A DNA stretch of 45,385 nt from the NCBI RefSeq assembly GCF_000337735.1, contig NZ_AOHX01000039.1, positions 129,651-175,035 of the forward strand, written 5' to 3'. The notes beneath the pieces were generated by a model that was given only the letters and a program-made list of their open reading frames with translations, searched no databases and was not told where the DNA came from. Positions 1-45,385 of this stretch are shown here, piece by piece. The stretch's first letter is position 1; each line of letters opens with the position of its first letter. A program made the position numbers and the translations under genes. The DNA is from Natronorubrum sulfidifaciens JCM 14089 (lineage in GTDB: Archaea > Halobacteriota > Halobacteria > Halobacteriales > Natrialbaceae).

Positions 1-1
1 C

Positions 2-796
2 CGCGGCCCCGAGTGGCGCGCGTTCGACGCCGCCGAGAAAAACGAGAAGTCCCGCGTGGGCGCACCCACGACGAACACGATGCACGACAAGGGGCTCTCG
101 ACGAACATCGACTGGCGGAACAAAGACGCCTACGGCAACTCGCTTGGTTCGCGCCAGCGCGAGAAGATGCAGCGCCTTCGCAAGTGGAACGAGCGCTTCC
201 GCACGCGTGACTCCAAAGAGCGCAACCTGAAACAGGCCCTCGGTGAGATCGACCGGATGGCCTCCGCGCTCGGTCTCCCGACGAACGTCCGCGAGACTGC
301 ATCCGTCATCTACCGACGCGCACTGGACGAGGACCTGCTCCCCGGCCGCTCGATCGAAGGTGTCTCCACGGCCTGTGTCTACGCTGCTGCCCGCCAAGCT
401 GGCGTCCCCCGCAGTCTCGACGAGATCGCCGACGTCTCCCGTGTCGAGAAAAACGAGATCGCTCGCACCTACCGCTACGTCGTTCGAGAACTCGGCCTCG
501 AGGTCCAGCCGGCCGACCCCGAAAGCTACGTGCCACGGTTTGCCTCCGGACTCGACCTCTCCGATGAAGCCGAACACCGCGCCCGCGGCCTGCTCCAGAA
601 CGCCAAGGAAAAGGGCGTCCACAGCGGCAAATCGCCGGTCGGCCTCGCCGCCGCCGCCGTCTACGCCGCCGCACTGCTGACCAACGAAAAGACCACGCAG
701 GCTGCCGTCAGCGACGTCGCCGACATCTCCGAAGTGACGATTCGAAACCGGTACCACGAACTCCTCGAGGCCGAGGAGACGCTGGGACTGGCCTGA
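2..796 (+). CDS. tfb: Transcription initiation factor IIB (TFB), 5' end cut by the window
   Basis: General transcription factor that bridges TBP on the TATA box and RNA polymerase. The reading frame is open from base 2, so about 264 residues are present and the N-terminal zinc ribbon lies outside the window. The first visible residues (GPEWRAFDAAEKNEKSRVGA) are the conserved B-reader/linker region. Two cyclin-like repeats follow, the first near the RNLKQALGEIDRMASALGLP segment and the second from about LDLSDEAEHRARG to the C terminus. An internal ATG at 56 is not the start, because the homologous frame continues upstream. Haloarchaea usually carry several TFB paralogues, and which one this is cannot be told from the fragment. 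Family assignment is very secure. Confidence 0.96.
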   Translation, partial: RGPEWRAFDAAEKNEKSRVGAPTTNTMHDKGLSTNIDWRNKDAYGNSLGSRQREKMQRLRKWNERFRTRDSKERNLKQALGEIDRMASALGLPTNVRETASVIYRRALDEDLLPGRSIEGVSTACVYAAARQAGVPRSLDEIADVSRVEKNEIARTYRYVVRELGLEVQPADPESYVPRFASGLDLSDEAEHRARGLLQNAKEKGVHSGKSPVGLAAAAVYAAALLTNEKTTQAAVSDVADISEVTIRNRYHELLEAEETLGLA

Positions 797-936
797 CCGG
801 CAGGTATCGACCCGCCCGTCGATCGCTTCGAAAGCCCGATCGTGAGAGGTATCGATTCGAACGCGTCAGCGTAGCGGTTTTACTAGGCGAGCGTGCAAAG
901 GCCTCTAAGTGATTGATGGCCGTGGCAAGGGGTAGC

Positions 937-1164
937 ATGCGATCACAGGAGTACGTGCAGCTTCACGCGCTGCTTCGAGAAATACGCTCGAGCGTCGAGA
1001 CGGACCGAGATGCGACAGCGGCGTTCGCCGCCTACGACGCCCAGCCCGTCCGGCCGACACACGTCCACCGTTCGAAAGCGGCCCACAGACGGGCGATTTT
1101 TCTGCTCCTCGCTGGAATCCGCGACACGCTCGAGGCACGCACCACCACGGAAGTCGCGGTCTGA
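937..1164 (+). CDS. UPF0058 family small protein
   Basis: A 75-residue protein starting MRSQEYVQLHALL, resembling the haloarchaeal UPF0058 family, which typically begins M-R-K/S-x-E-x-x-x-L-H-x-L-L. It is helical, with a His-rich centre (PTHVHRSKAAHRRA), consistent with a small DNA- or metal-associated protein, but no function is established. I chose ATG 937 rather than the upstream TTG 913 or ATG 916 because family members start at this point. A T-rich element near 873-884 (GGTTTTACTAGG) may be the promoter. It is flanked by tfb and aroD on the same strand, with separate promoters likely. Confidence 0.75.
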   Translation: MRSQEYVQLHALLREIRSSVETDRDATAAFAAYDAQPVRPTHVHRSKAAHRRAIFLLLAGIRDTLEARTTTEVAV

Positions 1165-1273
1165 GCCTGTCCTGTCGGCGAGAGGTGACTCGGCGTGACG
1201 GCGACCGACGCATGAGCCCACCGCCAGTGCCTCGAGCAGACGCCTTTTTGTCGATCCGAACGACTCTTTGCAC

Positions 1274-1954
1274 ATGGACTTCGAATCGTTCGTTCTCGCT
1301 GCATCGACCGCTGATCTCGCCGACGAACCCGCTGCCCGCGAGCACGCAGACGCGATTGAATACCGGATGGATCTCGCCGCCGAGCCACTGGCTGCCCTCG
1401 AGGCGTATGATGGGGACGGCGAGTTGCCGATTCTCGCCACGAACCGGGCCGCGTGGGAGGGCGGCGAGTGGGACGGTGACGACGAACGCCGCCTCGAGGC
1501 GCTCGCCGAGGCGACCGCTATCGACGCCGTCGAAGCGATCGATATCGAACTCGAGGCGATTTTGGCTGGTGACGCCGACGACCTCCTCGAGACGGCCCGC
1601 AAGCGCGGCGTGGCCGTGGTCGCCTCGGCCCACGACTTCGAGGGCACGCCAACGCGTGGCGAAATGGTTTCGACGCTGACGGAAGCACACAAGTACGCGG
1701 ACATCGCCAAGATCGCCGTGACCGCCGAGTCCCACAAGGACACCCTCGCCGTGCTCGCAGCGACCGAACAGCTAACCGCCCACGGCGACCCCGTTGCGAC
1801 GATGGCGATGGGGGAACTGGGCAGTCATACGCGTGCCGTCGCGCCGGTTTACGGATCGCGAATCGGTTACGCGCCCGTTGATCCCGCCGACGCGACCGCG
1901 CCGGGACAGTACGATCTCGAGACCCTCTCGAGGCTGGTCGCGGACCTCAGTTGA
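1274..1954 (+). CDS. aroD: Type I 3-dehydroquinate dehydratase
   Basis: Converts 3-dehydroquinate to 3-dehydroshikimate in the shikimate pathway through a Schiff-base lysine. The protein has 226 residues, about the usual length of type I enzymes. Visible motifs are the early EYRMDL strand (Glu and Arg of the substrate site), the SAHDFEGTP segment with the catalytic His, the ADIAKIAVTA strand carrying the Schiff-base Lys, and MAMGELGSHTR near the C terminus. ATG 1274 is preferred to the in-frame TTG at 1268. It lies about 2 kb from the DHQ synthase II gene (3967-5166) that makes its substrate and about 7 kb from ADH synthase and trpCBA. The genes are close but not co-oriented, so this is clustering rather than one operon. 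Confidence 0.95.
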   Translation: MDFESFVLAASTADLADEPAAREHADAIEYRMDLAAEPLAALEAYDGDGELPILATNRAAWEGGEWDGDDERRLEALAEATAIDAVEAIDIELEAILAGDADDLLETARKRGVAVVASAHDFEGTPTRGEMVSTLTEAHKYADIAKIAVTAESHKDTLAVLAATEQLTAHGDPVATMAMGELGSHTRAVAPVYGSRIGYAPVDPADATAPGQYDLETLSRLVADLS

Positions 1955-2010
1955 GCGCCACGGCGCGCGTAAAACGGCTGCACATGTGAACGCATTCGTT
2001 GGTGCGGATC

Positions 2011-2028
2011 AGTCACGCAGCCGTGACT
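2011..2028. promoter_or_regulatory. Perfect inverted repeat just before the CAP-protein start
   Basis: AGTCACG-CAGC-CGTGACT: 7-bp perfect arms with a 4-base centre, ending 6 bases before the putative ATG at 2035. It could be an operator or a 5'-UTR hairpin that affects access to the start codon. This is seen directly; the function is inferred. Confidence 0.4.
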
Positions 2029-2034
2029 ATACCG

Positions 2035-3248
2035 ATGCAAAGACTTTCACGATCGGTAGTAACGATAGCGTTGTCGCCCTCGTGGTGGGTACGGCAGGGG
2101 TTGGGGCTGCGGCTCCCGGCCCGAACGCGACGTCGATGGATGTCGACGCCGACGATCGATCAGTCGACGTGTCGAACTGGCTGACACCGAACTGGAACGA
2201 CCCGGATTCGGTCGACGACTCACTGTCGGGTGACGAGCGGCTGTCGTTCGTCGAACGACTGCTCACGAACGTGTTCTCCGGCCTGTTCGACACGCCGGAG
2301 CAGACGGACCGTTCCGCAGTTCCTGGCGACGATTCGTGGACTGACTCGAGCGACGACCCCCTCGAGCGCGACGACGGTGACGCGGACGGCGACGAGACGA
2401 CGACCGACGAATCGGATGTCGTCGACGACACAGACGCGGACGCTCCTGCGGAATCGAACGACGAGGACGCTGGTAATGAGTCGTCTGCCCCAGTCACCGA
2501 TGAGAGCGAAACGGACGACATCGAGGACGCCGACGAGACGGACGACGCTGATGAGTCCGACGACGCGGCCGAGACCGACGGCGTCGACTCGAGTGGGGAT
2601 GATGCCGACTCGGACGAAAGCGAGATCGACGACGACGAGTCCGCTGCCGACGACACCACGGACTCGAGCGCGTCCGACGACGGCGACGAAGCCAACGAAG
2701 ACACCGTGTCGGATGGCGATGACGGCGACGACAGCGAGACGACCGACGAAGACGCCGACACCGCGGCCGACGGCACGCTCGATCGCGCGCTCGTCGAACA
2801 GTACGTCCACGACGGCATCAACGAGGAACGAACCGCTCGCGGCCTCGAGGCGCTCGAGTTCGACGAGGACTTACAGGAAATCGCACGCGGACACAGCGAG
2901 GACATGGCCGAGCGCGGCTACTTCAGCCACGAAAGCCCGGAGGGCGACTCGTTCGCGGACCGGTATGCTGCCAACGGCTACGAGTGCCGAGCGTACACGG
3001 ATGGTGGCGCGTACTACACGGGTGGCGAGAACATCGCCTACACGTACGTCGACCAGCCGGTTCGAACGGACTCCGGCGACGTCGTCGAGCACACGACCGA
3101 ACGCGAACTGGCCGACGGCCTCGTCGACCAATGGCTGAACTCGGATGGCCATCGCGCGAATCTCCTCGCCGACCACTGGAACAACGAAGGAATCGGCATC
3201 GCCGTGACCGACGACAACCGAGTGTACGCGACTCAGAACTTCTGCTAG
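2035..3248 (+). CDS. Secreted acidic CAP-domain (SCP/PR1-like) protein, apparent frameshift in the signal peptide
   Basis: The C-terminal 150 residues are a CAP domain: GHSEDMAERGYFSH, GENIAYTY, HRANLL and YATQNFC match the family's His/Glu pocket signatures. Between it and the N terminus lies a linker of roughly 200 residues made almost wholly of Asp, Glu, Ser, Thr and Ala, probably an extended extracellular spacer. The N terminus is odd. ATG 2035 gives MQRLSRSVVTIAL, a good positively charged and hydrophobic start, but this frame then leaves the CAP frame. The CAP frame supplies VALVVGTAGVGAAAPGP, a good hydrophobic core and cleavage region, beginning at 2073. One missing base at about 2068-2074 would join them into a complete signal peptide. 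Without that, the only long in-frame start is GTG 1986, which gives a poor leader. Either a sequencing error or a real frameshift. Confidence 0.8.
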
Positions 3249-3386
3249 CGACTAACAGTCGACTTGTCGGCTCTCTCGAGTCGACTTGAGGTCGCGTCAG
3301 ATATGATCGCGGCTCGACTGATCGACAGACGAGACGAAAAGAGAAATCGGAATGTTAAGGGCGCGGGTCCCCTAGCACAACGTACG

Positions 3387-3830
3387 ATGACATGGCTCCG
3401 TGCGATCGCTGCCGCTGGCCTCTCGGTTCTGATGCCCGGTGCGGGCCACGCCCTGATCCGTGATTGGCTCCGTGCGCTAGTCTTTGCTGGGCTGTACTTC
3501 TCGGCGATCTGGTTCTTTTTCCCGACGGAGATGATCGCGGCCGCTGGTTCGATGTCCGAGGCGATGGACATCCTCTCCGCAGAGACTGATACGATCGACC
3601 AGTTCGTGCTCTCGTTTCTCGTTCTGTTTGCAGCGATCGACGCCACGTTCCGGGCGGCCGGCTTCCCGCCGACCAGCAACAACGACGGCGATGGCCCATC
3701 TTGTCCCCAGTGTGGCAAGGAACTCGACGACGACCTCGAGTTCTGTCACTGGTGTACGACCCGGTTAGAGCCACTCGAGCCGGACGACGACGACGGCACG
3801 CAGACTCGAGACGAGACGCCACAGCCCTGA
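3387..3830 (+). CDS. Membrane protein with C-terminal zinc ribbon
   Basis: A 147-residue protein of unknown function. The N-terminal half carries hydrophobic segments (WLRAIAAAGLSVLMPGAGHA, ALVFAGLYFSAIWFFFP, QFVLSFLVLFAAIDATFRAA), giving two to three membrane helices. The C-terminal third has CPQCGKELDDDLEFCHWC, a CxxC-x11-CxxC zinc ribbon followed by an acidic tail. This layout is common among uncharacterised haloarchaeal membrane proteins. ATG 3387 (MTWLRAIAA) is chosen; upstream in-frame codons would add an unlikely charged leader. It stands alone between the CAP protein and the oppositely oriented DHQ synthase II gene. No function is assigned. Confidence 0.75.
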   Translation: MTWLRAIAAAGLSVLMPGAGHALIRDWLRALVFAGLYFSAIWFFFPTEMIAAAGSMSEAMDILSAETDTIDQFVLSFLVLFAAIDATFRAAGFPPTSNNDGDGPSCPQCGKELDDDLEFCHWCTTRLEPLEPDDDDGTQTRDETPQP

Positions 3831-3966
3831 ACTGACCACGGTGTCGCCATTCGTGGGGGTGACAACGGCGGTCTCGAGTCGATAGAAATTCGATGCTGAG
3901 TCCCGACGGTCGCCAGTTCGAATACGGAGTCGAAAATACGGCCGTCCCTGCTGCCGTACAGCCGGT

Positions 3967-5166
3967 TTACTTCTCGATGATGCTCTCTTCGACGGCCTCG
4001 CCGAAGTGGCGGGCGGTGTCCTCATAAAACAGTTTGAGTTCGTCACCTGCCTCGAGGTCCGTCACGGCTTTCCGACCGTCGCGCGTGGCGACTTTGATCG
4101 TCTCTGCGTTCTGCAACAGTGTCTCGACGCGGTCGCCGTCGTCGGTCTCTAAGGCGACTCGGAACATTGGCCGTTTCTCGATTTTGACACGGCCGACGAT
4201 CGCTTCGCGGGTGTTGCCCGCGAGGTCGACGACCTGCACCTCGTCGCCACTCTGGAGCTCCGAGAGGTATTTCGTGCCACCGTCGGGCGTGCGGACGTAG
4301 GCGTGGACGGCACCGGCGTTGACCCGGAACGGGCGGGAGGCGACGTACGGCGAGTCGGCCGTCTCGGCGTGGACGAACACGAGGCCGCGAGCCATCGAGC
4401 CGACGAGCATTCCTTCGTCGTGTTCGAGCAGGTTGCCCGTATCGACACAGACCCGGTCTGCGCTGCCGATCTGTTCGACGTCGAGCACGTCGGCGTACTC
4501 GAGATCCAGCGATTCGCGTTCGGCCTCGTCGCGGACCTCGACGGTCTTGCGGATCTCGTCGGGGTCGTCCGAGTCGAGCAAGACCGAATCGGAGCCGATC
4601 TCGAGCGTTTCGAAGGCTGTCTTGGCCTCTTCGGCGCTGGTGACGCCCGCGACGAGGTCGGTCTCCTCACCGATGCGAGCGATCAGGTTCTCGAGGGGAA
4701 TAATCGTCCAGTCGTCGCCGATGACGATGGTGTAGTCGGCTTCCTCGGCGGCGGTTTCGGCGAAGTGTTCGTACTCCTTGGCGAGGATGCGGACGTACGC
4801 GCCGCGCTCTAGGTCGCCGTCACGACGGAGCGTCGAGAGGTCCGCCGACCCGGAGAGGTCCTCGGGGAGGTCGATCGTCGCGTCGCCCTCGCCGTCTTTG
4901 CCGACGATGACGGCGTCGGGCCGTTCGGTCGGTTCGGCCTCTTCGACGTCGTCATCATCCGCGTCGATATCGTCGACCAGCGTTACGTCCCCGTCGGTGC
5001 GAAACGCCGCGACGTTGATGTCGCCGAGTTCGCGCACGCGGGCAACGTCTGCTTCGTCGACCAGTACCCAGTCTGCACCCGCCTCGAGCGCGGCGGTGAT
5101 CCGCGCGCGGCGGTCGTCCCAGTCACCGACGGCGTCGTCGGCTTTTACCCAGACAGATCGCGTCAT
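3967..5166 (-). CDS. aroB': 3-dehydroquinate synthase II (archaeal-type)
   Basis: NAD-dependent enzyme that oxidatively deaminates and cyclises 2-amino-3,7-dideoxy-D-threo-hept-6-ulosonate to 3-dehydroquinate. It replaces classical AroB in archaea lacking the DAHP route. The protein has 399 residues, starting MTRSVWVKADD and ending with the family's typical C-terminal half (ETLLQNAETIKVATRDG, LKLFYEDTARHFGEAVEE). An acidic insertion (VDDIDADDDDVEEAEPTERP, about residues 66-85) is a halophilic addition. The start at 5166 matches the family; the frame upstream is open but not family-like. The partner enzyme, ADH synthase, is encoded at 8293-9090, and the downstream dehydratase aroD at 1274-1954. 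Confidence 0.95.
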   Translation of the reverse strand: MTRSVWVKADDAVGDWDDRRARITAALEAGADWVLVDEADVARVRELGDINVAAFRTDGDVTLVDDIDADDDDVEEAEPTERPDAVIVGKDGEGDATIDLPEDLSGSADLSTLRRDGDLERGAYVRILAKEYEHFAETAAEEADYTIVIGDDWTIIPLENLIARIGEETDLVAGVTSAEEAKTAFETLEIGSDSVLLDSDDPDEIRKTVEVRDEAERESLDLEYADVLDVEQIGSADRVCVDTGNLLEHDEGMLVGSMARGLVFVHAETADSPYVASRPFRVNAGAVHAYVRTPDGGTKYLSELQSGDEVQVVDLAGNTREAIVGRVKIEKRPMFRVALETDDGDRVETLLQNAETIKVATRDGRKAVTDLEAGDELKLFYEDTARHFGEAVEESIIEK

Positions 5167-5324
5167 AAATCGACCGACGAAGGGCACTGGCTTGAACGTG
5201 GCGAATGCCACAGACCTCACCGCGATGTGGGCGGTGCCGACGCCGGACGGCTTGGATGAGCTGGAGCCCGAAACCGCCGAACGCAGCGAAACGTTGAGAA
5301 CGCTTGCGCCCCTCTCTCGGGATA

Positions 5325-6002
5325 ATGACTGCGTACGAGGCGATCTGTTTCGATCTCGACCGAACGCTCTGTGAGCCCACACAGGACGCCACGACGCTGC
5401 TCGAGTCGGCGTTCGATCGGGCCGGCGTCGACCCGTTCTGTACGCCCACAGAGCTGCGGGCGGTCGTGCCGTCGCTGCCGACGGCTCAGACGGATCAGGA
5501 GTTCTATCGGAACCTGTTCGCCGAAGCCGCCAGCCGTGCTGACGTCGATCCTGCCGTGTCCGAACCGCTCACAGCGCAGTATCTCGAGGTGCAAGACCCG
5601 ACTGCCGTCCGATTCCGTCCCGGCGCGAAACGCGCCCTCGAGCACGCCCGCGAGCACGGACCGGTCGGTCTCATCACGAACGGTGGCCGGCCGACACAGA
5701 CGAAGAAACTCGAGGCGCTCGATATCGCGGACGCCTTCGACGTCCGCATCTTCACCGACCCGAGCGCCGGCATCGAACCGAAACCGAGTACAGTGCCGTT
5801 CGAGCGGGCGCTTTCGGACCTCGACGTCGCCGCCGACGCGGCGGTCCACGTCGGCGATTCGTTGCACGCGGACATCGCGGGCGCCAACGCCGTCGGGCTC
5901 GATTCGGCGTGGGTCGACACCGGACACGACACCCTCGACGGCACACCCCACCGGCCGACGTACGAACTCACGTCGCTCGAGGCGTTCGAGACGATCATGT
6001 GA
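5325..6002 (+). CDS. HAD family hydrolase
   Basis: A 225-residue haloacid-dehalogenase-fold phosphatase, likely acting on a small phosphorylated metabolite. All four motifs are visible: FDLDRTL (DxDxT nucleophile loop), LITNGG (motif II Thr), EPKPS (motif III Lys) and VGDSLHADIAGA (motif IV acidic pair). The segment between motifs I and II is a helical cap, so this is subfamily I. The substrate cannot be told. ATG 5325 (MTAYEAICF) places motif I at the expected distance from the N terminus. It is divergent from DHQ synthase II with about 160 bp between the starts, enough for two promoters. Confidence 0.88.
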   Translation: MTAYEAICFDLDRTLCEPTQDATTLLESAFDRAGVDPFCTPTELRAVVPSLPTAQTDQEFYRNLFAEAASRADVDPAVSEPLTAQYLEVQDPTAVRFRPGAKRALEHAREHGPVGLITNGGRPTQTKKLEALDIADAFDVRIFTDPSAGIEPKPSTVPFERALSDLDVAADAAVHVGDSLHADIAGANAVGLDSAWVDTGHDTLDGTPHRPTYELTSLEAFETIM

Positions 6003-6020
6003 CGGGGCGACGGATGCGAG

Positions 6021-6554
6021 CTACTGCTCCGGAAGGAGGTCCGTGTGGACGACAGCCCGATACTGGCCGTTCGACGCTTCCTCGAGTCGCTTGAGCAACG
6101 CTGTTCCCTCGCCGAACGCCTCGGGAAGGGCAAAGGGGTCGTCGTCCGCATCGTCGCGTTGGGCACAGCGTCTGACGAACGCGGCCAGTGCCGGATACGT
6201 TCCCGGCCGGGCGTAGACGACGCCGATATCCTCGGTCACCTGCTCGGTCCAGCGCTCGAGTAGTCGCTCGGTCTCGCGTCGCGGTTTTTGCTGCGTTTCG
6301 GCCAGTTTCGTGGCATCGACCTCGCTTTCGCCAAGGACCTCGTCGAAGGCGGCCTGCAGTTCGTCGGCGTTGTCCTCGATCGACGGCGCGTCTGCGTCGG
6401 CCTCGAGCAACGCGACGAACGCCTCGAGTTCCGTCCGTCGAACGGCGACCGGATAGACGAAGTCGTGGGTATCCTTCGGGAGTGTATACGACCGCCCCTC
6501 GACCCCCTGTTTGCCGGTGCTCGATTGCCCGAGCATCAAATCGAGTAGTCCCAT
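6021..6554 (-). CDS. Hypothetical haloarchaeal protein
   Basis: A 177-residue soluble acidic protein beginning MGLLDLMLGQSSTGKQGVEG. I do not recognise a characterised domain. The sequence shows an N-terminal basic/aromatic patch (YTLPKDTHDFVYPVAVRRTE) followed by Glu- and Ala-rich probable helices (VTEDIGVVYARPGTYPALAA and onward). There is no signal peptide, membrane segment or Cys motif. ATG 6554 is preferred to the longer open frame, whose extra residues are Arg-rich and unlike the body. It lies 86 bp downstream of the SprT-like gene on the same strand and could be co-transcribed with it. It converges with the HAD gene, with 18 bp between the stop codons. Confidence 0.65.
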   Translation of the reverse strand: MGLLDLMLGQSSTGKQGVEGRSYTLPKDTHDFVYPVAVRRTELEAFVALLEADADAPSIEDNADELQAAFDEVLGESEVDATKLAETQQKPRRETERLLERWTEQVTEDIGVVYARPGTYPALAAFVRRCAQRDDADDDPFALPEAFGEGTALLKRLEEASNGQYRAVVHTDLLPEQ

Positions 6555-6640
6555 GCCTGAAGCAGGTGCCGGGAGTCGAATAAGTATTCCGTGGCAGTCG
6601 CAGTTCAGACGCGCCACTCGAGTCGAAACGGCCGTGTGTC

Positions 6641-7219
6641 CTACCACGAATCGCCGAGTGCCGCCTTCGCGCCACCGTAGCCGCTCGCGGTCGTCCACGT
6701 CCGACCGCTCTCACCGTGTTCGACCTCGTAGCTGCCACCACAGACACCACAACGGTACTGATCGGGTGCTTTCACCGGCTTCGAGGCCCGATGGCGGGGT
6801 GCTCGCCAGTCACAGTCGTCCTCGAGACATCGCAGGACGTACCGTGGCACAGCGAACCGCTGACAGTGACGCGGCGCGTCGAGTGTCGCCGCCAGGTCGC
6901 GAAATCGCGGGCCATGACCTGACTCGCCAAAGCGCTGAAACTCCCAGGCGTGGACGAGTTCGTGCCTGACGACGCCCGCAAACGTCGGCCACTCGTAGGC
7001 TTCGTAGGCCTGTCGTGTGAGGACGATCGTCGCCACCTCGCGGTCTCCGTCCCACCGACACGCGCCCGCACGTCGACGAGCACGCGTCGTCACGGTCCAC
7101 TCGAGGGCGTCGCGGTCGATCTCGAGACTGTGGTCGTCGATCACCTCACGAGCGTGAATGCGGGCTCGAGCGACGAGTTCGTCGTCGATCGTGAGGCCAG
7201 TGTCATCGCCGTCGGTCAC
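6641..7219 (-). CDS. SprT-like zinc metalloprotein
   Basis: A 192-residue SprT-like protein. Residues around VVRHELVHAWEFQRFG carry HExxH, and the following GHGPRFRDLAATLD supplies the third metal-ligand region, as in the SprT/Spartan family. The C-terminal part has a zinc-ribbon-like set of cysteines (CLEDDCDW and CGVCGGSYE). In eukaryotes the family cleaves DNA-protein crosslinks; in archaea its role is not established, so the proteolytic role here is inferred. The start is GTG 7219 (coding VTDGDDTG), with no ATG near. It is divergent from the NUP-family gene at 7312, leaving 92 bp for both promoters. Confidence 0.85.
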   Translation of the reverse strand: MTDGDDTGLTIDDELVARARIHAREVIDDHSLEIDRDALEWTVTTRARRRAGACRWDGDREVATIVLTRQAYEAYEWPTFAGVVRHELVHAWEFQRFGESGHGPRFRDLAATLDAPRHCQRFAVPRYVLRCLEDDCDWRAPRHRASKPVKAPDQYRCGVCGGSYEVEHGESGRTWTTASGYGGAKAALGDSW

Positions 7220-7311
7220 GGGCGGGGAAACGACGTGGGCGCTCGAAACCCTTCCGGTGGAGACCGTCAGAAACGGGAGATACTTCGTTCAGCCGTCCCC
7301 TGATCCTCGGT

Positions 7312-8280
7312 ATGAACCCAACCGACTCCCTCCCGGAGCCCCGCGATCCCGATCCGAGCGCGCCCGTCCACCCCGCCGGAGTGGTTCTACCTGCCGTCGC
7401 AGAATCCCCACTGGACGAACGAGCGCCGTGGCTCGAGCGATACGAAATCGTCGACGCGCTCGCGATCCCGGGAACCGAGACGCCGCTGTATCTGACTGCC
7501 TCGGAACTCGCCATCACGACCACTGGCATCGGCAAAAGCGACGCGGCGACGACGGTCACTGCGTTGCTCGCGAGTCCGGGCGTCGATCTCGACTCGGCGT
7601 ACGTCGTCTCGAGCGGTATCGCGGGCTCCTCGCCGGAAACGACGGCGCTCGGCTCCGTCGCGATCGCGGACGCGGTCGTCGACTGGGATCGAAAACACCG
7701 CTGGGATCGACAGGGCACAAGCGACACCGAAACCGTACCCGGGACCGGCTCCGAGAGCACGCCGATCGACCTGCTGGCGTATCGACCCCGCGACTACGTC
7801 CATCACCTCGAGCCGGCCGTCGTCGACTGTGCGCTCACTGCTGCGGAGACTGTCGCCCTCCGGACGGACGACGCCGCACGCGACTACCAGACCCAGTACC
7901 CGGCGGCGACGGAGGCCGGACCGTCGATCGAGCGCGGGACGACCGTCTGCGGCGACGAGTTCTGGCACGGCCCCAAGTACGCGCGGGAAGTCGAGTGGCT
8001 CTGTGGGGCCTACGGCGTCGCCCCCTACGTGACGACGCAGATGGAAGACGCCGCGACGGCGACTGCTCTCGAGCGATTCGATCGGGGTGAGCGCTATCTC
8101 AGCGTGCGCGCCGTCGCCAACTACGACCGACCGGCCCCCGGCCAGTCCGTCGAGGAGAGTTTCGACGGCAACTCGGCGAGTCTCGAACTGGCGATCGACA
8201 ACGCCGCCCGCGTCGGCTCGGCGGTCATCGAGGCGCTCGTCGCGAGCGATCCGCTCGCGATCGGCGACAGCGAGAAGTAG
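7312..8280 (+). CDS. Purine nucleoside permease (NUP) / phosphorylase-like protein
   Basis: A 322-residue protein of the NUP family (Pfam NUP type), related to nucleoside phosphorylases and first described in a yeast nucleoside permease. Characteristic stretches are LAITTTGIGKSDAATTVTAL, VVSSGIAGSSPETTALGSVA, the VCGDEFWHGPKYAREVEWLC segment and VTTQMEDAATATALERF. There are no convincing membrane helices, so a soluble nucleoside-binding or phosphorylase role is more likely than transport. ATG 7312 sits just after a short leader. The downstream gene converges (ADH synthase stop at 8293). Substrate unknown. Confidence 0.82.
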   Translation: MNPTDSLPEPRDPDPSAPVHPAGVVLPAVAESPLDERAPWLERYEIVDALAIPGTETPLYLTASELAITTTGIGKSDAATTVTALLASPGVDLDSAYVVSSGIAGSSPETTALGSVAIADAVVDWDRKHRWDRQGTSDTETVPGTGSESTPIDLLAYRPRDYVHHLEPAVVDCALTAAETVALRTDDAARDYQTQYPAATEAGPSIERGTTVCGDEFWHGPKYAREVEWLCGAYGVAPYVTTQMEDAATATALERFDRGERYLSVRAVANYDRPAPGQSVEESFDGNSASLELAIDNAARVGSAVIEALVASDPLAIGDSEK

Positions 8281-8292
8281 AGGGTCGTCTAA

Positions 8293-9090
8293 TTAGGCCT
8301 CGAGCGCGAGGCCGGCTTCCGTAAGCGCTTCCTCGGTCGAGAGATCGTCGTGAACGACGCCGGCTACGGCGCGGGCGATCGCTTCGGGATCGTCGTGCTG
8401 GAAGATCGATCGCCCCATCGAGACGCCTGCGCCGCCGGCGTCCATCACACCGCGGACCATTTCGATCGTCTCGCGGTCGGTTCCTTTCGAGCCGCCGGCA
8501 ATGACGACCGGGAGCCGGGTCGACTCGACGACGTGCTGGAAGCTCTCGGCGTCGCCGCTGTAGCCCGTTTTGACGATGTCCGCGCCGAGTTCCTCGGCGA
8601 GTCGGACTGCATGCCCGAGCGCTTCGGGATCTTCGGAGTCGACACCCGGACCGCGCGCGTAGGCCATCGCGAGCACTGGCATCCCGAACTGTTTCGCGGT
8701 CGCCGTGACTTCCGAGAGCTGGGCGATCTGGTCTGGCTCGTGGTCCGAACCGACGTTGATGTGGAAGGAAACGGCGTCAGCGCCGACGCGGACGGCCTCC
8801 TCGACGGTGCCAGTCATGCGCTTGTCGTTTTCGTCGGGGCCGATCGTCGTCGAGCCGTTGAGGTGGACGATGTAGCCTTTCCCGTTTTTGTTGTCGTGGA
8901 CGCGAGGCGCGATGCCTTTCTGCGTGAGGACTGCGTCGGCTCCACCGCTGGTGACGCCATCAATCGTCGATTCGATGTCTTTCAGCCCCTGGCAGGCACC
9001 GATCGTGATGCCGTGGTCCATCGGGACGATTACGTACGTGTCGTTTGTGCCGATTCGATCGAGTCGTGCGTCGATTCCTGTCGTAGTCAT
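8293..9090 (-). CDS. aroA': 2-amino-3,7-dideoxy-D-threo-hept-6-ulosonate (ADH) synthase
   Basis: Class I aldolase/transaldolase-like enzyme that starts the archaeal alternative shikimate pathway, producing ADH, the substrate of DHQ synthase II. The protein has 265 residues, the family length. Visible features include the VPMDHGITIGACQGL opening, which carries the conserved Asp-His-Gly, the FHINVGSDHE strand, the ADIVKTGYSGD segment with the Schiff-base Lys, and the phosphate-binding VIAGGSKGTDRE and GGAGVSMGRSIFQ loops. It follows trpA by 24 bp on the same strand and so is probably the last gene of a trpC-trpB-trpA-ADH synthase transcript, linking entry to and exit from the aromatic pathway. 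Confidence 0.95.
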   Translation of the reverse strand: MTTTGIDARLDRIGTNDTYVIVPMDHGITIGACQGLKDIESTIDGVTSGGADAVLTQKGIAPRVHDNKNGKGYIVHLNGSTTIGPDENDKRMTGTVEEAVRVGADAVSFHINVGSDHEPDQIAQLSEVTATAKQFGMPVLAMAYARGPGVDSEDPEALGHAVRLAEELGADIVKTGYSGDAESFQHVVESTRLPVVIAGGSKGTDRETIEMVRGVMDAGGAGVSMGRSIFQHDDPEAIARAVAGVVHDDLSTEEALTEAGLALEA

Positions 9091-9114
9091 TGCGGGAGTG
9101 TAGCAAGCTTGCCG

Positions 9115-10140
9115 TTATGGCTGTTCTGGTTCCGGGGCATCGATCTCGATATCGTTACCCTCATTGCCACCGCGGATCGCACCGCGTTTGAGTTCCTCGG
9201 CTTTGGCCTCGAGCGCCGGCGCGGGGTCGTCGCTTTCGGCGACGATGTCGATGAGCGCGCTGCCGACGATGACGCCATCCGCGCCGGCTTCGATGATCTC
9301 GGCCGCGTGGTCGCCCTCGCTGACGCCGAAGCCGACCGCCTTCGGAACGCCGTCGGAATTCGGTTCCGAAACGTCGTACTCCTCGAGCCGGGTCAGGCTG
9401 TCGTGGGTCGCGTTCGAGACGTCCGCGCGCGCGCCCGTCGTCCCGAGCCGGGCCTGCACGTAGACGAAGCCCGACGCCTGCGACATGATCCCCTCGAGTC
9501 GGTCGCCCTCGGTCGTCGGCGCGACGATGAAGACGAGGTCGAGGTCGTGGTCGTCACAGGCCTCGCGAAGCGGCTCTGACTCCTCTGCGGGCAGGTCGGG
9601 AACGATGATCCCCGAGAGGCCGGCCTCGGCCGCACGCTCGACGAACGGCCGCACGTCGGGTTTGCTCTGCGGCGGCGCCGCATCGCTATCCGAGGCGCGT
9701 GGCGCCTCGCTGTCCCCGTACTGGAGGATCATGTTATAATACGTCATCACCAGCAGCGGGGCCTCGGTCTCGAGGTCGTCGACGAGTTCGAAGAAGCCGG
9801 CTGGCGTCGTCCCGGCGTCGAGCGCGCGGTTGATCGCCGCCTGAATCGTCGGCCCCTCCGCGATCGGTTCGGAGAAGGGCAGGCCGAGCTCGATCAGGTC
9901 CGCGCCACCGCGGTCGAGGGCTTCGACGTACGCTTTGGTGTCCTCGAGCGATGGATCGCCCGCGGTGAGATAGGTGATGAGCGCGGGGTGGTGCTCGCGG
10001 ATGGCCGCTTCAATGTCGCTGCCGAACTGCTCGCCGCCGTCGGCTCGCAGTTCGCCGCTCGCGCTCGCGGGTTGCTCTGTCCCGTCGCTCCCCGCTCTCC
10101 GAGGATCGTCTTCCATCGGTCGTCGATCCTCGCCACTCAC
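9115..10140 (-). CDS. trpA: Tryptophan synthase alpha subunit
   Basis: Cleaves indole-3-glycerol phosphate to indole and glyceraldehyde 3-phosphate and channels indole to TrpB. The protein has 341 residues, longer than the usual 260-280. The extra length comes from a hydrophilic N-terminal extension of about 45 residues, a roughly 20-residue Asp/Ser/Pro-rich insert after YNMILQYG, and an acidic C-terminal tail. Catalytic signatures are [17 protein letters not shown] (catalytic Glu and Asp/Glu region), TAGDP and the phosphate site [10 protein letters not shown] plus GVIVGSAL. The first codon is GTG 10140, overlapping the trpB stop by four bases, which indicates translational coupling; an in-frame ATG eight codons later (MEDDPRR) is the alternative. 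Confidence 0.96.
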
Positions 10141-11402
10141 TGGCCAAACACCTCCACGTCCGGAGCCGCCTCGAGATCACGTTTCTCGGTCTCCTCGAGC
10201 ACCGTTTCCAAGTCCTTGTCGCCGCGCCCGGAGACGTTGACGACGACGAGGTCGCCGAGTTCCTCGTGTGCCTCCTCGAGATACCCGAGTGCGTGACTCG
10301 ACTCGAGGGCAGGGATGATCCCCTCGAGATTCGAGAGGCGGTGGAAGCCGTTGAGCGCGGCCTCGTCGTCGACGCTTGCGGGCGTCACGCGCCCGATGTC
10401 GACGAGATGGGAGAGTTCGGGGCCGACGCCGGCGTAATCGAGGCCGGCGCTGACGCTGTGAGATTCCATGATCTGACCGTCCGCACTCTGGAGGAGTTTG
10501 GTCATCGCACCGTGGAGTACGCCGTCAGTCCCCGTCGAGAGCGTCGCGGAGTTGGGGGCCAGCGCGTTTTCCTCGTCGATCTCGAGACTCGAGCCGCCGG
10601 CCTCGACGGCGTAGAGGTCGACCGCGTCGTCGGGGACGAACGCGTGGAACGTCCCCATCGTGTTCGAGCCGCCGCCAGCACAGGCGACGACGCTGTCGGG
10701 GAGTCGTCCCGCCCGCTCTCGAATCTGCTCGCGGGCTTCCTGGCCGATAACGGCCTGAAAGTCCCGCACCAGTTTCGGGAACGGATGTGGGCCGACGACG
10801 GAGCCAATCACGTAGTGAGTGGTCTCGACGGTCGTCGCCCAGTCGCGCATCGTCTCGTTGATCGCCTCTTTCAGCGTGCCGCTGCCGGCCGTGACGGGAT
10901 TGACCTCCGCGCCGTTCATCCGCATCCGGTAGACGTTCGGTCGCTGGCGGTTGATGTCCGTCCGGCCCATGTAGATCTCACAGGGCATGTCGAGATGGGC
11001 CGCCGCCATCGCGGTCGCGGTGCCGTGTTGGCCCGCGCCGGTTTCGGCGATGATCCGCTCTTTGCCCATGTACTTCGCGAGCAGGACCTGTCCGAGCGCG
11101 TTGTTCAGCTTGTGTGCGCCACCGTGGACCAGATCCTCGCGCTTGAGGTAGATCTCTCGGTCGTAGCGCTCGCTCAGCCGCTCCGCACGCTGCAGCGGCG
11201 TCGGTCGGCCGCCGAAGTCGGCCATCCGCTCGCGGAACTCGTCCATGAAGCCGTCCTCGTTGTTGAGGACGTAGCGTTCGTAGGCGTCCTCGAGTTCCTG
11301 AACCGCTGGCATCAGTGCTTCGGGGACGTACTGGCCGCCGTAGTCGCCGAACGTCGCCTCGCTGTCACGCTCGCGGTAGTTGTCGTGGTCGCTCGTGCTC
11401 AT
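10137..11402 (-). CDS. trpB: Tryptophan synthase beta subunit
   Basis: PLP enzyme that condenses indole with serine to make tryptophan. The protein has 421 residues, normal for TrpB1. Visible features are the [16 protein letters not shown] opening, the PLP lysine in [35 protein letters not shown], the phosphate-binding [12 protein letters not shown] loop and the [12 protein letters not shown] segment. ATG 11402 ([11 protein letters not shown]) is chosen because a GGAG-type ribosome site lies just upstream and homologues start here; the open frame continues for 20 unrelated residues. It is 37 bp after the trpC stop and overlaps trpA by four bases. Confidence 0.97.
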
Positions 11403-11439
11403 CGATCGTCTCCGTGCTGGTGTGGCTGGTTGCTCATGT

Positions 11440-12225
11440 CTACGTGTCTGTGGCACCCGCATCGACTAGCTGTTGCGTGTTCTCGGTTACGTCGCTGTCG
11501 CCGCCGGCGTGGTCCATGATGGCGCTGCCGACTAACAGGGCGTCGGCTCCCGCCTCGCGCATTCGCTGGACGTCGGCTGGCGACGAAATCCCGCTTTCGG
11601 CGATCACCGTCACGTCGTCCGGCACGTGGGGCGCAACTGACTCGAAGGTTTCGAGGTCCACCTCGAGTCGACCGAGATCCCGGTTGTTCACCCCGATGAT
11701 GTCGGCACCGGCCTCGAGGGCCGTCTCGAGTTCCGCGCGGTCGTGGACCTCCACGAGGGGCTGGAAGCCCCGCTCGCGCGTGGCGGTGATGAGGGCCTCG
11801 AGATCGTCGACGAAACGGACGATCAACAAGAGCAGATCGGCTTCGACGACGTCGAGTTGGTCCTCTCGGACGACGAAGTCCTTGCGGAGTACGGGGACGT
11901 CGACGGCCTCGCGGACGCGTGTCAGCGCCGCCGGCGAGCCACCGAAGTGGCTCGGCTCGGTGAGCACCGAAATCGCCGTCGCACCACCGTCGACCATCGC
12001 CTGTGCCAGTTCGACGGGGTCGTCATCACGGGTTCCGTCGGCGGTCGGACTCGTCGGTTTGACTTCAGCGATCACCGGGACACGGCCGTCGGCTTCTGCC
12101 CCAGCAATCGCGTCGGGCAGCGACTGCGCGTCTACAGCGAGTTGCGCATCTACGTCACCAGCCCGTTCCCGAGCAGCCTCGAGAATCGATGCGACTGCGG
12201 GAGCGAGCTCCGTCTCGGAGGTCAT
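11440..12225 (-). CDS. trpC: Indole-3-glycerol phosphate synthase
   Basis: TIM-barrel enzyme that closes the indole ring of CdRP. The protein has 261 residues. Signatures are [13 protein letters not shown] (catalytic Lys in the first strand), the [20 protein letters not shown] loop, [44 protein letters not shown] and [16 protein letters not shown]. It is the first gene of the minus-strand trpCBA-ADH synthase run. Its ATG lies only 4 bp from a set of three evenly spaced GTAC motifs that overlap the probable TATA box, so the mRNA is probably leaderless and regulated at initiation. The other tryptophan genes (trpD, trpE, trpF, trpG) are not in this window. Confidence 0.97.
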
Positions 12226-12228
12226 TAT

Positions 12229-12254
12229 TGTACATCAACGTACTCATATGTACA
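12229..12254 (-). promoter_or_regulatory. Candidate TRP-box operator and core promoter of trpC
   Basis: TGTACA at 12229-12234 and 12249-12254 flank a central GTAC core at 12240-12243. The three cores are spaced exactly 10 bp, one helical turn, so they lie on the same DNA face. The distal box overlaps the expected TATA position about 26 bp before the trpC ATG, on the minus strand within TTTTGTACATATG. TGTACA is, from memory, the TRP-box consensus bound by the TrpY repressor in Methanothermobacter. That a TrpY-like factor acts here is inferred. Confidence 0.6.
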
Positions 12255-12343
12255 AAAGCCTTGCGCCATACCCCGCCGACGTCGACGGCCGACCGCTGGC
12301 TGTGACCGGCGATTATTCAAGTCCCTACCCCCAAGGCACTCAC

Positions 12344-12814
12344 ATGGAGGACGTCACGGACGCCGGAATCTACGCGCGGGAATCATCGTATCTCGACCGA
12401 TACGTCCAGTTCGGTGCCGCCAGTGGGCGCGTCCTGAGCGTATCGTTTCCCACGACACCCGAGGACAACGCCGAATCTGACCATCCCGTTCTCGACCGCA
12501 TCTTCGAGTATCTCGACGGCCTCGAGGAGATCGAGTTCGACGAGGTACAGGTGGCGCTGACCGTGCCGACCGACCAGCGAGCCGTCTTAGAACAGGTTCG
12601 AGAGATTCCCTACGGCGAGCAAGTCGACGTCAGGGCGCTTGCCCGGATGACGCCCGAACTGGACCCGGATGACGAGGACGATATCATCCTCGTCCGAACG
12701 GCCTTAGACGAGAACCCGGCACCGATTCTTATTCCGGACCATCGCGTTCGCGACGGCCCGAGCGCTGCGCCCCCAGCCATCGAACAGAAACTGCGCTCGC
12801 TCGAGGGACTGTAG
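12344..12814 (+). CDS. Alkyltransferase-like (MGMT-fold) protein with Asp in place of the acceptor Cys
   Basis: A 156-residue protein whose C-terminal half resembles the DNA-binding domain of O6-alkylguanine-DNA alkyltransferases: REIPYGEQVDVRALARM matches the YGxV helix-turn-helix region and NPAPILIPDHRVRDGPSAAP matches NPxPIxxPCHRV. The acceptor cysteine is replaced by Asp (PDHRV), so it should not remove alkyl groups itself. Such alkyltransferase-like proteins can flag damage for nucleotide excision repair; that role here is an inference. The divergent gene is trpC, with 118 bp between the two starts. ATG 12344 follows a pyrimidine-rich leader; the frame is open far upstream only as a shadow of trpB and trpC. 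Confidence 0.8.
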   Translation: MEDVTDAGIYARESSYLDRYVQFGAASGRVLSVSFPTTPEDNAESDHPVLDRIFEYLDGLEEIEFDEVQVALTVPTDQRAVLEQVREIPYGEQVDVRALARMTPELDPDDEDDIILVRTALDENPAPILIPDHRVRDGPSAAPPAIEQKLRSLEGL

Positions 12815-12852
12815 CGACACAGTCGCCGTGCTCGTCGTTCGTTTTCCGACGT

Positions 12853-13206
12853 TCATTCGGCGTACCAGACGGCATAGATGTACAGTCCGATGCCGGCGAA
12901 AACGGTGATCGACGACGCCTGTCCGATCGCTGGTGTGGCGGTCAGCAGGAACGCAAACTGGAGGAGTCCACCCACGACGAGACAGGCGGCTGCACCCACG
13001 ATCGCAGAGCGGCCGCGTCCGCGACCAGCCTGTACATACAGCACCGCGCCGACGCCGACCGCGATCACGCCGAAGATGATCTCGGCTGCGATCACTGCCA
13101 GTGGATCGCCTGTGAACTGTCCGTAGACGAGCACCGCGAAGTAGAACACGATACCGAGGAAAATCAGTCGATGGGCCGACTCCGAGACGTCATCAAGGCC
13201 GTTCAT
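12853..13206 (-). CDS. Small four-helix membrane protein
   Basis: A 117-residue protein with four hydrophobic segments (LIFLGIVFYFAVLVYGQF, PLAVIAAEIIFGVIAVGVGA, AIVGAAACLVVGGLLQFAFL, SITVFAGIGLYIYAVWY) and a short basic loop (QAGRGRGRS) between the second and third. No domain is recognised. It follows the CPBP protease gene by 25 bp on the same strand and so probably forms the third gene of the lonB transcript, but no functional link is proven. Confidence 0.7.
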   Translation of the reverse strand: MNGLDDVSESAHRLIFLGIVFYFAVLVYGQFTGDPLAVIAAEIIFGVIAVGVGAVLYVQAGRGRGRSAIVGAAACLVVGGLLQFAFLLTATPAIGQASSITVFAGIGLYIYAVWYAE

Positions 13207-13231
13207 ACCCGTACTGAACGCCCCCCATGGC

Positions 13232-14188
13232 TTAGCTTTCGAGGGTTCGTGCCCACTCCACCTCGAGCCCCTCGTGGACGATGAACTCGAGGGCGTTGAT
13301 CAGGTAGTGGGCGACGACGACCACGAGGAAGCTCCCGGTAAGGATGAAGATCCCTGCGAGGACGAAGCCGAGCGCGCCCGTGACGACGATGCCGACCGAT
13401 CCCTGCATCCCGTGTCCGAGAGCGAACGCAACCGACGAGACCACGGCGAGCAACCACGGCGAAATACCGAAGCCGGCCGAGAGCACACCGATCAGCGCCG
13501 CCCGAAAGAGCAGTTCCTCGAAGACCGCGATGATGGGGAGCACAACCACTAACAGGGCTATCCAGCCCCGTGTCGACTCCGGTGCCAGCAGCTCTCGAAG
13601 CTGTTCGTCGTGTTCGAAGCCGAATCGAGTCGCCGCTGCGGCGGCGAGTTCGTTTGCGACGTAGAGAACGAGTCCGAAGACCGTCCCCAACACCAGTCCC
13701 TGCTCGAGATAGGCGGCTGAGAATTCGATTCCCAGCGCGTCGGCGGGAATCGCCGTGTAGATCACTGCGCCGAGCAAGACCAGCGCGAACAGTCCCTGTG
13801 AGAGCGCGACGTTTGCCAGGAGTTCGCCGGTCGACAGCGACCGAGGGTCGGTTTCAGCCGGCTGGCGATGTGCACCGGCGTGCTCAGACGTCATCTCTGC
13901 GGTCGGCCTCGAGGGAGCGTCCGAGAGGTCGATATCGGCGTCAGTCTCGGCCCTGAGAGCAGGCCCATGATCGTCACTCGAGTCGGCGGTGTCAGTCACA
14001 CTGTCTGAGGTAGCCGCCGGTTCGTGTGGTGGTTCCGATGGCAGTTCCGACGACGACTCGGGCGCTGACCCGTTGCTGTCGTCATCGACAGCGGTTTCAG
14101 AAAACGAAGACTGTGTCAGGTGCGATAACCCAAGCAACAACACGAGGACGACGCCCGTAATTCCAGCGAACGTCGCCCACGCAGTCAT
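13232..14188 (-). CDS. CPBP family intramembrane glutamic protease
   Basis: A 318-residue membrane protein of the CAAX-processing/bacteriocin-protection (Abi) family. All three family motifs are visible: FEELLFRAAL (EExxxR), FALGHGMQ (FxxxH) and VAHYLINALEF (HxxxN). One membrane helix at the N terminus is followed by an unusual hydrophilic, Asp/Ser/Glu-rich stretch at roughly residues 30-120, before the multi-helix protease domain. The gene begins 6 bp after the lonB stop, strongly suggesting co-transcription with the membrane-anchored Lon protease. The substrate is unknown; processing of membrane proteins or prenylated peptides is the family's general role. Confidence 0.87.
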   Translation of the reverse strand: MTAWATFAGITGVVLVLLLGLSHLTQSSFSETAVDDDSNGSAPESSSELPSEPPHEPAATSDSVTDTADSSDDHGPALRAETDADIDLSDAPSRPTAEMTSEHAGAHRQPAETDPRSLSTGELLANVALSQGLFALVLLGAVIYTAIPADALGIEFSAAYLEQGLVLGTVFGLVLYVANELAAAAATRFGFEHDEQLRELLAPESTRGWIALLVVVLPIIAVFEELLFRAALIGVLSAGFGISPWLLAVVSSVAFALGHGMQGSVGIVVTGALGFVLAGIFILTGSFLVVVVAHYLINALEFIVHEGLEVEWARTLES

Positions 14189-14194
14189 CGATCG

Positions 14195-16393
14195 TTACTG
14201 TGGGCTCGGGTTCGACCCGCTTGCGGAGCCGACGGTACTCTGTCCCTGCTCGAACGCCGTGCCAGTGATCGACTTGAGCCGGTCGAGCAGCGAGTCCTTT
14301 TCGGGTTGGCCGATGAGGGCGACCTCGAGGACTTCGCTGATGTTCGAACACGGGATGATCTCGATCATCTCCTCGTACTCGTCTTCGATCATCACGTCCT
14401 GCTCGTTGGCTTTCGGGATGATGACCGTCTCACAGCCGGCCTTGGCGGCGGCCTCGATCTTGTGGGTGACCCCACCGACCGGGAGCACGTCACCACGCAC
14501 CGACAGCGAGCCAGTCATGGCGATCGACTGATCGACCGGGATGTCCTCGAGCGCGGAGATAACGGCCGTTGCGACCGTAATCGAGGCGGAGTCGCCGTCG
14601 ACACCACCTTCGCCGGCCTGGACGAACTGGATGTGGATGTCCTTCTCCGAGAGGTTCACGTCGGAGAACTTCTTGATGATCGCCGAGACGTTCTGGACCG
14701 ACTCCTCGGCCATCTCCTTGAGTTGGCCGGTCGCGATGACCTGTCCGGGCCCCTGTGCAGGGGCGATTTCGGCCATCACGGGCAGCATGATCCCGGAGTC
14801 TTCACCCATGACAGCGAGGCCGTTAACGCGGCCCTCGACGCCGTCTTGGGTGACCTGCAGCTCGTAGTCCTTGCGCCGTTCGATGTAGTCGTCGGCGAGC
14901 TGTTGCTCGATCGAGCGCGAGCGGCGTTTGGCCTGCAGGACGTCTTCGCGGGTCGTGCTGTCGCGGTCTTCGGCGCGGGCGATGTCACCCGCGACACGGA
15001 CCAGTCCACCGAGGCTGCGGAAGTGCAGCGTCAGGTGGTTCTTCCGGCCCGAGCGACGTTTCGCCTCGAGGATGAGCTCCTCGACGGCGTCGTCGGTGAA
15101 GTGTGGCAGGCGGCCGTCGCGTTCGACCTCCTGGGCGACGAAGCGGGCGTACTTGCGTCGCATTTCGGGGGTGTCCTCGATGGTGTCCTCCATGTACACC
15201 TCATATCCGTACCCTTTGACACGGTTGCGGAGTGCGGGGTGCATGTTCTCCATCGCGTCCAGGTTCCCCGCAGCGATCATGATGAAGTCACAGGGGACGG
15301 GTTCGGTCTGGACCATCGCACCCGAGGAGCGCTCGGACTGGCCCGTGATGGCGAACTCGCCTTCCTGGATCGCCGTCATCAGCTTCTGCTGGGTGCGGAC
15401 GTCGAGCGTGTTGATCTCGTCGACGAACAGCACGCCCTTGTTGGATTTGTGGATCGAGCCGGGCTCGACGCGGTCGTGGCTCGGCGTCTCCATCCCACCG
15501 GACTGGAACGGGTCGTGACGGACGTCGCCCAGCAGCGCGCCGGCGTGGGCACCGGTCGCGTCCTCGAACGGCGCGGTGCGCTGGTTGCCGTTGTTGACGA
15601 TCATGTTCGGCACCATCGCGTCGGTGCCACGGGATGTGTAGCGGAAGATCAGCCAGACGATCCCTGCCGCGAGGATGCCAAGCAGAATGCTGGCGGGGCT
15701 GAGAATCGCATAGCCGATAATGATCGCAATGATGACCCACATCAGGATCGAGCGCATCTGGTTGCGCTTGCGGGCTTCCTCCTTGTGGGCGTCGATGATC
15801 TGTTCGCCCTTGCCTGCGGGGACGGTTCGGACCTTCGGCGCGTTACCGTCGTCCGGGTTGTGATACACCAGGACATCTTGGAGGTCCTCTTTCGGAAGCA
15901 GCTGGCTCATCGCTTTCGCCAGCATCGACTTTCCGGTCCCCGGCGAGCCAATCATCATCACGTGCCGTCGCTGCTTGGCCGCTTTGATGATGATATCCCG
16001 TGCTTCGTCCTGACCGATGACCTGATCGACGAGTCGATCCGGGACTTCGATATCCTCCGTGGAGTCGATCTTGAGACCACCGAGGAGGTCGTCCTCGGCG
16101 ATCTCGTCGTCTATCTCGACACCGGGATCGACTTCGACCGTACTCCCGAGGTCGTCGACAGTCTCGATATCGTCGTCCGCCTCGGTCGACTCGGGTTCGG
16201 GCTCGAACTCGTCGATCGGATCGTCGAACTCGTCACCGTTGCCGACGTCGTCACCTTGGTCACCGCCCTCCTCGAGCGGCGACCGGTCTCCCTGACGCGC
16301 TGGCTCCTGGTCCTGAGGCTGTGCCTGCTCCTCCTCAGGCGCAGCACCAGTAGCGTCTTCGGGAGGGTCGTCAACGTTCGTATCGTTACTCAT
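14195..16393 (-). CDS. lonB: Membrane-anchored ATP-dependent protease LonB
   Basis: Archaeal Lon protease of 732 residues. An unusually long acidic N-terminal region (about residues 1-115) precedes the AAA+ module. Walker A is GSPGTGKS at about 149-156, and two hydrophobic helices (SILMWVIIAIIIGYAILSPA and LLGILAAGIVWLIF) are inserted between Walker A and Walker B (GVLFVDEIN), which is the LonB membrane anchor. The C-terminal protease domain has the catalytic Ser in GVDGDSASITVA and the Lys in KIEAAAKAGCETV. LonB controls membrane-lipid and carotenoid enzyme levels in Haloferax and is essential there (from memory). A TATA-like element at 16432-16440 lies upstream. Confidence 0.97.
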   Translation of the reverse strand: MSNDTNVDDPPEDATGAAPEEEQAQPQDQEPARQGDRSPLEEGGDQGDDVGNGDEFDDPIDEFEPEPESTEADDDIETVDDLGSTVEVDPGVEIDDEIAEDDLLGGLKIDSTEDIEVPDRLVDQVIGQDEARDIIIKAAKQRRHVMMIGSPGTGKSMLAKAMSQLLPKEDLQDVLVYHNPDDGNAPKVRTVPAGKGEQIIDAHKEEARKRNQMRSILMWVIIAIIIGYAILSPASILLGILAAGIVWLIFRYTSRGTDAMVPNMIVNNGNQRTAPFEDATGAHAGALLGDVRHDPFQSGGMETPSHDRVEPGSIHKSNKGVLFVDEINTLDVRTQQKLMTAIQEGEFAITGQSERSSGAMVQTEPVPCDFIMIAAGNLDAMENMHPALRNRVKGYGYEVYMEDTIEDTPEMRRKYARFVAQEVERDGRLPHFTDDAVEELILEAKRRSGRKNHLTLHFRSLGGLVRVAGDIARAEDRDSTTREDVLQAKRRSRSIEQQLADDYIERRKDYELQVTQDGVEGRVNGLAVMGEDSGIMLPVMAEIAPAQGPGQVIATGQLKEMAEESVQNVSAIIKKFSDVNLSEKDIHIQFVQAGEGGVDGDSASITVATAVISALEDIPVDQSIAMTGSLSVRGDVLPVGGVTHKIEAAAKAGCETVIIPKANEQDVMIEDEYEEMIEIIPCSNISEVLEVALIGQPEKDSLLDRLKSITGTAFEQGQSTVGSASGSNPSPQ

Positions 16394-16431
16394 AGAACTC
16401 TGTTCAGTATCTGGTTCGAAGGGATTGGCAC

Positions 16432-16440
16432 TGATATACT
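16432..16440 (-). promoter_or_regulatory. lonB TATA box
   Basis: The minus strand reads AAAGTATATCAG here, about 40 bp before the lonB ATG, leaving a 5' leader of roughly 15 bases. Core-promoter match only; the transcription start is inferred. Confidence 0.5.
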
Positions 16441-16630
16441 TTCTCCATGCGGTGGATCGTGACAGTGGCTGAAACCGGCCCTCACAGCGCCCGACGGTGC
16501 CGATTGAGAATATCCGTCGTCGTTTTCATCCGATACGGTTATCGGAAAAATATGTGTCGATCGAAGCCGTGCGCGGTCGGCCACTCGAGGCGCCGACAAA
16601 CCGGCGCGTTCGAATCACAAACTCGCCACG

Positions 16631-16638
16631 CTTATACA
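16631..16638 (+). promoter_or_regulatory. nadM TATA box
   Basis: CTTATACA is centred about 26 bp before ATG 16661, which predicts transcription starting at or next to the start codon (leaderless mRNA). Confidence 0.55.
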
Positions 16639-16660
16639 CACTGCACGAACAGTTCACGGC

Positions 16661-17179
16661 ATGAGCCGGGGGTTTTACATTGGCCGCTTTCAGCCGTTCC
16701 ACAACGGCCATCTCAGTATGGTCGAACAGATCGCCGAAGACGTCGATGAACTCGTTCTCGGGATTGGAAGCGCAGACGACTCACACACCGTCCGGAACCC
16801 GTTTACGGCCGGCGAGCGGATCATGATGATCACGAAAGCGCTCGTCGACTCCGATCTTGTGACGTACGCGGTCCCCATCGAGGACTTAGAGCGAAACTCC
16901 GTCTGGGTAAGCCACGTCCAGAGTATGAGCCCCGATTTCGAGGTCGCCTACTCGAACAACCCGCTCGTCATCCAACTCTTTCGAGAGGCCAACATCGAGA
17001 TCCGCCAGTCGCCGATGTTCAACCGCGAGGTGTTAGAGGGCACCGAAGTCCGCGAACGGATGATCAACGACGGCGACTGGGAGGCGCTGGTGCCCGAAGC
17101 TGTCGTCGAAGTCGTCGACGAGATCAACGGCATCGAACGCATTCAGATGATCAGCGGGTCCGATTCCGACGTGAACTAG
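16661..17179 (+). CDS. nadM: Nicotinamide-nucleotide adenylyltransferase (archaeal NadM type)
   Basis: Joins NMN and ATP to make NAD. The protein has 172 residues, the archaeal NadM length. The nucleotidyltransferase signature GRFQPFHNGH (the HxGH class) is at residues 8-17, and the C-terminal LEGTEVRERMINDGDWEALV matches the family's GTxVR substrate loop. The sequence VGSADDSHTVRNPFTAGER is also typical. The start follows a clear TATA box. The next gene on the same strand, 57 bp downstream, is a SAM hydrolase-family protein that also acts on an adenosyl cofactor, so a shared transcript is possible. Confidence 0.96.
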   Translation: MSRGFYIGRFQPFHNGHLSMVEQIAEDVDELVLGIGSADDSHTVRNPFTAGERIMMITKALVDSDLVTYAVPIEDLERNSVWVSHVQSMSPDFEVAYSNNPLVIQLFREANIEIRQSPMFNREVLEGTEVRERMINDGDWEALVPEAVVEVVDEINGIERIQMISGSDSDVN

Positions 17180-17236
17180 TTCGGCGCCATCCGCGAGTCA
17201 CACAGCGTTTTCAGCGGTCAGGTCGTATCCTCGCGC

Positions 17237-18091
17237 ATGATTACGCTTGCGTCGGATTTCGGCACGCCGTATCCTGCGGCGATGAAAGGCGTCCTCTGTC
17301 AGCGAACGACGGCCAGATTGGTCGACATCGCCCACGACTTTCCCCGACAGGACGTTCGCGCAGCGGCGTTTTGGCTCCGAGAGGTGTTGCCGTACTTTCC
17401 GCCGGCGACCCATCTCGTCGTGATCGACCCCGGTGTCGGGACCGACCGTCACGCACTGGTGATTCGGGCAGGCGAGCACGTCCTCGTCGGTCCCGACAAC
17501 GGCGTTCTGTGTCCCGTTGCACGACGACTCGCCGGCGACGGCGCGCTCGAGACGCATGTGATCGACGAGACACGCCTCGAGTCGGTGGCCCCAACGGGAC
17601 AGGTGTCCGGCGCGAACGCGAGAGCGATCTCAGGGCCCGACGGCGACGCCGGGCCAGCGAGCAACACCTTCCACGGCCGAGATGTCTTCGCCCCCGCTGC
17701 GGCGGGCGTCCACGAGACCGACCGTGACGCGCTCGCCGACCTCGAGTGGCTCTCCCCGCTCGAGGACTGCGTCGAGCTCGAACTGCCCAAAGCGGTGCTC
17801 GAAGACGAGCGTGCACGCGGCGAGGTGCTGGTCGTCGACGGCTTCGGGAACGTCATCACGAACGTCCCCGGTCGGTTTCTCGCGGGGCGCGATCAGCTCG
17901 TCGTCGCCGACCATCGTATCCCCGTCGGCGAGACGTTCGCCGCCGTCGAACCCGGGGAGCGACTCGCAACGGTCGGGAGCCACGGCTACGTCGAACTCGA
18001 CGTCAATCGGGGGCGTGGCGATGTGGCGTTCGGCCTCGAGGCGGGTGATCGGGTGGTTCTCGAGGAACGCGAGACAGCGCGCGAGGTGTGA
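17237..18091 (+). CDS. SAM hydroxide adenosyltransferase (DUF62 family)
   Basis: A 284-residue protein of the family that splits S-adenosylmethionine with water to adenosine and methionine and is related to SAM-dependent fluorinase and chlorinase. Family marks are the N-terminal ITLASDFGTPYPAAMKGVL (conserved Asp of the ribose site), VVIDPGVGTDRHALVIRA, LVGPDNGVL, FHGRDVFAPAAA and the C-terminal VVDGFGNVITNVPG barrel. An insertion in the middle (about residues 125-145, rich in Gly, Asp and Ala) is probably a halophilic loop. Hydrolase rather than halogenase activity is inferred from the archaeal family; the halide-site residues were not resolved by eye. Confidence 0.88.
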   Translation: MITLASDFGTPYPAAMKGVLCQRTTARLVDIAHDFPRQDVRAAAFWLREVLPYFPPATHLVVIDPGVGTDRHALVIRAGEHVLVGPDNGVLCPVARRLAGDGALETHVIDETRLESVAPTGQVSGANARAISGPDGDAGPASNTFHGRDVFAPAAAGVHETDRDALADLEWLSPLEDCVELELPKAVLEDERARGEVLVVDGFGNVITNVPGRFLAGRDQLVVADHRIPVGETFAAVEPGERLATVGSHGYVELDVNRGRGDVAFGLEAGDRVVLEERETAREV

Positions 18092-18096
18092 GCCGG

Positions 18097-18462
18097 CTAC
18101 ACCGGAACTCGCTCGCCGCTGTGGTCCGGTTCGATCACGATCTCGCCGTCGGCGTACACCGACACGGTACAGTCGGCGAACGAAAACGTAATCGACCCGT
18201 CGCTGGCCCGTGAGCCGGCTTCGTACCAGTCGACCACCATCGTGTTCAGCGCGTCGGGATCGACACGCGCTGACAGCGACTCGAGATCGTCTGGTTCGAC
18301 GTCGAGTATCGAGGAGACGGCCATGACGACCGCCGTGCTCACCGGCTCGTAATCCATGACAGCACACCGTGTGTGGTACGTCCCGTGACCCGTATCGTAC
18401 GTGACTGGCCACTCAGCAGTGCCATCGACCGGTACTGACCGATCTCGAGCTGTTTTGGACAT
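18097..18462 (-). CDS. HalOD1 output-domain protein
   Basis: A 121-residue protein resembling the haloarchaeal HalOD1 domain, a presumed output module of signalling proteins. Marks are the early VSTAVVMAVSSILDVEPDDL and LNTMVVDWYEAG segments and the final beta strands FSFADCTVSVYADGEIVIEP. Here the domain stands alone, so it may act as a separate regulator. ATG 18462 is preferred to 18492 because AT-rich DNA resembling a TATA element (GTTATAGAC on the minus strand) lies only about 15-25 bp upstream of it. It converges with the SAM hydrolase gene, with 5 bp between the stop codons. Confidence 0.75.
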   Translation of the reverse strand: MSKTARDRSVPVDGTAEWPVTYDTGHGTYHTRCAVMDYEPVSTAVVMAVSSILDVEPDDLESLSARVDPDALNTMVVDWYEAGSRASDGSITFSFADCTVSVYADGEIVIEPDHSGERVPV

Positions 18463-18559
18463 GATACAGTAGTCTATAACATTCGTTAACACTTAACAGT
18501 GTTGGGCCGGAGAATGTCTTCGAAATTCGTTACGAAAAACCGAGTGCTCGCGGTCGGCG

Positions 18560-20137
18560 TTATTCGGCGGCGATGATGTCGTCGATGCGGACGATCATCG
18601 TCGCGGCTTCAGTCGCGCTCTCGATGGCTTCTCGTTTGACGTCGGCAGGGTCGACGACGCCGTGTTCGAAGGGATCATCGATCGTGACGTCCTCGCCAGT
18701 GGTGATCAGTCCGGCACGACCCTCGGACTCGTGGGCGGCACGAAGGTCCACGAGTGCGTCGATCGGGTCCTGACCAGTGTTGGCGGCGAGCGTTCGGGGC
18801 ACGATGTCGATCGCATCGGCGAAAGCCGTCACAGCGAGCTGCTTGCGGCCCTCGATGCCGGCTGCTTCCTCGCGGATCTTGTCCGCAATCGCGATCTCGG
18901 TTGCGCCAGCGCCGGGGACGACTTCGCCCGAGGCGAGTGCCGTTGCGACGACGTCGAGTGCGTCACCGATGGCGCGCTCGAGTTCGTCGACGACGTGTTC
19001 GGTGCCACCGCGAACGAAGACGGTGACGGTCTCGGCGGCTGCGCCGCCTTCGACGAACGCGAGGTCGTCGTCGCCGTAGTTCTCGGCTCGGATGCGGTCA
19101 GCCGCACCGAAGTCAGCTTCCTCGAGGTCCTCGAGGGCACCGACGCGGCGAGCACCCGTCGCGGAGACGATGTCTCGAGCGTCGCTGTTGCCGATGTTCT
19201 CGAAGACGAGGATGCCTTCGCCGGCGAGATACGAGGAGACGCGGTCGTCGACGTCTTCGGTCGTGAAGACGACATCAGCACCGCTTTCGGCGACTGCTTC
19301 GGCGTAGCCCCGAACCTCACTCTCTTCGGCGTCGATGGCCGTGTTGAGCTGGTCGATCGAGTCGATGGCGTACTCGGCGTCGATGTCGCCCGTGCGGACA
19401 CCGAGTTCGACGTCGAGGACGGCGATCGAGGCGTCTTCGACCTCACGAGGCATGCTGCTGTGGGCCGGCTCCTCGTCGATGACGATTCCGGGGACGAGTT
19501 CCGTCGCGTTCGAGGACGCGCCGATCTGTGTGTGGACGGCAACGTTGTCGCGGGCGACACCGTCGTCGGTTTCGACGTGGCGGATCGCCTCGACGACCGT
19601 CTCAGCCAGCGACTCGGCGGTGAGGCCACCGGTTCCCTTGCCAGTCATGCTCGATTCGCCGACTTGTTTCAGGATATCGTCGTCGACGTCGGCCTCGTTA
19701 ACCTGTTCGGCGATCGCCTCGAGGGCGATCTCGGAGGCTTCGTGATAGCCCTCGACGATCGTCGTTGCATGGACGTCCTGCTCGATGAGGTCTTCGGCCT
19801 CGCCGAGGAGGTTGCCGGCAATGACGGCTGCCGTCGTCGTGCCGTCCCCGACCTCTTCTTCCTGCGATTCGGAGACTTCGACGATCATCTGGGCTGCGGG
19901 GTGTTCGATATCCATCTCGTTGAGAATGGTCGCCCCGTCGTTGGTGATGACGACCTCGCCACCGGAGTCGACAAGCATCTTGTCCATCCCGCGTGGCCCG
20001 AGTGTCGTCCGTACCGCTTCGGCAACGGCCTTGCCGGCCATAATGTTCGACGACTGGGCGTCGCGACCCTGCGTTCGCTGACTATCCTCGCTCATAATGA
20101 ACATAGGCTGTCCGCCCATGCGTCGCTGTTGTGCCAT
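18560..20137 (-). CDS. thsA: Thermosome (group II chaperonin) subunit
   Basis: ATP-dependent folding chaperone forming two stacked rings with built-in lids. The protein has 525 residues. Signatures are the [17 protein letters not shown] nucleotide segment, [55 protein letters not shown] and [14 protein letters not shown] Met-Gly-Gly-rich C-terminal tail, common in some haloarchaeal subunits, is absent: the protein ends DDIIAAE. ATG 20137 gives the family start [15 protein letters not shown] strong TATA box is at 20171-20180, with a GAGG ribosome site in the short leader. Which of the usual two or three haloarchaeal paralogues this is cannot be decided, so the symbol is provisional. Confidence 0.96.
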
Positions 20138-20180
20138 AGTTGAATCCTCACTAACTATGTCGTCAGCACTTCTATATAAA
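20135..20180 (-). promoter_or_regulatory. Thermosome promoter with inverted repeat spanning the transcription and translation starts
   Basis: The minus strand carries TTTATATAGA at 20171-20180. Downstream, CATAGTT (20153-20159) and AACTATG (20135-20141) form perfect 7-bp arms around an 11-base spacer containing GAGG. The start codon is inside the proximal arm. From TATA spacing, transcription should begin near 20149-20152, which would leave the first arm outside the RNA, so an operator is the simpler reading. Confidence 0.55.
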
Positions 20181-20287
20181 CCTTTTGCTAGCACCCGTCC
20201 CCCGTCTGGCGATTGCGTCTCCTCGAGGGAGAGTCGTCGGGATCGCGTCAGCGCTCCCCCCGTTGGACGCCTCAGCGCCGAGTCACA

Positions 20288-20297
20288 AAGTATATAC
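20288..20297 (+). promoter_or_regulatory. TATA box of the zinc-ribbon microprotein gene
   Basis: AAGTATATAC is centred about 27 bp before ATG 20321, the spacing expected for a leaderless haloarchaeal transcript. This is the best evidence that the short reading frame is expressed. Confidence 0.55.
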
Positions 20298-20320
20298 CAT
20301 CATTTTTGTCTCATTACTGT

Positions 20321-20464
20321 ATGGTTCGGTATCCTGATGGGCGGTGTCCTGACTGTGGGGAACGAGTATTCGCTCGAATTGACGGCTCCGTTCGCTGTTC
20401 GAACTGCGTCTTTCGTTCTGTGTCGGACAGTTCCAACGCACGTCTCGACAGTTGCCGTTCGTGA
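20321..20464 (+). CDS. Zinc-ribbon microprotein (47 residues)
   Basis: A short gene encoding MVRYPDGRCPDCGERVFARI followed by DGSVRCSNCVFRSVSDSS and a Ser/Arg tail. Cys 9/12 and 26/29 form a CPDC-x13-CSNC zinc ribbon. Haloarchaea encode many such one-domain proteins with CPxCG-type motifs, some of which affect growth, motility or biofilm formation (from memory). A TATA box at the right distance supports expression. A perfect hairpin-like repeat follows about 30 bp after the stop. The upstream in-frame ATG at 20213 would add an Arg/Ser-rich leader that reads through the promoter, so it is not used. Confidence 0.65.
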   Translation: MVRYPDGRCPDCGERVFARIDGSVRCSNCVFRSVSDSSNARLDSCRS

Positions 20465-20494
20465 GAACTGTTCGGCTATTCGTTATCGGTTCCG

Positions 20495-20516
20495 TTCGAT
20501 CACCCGTTTGATCGAA
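20495..20516. terminator. Perfect inverted repeat between convergent genes
   Basis: TTCGATCA-CCCGTT-TGATCGAA: 8-bp arms and a 6-base loop, lying 30 bp after the zinc-ribbon microprotein stop and 110 bp beyond the end of the PAC2 gene. It may act as an RNA 3' hairpin or as a protein-binding site. Archaeal termination mostly relies on T-tracts, and none follows directly, so the role is uncertain. Confidence 0.35.
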
Positions 20517-20626
20517 TACGGCAGTCGAGAACCGTTCGTCCCGAACAGCGACTGTACCGCAGGCTAGCTGCTGGAGCATCCGATCACACAGTTATACCTG
20601 TTCAAAACGAACGCAGCGAAACCGAC

Positions 20627-21394
20627 TTAGCCGATATATCGGAGATCGTCGTCCGTCGGCACGTCCATCTGCTGTTGTTGTTCCATCTCCTGAATCTTGC
20701 CCATGACCTCTTCCATCTCGTCGGCGCGCTCGTCCAGCGACTCGTAGTCGAGTTCGAACCCGAGCACGTCCTCGAGCACCTCGAGCACTGCGCGAGCGCT
20801 TTTGGGATCGACCAGATAGCCGCTGGTCTCGCCCATCAGACAGGCCGCGTCGAACCCGCGACGTTCACCCAGACCGAGCATCAGGCCCGAGACGCCGACG
20901 ATACCGCCCGCCGGCTCGTCGTCACGGAACTCCACGCCGACGTCCTCGAGGTCCTCGAGCAGTGCGTCGTCGCTGACAGCACCGACGACGGCGTACTCGT
21001 CGATGAGTTCGCCGGTCGGGACGCCACCGAGTGCGTACACGTCGGTTGCCCCGAACTCCTCGGCGATGTCGAGGAACGCATCGGTCAGTACGTAATGTCC
21101 CTCGTTGGTCTGTGCCTGGTGATCACCAGTCAGCAGCAAGAGATCACGGCCGTCGGGAACGGAGACGGCGTACAGTTCCGCACAGGTAAGCTCCGAGACG
21201 CCGTCTTCGACGGTTACCTGTGGTGGGAACTCCGTCGAGTAGATGCGCCGTACGAGCGTGCTCTCTGCCTCGAGTTCCTCGAGCAGGTGCTCGACGGCGA
21301 GACTTCCGACATGTCCGACACCAGGCAGCCCCTCGACGAGGACGGGGTCGGTGACGTCGACCTCGGCAACTACGTCGATCTCGAGTTCGTCCAT
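20627..21394 (-). CDS. PAC2 family protein (proteasome-assembly-chaperone-like)
   Basis: A 255-residue PAC2/PbaB-type protein. Family marks are LVEGLPGVGHVGSLAVEHLL near the N terminus, LLLLTGDHQAQTNEGHYVLT, VYALGGVPTGELID, VGVSGLMLGLGERRGFDAAC and the C-terminal coiled stretch DERADEMEEVMGKIQEMEQQ. Archaeal members are often linked with proteasome assembly or metabolite binding; the exact role is not known. No hydrophobic-Tyr-X motif is at the extreme C terminus (it ends RYIG), so direct docking to the 20S ring is not predicted. It is the last gene of the ribosomal/aIF2-alpha cluster, starting 6 bp after nop10. Confidence 0.88.
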   Translation of the reverse strand: MDELEIDVVAEVDVTDPVLVEGLPGVGHVGSLAVEHLLEELEAESTLVRRIYSTEFPPQVTVEDGVSELTCAELYAVSVPDGRDLLLLTGDHQAQTNEGHYVLTDAFLDIAEEFGATDVYALGGVPTGELIDEYAVVGAVSDDALLEDLEDVGVEFRDDEPAGGIVGVSGLMLGLGERRGFDAACLMGETSGYLVDPKSARAVLEVLEDVLGFELDYESLDERADEMEEVMGKIQEMEQQQQMDVPTDDDLRYIG

Positions 21395-21400
21395 ACCATA

Positions 21401-21580
21401 TCAGCGATTGCGACGTTTAAGAGCGCGTCGGTACTCGCCGTATGGGTCGTTCGGATCGAACGGGGCTGGGGCGCTGTTTTCCGTCGCGCTGTTGCACTCC
21501 GGACACGTCTCAGAAAGGGTGTACACCGGGCGGTCGTGGACCTCGCGCCACGCCGAACACACCCGGATGTTCGATTTCAT
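21401..21580 (-). CDS. nop10: H/ACA ribonucleoprotein component Nop10
   Basis: A 59-residue protein translated by hand from the minus strand. It begins MKSNIRVCSAWREVHDRPVY, continues TLSETCPECNSAT and ends PFDPNDPYGEYRRALKRRNR. The YTLSETCP segment and the PxxFDPxDxYGxYRR tail are diagnostic of Nop10, which binds Cbf5 and guide RNA in archaeal pseudouridylation complexes. A zinc-binding Cys set is present in part (one Cys at 8, a CPEC pair at 26-29). It sits 3 bp after the aIF2-alpha stop and 6 bp before the PAC2 start, the standard haloarchaeal arrangement. Confidence 0.95.
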   Translation of the reverse strand: MKSNIRVCSAWREVHDRPVYTLSETCPECNSATENSAPAPFDPNDPYGEYRRALKRRNR

Positions 21581-21583
21581 ACG

Positions 21584-22384
21584 TTATTCGTCGTCCGTCC
21601 GTCGCTCGCGGTGGTACTGGCCCTCGCCGCCGTGGTCCTCGATGGCTGCGACCGCGCGTCGGGCGCTTTCCTCGAGTTGGGACTCGGCGGTTTTGTAGTT
21701 GGGCGCTTTCACTTTGATGCGGTACTCGGGGGCTCCGACGTAGCTGACCTCGAGGTCGACCTCTTCGGGCACCTCGCCGTTGCCTTCGGCAGCCGACAGC
21801 GCTTTGCGGATGCCGTCGACACCGCTTGGCGATGCGTTCTCCAAGTCGACGTAGCCGGTGACGTTGACGTACGGCACCGAGACGTTCTCGCGGGCCGTTT
21901 CGACGAGCGAGTCGATCTCGTCGTCAGAGAGGTCGGTCCCCTCGAGGGCCTCCTCGCCGTGGATCGCGGCCTGCTTGAAGCCATCATAGAGGCTTCCGTG
22001 CGCGCCGATCAACTCGTTGGCGATCGCAGTGTAGACTTCGTTATCGACGTCGTCACCGAGTGCAAGGCCCATCCAGTTGTCGGCCTTCTGCTCGTTTTTC
22101 CAGTCTTGGATCTTATCCGAGCGCTGGTGGTCGTTGACGTCTTTGAGCGAGAGGTCGATCTGCTCGTGGGACTCGTCGACATCGAGGACCTTGCAGACGA
22201 CGATCTGTCCCTCGCGGACGTGATCGCGGACGTTCTTGATCCAGCCACTCGCGACCTCCGAGATGTGGATCAGTCCGCGCTTGTCCTGGTACTCCTCGAG
22301 ATCGACGAAGACACCGAAGTCCTCGATTTCGTCGATCTTACCGACGACGAGTTCGCCGGGATCTGGCCAGCCGCTGTATTTCAT
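21584..22384 (-). CDS. eif2a: Translation initiation factor aIF2 subunit alpha
   Basis: The alpha subunit of the heterotrimer that delivers initiator tRNA-Met to the ribosome. The protein has 266 residues. The N-terminal S1 domain is clear ([20 protein letters not shown] and [20 protein letters not shown], then [20 protein letters not shown]). The helical middle and the C-terminal alpha/beta domain ([33 protein letters not shown]) follow. The ATG overlaps the S27e stop by four bases, showing translational coupling. The window also encodes the initiator tRNA at 24111-24185. Confidence 0.97.
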
Positions 22385-22554
22385 CGTGACTCGACTGTTT
22401 CGACGATTTCGTGGTCGATCTCGGCTTTGCCGCCGGTCGGTCGGGCAAGCGTCGTCCCGCAGACGGCACAGGCGACCTCCGTGGAGGCTTTGCCGAAGAC
22501 GGTCTGTTCGTTCTCACAGTCACTGCAGCGAACGCTGTAGAAATTTCCTGCCAT
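22381..22554 (-). CDS. rps27e: Ribosomal protein eS27
   Basis: A 57-residue small-subunit protein with a CxxC...CxxC zinc ribbon ([20 protein letters not shown], then [18 protein letters not shown]). The sequence and length match the archaeal family. ATG 22554 (MAGNFYSV) is the family start; the longer open frame runs back into the L44e gene. It begins 5 bp after the L44e stop and overlaps aIF2-alpha by four bases. Confidence 0.96.
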
Positions 22555-22559
22555 TGTAA

Positions 22560-22841
22560 TCACTCCTGGAACTCGAGTCGGCCGGCGCGCCATCCTTCGC
22601 GGAGGTGGGCTTTGCCACACTCGCTGCAACGGTACTTGAGGTTGGTCTTCTTGGTGGGCTTTTCGCCACCGGGGACCTTCGAGAAGCGACCGGAGTTACC
22701 GATCGTCGCGCTGTTACGACGCGTTCGGCGAGCGTCCCATTTCATGCCGGAGGAACGGCCCGATCGGGCTTTCTCGGCTTCGTGTTCGTGGTGTTCGTTA
22801 CAGTGCGGGCAGTACGTATTGAATCGGCGTGGCATCTGCAT
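22560..22841 (-). CDS. rpl44e: Ribosomal protein eL42 (L44e)
   Basis: A 93-residue large-subunit protein near the tRNA exit site. It starts [20 protein letters not shown] and ends [20 protein letters not shown]; the CPHC and CSEC pairs bind zinc, and the C-terminal [13 protein letters not shown] is invariant in haloarchaea. The first gene of the L44e-S27e-aIF2-alpha-Nop10-PAC2 transcript. A TATA-like TTTTAAAC on the minus strand at 22876-22884 is a likely promoter. ATG 22841 is preferred to the third-codon Met because MQMPRRF is the family's usual start. Confidence 0.96.
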
Positions 22842-22875
22842 GGTTATCTCACTTGGCGTGGGCTAAGACAGCGCT

Positions 22876-22884
22876 GTTTAAAAC
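22876..22884 (-). promoter_or_regulatory. L44e cluster TATA box
   Basis: The minus strand reads GGGTTTTAAACAG here, about 39 bp before the L44e ATG, implying a leader of roughly 12 bases. This is the only good core-promoter match upstream of the five-gene cluster. Confidence 0.45.
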
Positions 22885-23130
22885 CCGTTTGGTTCGTCGT
22901 CGTCCGACACCGCGTTTCTCGAGATGCGTTCTCACCACATTCGGGATGCACTGTCAGGCGTCAGACGGTCTGCTCTCTCGAGTCCCAGCGAGAGGGTCGG
23001 GAATCGGCGGGCCATGCCGACAGCAGTCCGTATCCATCAGTATCCACACCGGTCTGTCTCGTTGTGACAGCCGGTTCAGTTCGCCCATCCCTTCGAAGCG
23101 TTTAATCGTTTCTCCTGTGAACCAGTGCCC

Positions 23131-23397
23131 ATGAAGCAGCTCATCATCCACGGCGACCCCGGGATTCGAAAGGGTGCCATCATCGACTACGACGGCGAAG
23201 AGCTGGTCTGTTTTGGTATCAACCGAAACGGAGAGTGGCACGGTCCCGAAACGGTGCAGTTGTGGTGTACCGTCGGCACCGAAGACGAGTACGAAGACTA
23301 CGAGAAGCGAAACTACGTCCCACACTTCCTCGATGTCGACCGTGTCGACGCCGACGCCGTCGACGTCATCCGTCCGAAGGCCGATTTAGCGCTTTAA
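23131..23397 (+). CDS. HAH_0734-type small haloarchaeal protein
   Basis: An 88-residue acidic protein starting MKQLIIHGDPGIRKGAIIDY, with a central GPETVQLWCTVGTEDEYEDY and a VPHFLDVDRVDADAV ending. It resembles the haloarchaeal HAH_0734-type family of unknown function. It is compact and beta-rich with no membrane segment. ATG 23131 is chosen over GTG 23125; a T-rich core (GCGTTTAATCG at about 23098-23108) gives a leaderless start at either. A 6-bp hairpin follows the stop directly. Neighbours do not suggest a role. Confidence 0.75.
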   Translation: MKQLIIHGDPGIRKGAIIDYDGEELVCFGINRNGEWHGPETVQLWCTVGTEDEYEDYEKRNYVPHFLDVDRVDADAVDVIRPKADLAL

Positions 23398-23414
23398 GTC
23401 GGTCTCGAACCGAC
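23398..23414 (+). terminator. Hairpin directly after the HAH_0734-type gene
   Basis: GTCGGT-CTCGA-ACCGAC: 6-bp perfect arms with a 5-base loop, beginning on the base after the stop codon. Probable 3' RNA hairpin; no T-tract follows, so termination is only suggested. Confidence 0.35.
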
Positions 23415-23591
23415 ACGAACGACCTGAGAACGTCTGTGACACTTCGTCGGGACCGATTCCGGATGCGTAAGCAGCGAGAGAGGAATAGGCCGCGTCCCGG
23501 CCTGCATGGACGTAACCCAGTGTAGCAGTGTTGCATTACGTGCACGCGAGTGAACACACGGGAGACTGAATACGGTCCGTATGGATTCACG

Positions 23592-24050
23592 ATGATGTCG
23601 AATAATTCGCTTCCCGAGGCAATCCAGACGCGTGTTCGTGCGTTGTTCTCGACGGCACGATTTAGTCAGTTCGCTGGCGTTGGCCTCGTCGGTGCAACCG
23701 TCGACAACGTCGCCCTGCTGTTGCTCGTCGAGTTGACTGTGCTCGGTCCAGTAGCCGCAAAGGTGTTGTCTTGGGAGCTTGCGATCGTGGTCATCTTTGC
23801 GATCAACGAACGGTGGACGTTCGCCGATTACGGCGCGATGACGCCGCGTGCACTGGGGAGACGATTTCTCCGCTCGAACGCGGTCCGGTTCGCTGGCTTT
23901 CTCGTGACGCTGACGGTGCTTGCGGGTCTGGTCCGCGGGTTCGGTGTCTGGTATCTGGCGGCGAATCTGGTCGGAATCGGAATCGGGTTCTTCGTCAACT
24001 ACACCTGTGAGAGCCTCTACACGTGGAAGGTACATCAGGATGAACGGTAG
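23592..24050 (+). CDS. GtrA-family membrane protein
   Basis: A 152-residue protein with four hydrophobic helices typical of the GtrA family (FSQFAGVGLVGATVDNVALL, LGPVAAKVLSWELAIVVIFA, VRFAGFLVTLTVLAGLVRGF, YLAANLVGIGIGFFVNYTCE). The conserved INERWTF after helix 2 and the final FFVNYTCESLYTWK are family marks. Members are thought to move lipid-linked sugars across the membrane for glycan decoration. A partner glycosyltransferase is not in the window. MMSNNS at 23592 is chosen; the next Met (23595) is equally possible, and the ATG at 23550 would add a polar leader. Confidence 0.85.
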   Translation: MMSNNSLPEAIQTRVRALFSTARFSQFAGVGLVGATVDNVALLLLVELTVLGPVAAKVLSWELAIVVIFAINERWTFADYGAMTPRALGRRFLRSNAVRFAGFLVTLTVLAGLVRGFGVWYLAANLVGIGIGFFVNYTCESLYTWKVHQDER

Positions 24051-24080
24051 AAATCCCCATACGGCAGCCGAATCACAACC

Positions 24081-24090
24081 CTTAATTAGT
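24081..24090 (+). promoter_or_regulatory. Promoter element of tRNA-iMet
   Basis: CTTAATTAGT is centred about 26 bp before the first base of the mature tRNA, the normal TATA distance. AT-rich in a GC-rich setting. Confidence 0.4.
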
Positions 24091-24110
24091 GCACTCCGTT
24101 ATGATGTGAT

Positions 24111-24185
24111 AGCGGGATGGGATAGCCAGGAGATTCCGGCGGGCTCATAACCCGCAGATCGGTAGTTCAAATCTACCTCCCGCTA
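24111..24185 (+). tRNA. Initiator tRNA-Met (CAT)
   Basis: A 75-base cloverleaf without intron. The acceptor stem AGCGGGA pairs fully with TCCCGCT (24178-24184), and the discriminator is A at 24185. The anticodon stem GCGGG/CCCGC encloses CTCATAA, with anticodon CAT at 24146-24148. The T arm is GGTAG-TTCAAAT-CTACC. The A1:U72 pair and three consecutive G:C pairs (GGG/CCC) at the bottom of the anticodon stem are the marks of archaeal initiator tRNA. CCA is not encoded. A short T run (CTTTTC) follows and may terminate transcription. Confidence 0.95.
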
Positions 24186-24268
24186 CTTTTCACGGATTCA
24201 CCGAGACGAGAACTCTTCCTCTCTCGAGAACTCACCGACGAACAACAGGGAAAAGCGGTACCGACGGC

Positions 24269-24796
24269 TCAGCGACCGGCTGATGCGTTCGGTTTCGCGA
24301 TGAGGGGTGCGTACGATTCGTGTTCGAACGTTCCAAGAACGGTTCCGTCGACCGTTTTGACGTGTGTGTACAACACGCCTTCCTCTTCAGCCGACTGAAC
24401 CATCCCTTCGGCTCGAGTCATGTCGTATCGGCTCGCGAGCAGAATTGATCGGTCCGTCTCCGAGTCGATGAACTCGGTGACGGCGTACATATACCCCTGG
24501 ATATCGCTGCCGTACGCCAAGTACTCGGTAAACTCGGTTGCATCGAAGGTACTCGCAAACTCCGCTGCATAGTTATCCGGAATGATGTGAACGAGCCCGA
24601 ACGTGTCGTCGTCACCCATATCACGGCTGACGGTGTCGGTATGTGCAGCCATCACCGTAACGACCGACCAGCCGTCGTCACGGCGCTGTTCGGCGATCGC
24701 TTCCATATCCTCGAGTGTCTGTTTCCAGGCGTCGGTCTGGACCTCGTCTGGATCGCGTCGCCTGTCAGTCCGTGGATCTGAGACATCGTCGGGCAT
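24269..24796 (-). CDS. Uncharacterised haloarchaeal protein downstream of the transporter
   Basis: A 175-residue acidic soluble protein starting MPDDVSDPRTDRRRDPDEVQ. The body (WSVVTVMAAHTDTVSRDMGD, FGLVHIIPDNYAAEFASTFD, YMYAVTEFIDSETDRSILLA) forms one alpha/beta domain, with a C-terminal GTVLGTFEHESYAPLIAKP. It resembles unannotated domain families widespread in haloarchaea; no catalytic motif is seen. ATG 24796 is preferred, because the longer open frame adds a basic, low-complexity leader. It is last of the minus-strand transporter run, 145 bp after the small membrane protein, so co-transcription is possible but not certain. Confidence 0.65.
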   Translation of the reverse strand: MPDDVSDPRTDRRRDPDEVQTDAWKQTLEDMEAIAEQRRDDGWSVVTVMAAHTDTVSRDMGDDDTFGLVHIIPDNYAAEFASTFDATEFTEYLAYGSDIQGYMYAVTEFIDSETDRSILLASRYDMTRAEGMVQSAEEEGVLYTHVKTVDGTVLGTFEHESYAPLIAKPNASAGR

Positions 24797-24941
24797 ATCT
24801 TCCCGTCGGCAGGGAAATCTGTTAACTCTTTCCGAGCGGGAACGGTCCAGAACACGGCGTCGGTGAGAGATCGCGTCGGGCCACAGACGGTTTTGTCCGG
24901 CAGTATGAGTGGTCATTTCGGCCGCGGTGTGTACCTGCCGG

Positions 24942-25385
24942 CTAGCTGATACCGAAGCGAGTCTCCATGAGAAACGACAATGCCAGTATCAGGAGACTGC
25001 TGAGCAGTAGCTTCCCCGAGATCGTCAGTCGTCGGTCCGGTGGGGGCGGCTGCATCCACCGAACGGGTGGCAGCGTTTGGACGAACTGCTGAAATCGCGT
25101 CGACTCGCCTGTTTCGGGCAGCGAGTCACGATACTGAGTCGTCGGCTGTGGATCGACGTTGTCCGGGGAGGACGGCCAGAGCCGTACCGTCGCGTAGGCG
25201 AGCAACAGCCAGCCGCCGACGAACAGCAGATACTTCGCACGGACGAGGCCCCCACCGGTCGCGATTGCGATCACGACCGCACCGATTCCGGCGGCCGCCG
25301 TTACGGCGAGTGCGTACGTCACCGCATCTATCCAGATCCGAGCGAACACCCGCAGTCGATTCTCGAACGAGTCGGTCCGTGCCAT
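24942..25385 (-). CDS. Small membrane protein at the end of the peptide-transporter operon
   Basis: A 147-residue protein with three hydrophobic segments: VTYALAVTAAAGIGAVVIAI and AKYLLFVGGWLLLAYATVRL near the N terminus and LLLSSLLILALSFLME at the C terminus. A polar loop (PSSPDNVDPQPTTQYRDSLP to PPPPDRR) lies between. No domain is recognised. The ATG is 2 bp after the stop of the second transporter ATPase gene, so it is almost certainly co-transcribed and may be an accessory subunit of this transporter. No other evidence bears on its role. Confidence 0.7.
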   Translation of the reverse strand: MARTDSFENRLRVFARIWIDAVTYALAVTAAAGIGAVVIAIATGGGLVRAKYLLFVGGWLLLAYATVRLWPSSPDNVDPQPTTQYRDSLPETGESTRFQQFVQTLPPVRWMQPPPPDRRLTISGKLLLSSLLILALSFLMETRFGIS

Positions 25386-25387
25386 TG

Positions 25388-26740
25388 TTACCTGTGGCGT
25401 CGGTCGAGGACGATGTCCGGATCGTCGTAGTCGGCAGTGTGTCGATGGCAGTAGCTTCGGTGACCGGTCCCGGAGACGTCGTGATAGACCGGGGACTCGC
25501 TCTGACAGACACTGCCAAACTCCTCGTCGAAGAGTGCGAGCGCGTCGTCCTCGTTGTGGTCGCGCATACAGGATGCGATCTCGTCCAGTATCGTCTGGAC
25601 GCGCGCTGGAACGTCTCTGTCACCAAACAGTTCATCGTACGCCTCCTCGGCCGTTCCGAAACGTGTCTCACCGCCGAACGTGGCCCGGATTCGCTCGCGG
25701 ACCGTTCGTTCGGCACGTTTGCGTTCCTCGAGCAGATCCCGAAGCGTGTTGAGCCGTGTCCAGAGTTCGTCGTCGAGGTCCTGATACGCTTCCGGCCGGA
25801 TTCGTGCCGGACAGCGCGTGCTGAACGGACAGCCCGCGGGCGGATATCTCGGGTTCGGTGGCGTCCCGTGGAGCGTAATTCGATCGCGCTCGCTCGTCGG
25901 ATCGGGTTCGGGAATCGCCGACAGCAGGGCGTGTGTGTATGGGTTCGATGGTGCCGTGAACAACTCCTCGGTCGGCCCAATCTCCATGATGTTGCCGAGA
26001 TACATCACCGCAACCCGATCACAGAGATGTCTGACGACCGAGAGGTCGTGTGCGATAAACAAGTACGTGAGCCCGAACTCCGCTTGCAGATCCTCGAGGA
26101 GATTGATGATCTCCGCTTGCACCGAGACATCGAGCGCCGAGACTGGCTCGTCGAGGACGACGAAATCCGGCTCGAGCGCGAGCGTGCGGGCAATGCTGAT
26201 CCGCTGGCGCTGGCCGCCCGAGAACTGGTGGGGGTACCGATAGTAGTGTTCACGCTGGAGGCCGACGGTGTCGAGCAGTGCTTTGACTCGCTGGCGTCGG
26301 GCGGACGGAGTCTGCCAGTCGTGGACATCCAGCGGCTCGCGGATGATCTCACCGATCGTCATCCGGTCGTTGAGACTCGACTCGGGGTCCTGAAACACCA
26401 TCTGTGCATCGCGCCGCCATTCGTGGAGGCTGTCCCCCTCGAGATCCGTGATATCGACGCCGTCGAACAGTACCTCGCCGTCGGTCGCTTCCTCGAGTTG
26501 GAGGAGTGTCCGGCCAAGCGTCGTCTTGCCACAGCCGGATTCGCCGACGAGCCCGAGGGTTTCGCCACGGCGGATGTCGAAAGAGACACCGTCGACGGCT
26601 TTGACCGGGGTGCTTCCGAACAGCCCACCGTCGTCGTAGTACGTTTTCAGGTTCTGGACAGTGATCATCACATCCGAGTCCGGCCCGGTTGGGGCGTCGG
26701 TCTCGGAGACGGTCGCATCTCGGTGTACTTCTTTGCTCAT
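25388..26740 (-). CDS. Peptide-type ABC transporter ATP-binding protein (DppF-like) with split C-terminal cysteine motif
   Basis: A 450-residue ATPase. Walker A is GESGCGKT (about residues 67-74), the Q-loop MVFQDP (114-119), the signature QFSGGQRQR (172-180), Walker B FVVLDEP and the switch His in LFIAHD. The oligopeptide-transporter C-terminal motif begins normally ([12 protein letters not shown], Cys 304 and 310), but the remaining cysteines appear only at 412 (SVCQSESP) and 431 (SYCHRH). Between them lies a charged, helical stretch of about 100 residues ([20 protein letters not shown] and beyond). Usual members complete the motif within about 35 residues and are about 320-350 long. The ATG overlaps the preceding ATPase gene by four bases. 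Confidence 0.93.
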
Positions 26741-28095
26741 TCGAGGTCACCTCCGTTCCGGGTCGCATTTCTCCGGCGATGCATCTCGACTGCCTGATCG
26801 GTCGAGAGCTGTGTCGGACAGTGCAGACAGGCCGCCGTGTGGTCGGGTTCGTCCTCGTCGACCGGGACCGAAACGGGGTGGACTGTCTCGCACTCGTCGA
26901 TCGCTTCCGGACACCGCGGCGCAAACCGACAGGACGTCGCCGGTTCGTTCGGTGTCGGCACGTTCCCTTCGATGGTCTCGAGTCGGTCTCCGGTCTGTTG
27001 TCCGGGGATCGACCGGAGGAGGCCGCGCGTGTACGGATGGCTTGGGTCCGCAAACAGCGTGTTCACGTCGGCCGTCTCGACGACTTCGCCGGCGTACATG
27101 ACGTTGACTCGATCGGCGATCTCCGCGATCACGCCCATGTCGTGGGTGATGAACATCATCGCGAGATCCCGTGTCTCCTGAAGTTCTGCGAGCAAGTCGA
27201 GGATCTGAGCCTGAATCGTCACGTCGAGCGCCGTCGTCGGCTCGTCACAGATCAACAGCTCCGGATCACAGGCCAGTGCCATCGCGATCACGGCCCGCTG
27301 GCGCATCCCACCGGAGAACTGGTGGGGGTACTCGTTGACACGGCGGCGCGCGTCGGGAATGCCGACGGCTTCGAGCAACGCTGTCGCTTCCCGCGTTGCT
27401 GCGTCGCCTTTGATTCCCTGATGGAGCCGTAGTGCTTCTTTGATCTGGTTTCCGACGGTGTAGACCGGATTGAGACTCGTCAGCGGGTCCTGAAACACCA
27501 TCGCGATCCGGCCACCGCGGATGCGTCGCTGTGCCTCGCCGCTGAGGCGGGTGATCTCGATGAAACCGTCGGCGATCGCGTCCGGCGAGTCGGGGGTGCC
27601 ATCCGTGATGAATATGCAGTCTCCCTCGTCGACGATGCCGAGTTCGTCGCCGTAGCCGGCCGCGACGATATCCGCAAGCGACACCTCATGGGCGTGCTCG
27701 TAGCCAAACGCGGCCGGTGTGGCGTCGATCTCGTTCCGTTCGAAGAGGTCGACCGGATCGTACGTCTCCTCGAGTGCACTGAGGTCGACCGTTCGGCCGG
27801 CGAACGTCGAGGCGTACTCACGGACCGTCTCGAGGTGGGTAAACCGAACGCTACTGCCCTCGAGGATACGGCCGGGTGCGTCGACGAGACGCATGAGCGA
27901 TCGGGCGGTAACGCTTTTGCCCGAGCCGCTTTCACCGACGATTCCGACGGTTTCGCCCGGACGGATGTCGAATGAGATCCCATCGACGGCCCGAATGGTC
28001 TCCTTCTCGGTGAAGAAGGCCGTCTGGAGGTTTCGGACCTCGATGATCGGTGCGTCTCGTGTCGTCGTCCGTTCAGCGTGTTCGTGTAGAGACAT
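26737..28095 (-). CDS. Peptide-type ABC transporter ATP-binding protein (DppD-like) with a large insertion
   Basis: A 452-residue ATPase. Walker A GESGSGKS is at about 54-61, but the Q-loop MVFQDP is at about 199-204. In usual DppD/OppD proteins these are about 50 residues apart; here they are about 140 apart, so roughly 90-100 residues are inserted after GRILEG and before [16 protein letters not shown]. The insert is acidic and mixed ([39 protein letters not shown]). Signature [10 protein letters not shown], Walker B LLICDEP and switch MFITHD are intact, and the C-terminal cysteine motif is normal ([14 protein letters not shown] then AACLHC). It overlaps the permease stop by one base (TAATG) and the DppF-like gene by four. 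Confidence 0.93.
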
Positions 28096-29828
28096 TATCC
28101 ACCACCTCCGGCTGCTGCAGCACCAGTGTCGTCGCTCCCACCGGTATCCGCCTCCGGATCGAGCGCGTCCCGAAGCCCGTCACCGAGGGCGTTAAACGCC
28201 GTCACGACGAGAACGATCATCAGTCCGGGGATCGTGGCGACGTGCCACGAGGACGTGGAGACGTACGGCTGGCCGTCGTTGATCAGCCGTCCCCATTCGG
28301 GCGTCGGCGCGTTGATGCCGAGACCGAGAAACGACAGCGCGGCCGTGAAGATGATCACGCCACCGAGCAGCAGTGAGCCGTAGATCATTATGTAGCCCGC
28401 AATGTATGGTGCCATGTGTTTGCGCATCGTGTTCGCCGGCGTCTGTCCGTAGCTCTTTGCGGCGTCGACCCACTCCTGTTCTGCGACCTGTAACGACGGG
28501 CCACGGATCGCCCGCCACATGCCGGGCCAGTAGACGAACGCGAAGATGAGTCCGAGTAACACCGCGCCGTCGAGTGGTTCCGCGAGGATATGATCACCCT
28601 CGTTGAAGATGACCGAGAGCATCATGACAAGCAAGAACGCGGGGATCGAGATGATCGTATCACTGGCGATGATCGTCAGCGTATCGGCCAGTCCCTTGTA
28701 GTAGGCAGTCACCAACGAGAGCGTGACTGCGATCATCCCACCGAGACCGATCGCCAACAGACCGATCATCAGCGAGGTCTGGGCACCGTATGCCAGATGC
28801 GTCAGCAAGTTCTGTCCACTCGGTGTCGTCCCGAGCGGTGCCCAGCGGTCGTACTCGTCGTAACTCAGTGGCCCGATCGTTTGCTGTCCGTTCGACTGGC
28901 TGTCGAGGTTGGCTCGTCCGACCGTAATCGCCTCTAGCTCACCGTCGTCGCCGACATAGTCGATTTCGTACTCGTACGGTGAGTAGATGTTCTGCTCGGC
29001 GGGACTCGGGCTGACAGCCGGTGCCCAGAGGGCCGTCACGATGAACAGTATCACGACCACCAGTCCGAGCAGTCCCCAGTAATGGGTTCGGAGCCGACGG
29101 ACGGTGTCGTCACGCGGTGTCCAGTCGGCCTGTCGGTAGTGCTCACGGAAGATCGTGTATCCCTTCCAGGCCCAGACGATTACGGCGAGGGCGTAGGCGT
29201 ACACTAGGAACGTTCGAATCCCCCACGCAACCGCCGGTGAGAGACCGAGGAACGTCCCCTCCCAGCTTCCGTCGGGGGTTCTGTAGCCCTGATTCGGAAT
29301 GAGCTCTCGACTGGTGATCGTCGGAATCGACGACAACATCTCGAACGGGGTTACGACGGCAGTCTTGAGGATCGGTCCGACCGGCGTGAACGCCAAGAGG
29401 ACTGCAACGGCGGCGAGGACACCCGTCACGGCGAGCCGCTCGAGAGAGCGCAGTGTTCGATCACTCACGCCGACATCGACGGCCTCCGCGAGAGACCACG
29501 GGAGGACGTGTCTCGTCAGGAGAACCGCCACGACGAACAGCATGAACAACGACAGAACGTCGCTGATGACGTACCCGAGGATGGGTGCCGTCGCGTCGCC
29601 GACGTTTCCACCGATCCAGCCGGGAATCGAAGCCAGTGCGCCGAGTACGAACGATACCATCGAGCCGAACTGTAGCACGCCGCTCATGAGCCGTCCGAAC
29701 TCGAGGGCCACCAACACGGCGACGCCAGCGAACCAGATCATCGCTGGACGGGGGTGGTCTCTGAGTCGCTCGCGAAGCAGCGTTTCGTCAGTCTCCGACG
29801 TCGTTGTCTCAGTTTCCGTGTCGATCAT
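28095..29828 (-). CDS. Peptide-type ABC transporter permease (DppC-like) with extra N-terminal membrane domain
   Basis: A 577-residue permease; usual DppC proteins have about 300. The C-terminal half is canonical: GTTPSGQNLLTHLAYGAQTS, then transmembrane helices and the EAA loop (EQEWVDAAKSYGQTPANTMR), ending with ALSFLGLGINAPTPEWGRLI. Before it are about 240 extra residues with four to five hydrophobic segments (near 30-48, 55-73, 83-108, 131-155 and 204-225). The helix HYWGLLGLVVVILFIVTALW at about 249-268 corresponds to the normal first helix. The hydrophilic stretch after it (about 275-320) is the usual periplasmic-side loop, enlarged. It overlaps the DppB-like gene by four bases. Confidence 0.93.
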   Translation of the reverse strand: MIDTETETTTSETDETLLRERLRDHPRPAMIWFAGVAVLVALEFGRLMSGVLQFGSMVSFVLGALASIPGWIGGNVGDATAPILGYVISDVLSLFMLFVVAVLLTRHVLPWSLAEAVDVGVSDRTLRSLERLAVTGVLAAVAVLLAFTPVGPILKTAVVTPFEMLSSIPTITSRELIPNQGYRTPDGSWEGTFLGLSPAVAWGIRTFLVYAYALAVIVWAWKGYTIFREHYRQADWTPRDDTVRRLRTHYWGLLGLVVVILFIVTALWAPAVSPSPAEQNIYSPYEYEIDYVGDDGELEAITVGRANLDSQSNGQQTIGPLSYDEYDRWAPLGTTPSGQNLLTHLAYGAQTSLMIGLLAIGLGGMIAVTLSLVTAYYKGLADTLTIIASDTIISIPAFLLVMMLSVIFNEGDHILAEPLDGAVLLGLIFAFVYWPGMWRAIRGPSLQVAEQEWVDAAKSYGQTPANTMRKHMAPYIAGYIMIYGSLLLGGVIIFTAALSFLGLGINAPTPEWGRLINDGQPYVSTSSWHVATIPGLMIVLVVTAFNALGDGLRDALDPEADTGGSDDTGAAAAGGGG

Positions 29829-30892
29829 CGGTCGTACCCCACTCGTGGATCGATAAGCGTGTACAGCAGGTCCTGCAGAATGTTCAGGAAGATAATAATC
29901 AGCGTAAAGATGAACAACAGTGCACCGGCAAGCGGCAGATCACCCTGCGTCATCGCCTGGAAGAAGGCGTTTCCGAGCCCGTTGATGTTGAAGATCGATT
30001 CGACGATCACGGAGCCGCCGATCAACAGGAAGGCTTCGTTGGTGATCACTGGAACCAGCGGGATCATCGCGTTTCTGAACACGTGTTTCCAGATGATGAC
30101 TCGGTCTTTCAGCCCCTTCGCTTTGGCAGTCACGACGTAGTTCGAATTAATCGTCTCGAGAATGGCTGTCCGACCGATTCGCAGTTCCGCGGCCATCGAG
30201 GCCGATCCGAGAACCAGCGCTGGCGGGAGGATCAGTTTGATGTCGACCGCGAGTGCCCCCCAGTCGACGCCGGTCAGCAGTGGGACCGTAATCAGCCCCG
30301 TCTCGATCGAATTGATCGAGAGGAACGCTAGGTCGGGCGTTCCCGTGATACTCCTAATTTCGGGACCGAACGTATACCAGTCGAATCCGAGCCAACCGCC
30401 CCCGTGGGTCTGTCGCAACACCGCGAGGATCATAATACACAGCCAGAAGTTCGGCATCGCTTGCCAAAGGATGCCGCTCACGGAGGCTAGGTAGTCCCCA
30501 CCGCTGTTCGGCCGCAATCCGGCGTAGAAGCCGAGCGGAATGCCGATAAACAGCGGGAGCAGGATCGCCCAGAACCCGAGCCAGAGGGTCGGTGGCCCAG
30601 TGATCGCGACGATCGTCGTGACGTCCGTCCCGGAGAAGACGACCCACGACTGGCCGAGATCAAATGTCAGGAAACTCGTTACGAAATCGAGATACTGCTC
30701 CCAGAGCGGATCGTTGAGGCCGAGGCGCTCTCGCATCCGTTCGGCTTCGGCACCTGTCGCCTGCGGACCGAGCCTTGCAGCTACCGGGTCAACCGGCCCC
30801 ATCCGAAGCAGGACGAAGATGAACGTCATCGTGAGAAAGAGGACCGGAACCGACAACAGGAGCCGCTTAAAGAAGTATCTCCACCGGCTCAT
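29825..30892 (-). CDS. Peptide-type ABC transporter permease (DppB-like)
   Basis: A 355-residue permease of normal DppB length. The N-terminal helix (FKRLLLSVPVLFLTMTFIFV) is followed by the extracellular region with LGLNDPLWEQYLDFVTSFL and DLGQSW, typical of DppB/OppB, and then the transmembrane core. The EAA loop is around ILETINSNYVVTAKAKGLKD, and the C-terminal TLIDPRVGYDR is also typical. A TATA-like element at 30938-30948 upstream could drive the four transporter genes separately from the binding-protein gene, which ends 140 bp before. Confidence 0.95.
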   Translation of the reverse strand: MSRWRYFFKRLLLSVPVLFLTMTFIFVLLRMGPVDPVAARLGPQATGAEAERMRERLGLNDPLWEQYLDFVTSFLTFDLGQSWVVFSGTDVTTIVAITGPPTLWLGFWAILLPLFIGIPLGFYAGLRPNSGGDYLASVSGILWQAMPNFWLCIMILAVLRQTHGGGWLGFDWYTFGPEIRSITGTPDLAFLSINSIETGLITVPLLTGVDWGALAVDIKLILPPALVLGSASMAAELRIGRTAILETINSNYVVTAKAKGLKDRVIIWKHVFRNAMIPLVPVITNEAFLLIGGSVIVESIFNINGLGNAFFQAMTQGDLPLAGALLFIFTLIIIFLNILQDLLYTLIDPRVGYDR

Positions 30893-30937
30893 GGGAGATC
30901 ACGATTAATTATGAATTCGTTTCGGTATCGAACGTGC

Positions 30938-30948
30938 ATATTTATACT
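30938..30948 (-). promoter_or_regulatory. Internal promoter before the permease genes
   Basis: The minus strand reads AGTATAAATATGC here, about 50 bp before the DppB-like ATG and inside the 140-bp AT-rich gap after the binding-protein gene. A good TATA match; it may allow the binding protein and the membrane complex to be made at different levels. Confidence 0.5.
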
Positions 30949-31032
30949 ATTGGGTGGAATTTCTACGCGTATCTAAATATTCTGTTTCGTACGACGCGAC
31001 GGACAAACGTCCTCAGGACGCGTTCTCGGCCG

Positions 31033-32859
31033 TTAGGCCTCGTCCTCGAGGTTCACGTGCCAGTCGAGGTAGAACCCCGTGGCCTCGTTTGGCATACGCG
31101 AGGTGTCGGTGTTTTTGGGCTCCAAGGCGAAGTGACCGTACGTAACGTTTGGCCAACTCCAGATCCAGCCCAGCGAGTACATCTCGACGTCACCGTCCTC
31201 AGCACGGTTTTGCATCGTCGCGAACTCCGTTTCCTGGTTGCTGACCTCGACACCGAGCCCGGAGAGCTTCTGTCGGGTCAGTTCGGCGAACTCGCCGAAC
31301 GCCGGTTCGGACGCGTAGGTGGATGCGGTCAGCTCGTATGGATCGTCGTCGGTGAAACCGGCTTCCTCGAGGACGTCTCTGGCACCGTCCCGGTCGGTTT
31401 CGTCGACACCGTACGGCCACTCGTCGACCCACGATTCGTAGCCGTCTTGTCCGCTGGGCCACATGCCGGATGGGGTGAAGCTGTAGGCCTTGAAGCCACG
31501 TCCCTGGAACAGGTCCTCGATGACTTCCTCGTGGTCCGTCACGTAGGCGACTGCCTGTCGAACGGCCCGTGGGACGTTGGAGACGTTGAACGCGAGGTAG
31601 AACGTACTCAGTTCGGGAATCGCGAGATAGTTGACGGTATCGCCGTTCTCGAGTGGGCCGTACGTTCCCGATTCACGCCCGCTGTCGTCGGTCTCGGCGT
31701 CGATCAGGTCGGGATCGTACTGGGCGGTTGGAATCCCGAAGATGTCCGCGTTTCGTTCCATCGCGTAGGTGAACCCCGACTCGGGGTCCTCGTTGATCTC
31801 CCAGTGGACGGACTCGAGGGTTGCAACGGTGCCGTAGTAGTTGTCGTTGCGGACGACACGGACCTCCTCGTTTAACTCGAACTCATCGAGTTCGAAGGGA
31901 CCGGTGCCGTTTGCAACATCGGTCTCGAACTCCTGATGGTCGACCTCACCGTCGTAACCCTCGATATCGCCGACGTACCCTTCAGGAATTGCGGCGAACG
32001 CGGAGTACGCGAGGATGTCCAGAACGGCCGGATTGGGTTCACGGAGCGTAATCTCGAACGTGTGGTCGTCGATGACCTCGAAGGCGATCGAGTCGGGAAC
32101 GACACCGCCGTCGTCGTCTTCCTCGTACTCGATCCCGAGTCCGAGCGGCGTCTCGAGCAGGAAGTTGGCCCGTTCGCTGTACTCTGATTCGGCGACACGT
32201 CGGAACGAGTACTTGAAGTCGTCTGCCGTCAGGTCTTCGCCGTTGTGGAACTGCACGTCGTCTCTGATCGTGAACGTCCACGTCAGACCGTCGTCGGATG
32301 TCTCGACCCCCTCGAGCAGCTGGTTCTCGAGTTCTGCGACGCCGTTCGGGAACTGCGTCAGCGTTTCGTAAATCTGGTTGACGACGACACCGGAGGCCGT
32401 GTCGGTGGACATGATCGGGTCCAACTCGCTGAAGGTGCTGTTGATGAGATTGAGTTCGGTATCACCGTCGACATCCGTGTGGTTGTGCTGCTGGTGGTGG
32501 GCACCCAGCGACCCGGTCTTTGGCACGTCGACGTGGTCGTACCAGAATCGCTCCTCTTGGTTGTGAAAGAGCGGGAGGAGGACCATATCGTCTCGGACGG
32601 CCTCTTCGATCTCGATGTACGCGTCAGTTCGAATGGCTTCGTCTTCTGGTGCCGTGTTCGCCAACACCCGCTCCCAGGCGGCCTGTGCTTTGTCCGCGTT
32701 GTCGCTCACCTCGTATTCGCTGGTTTCGTCTTCGTCTTCGTCTTCCTCGCTGAGAAGGGCCGAACAACCGGCAAGACCAACCGATGCGCTCCCGCCGAGA
32801 AGAGCGAGCATCCGTCGTCGCGATCGGTCTACATCCTGTCCATCTTGAATATCGGACAT
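31033..32859 (-). CDS. Peptide-type ABC transporter substrate-binding lipoprotein, apparently circularly permuted
   Basis: A 608-residue exported protein. A twin-arginine signal (DRSRRRMLALLGGSASVGLA) leads to a lipobox Cys at residue 32, then an acidic tether. Residues about 52-131 (AYIEIEEAVRDDMVLLPLFH, KTGSLGAHHQQHNHTDV) look like the normal C-terminal end of the SBP_bac_5 family, in which E. coli DppA ends with YKQAQVVMHDQAPALIIAHS and DPLGKHHFENVSIE (from memory). The family's usual N-terminal part starts only at about 134 (ELNLINSTFSELDPIMSTDT). The protein then stops after SLGWIWSWPNVTYGHFALEP and about 27 more residues, where ordinary members continue for about 80. This order implies a natural circular permutation. 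First gene of the transporter operon. Confidence 0.93.
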   Translation of the reverse strand: MSDIQDGQDVDRSRRRMLALLGGSASVGLAGCSALLSEEDEDEDETSEYEVSDNADKAQAAWERVLANTAPEDEAIRTDAYIEIEEAVRDDMVLLPLFHNQEERFWYDHVDVPKTGSLGAHHQQHNHTDVDGDTELNLINSTFSELDPIMSTDTASGVVVNQIYETLTQFPNGVAELENQLLEGVETSDDGLTWTFTIRDDVQFHNGEDLTADDFKYSFRRVAESEYSERANFLLETPLGLGIEYEEDDDGGVVPDSIAFEVIDDHTFEITLREPNPAVLDILAYSAFAAIPEGYVGDIEGYDGEVDHQEFETDVANGTGPFELDEFELNEEVRVVRNDNYYGTVATLESVHWEINEDPESGFTYAMERNADIFGIPTAQYDPDLIDAETDDSGRESGTYGPLENGDTVNYLAIPELSTFYLAFNVSNVPRAVRQAVAYVTDHEEVIEDLFQGRGFKAYSFTPSGMWPSGQDGYESWVDEWPYGVDETDRDGARDVLEEAGFTDDDPYELTASTYASEPAFGEFAELTRQKLSGLGVEVSNQETEFATMQNRAEDGDVEMYSLGWIWSWPNVTYGHFALEPKNTDTSRMPNEATGFYLDWHVNLEDEA

Positions 32860-32863
32860 AGAT

Positions 32864-32896
32864 ATGTGTTACCTACACATGATTGATAAACTTATC
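32864..32896 (-). promoter_or_regulatory. Promoter and operator-like repeat of the transporter operon
   Basis: ATGTGT-TACCT-ACACAT (32864-32880) is a perfect 6-bp inverted repeat. Next to it on the upstream side, GATAAACTTATC (32885-32896) contains the likely TATA box, itself a 5-bp inverted repeat. The first repeat lies between the TATA and the ATG at 32859, where a bound protein would block initiation. Confidence 0.5.
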
Positions 32897-33221
32897 GAGT
32901 GTGTACCGTTCACGGCAGGGAATCGGCCGATAGGTTTTCGAAGGGGTGCTCACGCGAGCAATATCTCTGCTCCTTCCAATTACAGACGAATCGGTTATAT
33001 ATACTCACCGGTTTTGCTGTACTCTCGCCCATCGGATGCAATCCGCCGGCAACGACGACCATAGTCGGGAGCGGATACTGCTTTCGGAAACTTGAAAAGT
33101 AACTGACGCCCTCAGAAACCACTGTGACCGCACAATCGAAGTCGCGGTCGTTCATACAGTCCGCTGTCCCGACACCGGCAGCGGGTCGGTGATCGGCAGT
33201 AAATCGTTACAACAGTCTCCC
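32897..33221. other. Intergenic region without a convincing gene
   Basis: About 325 bp between the divergent/convergent flanks of the transporter operon and the phosphoribosyltransferase gene, more AT-rich than its surroundings. It contains a TATA-like TTATATATAC near 32995-33004. An 81-codon open frame on the minus strand (32910-33155) has no recognisable motif, and no TATA box stands at the right place before it. I see no tRNA-like fold or direct repeat. Confidence 0.4.
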
Positions 33222-33791
33222 TCAGTCGTCGCCGTGTTCGTCGATGATAACGACCTCACCGTCGATGACGTCGACGTTGATCAGCGTCTTGACGTCGTAG
33301 CCGGCGTCCGCAGCCTTGTTCTCGCCGCCGACTTTCTTGATGACCGCAACCGTATCGATGACTTCGGCACCGATCTCGTTGAGCGCCTCGAGGACCGATG
33401 CGAGCGTCCCGCCCGTCGAGAGGACGTCGTCGAGGACCAGCACGCGCTCGCCCTCGCGAACGTCGTTGATGTACATCTCGTTCTCCGAGTACCCCGTCTG
33501 CTGGGAGATTGCGACCTCGTCTTCGAGGCCGTACTGGCGCTTTCGGATGACCGTCAGCGGGATGTCGGTCATCAGCGAGACGGCGGTCGAGATGTGAATG
33601 CCCATCGCTGCGGGAGTGACAATCCGATCGACGTTTTCGAGTTCGGCTTTGCGAATGATTCGGATAACGATCTCCCGGAGCAGTCCCGGGTCGAGTTTCG
33701 GGACGCCGTCGCTGATGGGGTGGACGAAGTAGTGATACCCGTTTTTCTCGATAATCGGGGCCTCGAGAAGCGACCGTTTCAACTGATCCAT
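33222..33791 (-). CDS. hpt: Hypoxanthine/guanine phosphoribosyltransferase-like protein
   Basis: Transfers phosphoribosyl from PRPP to a purine base for salvage. The protein has 189 residues, starting [20 protein letters not shown], in the archaeal HGPRTase/Apt-like family. The PRPP loop is [20 protein letters not shown], the flexible loop region is [18 protein letters not shown], and the base-binding end is [20 protein letters not shown]. The start at 33791 follows a TATA-like CAACTTTTACTCC on the minus strand (33813-33823), predicting a leaderless mRNA. Guanine, hypoxanthine or adenine preference cannot be decided from sequence. Confidence 0.9.
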
Positions 33792-33812
33792 GCCGTGGGT
33801 CGGTCGGTAGTG

Positions 33813-33823
33813 GAGTAAAAGTT
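33813..33823 (-). promoter_or_regulatory. hpt core promoter
   Basis: The minus strand reads CAACTTTTACTCC, centred about 27 bp before ATG 33791, consistent with a leaderless start. Confidence 0.4.
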
Positions 33824-34023
33824 GACGATCCGTCGGAAGCGTGTGATCCTCTCGGTCACCGCCGAGAGAGACGATCTGTGGTGTGATGGCGAGACACGCG
33901 GGTGGTCGACACCCGGTCGGGGCACGTGTTCCGGTCCGTTCGTTCAGACGGCGGCTGGAGCGATGTGCTGGACGATCGAGACCTGCTCGGAGAAGACGCC
34001 GGACTGATGAACGGGCGTCCGTC

Positions 34024-34626
34024 TCAGTCGTCGCGACCGTAACTGAGTTCCGGCGGCTGGTCGCCATAGCCGAGTCGCATATTGCGCTCGTGGTACATGT
34101 GGGCAATCGCGGTGCCCGTAACCGTCACAGCGATGACGCCAGTCCAGCCCAGATTCGAGAGCATCGTCAGCGGATAGATCTCGAGCCACAGCGCGGCGAC
34201 CAGTGCACAGCTGATCGCTCCAAGCGAGAGGTAGAGTTCCCGCCAGGCGAACTCGTGGCCGGGGACGATCTCGAGATAGATGCTGAGGTCTTTCGTTCGG
34301 TCGGTCGCCCGGATGACGCCGTTGTCGGAGTCGAACACGAGGATTCCGGACTGATCCATCTTCGGGAGGTGGGTCTGTTGGAGCGTCGTGTAGACGCGTT
34401 TTCGCTGTTCTGGCGTCACCGCCTCGAGTGTCGTTTCGTACTCCCAAGCGGCGACCTGTTGGGCGAGATCGCCGAGTTCGACGGGGCGGCTGTCCTGTTT
34501 CAGATATTGGAGAACATAGCGACGTCGCTGGTTGCGCAGCACTTCGAAGATTTCGCCCTTCGAGAGGGTATCACGATCGTCCTGCTCGGGCTCGGTGGCC
34601 TGTCGTTTTTGCTGTTGTTGAGCCAC
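34024..34626 (-). CDS. Membrane-anchored winged-helix regulator (DUF7344-type)
   Basis: A 200-residue protein with a winged-helix domain at the N terminus ([74 protein letters not shown]) and two membrane helices at the C terminus ([40 protein letters not shown]). This ArsR-like fold with a membrane tail is common and mostly unstudied in haloarchaea. The start is one of two adjacent GTG codons. GTG 34626 is chosen because GAGGTGATCC at 34630-34639, a full match to the 16S anti-Shine-Dalgarno, then has a normal spacing of about 7 bases to the start. Confidence 0.8.
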
Positions 34627-34629
34627 CAC

Positions 34630-34639
34630 GGATCACCTC
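34630..34639 (-). promoter_or_regulatory. Perfect Shine-Dalgarno sequence deciding a GTG start
   Basis: GAGGTGATCC on the minus strand is complementary over 10 bases to the archaeal 16S 3' end (GGAUCACCUC, known). It touches the first GTG (34629) and is well spaced from the second (34626). Such long matches are uncommon in a genome of mostly leaderless genes. Confidence 0.6.
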
Positions 34640-34790
34640 GAGCCAGTAGGCGACGCCGGTTCGGCAAGCGATTCATCAATACGATCCACCATCGGACCTG
34701 TAACTACAGAGACATTCACAGTTGAACCCGATCGCATACCTGTTAATTTGTGCGATGAACGCCACCTATATAATACCCCTGACGGGATTA

Positions 34791-36011
34791 TCAGTTGGGA
34801 TATTCTGCTCGGTCGTCAGTGACGATGGCGGCGATCGAGGCGGCGATTTCGCCGCCGAGTTCAGCTTTCGGCCCTTCGTAGCGAGCCACGTCTTGCTCGT
34901 GGACGAACAGCGCTTTCGTCTGATCGGCCCCCATTACGCTCGCGTCGTTGGCGACGACGAACGCCAGCCCCGTTCGCGAGAGCGTCTCCCGTGCCTGTTC
35001 GATCATGGCCGCCTCCTCGCCCGACGTTTCGGCTTTGAATCCAACGATCGGCAGTTCCGGATACGTGGTTCGGATCTCGTCGATGAGCTTCGGCGTCGCC
35101 TCGAGATCGAGCGCCAACTCCTGACCCGAGCGGATCTTCTCGTCGCTCTCCTCGACGGTGTAGTCGCTGATGGCGGCCACCGAAACCAGCGTGTCGGCGT
35201 CCTCGCAGGCCACACGGGTCGCCTCAAGCATCTCGGCGGCGCTCTCGACGGATCGAACCGTCGCGTAGGGAATCTCGCCGTTGGGGTGGACCCCCTCCTG
35301 TGTGACCGGCTGTGGACCGACGAACCCGTGGACCAGCGTCACGTCGGCCCCGCGGGCGTAGCAGGCTTTCGCGATCGCTCGTCCCATCTTCCCCGACGAT
35401 CGGTTCGTCAACACGCGCACAGGGTCGAGTGGCTCGCCCGTCGCACCGCTGGTGATGACGATGTGTCTGTCCTCGAGTGAGCCCGTGCCGGCCGCTCGAG
35501 CCACGTCACAGACGATCGCCTCTTCGCTTGCGATCTTGGCTTTCCCCTCCTCGATACGCGGGTCGACGAACTCGACGCCCCAGTCGGCGACGGTGTCGAT
35601 GGCCTCGAGGACGCCGGGATGGTCGTACATCGGTTCGTGCATCGCGGGCGCGATGACGACTGGCGTGTCAGCGCCGAGTGCGGTCGTTGCGGTCGTCGTC
35701 ACGGGGGTGTCGTCGACGGCTCCGGCGATCTTCCCGACAGTGTTTGCCGTGGCGGGGGCGATCAGCAAGACGTCCGCCCAGCCGTCGTACCCGCAGAGTT
35801 CGACGTGTTCGACGCTCCCCGTAATCTCCGTGACGACGTCGTTGTCGGTCGCGAACTCAACGGCCCACGGGTGGATGATTCCCTGTGCGCTGCCGGTCAT
35901 CACACCTCGAACGGTGGCCCCCTGTCGTCGTAACTCGTGGGCCAGTTCGACCGTCTTGACGGCAGCGATCGATCCCGTCACCCCGAGCGCAACGTTGACT
36001 CCCTCGAGCAT
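34791..36011 (-). CDS. coaBC: Bifunctional phosphopantothenoylcysteine decarboxylase / phosphopantothenate-cysteine ligase
   Basis: Two steps of coenzyme A synthesis in one 406-residue protein. The N-terminal CoaC flavin domain has NVALGVTGSIAAVKTVELAH, the catalytic His in GSVEHVELCGYDGWAD, the APATANTVGKIA loop and PAMHEPMYDHP, where many members have Asn instead of the first His. The C-terminal CoaB domain starts at VITSGATGEPLDPVRVLTNR and continues through SSGKMGRAIAKAC and VGFKAETSGEEAAMIEQARE to NDASVMGADQTKALFV. A likely TATA element (CGCTTAACACAC, 36036-36047, minus strand) predicts a leaderless mRNA. Gene order and spacing suggest a single-gene transcript. Confidence 0.95.
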   Translation of the reverse strand: MLEGVNVALGVTGSIAAVKTVELAHELRRQGATVRGVMTGSAQGIIHPWAVEFATDNDVVTEITGSVEHVELCGYDGWADVLLIAPATANTVGKIAGAVDDTPVTTTATTALGADTPVVIAPAMHEPMYDHPGVLEAIDTVADWGVEFVDPRIEEGKAKIASEEAIVCDVARAAGTGSLEDRHIVITSGATGEPLDPVRVLTNRSSGKMGRAIAKACYARGADVTLVHGFVGPQPVTQEGVHPNGEIPYATVRSVESAAEMLEATRVACEDADTLVSVAAISDYTVEESDEKIRSGQELALDLEATPKLIDEIRTTYPELPIVGFKAETSGEEAAMIEQARETLSRTGLAFVVANDASVMGADQTKALFVHEQDVARYEGPKAELGGEIAASIAAIVTDDRAEYPN

Positions 36012-36077
36012 TCGTCTGCTAGTCTCTCTCGGGGTGTGTTAAGCGTAGCGAGGCGTCGCCGCGCTGCGTGGCGATGG

Positions 36078-36812
36078 CTACTCGTCTTCGACGAGGTCGA
36101 TCCGCTCGGCCAGCCACTCGAGGGCCGCGTCGACGGTTGCGGGATCGGTGCCGGTCACCTTCAGCCGATTGTGTCGCTCCGTGGTCGGATAACTACCGAT
36201 CGTCACGTCGAACCGTTCGCGAACGCCGTCGATGGCCTCGGTCATCGTCCCCTCCGGCTGGGGCGTGTACGCGACTCGCGAGATCGTCTCGCCATCGAAC
36301 TCCGCGGCGACCTGTTCGAACAGCGCCTGCATCTCCGCGGGCACGCCCGGGAACGCGTAGACGCTCTCGAGCACGCAGCCGGGACAGAGCCCCTCCGGAT
36401 TTAGCAGGGGTTGGCACCCAGCAGGCAGCGCCGCCCAGGCGTCGACATCGAAGTCGAGTTTCGCAGCCGTAACCGTCTCGGGATCGAGGTCCCGGTACGC
36501 CGCGACGGTCTCGATGACGTCCTGCCGGACGGCCTCGTCAACGACCAGCTTGCGGTCGAACGCATCTGCAAGCGCGTCGGCGGTGACGTCGTCGTGGGTG
36601 CCGCCGAGGCCGCCGGTCACGATCACGGCGTCGACGTCGGTCGTCCACTCGCCGATCGTCGCCGCGATGCGGTCGCGGTCGTCCGGGATCGTCAGGATTC
36701 GGTCGACGGTCGCGCCGCTGTCGGTCAGCCGGGCCGCAAGCCACTGTGCGTTCGTGTTCGCGATGTCCCCGGCGAGTACTTCGTCACCGACGGTGAGAAT
36801 GGCGACCTCCAT
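36078..36812 (-). CDS. Molybdopterin-binding (CinA N-terminal / MoaB-like) protein
   Basis: A 244-residue protein of the competence/damage-inducible CinA N-terminal family. MEVAILTVGDEVLAGDIANT at the start, VDAVIVTGGLGGTHDDVTAD (substrate-binding GGxGxTxDD) and the VYAFPGVPAEMQALFEQVAA segment are diagnostic. There is no C-terminal nicotinamide-nucleotide amidase domain, so only the MoCF-like part is present. Members hydrolyse dinucleotide cofactors or relate to molybdopterin; the actual substrate here is unknown. It lies 66 bp upstream of coaBC on the same strand, perhaps in one transcript. Confidence 0.85.
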   Translation of the reverse strand: MEVAILTVGDEVLAGDIANTNAQWLAARLTDSGATVDRILTIPDDRDRIAATIGEWTTDVDAVIVTGGLGGTHDDVTADALADAFDRKLVVDEAVRQDVIETVAAYRDLDPETVTAAKLDFDVDAWAALPAGCQPLLNPEGLCPGCVLESVYAFPGVPAEMQALFEQVAAEFDGETISRVAYTPQPEGTMTEAIDGVRERFDVTIGSYPTTERHNRLKVTGTDPATVDAALEWLAERIDLVEDE

Positions 36813-36868
36813 CGGTCGAATCGACGCACGCAGTCAGCAAAAGGATACGGTTGCGTCGTCTGGCTGAC

Positions 36869-37651
36869 TTAGTCCTGCTCGACGCTCGGGTGCATCGTCG
36901 GCCGTTCGTCGAGCGGTTCGGCAAACGCCTCGAGCATCCGTTCTCGAGCCCGTCCGTCGCGCTTTCGCCGTTCTGCGTCGCTGATCTCCTCACAGCCCGG
37001 CGGAACCTGACGGTCGCGGCCGGTGAAATAGCCCTCGGGGGCGACCCAGTCGTGATAGAAGTTCGCGTCGGAGTCGTGGATTACGGCGAGTGCGACTTTC
37101 GCGCCGTGGCCGGCCGCGACGATGGCTTGGTGGGGCTCGTTCGCGAGTCGACCGGCAGCGTAGATGCCGTCGACGGCCGTCCGGCCGGCGTCGTCGACCG
37201 AGACGAAGTGTTTGCTCCCGCGCTGGATGCGACCGACATCGAGCGGGACGAGATACTCGCTGTCGGCCCACGAGGCCGCGATCACGCGCCGCGCCTCGAG
37301 TGGCTCACCACCCTCCGTCTCGAGGACGAATCCGGCCTCGAGATCGGTCTCGTCTGTTGGTTCGATACTCGTCACCCGTCCGAGTTCGATCGTCGCGCCC
37401 GCGGTCTGAGCCTGTTCACGCGTCAGGTCTAGATACCGGCGGGCGTCGACGCCGTCGGGGAAACCGGGGTAGTTCTCGAGGCTGGCGTTGCGCTCGAGGG
37501 TCGACCCGCCGCCGTCACCGGACTGTGTCCGGCTGCGTGGAGGAGTTCGTCCCCCGCTATCGATGACCAGCGTGTCCAGTCCCGCACGTGCCGTGAAAAT
37601 CGCTGCGGCGAGGCCAGCGACGCCGCCGCCGACGATACAGACGTCTCGCAT
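36869..37651 (-). CDS. FAD-dependent oxidoreductase (thioredoxin-reductase-like fold)
   Basis: A 260-residue flavoprotein starting MRDVCIVGGGVAGLAAAIFT (Rossmann GxGxxG with FAD). The LENYPGFPDGVDARRYLDLT segment and the C-terminal VDGIYAAGRLANEPHQAIVA match thioredoxin-reductase-like enzymes. The usual CxxC redox pair is missing and the NADPH domain is much reduced, so a true thioredoxin reductase is unlikely. The C-terminal 60 residues (FYHDWVAPEGYFTGRDRQVP onward) are an extra tail. A clear TATATATCGC core at 37671-37681 gives a leaderless start. Confidence 0.82.
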   Translation of the reverse strand: MRDVCIVGGGVAGLAAAIFTARAGLDTLVIDSGGRTPPRSRTQSGDGGGSTLERNASLENYPGFPDGVDARRYLDLTREQAQTAGATIELGRVTSIEPTDETDLEAGFVLETEGGEPLEARRVIAASWADSEYLVPLDVGRIQRGSKHFVSVDDAGRTAVDGIYAAGRLANEPHQAIVAAGHGAKVALAVIHDSDANFYHDWVAPEGYFTGRDRQVPPGCEEISDAERRKRDGRARERMLEAFAEPLDERPTMHPSVEQD

Positions 37652-37672
37652 ATCCCGGCGTTTCGAGTGGGC

Positions 37673-37681
37673 GATATATAG
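37673..37681 (-). promoter_or_regulatory. TATA box of the oxidoreductase gene
   Basis: The minus strand reads CTATATATCGC here, centred about 26 bp before the ATG at 37651. Strong core promoter; leaderless mRNA expected. Confidence 0.6.
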
Positions 37682-37853
37682 TAACAACTGAAACGAGTGA
37701 CACACTGATCGAACAGCCGCCGTGCGATCAGGTGTGCACTGATTTTCAGTGGCTACTATAGAAGGTGCCGACTCTCGGTGTCTACTCAGCCGTGTCCGCC
37801 GACTGAACTGTCCGGATGGCAACTCTTACCTCTCGAGCCGTCGTACAGTCGCT

Positions 37854-38375
37854 GTGGATCGAATTCTCCTCAGTACGCTCGCCTATCGCTCGCCCGAGGA
37901 GGTGTTCCCCTACGTTCAGTCGTTTACCGACTACCCGCGGTACACGGATCACTTGAAAGAGGTCCGCGTCCACGGCGACGGCGGCGTCGGCTCCGTCTAC
38001 GATCTCCGGCTGACGTGGTGGAAGCTCAGCTACACCGCCCGTTCGAAGGTGCGCAGTATCGACGCCCCGAACGCCCTCGAGTGGGAACTGATCAACAACC
38101 TCCACGCCAACGGCGAGTGGCGCGTCGAACCGGAGCCCGAGTCGGCTCCCGAGGGTGTCGAGACGGCGAGTCGAATCTACTTCGAAGCGTCGTATGACCC
38201 GTACTCGGCCGACAAAAACGTGCTGTCGCTGCCCCGGTTCGTCTCGCTCGACTGGGTCGTTCGGAAGGTCAAACCCAAGCTGCTGGCCGAAGCCGAGACC
38301 GTCGTCGAACGGCTGGTCGCGGATATCGAAGGGCAACAGCGCAACGTCGAGTTGACGGTTCACGAGATGCCATAG
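37854..38375 (+). CDS. SRPBCC (START/polyketide cyclase-like) lipid- or ligand-binding protein
   Basis: A 173-residue protein with GTG start (coding VDRILLSTLAYRSPEEVFPY). The pattern of an early STLAYRSPEEVFPYV helix followed by GSVYDLRLTWWKLSYTARSK, ALEWELINNLHANGEWRVEP and the long C-terminal helix RFVSLDWVVRKVKPKLLAEA is that of the SRPBCC ligand-binding fold, near the polyketide-cyclase/COQ10 type. The ligand is unknown. An in-frame ATG further up (37749) would add unrelated residues overlapping the divergent promoter of the oxidoreductase. Confidence 0.78.
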   Translation: MDRILLSTLAYRSPEEVFPYVQSFTDYPRYTDHLKEVRVHGDGGVGSVYDLRLTWWKLSYTARSKVRSIDAPNALEWELINNLHANGEWRVEPEPESAPEGVETASRIYFEASYDPYSADKNVLSLPRFVSLDWVVRKVKPKLLAEAETVVERLVADIEGQQRNVELTVHEMP

Positions 38376-38646
38376 GGCGCAGTTATCGGCCCGCGATCGA
38401 TGACTCCTCGAGAGTACGGCCGTCGTTGCGGCCGGCCCCGCAACTCGATCGAGCCGCGCGCTATCGACACCGCTTTGGCTCGTGGACCGGCCCGAAACAC
38501 CGGGTTAGCTGAATTGAGAACCGGATACGGCGACCGGAACGCCGGACAATACGAGACTACCGGTCGCCAGCATCGAACTAGTACCGTATTTTTTTGCAAC
38601 GGTGGCTGTAACTTTTGCCCCGATTGCCTGTATTCAGACTAGATAC

Positions 38647-40692
38647 ATGAGCGATCATCCCAACGACCGACCGAACAGTGACGTGCGATGGACGATGTTG
38701 GCCGCCAGTCGTGGGCAGTCACGACGTCGGTTCCTTCGAGCGGCGGCCGCTACCGGTGTGGCGGCCGGGCTCGGCGGCGTCGCCGCGGGCCAAGCGGACG
38801 AAACCGACTGGCAAACGATCGAACTCGGCGGGCGAAGCGATGGCTGGATCGGACGGTCGCCCGACGAAATCCAGGACGAGCAAAACCCGACGCTCGCGCT
38901 CGAGGCGGGCGAGACCCACGAGGTCACCTGGGAAAACCTCGATGGTATCGGTCACAACTTCGTCGTCATCGACGGGGCGGGCAACCACCTGATCGAATCG
39001 GAGATCATCGCCGAGGAAGGGGCGACCCAGACGGTCGAGTTCGAGGCCAGCGAGGAGATGGCGGAGTACTACTGTGGCCCGCACCCACAGACGATGCGCG
39101 GCGAGATCTCGATCGGCGAGCCAGCGGCCGATCCGGAAGTCGACGACGAACCCGAACGGTACTTCCCCGAGGGACCGACCGTCGGCGTCGATCCCGTCGC
39201 GGAGGGTCTGGTCGCGCCGACCGACTTCGCGGATCCTGACGGGAGCGAGTATCAGTTCGTCACCGACCAGACCGGCGAGATCTACGCGATCGGCGAAGAC
39301 GGCCGCGAGGACGAGCCATGGTTCGATATCAGCGACCGGATGGTCGCCGTCGCCGAGGACTTCTACGGCGACGACTACGCCGACCCGGACCAGGACTACG
39401 ACGAACGCGGACTGCTCGGCATCGTCTTCCACCCCGACTACGCGGAGAACGGCCGCTTTTTCCTCAACTACAGCGCGCCACCGGACGAGGAGATGCCCGA
39501 GAGCTGGTCGCACGTCCAGGTGATCGCGGAGTTCGAGGCCGACGAAGCCGGCGGTGCCGATCCGGAATCCGAACGCCGACTGCTGGAGCTCCAGCAACCG
39601 CAGTACAACCACGACTCCGGACCGATAGCGTTCGGTCCCGACGGCTACCTCTACATTCCTACGGGAGACGGCGGCGGTGCCGACGACAGGATGGAGGGCC
39701 ACGTCGCCGACTGGTACGACGACAACGAGGGCGGCAACGGACAGAACACGACCGAGAACCTGCTCGGCGGGGTCCTTCGAATCGACGTCGACGAGACGGG
39801 CGACGCGGACGACCGTGCCTACGGCATTCCGGATGACAACCCGTTCGCAGCGGGCGGGGGCCTCGAGGGCGAAGGCCGAGAGGAGTACTACGCCTGGGGC
39901 CTGCGCAACCCCTTCGGAATCACGTTCAGCGAGGACGGTCGGCTGATCGTCGGCGACGCCGGACAGGTGCTCTACGAGGCTGCCTACGAGATCGAGCGAG
40001 GCGGCAACTACGGCTGGAACGTCAGAGAAGGCTCACACTGCTTTAGCACCGAGACGCCCGCGACGCCGCCGGCGGAGTGTCCGCTCGAGACGCCCGACGA
40101 CGTCCGCGGCGGCGAACCGCTGATCGATCCCGTTGTCGAGTACCCGCAGGTCTACGATGGGCAGGGCGTCGGCATCGTCATCATCGGCGGTCACACCTAC
40201 GAGACCGACGTGATTGAGGGCCTCGAGGGGAAGTACATCTTCGGCGACTGGACGAGCGATCAGGGTCGCGTACAACCGCTCGGCCGCGTCTTCGCCGCGG
40301 AGCCGACGGACGTCCCCGACGTCTCCGAAGAACGCGAGGAGTTCGGCGGTCGTCCACGAGACGACCTCTGGGACATGGAAGAGGTGCTGTTTGCAGGCAG
40401 CGAGGACGGGGGGTTCCATCACTTCGTCCGCATGTTCGGCCGCGGTGCCGACGGTGAAGTGTACGTGCTCGCCAACCGGAGAGGGGTTCCGGAGGGTGAC
40501 ACCGGCGTCGTCTATGAACTCGTTCCGGAAGGCGAGGGTGTCGCGATCGAGGAACCGGACGACGTACTGTCGGACGAGGACGACCCTGAGGAAGAGACCG
40601 AGAACGACGTCGCGCCCGACGAAGACGGCCTCGAGGACGAAGTGGAAAACGACGGTGCACCTGACGACGAGGACGGGGCCGAAGACGAGTGA
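38647..40692 (+). CDS. Exported cupredoxin-PQQ-type sugar dehydrogenase fusion
   Basis: A 681-residue protein. Tat signal QSRRRFLRAAAATGVAAGLG at the N terminus. The next about 110 residues form a cupredoxin domain with a type 1 copper site (His in GIGHNFVVID, Cys and His in YYCGPHPQTM, Met after it). Then follows a soluble-glucose-dehydrogenase-like propeller (DERGLLGIVFHPDYAENGRF, GPIAFGPDGYLYIPTGDGGG, WGLRNPFGITFSEDGRLIVG, GGNYGWNVREGSHCF), and the C terminus is an acidic tail with repeated Asp/Glu runs. The fusion would place an electron acceptor beside the dehydrogenase. Substrate and PQQ use are inferred from the fold. Confidence 0.88.
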   Translation: MSDHPNDRPNSDVRWTMLAASRGQSRRRFLRAAAATGVAAGLGGVAAGQADETDWQTIELGGRSDGWIGRSPDEIQDEQNPTLALEAGETHEVTWENLDGIGHNFVVIDGAGNHLIESEIIAEEGATQTVEFEASEEMAEYYCGPHPQTMRGEISIGEPAADPEVDDEPERYFPEGPTVGVDPVAEGLVAPTDFADPDGSEYQFVTDQTGEIYAIGEDGREDEPWFDISDRMVAVAEDFYGDDYADPDQDYDERGLLGIVFHPDYAENGRFFLNYSAPPDEEMPESWSHVQVIAEFEADEAGGADPESERRLLELQQPQYNHDSGPIAFGPDGYLYIPTGDGGGADDRMEGHVADWYDDNEGGNGQNTTENLLGGVLRIDVDETGDADDRAYGIPDDNPFAAGGGLEGEGREEYYAWGLRNPFGITFSEDGRLIVGDAGQVLYEAAYEIERGGNYGWNVREGSHCFSTETPATPPAECPLETPDDVRGGEPLIDPVVEYPQVYDGQGVGIVIIGGHTYETDVIEGLEGKYIFGDWTSDQGRVQPLGRVFAAEPTDVPDVSEEREEFGGRPRDDLWDMEEVLFAGSEDGGFHHFVRMFGRGADGEVYVLANRRGVPEGDTGVVYELVPEGEGVAIEEPDDVLSDEDDPEEETENDVAPDEDGLEDEVENDGAPDDEDGAEDE

Positions 40693-40899
40693 TCGAACCG
40701 GGCTGATTTCGGAGACGGGATCGTCACGCGCCGAGCGCCTCGAGTTCGACGAAGCCGCCCCCGTCACCCCGGACGTGATGGACCACGAAACCGATCCGAT
40801 CCGAAGAGTGAGATCCATACCGCAGTTGATGACGGCTGAACAACAATATCCGGAGCGAGGGGCCGGAATTTTCACCTAGAAGGGAAACAATGTCCTCGT

Positions 40900-41958
40900 A
40901 TGGACCACCAACGTCGTCAATTTCTCGATGATTTGCTTGCCACTGCAACACCGTCCGGCTTCGAAACAGCAGGGCAGCGCCTGTGGATCGAGTACGTCGA
41001 AGAATTTGCTGACGAAGTGCGAACTGACGAGTACGGAAACGCTGTCGCCGTCGTCGAGGGCGGTGAGCCGTCGGTCGCGCTGACGGGCCACAGCGACGAG
41101 ATTGGCTTCATGGTTCGGGATATCGAGGACAACGGCGCGGTTCGAATGACCGCGATCGGTGGCTCGGATCAGACCGTCTCGAAAGGCCAACACGTCCGAA
41201 TTCAGACCGCCGACGGCGTGGTCCCGGGGGTCGTCGGCCAGACCGCGATTCACCTCCGCGATACGGACAACGATTCGATCGACGAGATCGACGAACAACA
41301 CATCGATATCGGTGCCACGGACGACGACGAGGCCGCAGAACTGGTCGAGCGCGGCGATCCGATCACGTTCGACCAGACGGTGTCCGAACTGGCAAACGAC
41401 CGCATCGCAGCCCGCGGGCTGGATAACCGAGTCGGCATCTGGGCCGCCGCAGAAGCGCTTCGTCGGGCAGCCGAGGGCGACCTCGAGGCGACGGTCTATG
41501 CCGTGTCGACGGTTCAAGAAGAGGTCGGCCTGCAGGGTGCGAAGATGGTCGGCTTCGATCTCGCCCCCGACGCAGTCGTCGCGGTCGATGTCACACACGC
41601 CACGGACGCGCCGGGAACGCCGTCGGCCCGGAAAACGGGCGTCGAACTCGGCGCGGGGCCGGTCGTCGTCCGCGGGAGTGCGAACCACCCAGCGCTCGTG
41701 ACCGCTGTTCGTGAGGTGGCATCCGACGCGGGAATCGACGTACAGTTGCAGGCGTCAGGGAACCGAACCGGCACGGACGCCGACGCCTTTTACACCTCTC
41801 GCGGCGGGATTCCGTCGCTGAACATCGGGATTCCGAACCGCTATATGCACACGCCCGCCGAACTGTTGGACCTCACCGATCTCGATGCCGTTGCCGACTT
41901 GCTCGCCGAGTTCGCGGCCGTCGCTCACGAACACGAGTTTTCGGTCGACGTGCGATAA
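40900..41958 (+). CDS. M42 family aminopeptidase
   Basis: A 352-residue dinuclear-metal aminopeptidase of the tetrahedral aminopeptidase type. Metal and catalytic signatures are VALTGHSDEIGFMV (first His), LDNRVGIWAA (bridging Asp), YAVSTVQEEVGLQGAKM (catalytic Glu pair), VVAVDVTHATDAPG (Asp) and IPNRYMHTPAELL (last His). Length fits the family. It likely trims short peptides inside the cell, which would fit with peptide import by the transporter at 25-33 kb, although the two are not in one operon. ATG 40900 follows an AT-rich leader (AACAATGTCC is not in frame). Confidence 0.92.
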   Translation: MDHQRRQFLDDLLATATPSGFETAGQRLWIEYVEEFADEVRTDEYGNAVAVVEGGEPSVALTGHSDEIGFMVRDIEDNGAVRMTAIGGSDQTVSKGQHVRIQTADGVVPGVVGQTAIHLRDTDNDSIDEIDEQHIDIGATDDDEAAELVERGDPITFDQTVSELANDRIAARGLDNRVGIWAAAEALRRAAEGDLEATVYAVSTVQEEVGLQGAKMVGFDLAPDAVVAVDVTHATDAPGTPSARKTGVELGAGPVVVRGSANHPALVTAVREVASDAGIDVQLQASGNRTGTDADAFYTSRGGIPSLNIGIPNRYMHTPAELLDLTDLDAVADLLAEFAAVAHEHEFSVDVR

Positions 41959-42066
41959 TCGCTGGCGGGCAAGCTGGTGCGTCTCTCCGCGGTCGTTGAG
42001 ACGCATTGCTCTGTTGGTGTGAACACAACCGCGGAGTATTAACGGGATGACCTGTTAGACGTGTGT

Positions 42067-43233
42067 ATGAGTAACGTGCGTGTCGCAGGTGTCGGCCTGA
42101 CGCCGTTCGGAAGCACTCCCGAACGGACGGGTCGAGACCTCTTCGCGGAAGCGAGTATCAAGGCGTTCGAAGACAGCGGTGTTCCCCGTGAGGACGTCGA
42201 CGCCCTCCTGTATGGGAACTTCATGGGCGAACTGTCGGAACATCAGGGTCATCAGGGGCCACTGATGGCCGAAGCCGCTGGCGTACAGGCACCTGCGACC
42301 CGCTATGAGTCCGCGTGTGCCTCGAGCGGGGCCGCCGTTCGGGACGCAGTCATGCGCGTTCGCAACGGCGAGGACGACGTGGTTCTCGTCGGCGGTGCCG
42401 AACGGATGACCAACCTCGGCACCGCGGGCGCGACGGAAGCGCTCGCCATCGCCGCGGACGACCTCTGGGAAGTGCGCGCCGGAACGACGTTCCCCGGCGC
42501 GTACGCACTGATGGCACAGGCGTATTTCGACGAGTTCGGTGGCGAACACGAGGATCTGGCCCACATCGCGGTCAAGAACCACGAGAACGCACTGACCAAC
42601 GACAAGGCCCAGTATCAGCGCGCGATCGAGGTCGAAGACGTCCTCGAGGCCCCACAGGTCTCGAGTCCGCTCGGCCTGTACGACGCCTGTCCGATCTCCG
42701 ACGGCGCTGCGGCCGTCGTCCTCACGAGCGAGGAATACGCCGACGAACACGACCTCGAGGCACCCGTCGCGATCACCGGCACCGGACAAGGCGGCGACCG
42801 CATGGCCTTACACGACCGCGAGCATCTCGCACGCTCGCCCGCCGCCCGCGAGGCCGGCGCGGAGGCCTACGCCGACGCCGGCGTCGACGCGACCGAGGTC
42901 GATCTCGCGGAGGTCCACGACTGCTTTACCATCGCCGAAGTGCTGGCGCTCGAGGCGCTCGACCTCGAGCCGATCGGCGAAGGAATCACGGCGGCTCGGG
43001 ACGGCCGAACCACGGCCGACGGTGAGACGCCGATCAACCTCTCGGGCGGCCTGAAAGCGAAGGGGCACCCAGTGGGTGCGACCGGCGCGTCTCAGATCGC
43101 CGAGGTCGCGAAACTGCTCGCCGGAACACATCCGAACAGTTCGGCCGTCGAAGAGGCGACGACCGGCGTCGCCCACAACGCGGGTGGGACGGTCGCCAGT
43201 GCAACGGTCCACGTGCTGGAGGTGGTCGAATGA
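42067..43233 (+). CDS. Thiolase family protein
   Basis: A 388-residue SCP2-type thiolase. The active-site Cys is in RYESACASSGAAVRDAVMRV; the second catalytic region is VHDCFTIAEVLALEALDL; and the C-terminal GGLKAKGHPVGATGASQIAE gives the conserved His and Gly-rich loop. It overlaps the next gene, a DUF35 OB-fold protein, by four bases; such pairs form the archaeal acetoacetyl-CoA thiolase complex with HMG-CoA synthase (known in methanogens). ATG 42067 (MSNVRVAGVGLTPF) is preferred to GTG 42061. The substrate may be acetyl-CoA or a longer acyl-CoA. Confidence 0.93.
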   Translation: MSNVRVAGVGLTPFGSTPERTGRDLFAEASIKAFEDSGVPREDVDALLYGNFMGELSEHQGHQGPLMAEAAGVQAPATRYESACASSGAAVRDAVMRVRNGEDDVVLVGGAERMTNLGTAGATEALAIAADDLWEVRAGTTFPGAYALMAQAYFDEFGGEHEDLAHIAVKNHENALTNDKAQYQRAIEVEDVLEAPQVSSPLGLYDACPISDGAAAVVLTSEEYADEHDLEAPVAITGTGQGGDRMALHDREHLARSPAAREAGAEAYADAGVDATEVDLAEVHDCFTIAEVLALEALDLEPIGEGITAARDGRTTADGETPINLSGGLKAKGHPVGATGASQIAEVAKLLAGTHPNSSAVEEATTGVAHNAGGTVASATVHVLEVVE

Positions 43234-43625
43234 CAGACCCCGAAACCGGCGTGCAAGACGCTGGCTTCGACGACTGGCTCGATGCTGCCGAAGAGGGTGA
43301 CGCGTACTACCTCGAGTGTGCCAACGGCCACGGCTCGCTCCCGCCGCGGCGGGTCTGTCCCGACTGCGGTTCGACGGACCTCGAGGAGGTCCCACTGCCC
43401 GAGACGGGCGTGATCGAGACGTTCACCGTCACACACGTGCCGACCCCGGCGTTCGAAGAGGACGCCCCCTACGCGACGGCCGTCGCCGACTTCGGTCCCG
43501 TGGCGCTTACGGGACAGGTCGTCGGCATCGATCTCGACGCGATCGAGACCGGCCTCGAGGTCGAACTCGAGATCACGGTCTCGGAGACGACTGGCGAGCG
43601 CGTGATCGGGCTCAGTCCGATCTAA
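43230..43625 (+). CDS. DUF35 OB-fold/zinc-ribbon partner of the thiolase
   Basis: A 131-residue protein with a rubredoxin-like zinc site (YYLECANGHGSLPPRRVCPD, CGSTDLEEVP) followed by an OB fold (ETGVIETFTVTHVPTPAFEE, LTGQVVGIDLDAIETGLEVE). The DUF35 family scaffolds thiolase and HMG-CoA synthase, helping pass acetoacetyl-CoA between active sites. The overlap with the thiolase stop (ATGA) fixes the start and supports a stable complex. The first zinc pair is Cys-x-x-x-His rather than Cys-x-x-Cys. Confidence 0.9.
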   Translation: MTDPETGVQDAGFDDWLDAAEEGDAYYLECANGHGSLPPRRVCPDCGSTDLEEVPLPETGVIETFTVTHVPTPAFEEDAPYATAVADFGPVALTGQVVGIDLDAIETGLEVELEITVSETTGERVIGLSPI

Positions 43626-43630
43626 AACGA

Positions 43631-44587
43631 CTACTCTTTTCTCGTTCGGTCGCCGTCAGTGCCGACGGATGACAGCTCCGCGGTCAGATACTCGACGAAT
43701 TTCTCGGGGTGTTCGGCGTGGGGTAACAGCGTCGCGTAGTCGATCACGACGAGTTCGAGGTCGGCCGCATCGGCGAGATTCCGACCGTCACGCAGCGGCA
43801 CGAGTTCGGCGTCACGGCCCCAGACGAGCGTGGTCGGCGTCTCGAGGGCGGCGAGTTCGGTCTGGAGGTCGAACTCGGGGTCGAGCGTGCCGGCGGCGAA
43901 GGAGGCGGGCGCGTAACGGGCACCCGGCTGGTGGGCACTCTGCCAGGCGTACTCGACCGTCTCATCGTCGACTCGAGACGCGTCGTAGTAGCCGTCGCGG
44001 TCGTAGAAGTAGCGAATCGAGGGCTTGCTCGCGAGCAGATTGAACAGCGTCGTCCCGACGATGGGCGTCCGGAGGAGGGTTCGCAGCCACGGCCGCTCGG
44101 TGGCGGTCTCGTCGGTCGGACAGATCAAGACGAGTTGCTCGAACTCACTTTCGGTGGCGGCATCGACAGCGAACGACCCGGTGAGCGAGGAGGCGACGAC
44201 GATCGGCGTATCCGTGACGTCGCGGGCGAAATCGCGGATGAACTCGGCGTACAGCATCGGCGAGTAGACCAGCGGCGGCCGCTCGGAGCGGCCGAAGCCG
44301 GGGAGATCGACCGCGATCACGTGGTAGTGGTCGGCCAACTGCTCGACGATCGGCGCGAACTCCTGACTGCTCGCGGCGGCGTGAATCCCGTGACACAGGA
44401 GCATGTCCGGATCGTTGGGGTCGCCGGCGACGGTGTAGGCCGTCTCGATCCCGCGCCAGCGATACGTCCGCTCGACACCGACGATCGGGTTCTCGAGGTC
44501 AGTCGCACGGTTCGCTAGCAGCCGGTTCCCGAGGACTGCCGTGCCGACGGCACCGACGGCTGTGCCGAGGACTCTTCGGACGTTCAT
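43631..44587 (-). CDS. Alpha/beta hydrolase fold protein
   Basis: A 318-residue protein. The hydrophobic N terminus (VLGTAVGAVGTAVLGNRLLA) may be a membrane anchor or uncleaved signal. The fold is clear from DMLLCHGIHAAASSQEFAPI (oxyanion HG), VIAVDLPGFGRSERPP, the nucleophile region PIVVASSLTGSFAVDAA, the acid in VWGRDAELVPL and the last His in LLPHAEHPEKFVEYL. The nucleophile elbow reads ASSLT where the family normally has GxSxG. Substrate unknown. ATG 44587 (MNVRRVLG) is chosen; the open frame continues only ten residues upstream. Confidence 0.88.
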   Translation of the reverse strand: MNVRRVLGTAVGAVGTAVLGNRLLANRATDLENPIVGVERTYRWRGIETAYTVAGDPNDPDMLLCHGIHAAASSQEFAPIVEQLADHYHVIAVDLPGFGRSERPPLVYSPMLYAEFIRDFARDVTDTPIVVASSLTGSFAVDAATESEFEQLVLICPTDETATERPWLRTLLRTPIVGTTLFNLLASKPSIRYFYDRDGYYDASRVDDETVEYAWQSAHQPGARYAPASFAAGTLDPEFDLQTELAALETPTTLVWGRDAELVPLRDGRNLADAADLELVVIDYATLLPHAEHPEKFVEYLTAELSSVGTDGDRTRKE

Positions 44588-44656
44588 ACCTGTCAGTAGC
44601 TCACCACCGTTCTTCAACCTGCGGTTTAGGTTCAGAATCTGCCGGCGAGAAATCCC

Positions 44657-45385
44657 CTACGTGTTCTCGACGCCGGCCTCGAGTTCGTCGATACAGTCTT
44701 CGACGGGGGTCAGCAGTTCGTCGGCGATCGTGTACGGATCGGTCTCGCCGTTACGGACGGCTTCGGCGAGGTCGTTGATTCCGCCGGCGTCGGCGAGTTC
44801 GTCCTCGAGGATGTCGTGGACATCCTCACGCAGGAGGGTGCGGATCTCCTCGGCGTAGCGCTGTCGAACCTTCTGGGCGTGGGTGCCGGAGTCGACCAGA
44901 TACGTCTGGTGGTTCGCAAGTTCCTCGAGGAACGTCTCGACGCCGTCGCCTTTCGTGGCGATGGTTTCGACGATCGGTGCGGTCCAGCTCGATTCATCGT
45001 CGATGTCGCCCCAGTCGTCACCGTCGTCCATCTCGTCGGCCCCGTGGTGGCCGGTGCTGTCAGTTCCGAGACCAGTGCCGCTGCCGAGGTGAATCATCTC
45101 CTGAAGTTCCTGGACGGTTCGGTCGGCACCTGGTCGATCGGCTTTGTTGACGACGAAGACGTCGCCAATCTCTAAGATGCCGGCTTTCAGCGTCTGGATA
45201 TCGTCACCGGAACCCGGCGGGACGAGCACGGCGACAGTGTCTGCGGTCCGGACGATGTCGATCTCGTTCTGGCCAGCGCCGACGGTCTCGATGATGATCT
45301 TGTCCTTGCCGAAGGCGTCCATCGCCTTGACCGCGTCTGCGGTCGCCGTCGAGAGCCCACCGAGCGTGCCGCGGGCGCTCATCGA
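44657..45385 (-). CDS. meaB: MeaB/ArgK-type GTPase, 5' end cut by the window
   Basis: The C-terminal 242 residues of a MeaB-family GTPase that guards methylmalonyl-CoA mutase during cobalamin loading. The visible part includes KIIIETVGAGQNEIDIVRTA (Walker B region, ETVGAGQ), VLVPPGSGDDIQTLKAGILE, FVVNKADRPGADRT (the NKAD guanine motif) and a final helical dimerisation region. Walker A lies outside the window. A Gly/Asp-rich insert after EMIHLGSGTG is a likely halophilic loop. Met 45382 is internal; the frame continues past the window edge. Confidence 0.94.
   Translation of the reverse strand, partial: SMSARGTLGGLSTATADAVKAMDAFGKDKIIIETVGAGQNEIDIVRTADTVAVLVPPGSGDDIQTLKAGILEIGDVFVVNKADRPGADRTVQELQEMIHLGSGTGLGTDSTGHHGADEMDDGDDWGDIDDESSWTAPIVETIATKGDGVETFLEELANHQTYLVDSGTHAQKVRQRYAEEIRTLLREDVHDILEDELADAGGINDLAEAVRNGETDPYTIADELLTPVEDCIDELEAGVENT

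Follow-up and report, generated by a model that had tools for sequence, protein, structure and literature searches.

Phased TGTACA-type boxes at haloarchaeal trp promoters: a putative operator of the tryptophan regulon with TrpY as its candidate binder

Results

A Phased GTAC Array Lies Directly before trpC

In the window (the whole 45,385-nucleotide stretch of the Natronorubrum sulfidifaciens genome analyzed here), Pfam matches identify on the minus strand the gene order trpC-trpB-trpA-ADH synthase, running from 12225 to 8293 (table 1), and in Halobacterium salinarum trpCBA-OE1472F are known to form one operon (PMC4162585). The trpC start codon occupies positions 12225-12223, and directly 5' of it lies CGCAAGGCTTTTGTACATATGAGTACGTTGATGTACAATAATG, in which a BRE/TATA-like element is followed by three GTAC boxes. 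A first, sequence-only reading of this DNA had described TGTACA, CGTACT and TGTACA as placed exactly 10 bp apart against the trpC start and over the predicted TATA, a description that the sequence bears out: GTAC starts at 12230, 12240, and 12250, the array ends 3 bp from the ATG (TGTACA-ATA-ATG), and the operator as a whole forms an inverted repeat, TGTACAT-N12-ATGTACA, with a central GTAC. Because of the distance between the TATA-like element and the ATG, and of the precedent of H. salinarum lrpA1, for which a leaderless mRNA was mapped with a TATA at -27 (PMC2894021), transcription of trpC probably starts at or next to the ATG, which would make the mRNA leaderless or give it a very short leader. 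Further upstream, a divergent ORF starting at about 12344 on the plus strand looks alkyltransferase-like by eye; its promoter-like element at 12309-12326, ACTTGAATATTCGCCGG on the minus strand, is conserved 5' of trpC in many relatives.

Table 1. Features of the trpC operator and operon in the window, and the array of the second trp operon
Feature	Position	Strand	Evidence or remark
trpC operator (three GTAC boxes spaced by one helical turn)	12229..12254	-	Sequence; genome uniqueness; conservation in relatives; top match of genome-wide profile search
Box 1, TGTACA, overlapping TATA-like element	12249..12254	-	1.87 bits/column, 54 trpC promoters
Box 2, CGTACT (AGTACG on coding strand), variable box	12239..12244	-	1.41 bits/column, 54 trpC promoters
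Box 3, TGTACA, 3 bp 5' of trpC ATG	12229..12234	-	1.71 bits/column, 54 trpC promoters
TATA-like element CTTTTGTA	12251..12258	-	Sequence; conserved CTTWTGTA; ~29 nt from start codon
BRE-like CGCAAG adjoining TATA element	12260..12265	-	Conserved CGCAA; putative role
trpC, indole-3-glycerol phosphate synthase, first gene of operon	11440..12225	-	Pfam IGPS, E 3e-71
trpB, tryptophan synthase beta chain	10137..11405	-	Pfam PALP, E 2.6e-36; start by eye, mechanical ORF from 11462
trpA, tryptophan synthase alpha chain	9115..10140	-	Pfam Trp_syntA, E 2e-81
DeoC/LacD-family aldolase, linked ADH synthase (OE1472F-type)	8293..9090	-	Pfam DeoC, E 1e-52
trpD array (second trp operon)	G000:C47:51746-51801		TGTACA-type boxes at trp core promoter

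The Array Exceeds Chance Expectation and Is Conserved at trpC

The pattern GTACN6GTACN6GTAC has a single occurrence in the whole 3.46-Mb genome, for an expectation, drawn from the GTAC frequency of the window, of 0.15 phased triples per genome and of 5e-6 in 120 promoter positions; likewise, dinucleotide-preserving shuffles of the 200-bp promoter yielded a phased triple in none of 20,000 trials and a phased pair in 54. As for conservation, trpC was located in 60 of 61 related genomes, the upstream DNA was read for 56 of them, and 54 promoters were aligned. Within the window's own family, all three GTACs are exact and at the same distance from trpC in 32 of 37 genomes. Almost every other family of the order retains the array in a degenerate state, mostly with the outer boxes kept and with GTCC, GTTC, or GCAC as frequent variants of the middle box; badly degraded trpC promoters are few (L035, L040, L268). 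Simple relatedness does not account for this conservation, since the boxes carry 1.4-1.9 bits per column (table 1) versus 0.10 bits for the DNA located 40-80 bp upstream in the same 54 promoters.

Pattern searches lead to the same genes. Of 146 genomes belonging to the order, 59 contain TGTACAN14TGTACA and a single one its backward control, and 27 of the 30 sites inspected lie directly before trpC, with one more before trpD. The distances between GTAC pairs are multiples of 10 in 184 of 192 cases at trp promoters versus 6 of 29 in the whole window. The phased boxes that had been singled out in one promoter are thus a conserved feature of haloarchaeal trp promoters. Over the whole window, GTAC is itself more frequent than in dinucleotide shuffles (160 versus 112 expected), an excess that probably reflects codon usage rather than boxes.

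A Second Array Precedes trpDFEG and the Operator Is Restricted to trp Promoters

Beyond what the sequence-only reading had covered, the second trp operon of the genome, trpD-F-E-G, located outside the window (G000:C47, locus L271), has its own conserved element, CTTAAGTTGATgtacTGATTTGGACATTACAAGACAACTACgtacATTGGTGTTCACTATG, with boxes at 0, 10, and 30 bp and weaker echoes at 20 and 40. The box at 10 reads TGGACA here and TGTACA in other families, and the 0/10/30 array is kept in nearly all of the 50 trpD promoters examined. At E<1e-5, a profile built on it has matches in 25 genomes, all of them at trpD promoters, and it matched neither the Methanobacteriaceae nor the window; the architecture is common to these promoters, the spacer sequence not.

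When the trpC-operator profile was run against 31 whole genomes, the top match was a trp promoter in 30 of the 30 genomes with a match (27 trpC, 1 trpB, 2 trpD), and no other recurrent target gene appeared among the 31; the training set of this profile included trp promoters of some of the searched genomes, so that the force of the test lies in the absence of matches elsewhere. In two families whose trpB has its own promoter (f9 and f11), the operator stands at trpB and trpD and not at trpC (L263, L368, L369; G059, G046, G044). A larger regulon was considered and rejected: the weak extra operator matches (L362-L367, L370) are confined to single genomes and often fall inside or away from genes. 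One genome (G036) carries a second trpD paralog (L261, G036:C2:424715-425265) that has no array, and its main trpD copy has one.

Given that box 1 overlaps the TATA and that box 3 abuts the start codon, one may ask whether the conserved sequence is a core-promoter or leaderless-start signal (TATA, initiator, or start-codon context) and no operator. We hold this to be very improbable: searches of whole genomes show the pattern to be particular to trp promoters, and the trpD array extends tens of bp past the TATA.

Haloarchaea Encode a Single TrpY Homolog, Unlinked to trp

The sequence-only reading had proposed that a TrpY-like repressor, or a convergently similar one, governs trpCBA and the linked ADH synthase. 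The genome of the window encodes a single full-length TrpY-family protein (G000:C36:2412-2915, 167 aa), which scores 238.8 bits against NCBIfam NF053754 TrpY_fam (cut-off 180), aligns at 34% identity over 166 residues with a Methanobacteriaceae TrpY query, and has the N-terminal helix-turn-helix and C-terminal ACT domain of the family. With this query, a homolog was found in 58 of 61 relatives, and each of 50 high-quality genomes has one full-length homolog. The search for a solved structure close to TrpY gave none (best E 0.12). As compared with methanobacterial relatives and not with MTH1654 itself, the recognition helix shares the VDRR core and differs in the next residues (VDRRVVDST in haloarchaea, VDRRTIKAT in Methanobacteriaceae). 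The function of haloarchaeal TrpY homologs is stated as unknown in PMC6737238, and we found no proven regulator of haloarchaeal tryptophan synthesis named in the literature consulted.

The haloarchaeal trpY gene is unlinked to trp and adjoins hisB. Upstream of 30 haloarchaeal trpY genes no GTAC array turned up, and autoregulation of the gene was rejected on this ground. With regard to its neighborhood, a hisA-hisB-trpY-pyrE-like order is found at L182 (G057), and trpY also stands beside hisB in the genome of the window (L212, G000:C36), which could hint at an additional role connected with histidine synthesis. An ACT protein encoded next to hom (L088, found by PF01842) was rejected as a TrpY homolog, as it has the ACT domain and no TrpY_fam match; this protein of the same genome (L088:1102-1671), devoid of a TrpY-type HTH, overlaps the start of the homoserine dehydrogenase gene and may be a regulatory subunit.

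Phased Arrays Accompany TrpY across the Phylum

The resemblance to methanogen TRP boxes, another point of the sequence-only reading, could be followed in Methanobacteriaceae genomes, which were reached via the mcrA gene and in which the window's trpB retrieves trpB homologs at 50-56% identity. In two of them, trpY (NF053754) is divergent from trpE (L177, L178), and the trpY-adjacent trp promoters carry GTAC boxes of the TGTACA type, placed at 0/30 and 0/20; another three trpE promoters of this family have theirs at 0/30, 0/10, and 0/10/30. The multiples of 10 bp found at haloarchaeal trp promoters thus recur where trpY adjoins trp. These boxes flank the TATA on both sides, which, like the trpD array, speaks against a mere core-promoter signal.

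In a sample of 80 genomes drawn from the whole phylum, 77 encode TrpY. For 22 loci, representing 17 other families and the five Methanobacteriaceae, TGTACA-like arrays with periods from 6 to 15 were scored over 500 bp upstream of the first trp gene against the whole locus. At period 10, all 18 lineages counted as having a canonical VDRR/ADRR-type helix (a count for which the TrpY helices were read in two of the five Methanobacteriaceae) have the best or nearly best site of the locus there, with a chance number of about 0.1 or less, and no array is found in the two lineages without TrpY or the two with a divergent helix (1.6-4.4); this contrast is to be read with the caveats that the helix grouping was noticed post hoc, that first-gene assignments were corrected after seeing the data, and that families are not independent. 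The geometric mean is 0.096 at period 10 versus 0.33-1.17 at other periods, 15 being a partial harmonic of 30. One more lineage, f30, the nineteenth with a canonical TrpY, has its trp genes split, and neither trpE nor trpG is preceded by a clear array.

The array follows the first trp gene, whichever it is: trpC in f25; trpD in f19, f23, and f33; trpE in f18, f28, and f34; and trpB2 in f20, f22, and f35, a mobility that a core-promoter signal would not predict. Five families (f20, f22, f27, f29, f35) were negative or borderline when trpE was taken as first gene or 250 bp were scored, and their arrays appear with the true first gene and 500 bp. In f24, where trpC comes first among the trp genes, trpY stands divergent to it. 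The TrpY helices of f21 and f24 (L395, L384, L405) read VDRKVVVMAI or VDRNVVVLAI, and no TGTACA array is seen at their trp genes; they perhaps use a different operator code.

This association bears on the possibility that the boxes are a genuine trp operator bound by another regulator, for instance of the Lrp/AsnC (feast/famine) type such as LrpA2/Trh1, their likeness to TRP boxes being a convergence. LrpA2 was proposed to regulate aromatic amino acid synthesis on the basis of its induction, a 14.9-fold increase in mRNA when aromatic amino acids are withheld (PMC4162585), the TrpY of Thermococcus kodakarensis is not a trp regulator (PMC6737238), and it is hisB, not trp, that haloarchaeal trpY adjoins. 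However, the sites predicted for feast/famine proteins of H. salinarum follow an AT-rich pattern, nAAn{1-5}TTn (PMC4177876), whereas conservation in the array falls on TGTACA boxes, and TGTACA arrays adjoin trpY in Methanobacteriaceae, co-occur with TrpY across the phylum, and are missing from lineages that have no TrpY or one with a divergent helix. We thus regard another binder as unlikely: in the alternative offered by the sequence-only reading, the TrpY-like part is supported by these sequence comparisons for trpCBA and the ADH synthase, and the convergent regulator is disfavored because arrays associate with TrpY across families.

Discussion

A Candidate Switch for the Two trp Operons

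We consider it likely, with a probability of roughly 0.78, that the boxes serve as operator for a tryptophan regulon comprising trpCBA with the ADH synthase gene and trpDFEG, and that the genome's single TrpY, as the likeliest binder, would exert a tryptophan-responsive repression. TrpY as the binder, tryptophan as the ligand, and repression as the effect are all three what we infer from sequence. The family name by itself proves nothing, given that trp is not under TrpY control in T. kodakarensis (PMC6737238); the shared operator architecture is the stronger argument. According to the model, tryptophan would bind the ACT domain of TrpY, and tryptophan-loaded dimers would occupy TGTACA-type boxes one helical turn apart on one DNA face, the spacing suggesting a dimer or oligomer that touches successive boxes on that face. 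With box 1 on the TATA and boxes 2 and 3 between the TATA and the start site, a protein bound over this stretch would block TBP/TFB or RNA polymerase, hence the predicted repression, and the operon would be off; at low tryptophan, TrpY would be released and the operon turned on. The strong induction, in H. salinarum deprived of aromatic amino acids, of both trp operons, ADH synthase gene included (PMC4162585), fits such a derepression. A passage of PMC13147458, citing Large 2007, terms the Haloferax trpCBA promoter "not tightly regulated", which counts against the model. Also weighing against TrpY are its unlinked gene, the lack of an array of its own, the partly shared helix, and the lineage f30.

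TrpY might also bind the boxes and yet act as an activator, or answer to another effector, be it aromatic amino acids in general or histidine. The proximity of haloarchaeal trpY to hisB and hisA, the use of the activator Tar at T. kodakarensis trp (PMC6737238), and the joint removal of all aromatic amino acids in the H. salinarum experiment (PMC4162585) would all suit this scenario. Nevertheless, the boxes lie on and downstream of the TATA, where a bound protein normally blocks the transcription machinery, and the array is confined to trp operons, and we accordingly see little chance that this scenario, rather than tryptophan-responsive repression, is correct.

From an evolutionary perspective, we lean slightly toward a TrpY–TRP-box code ancestral to methanogens and haloarchaea, in which one TrpY per genome would read a phased NTAC/GTAC array before the first trp gene (trpC, trpD, trpE, trpB, or trpB2). 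The array would have been lost upon loss of TrpY or change of its helix, and the regulator gene would have lost its linkage to trp as the operator kept to the repeatedly rearranged operon. For haloarchaeal tryptophan control, there is now a set open to direct testing: two trp operons, the precise operator of each, and one candidate protein. If the model holds true, TrpY would move from a single methanogen case to a widespread archaeal amino-acid switch, and this would be useful where haloarchaeal genetics relies on tryptophan media, trp promoters, or trp markers.

Comparison with Known Systems

The TRP-box consensus is reportedly TGTACA, as given in the TrpY papers that appeared in J Bacteriol in 2007-2008. 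Like the TrpY/TRP-box system of Methanothermobacter thermautotrophicus (trpEGCFBAD), the haloarchaeal system has a TrpY-family regulator and TGTACA boxes at trp promoters, and its spacing in multiples of 10 bp is shared with the Methanobacteriaceae relatives of this methanogen. It differs in that trpY stands apart from trp and has no boxes before it, that trp is split into two operons, that the array covers the TATA and continues downstream as far as the start codon, and that the linked ADH synthase would be under the same control. A trpY both adjacent and divergent to trp and sharing its boxes, as autoregulation would require, is not seen in haloarchaea; adjacency occurs in Methanobacteriaceae and in family f24.

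In T. kodakarensis, the homolog TK1227, which belongs to the same protein family as haloarchaeal TrpY and is 42% identical to M. thermautotrophicus TrpY, neither binds nor regulates the trp operon, a role held by the activator Tar (TK0271) (PMC6737238). The Lrp/AsnC proteins of Halobacterium (LrpA1, LrpA2, Trh) resemble TrpY in being HTH regulators that respond to amino acids and possess a RAM/ACT-like effector domain, LrpA2 moreover responding to aromatic amino acid starvation, but their predicted sites are AT-rich and not TGTACA, and we found no trp site reported for them in the literature consulted. Bacterial TrpR and its trp operator offer an analogy, that of a tryptophan-responsive repression over the core promoter, with another protein family and another DNA site, so that no homology is implied. 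Among these systems, the haloarchaeal case is best read, on sequence grounds, as TrpY/TRP-box control in a variant form that has two operons and a regulator gene linked to neither.
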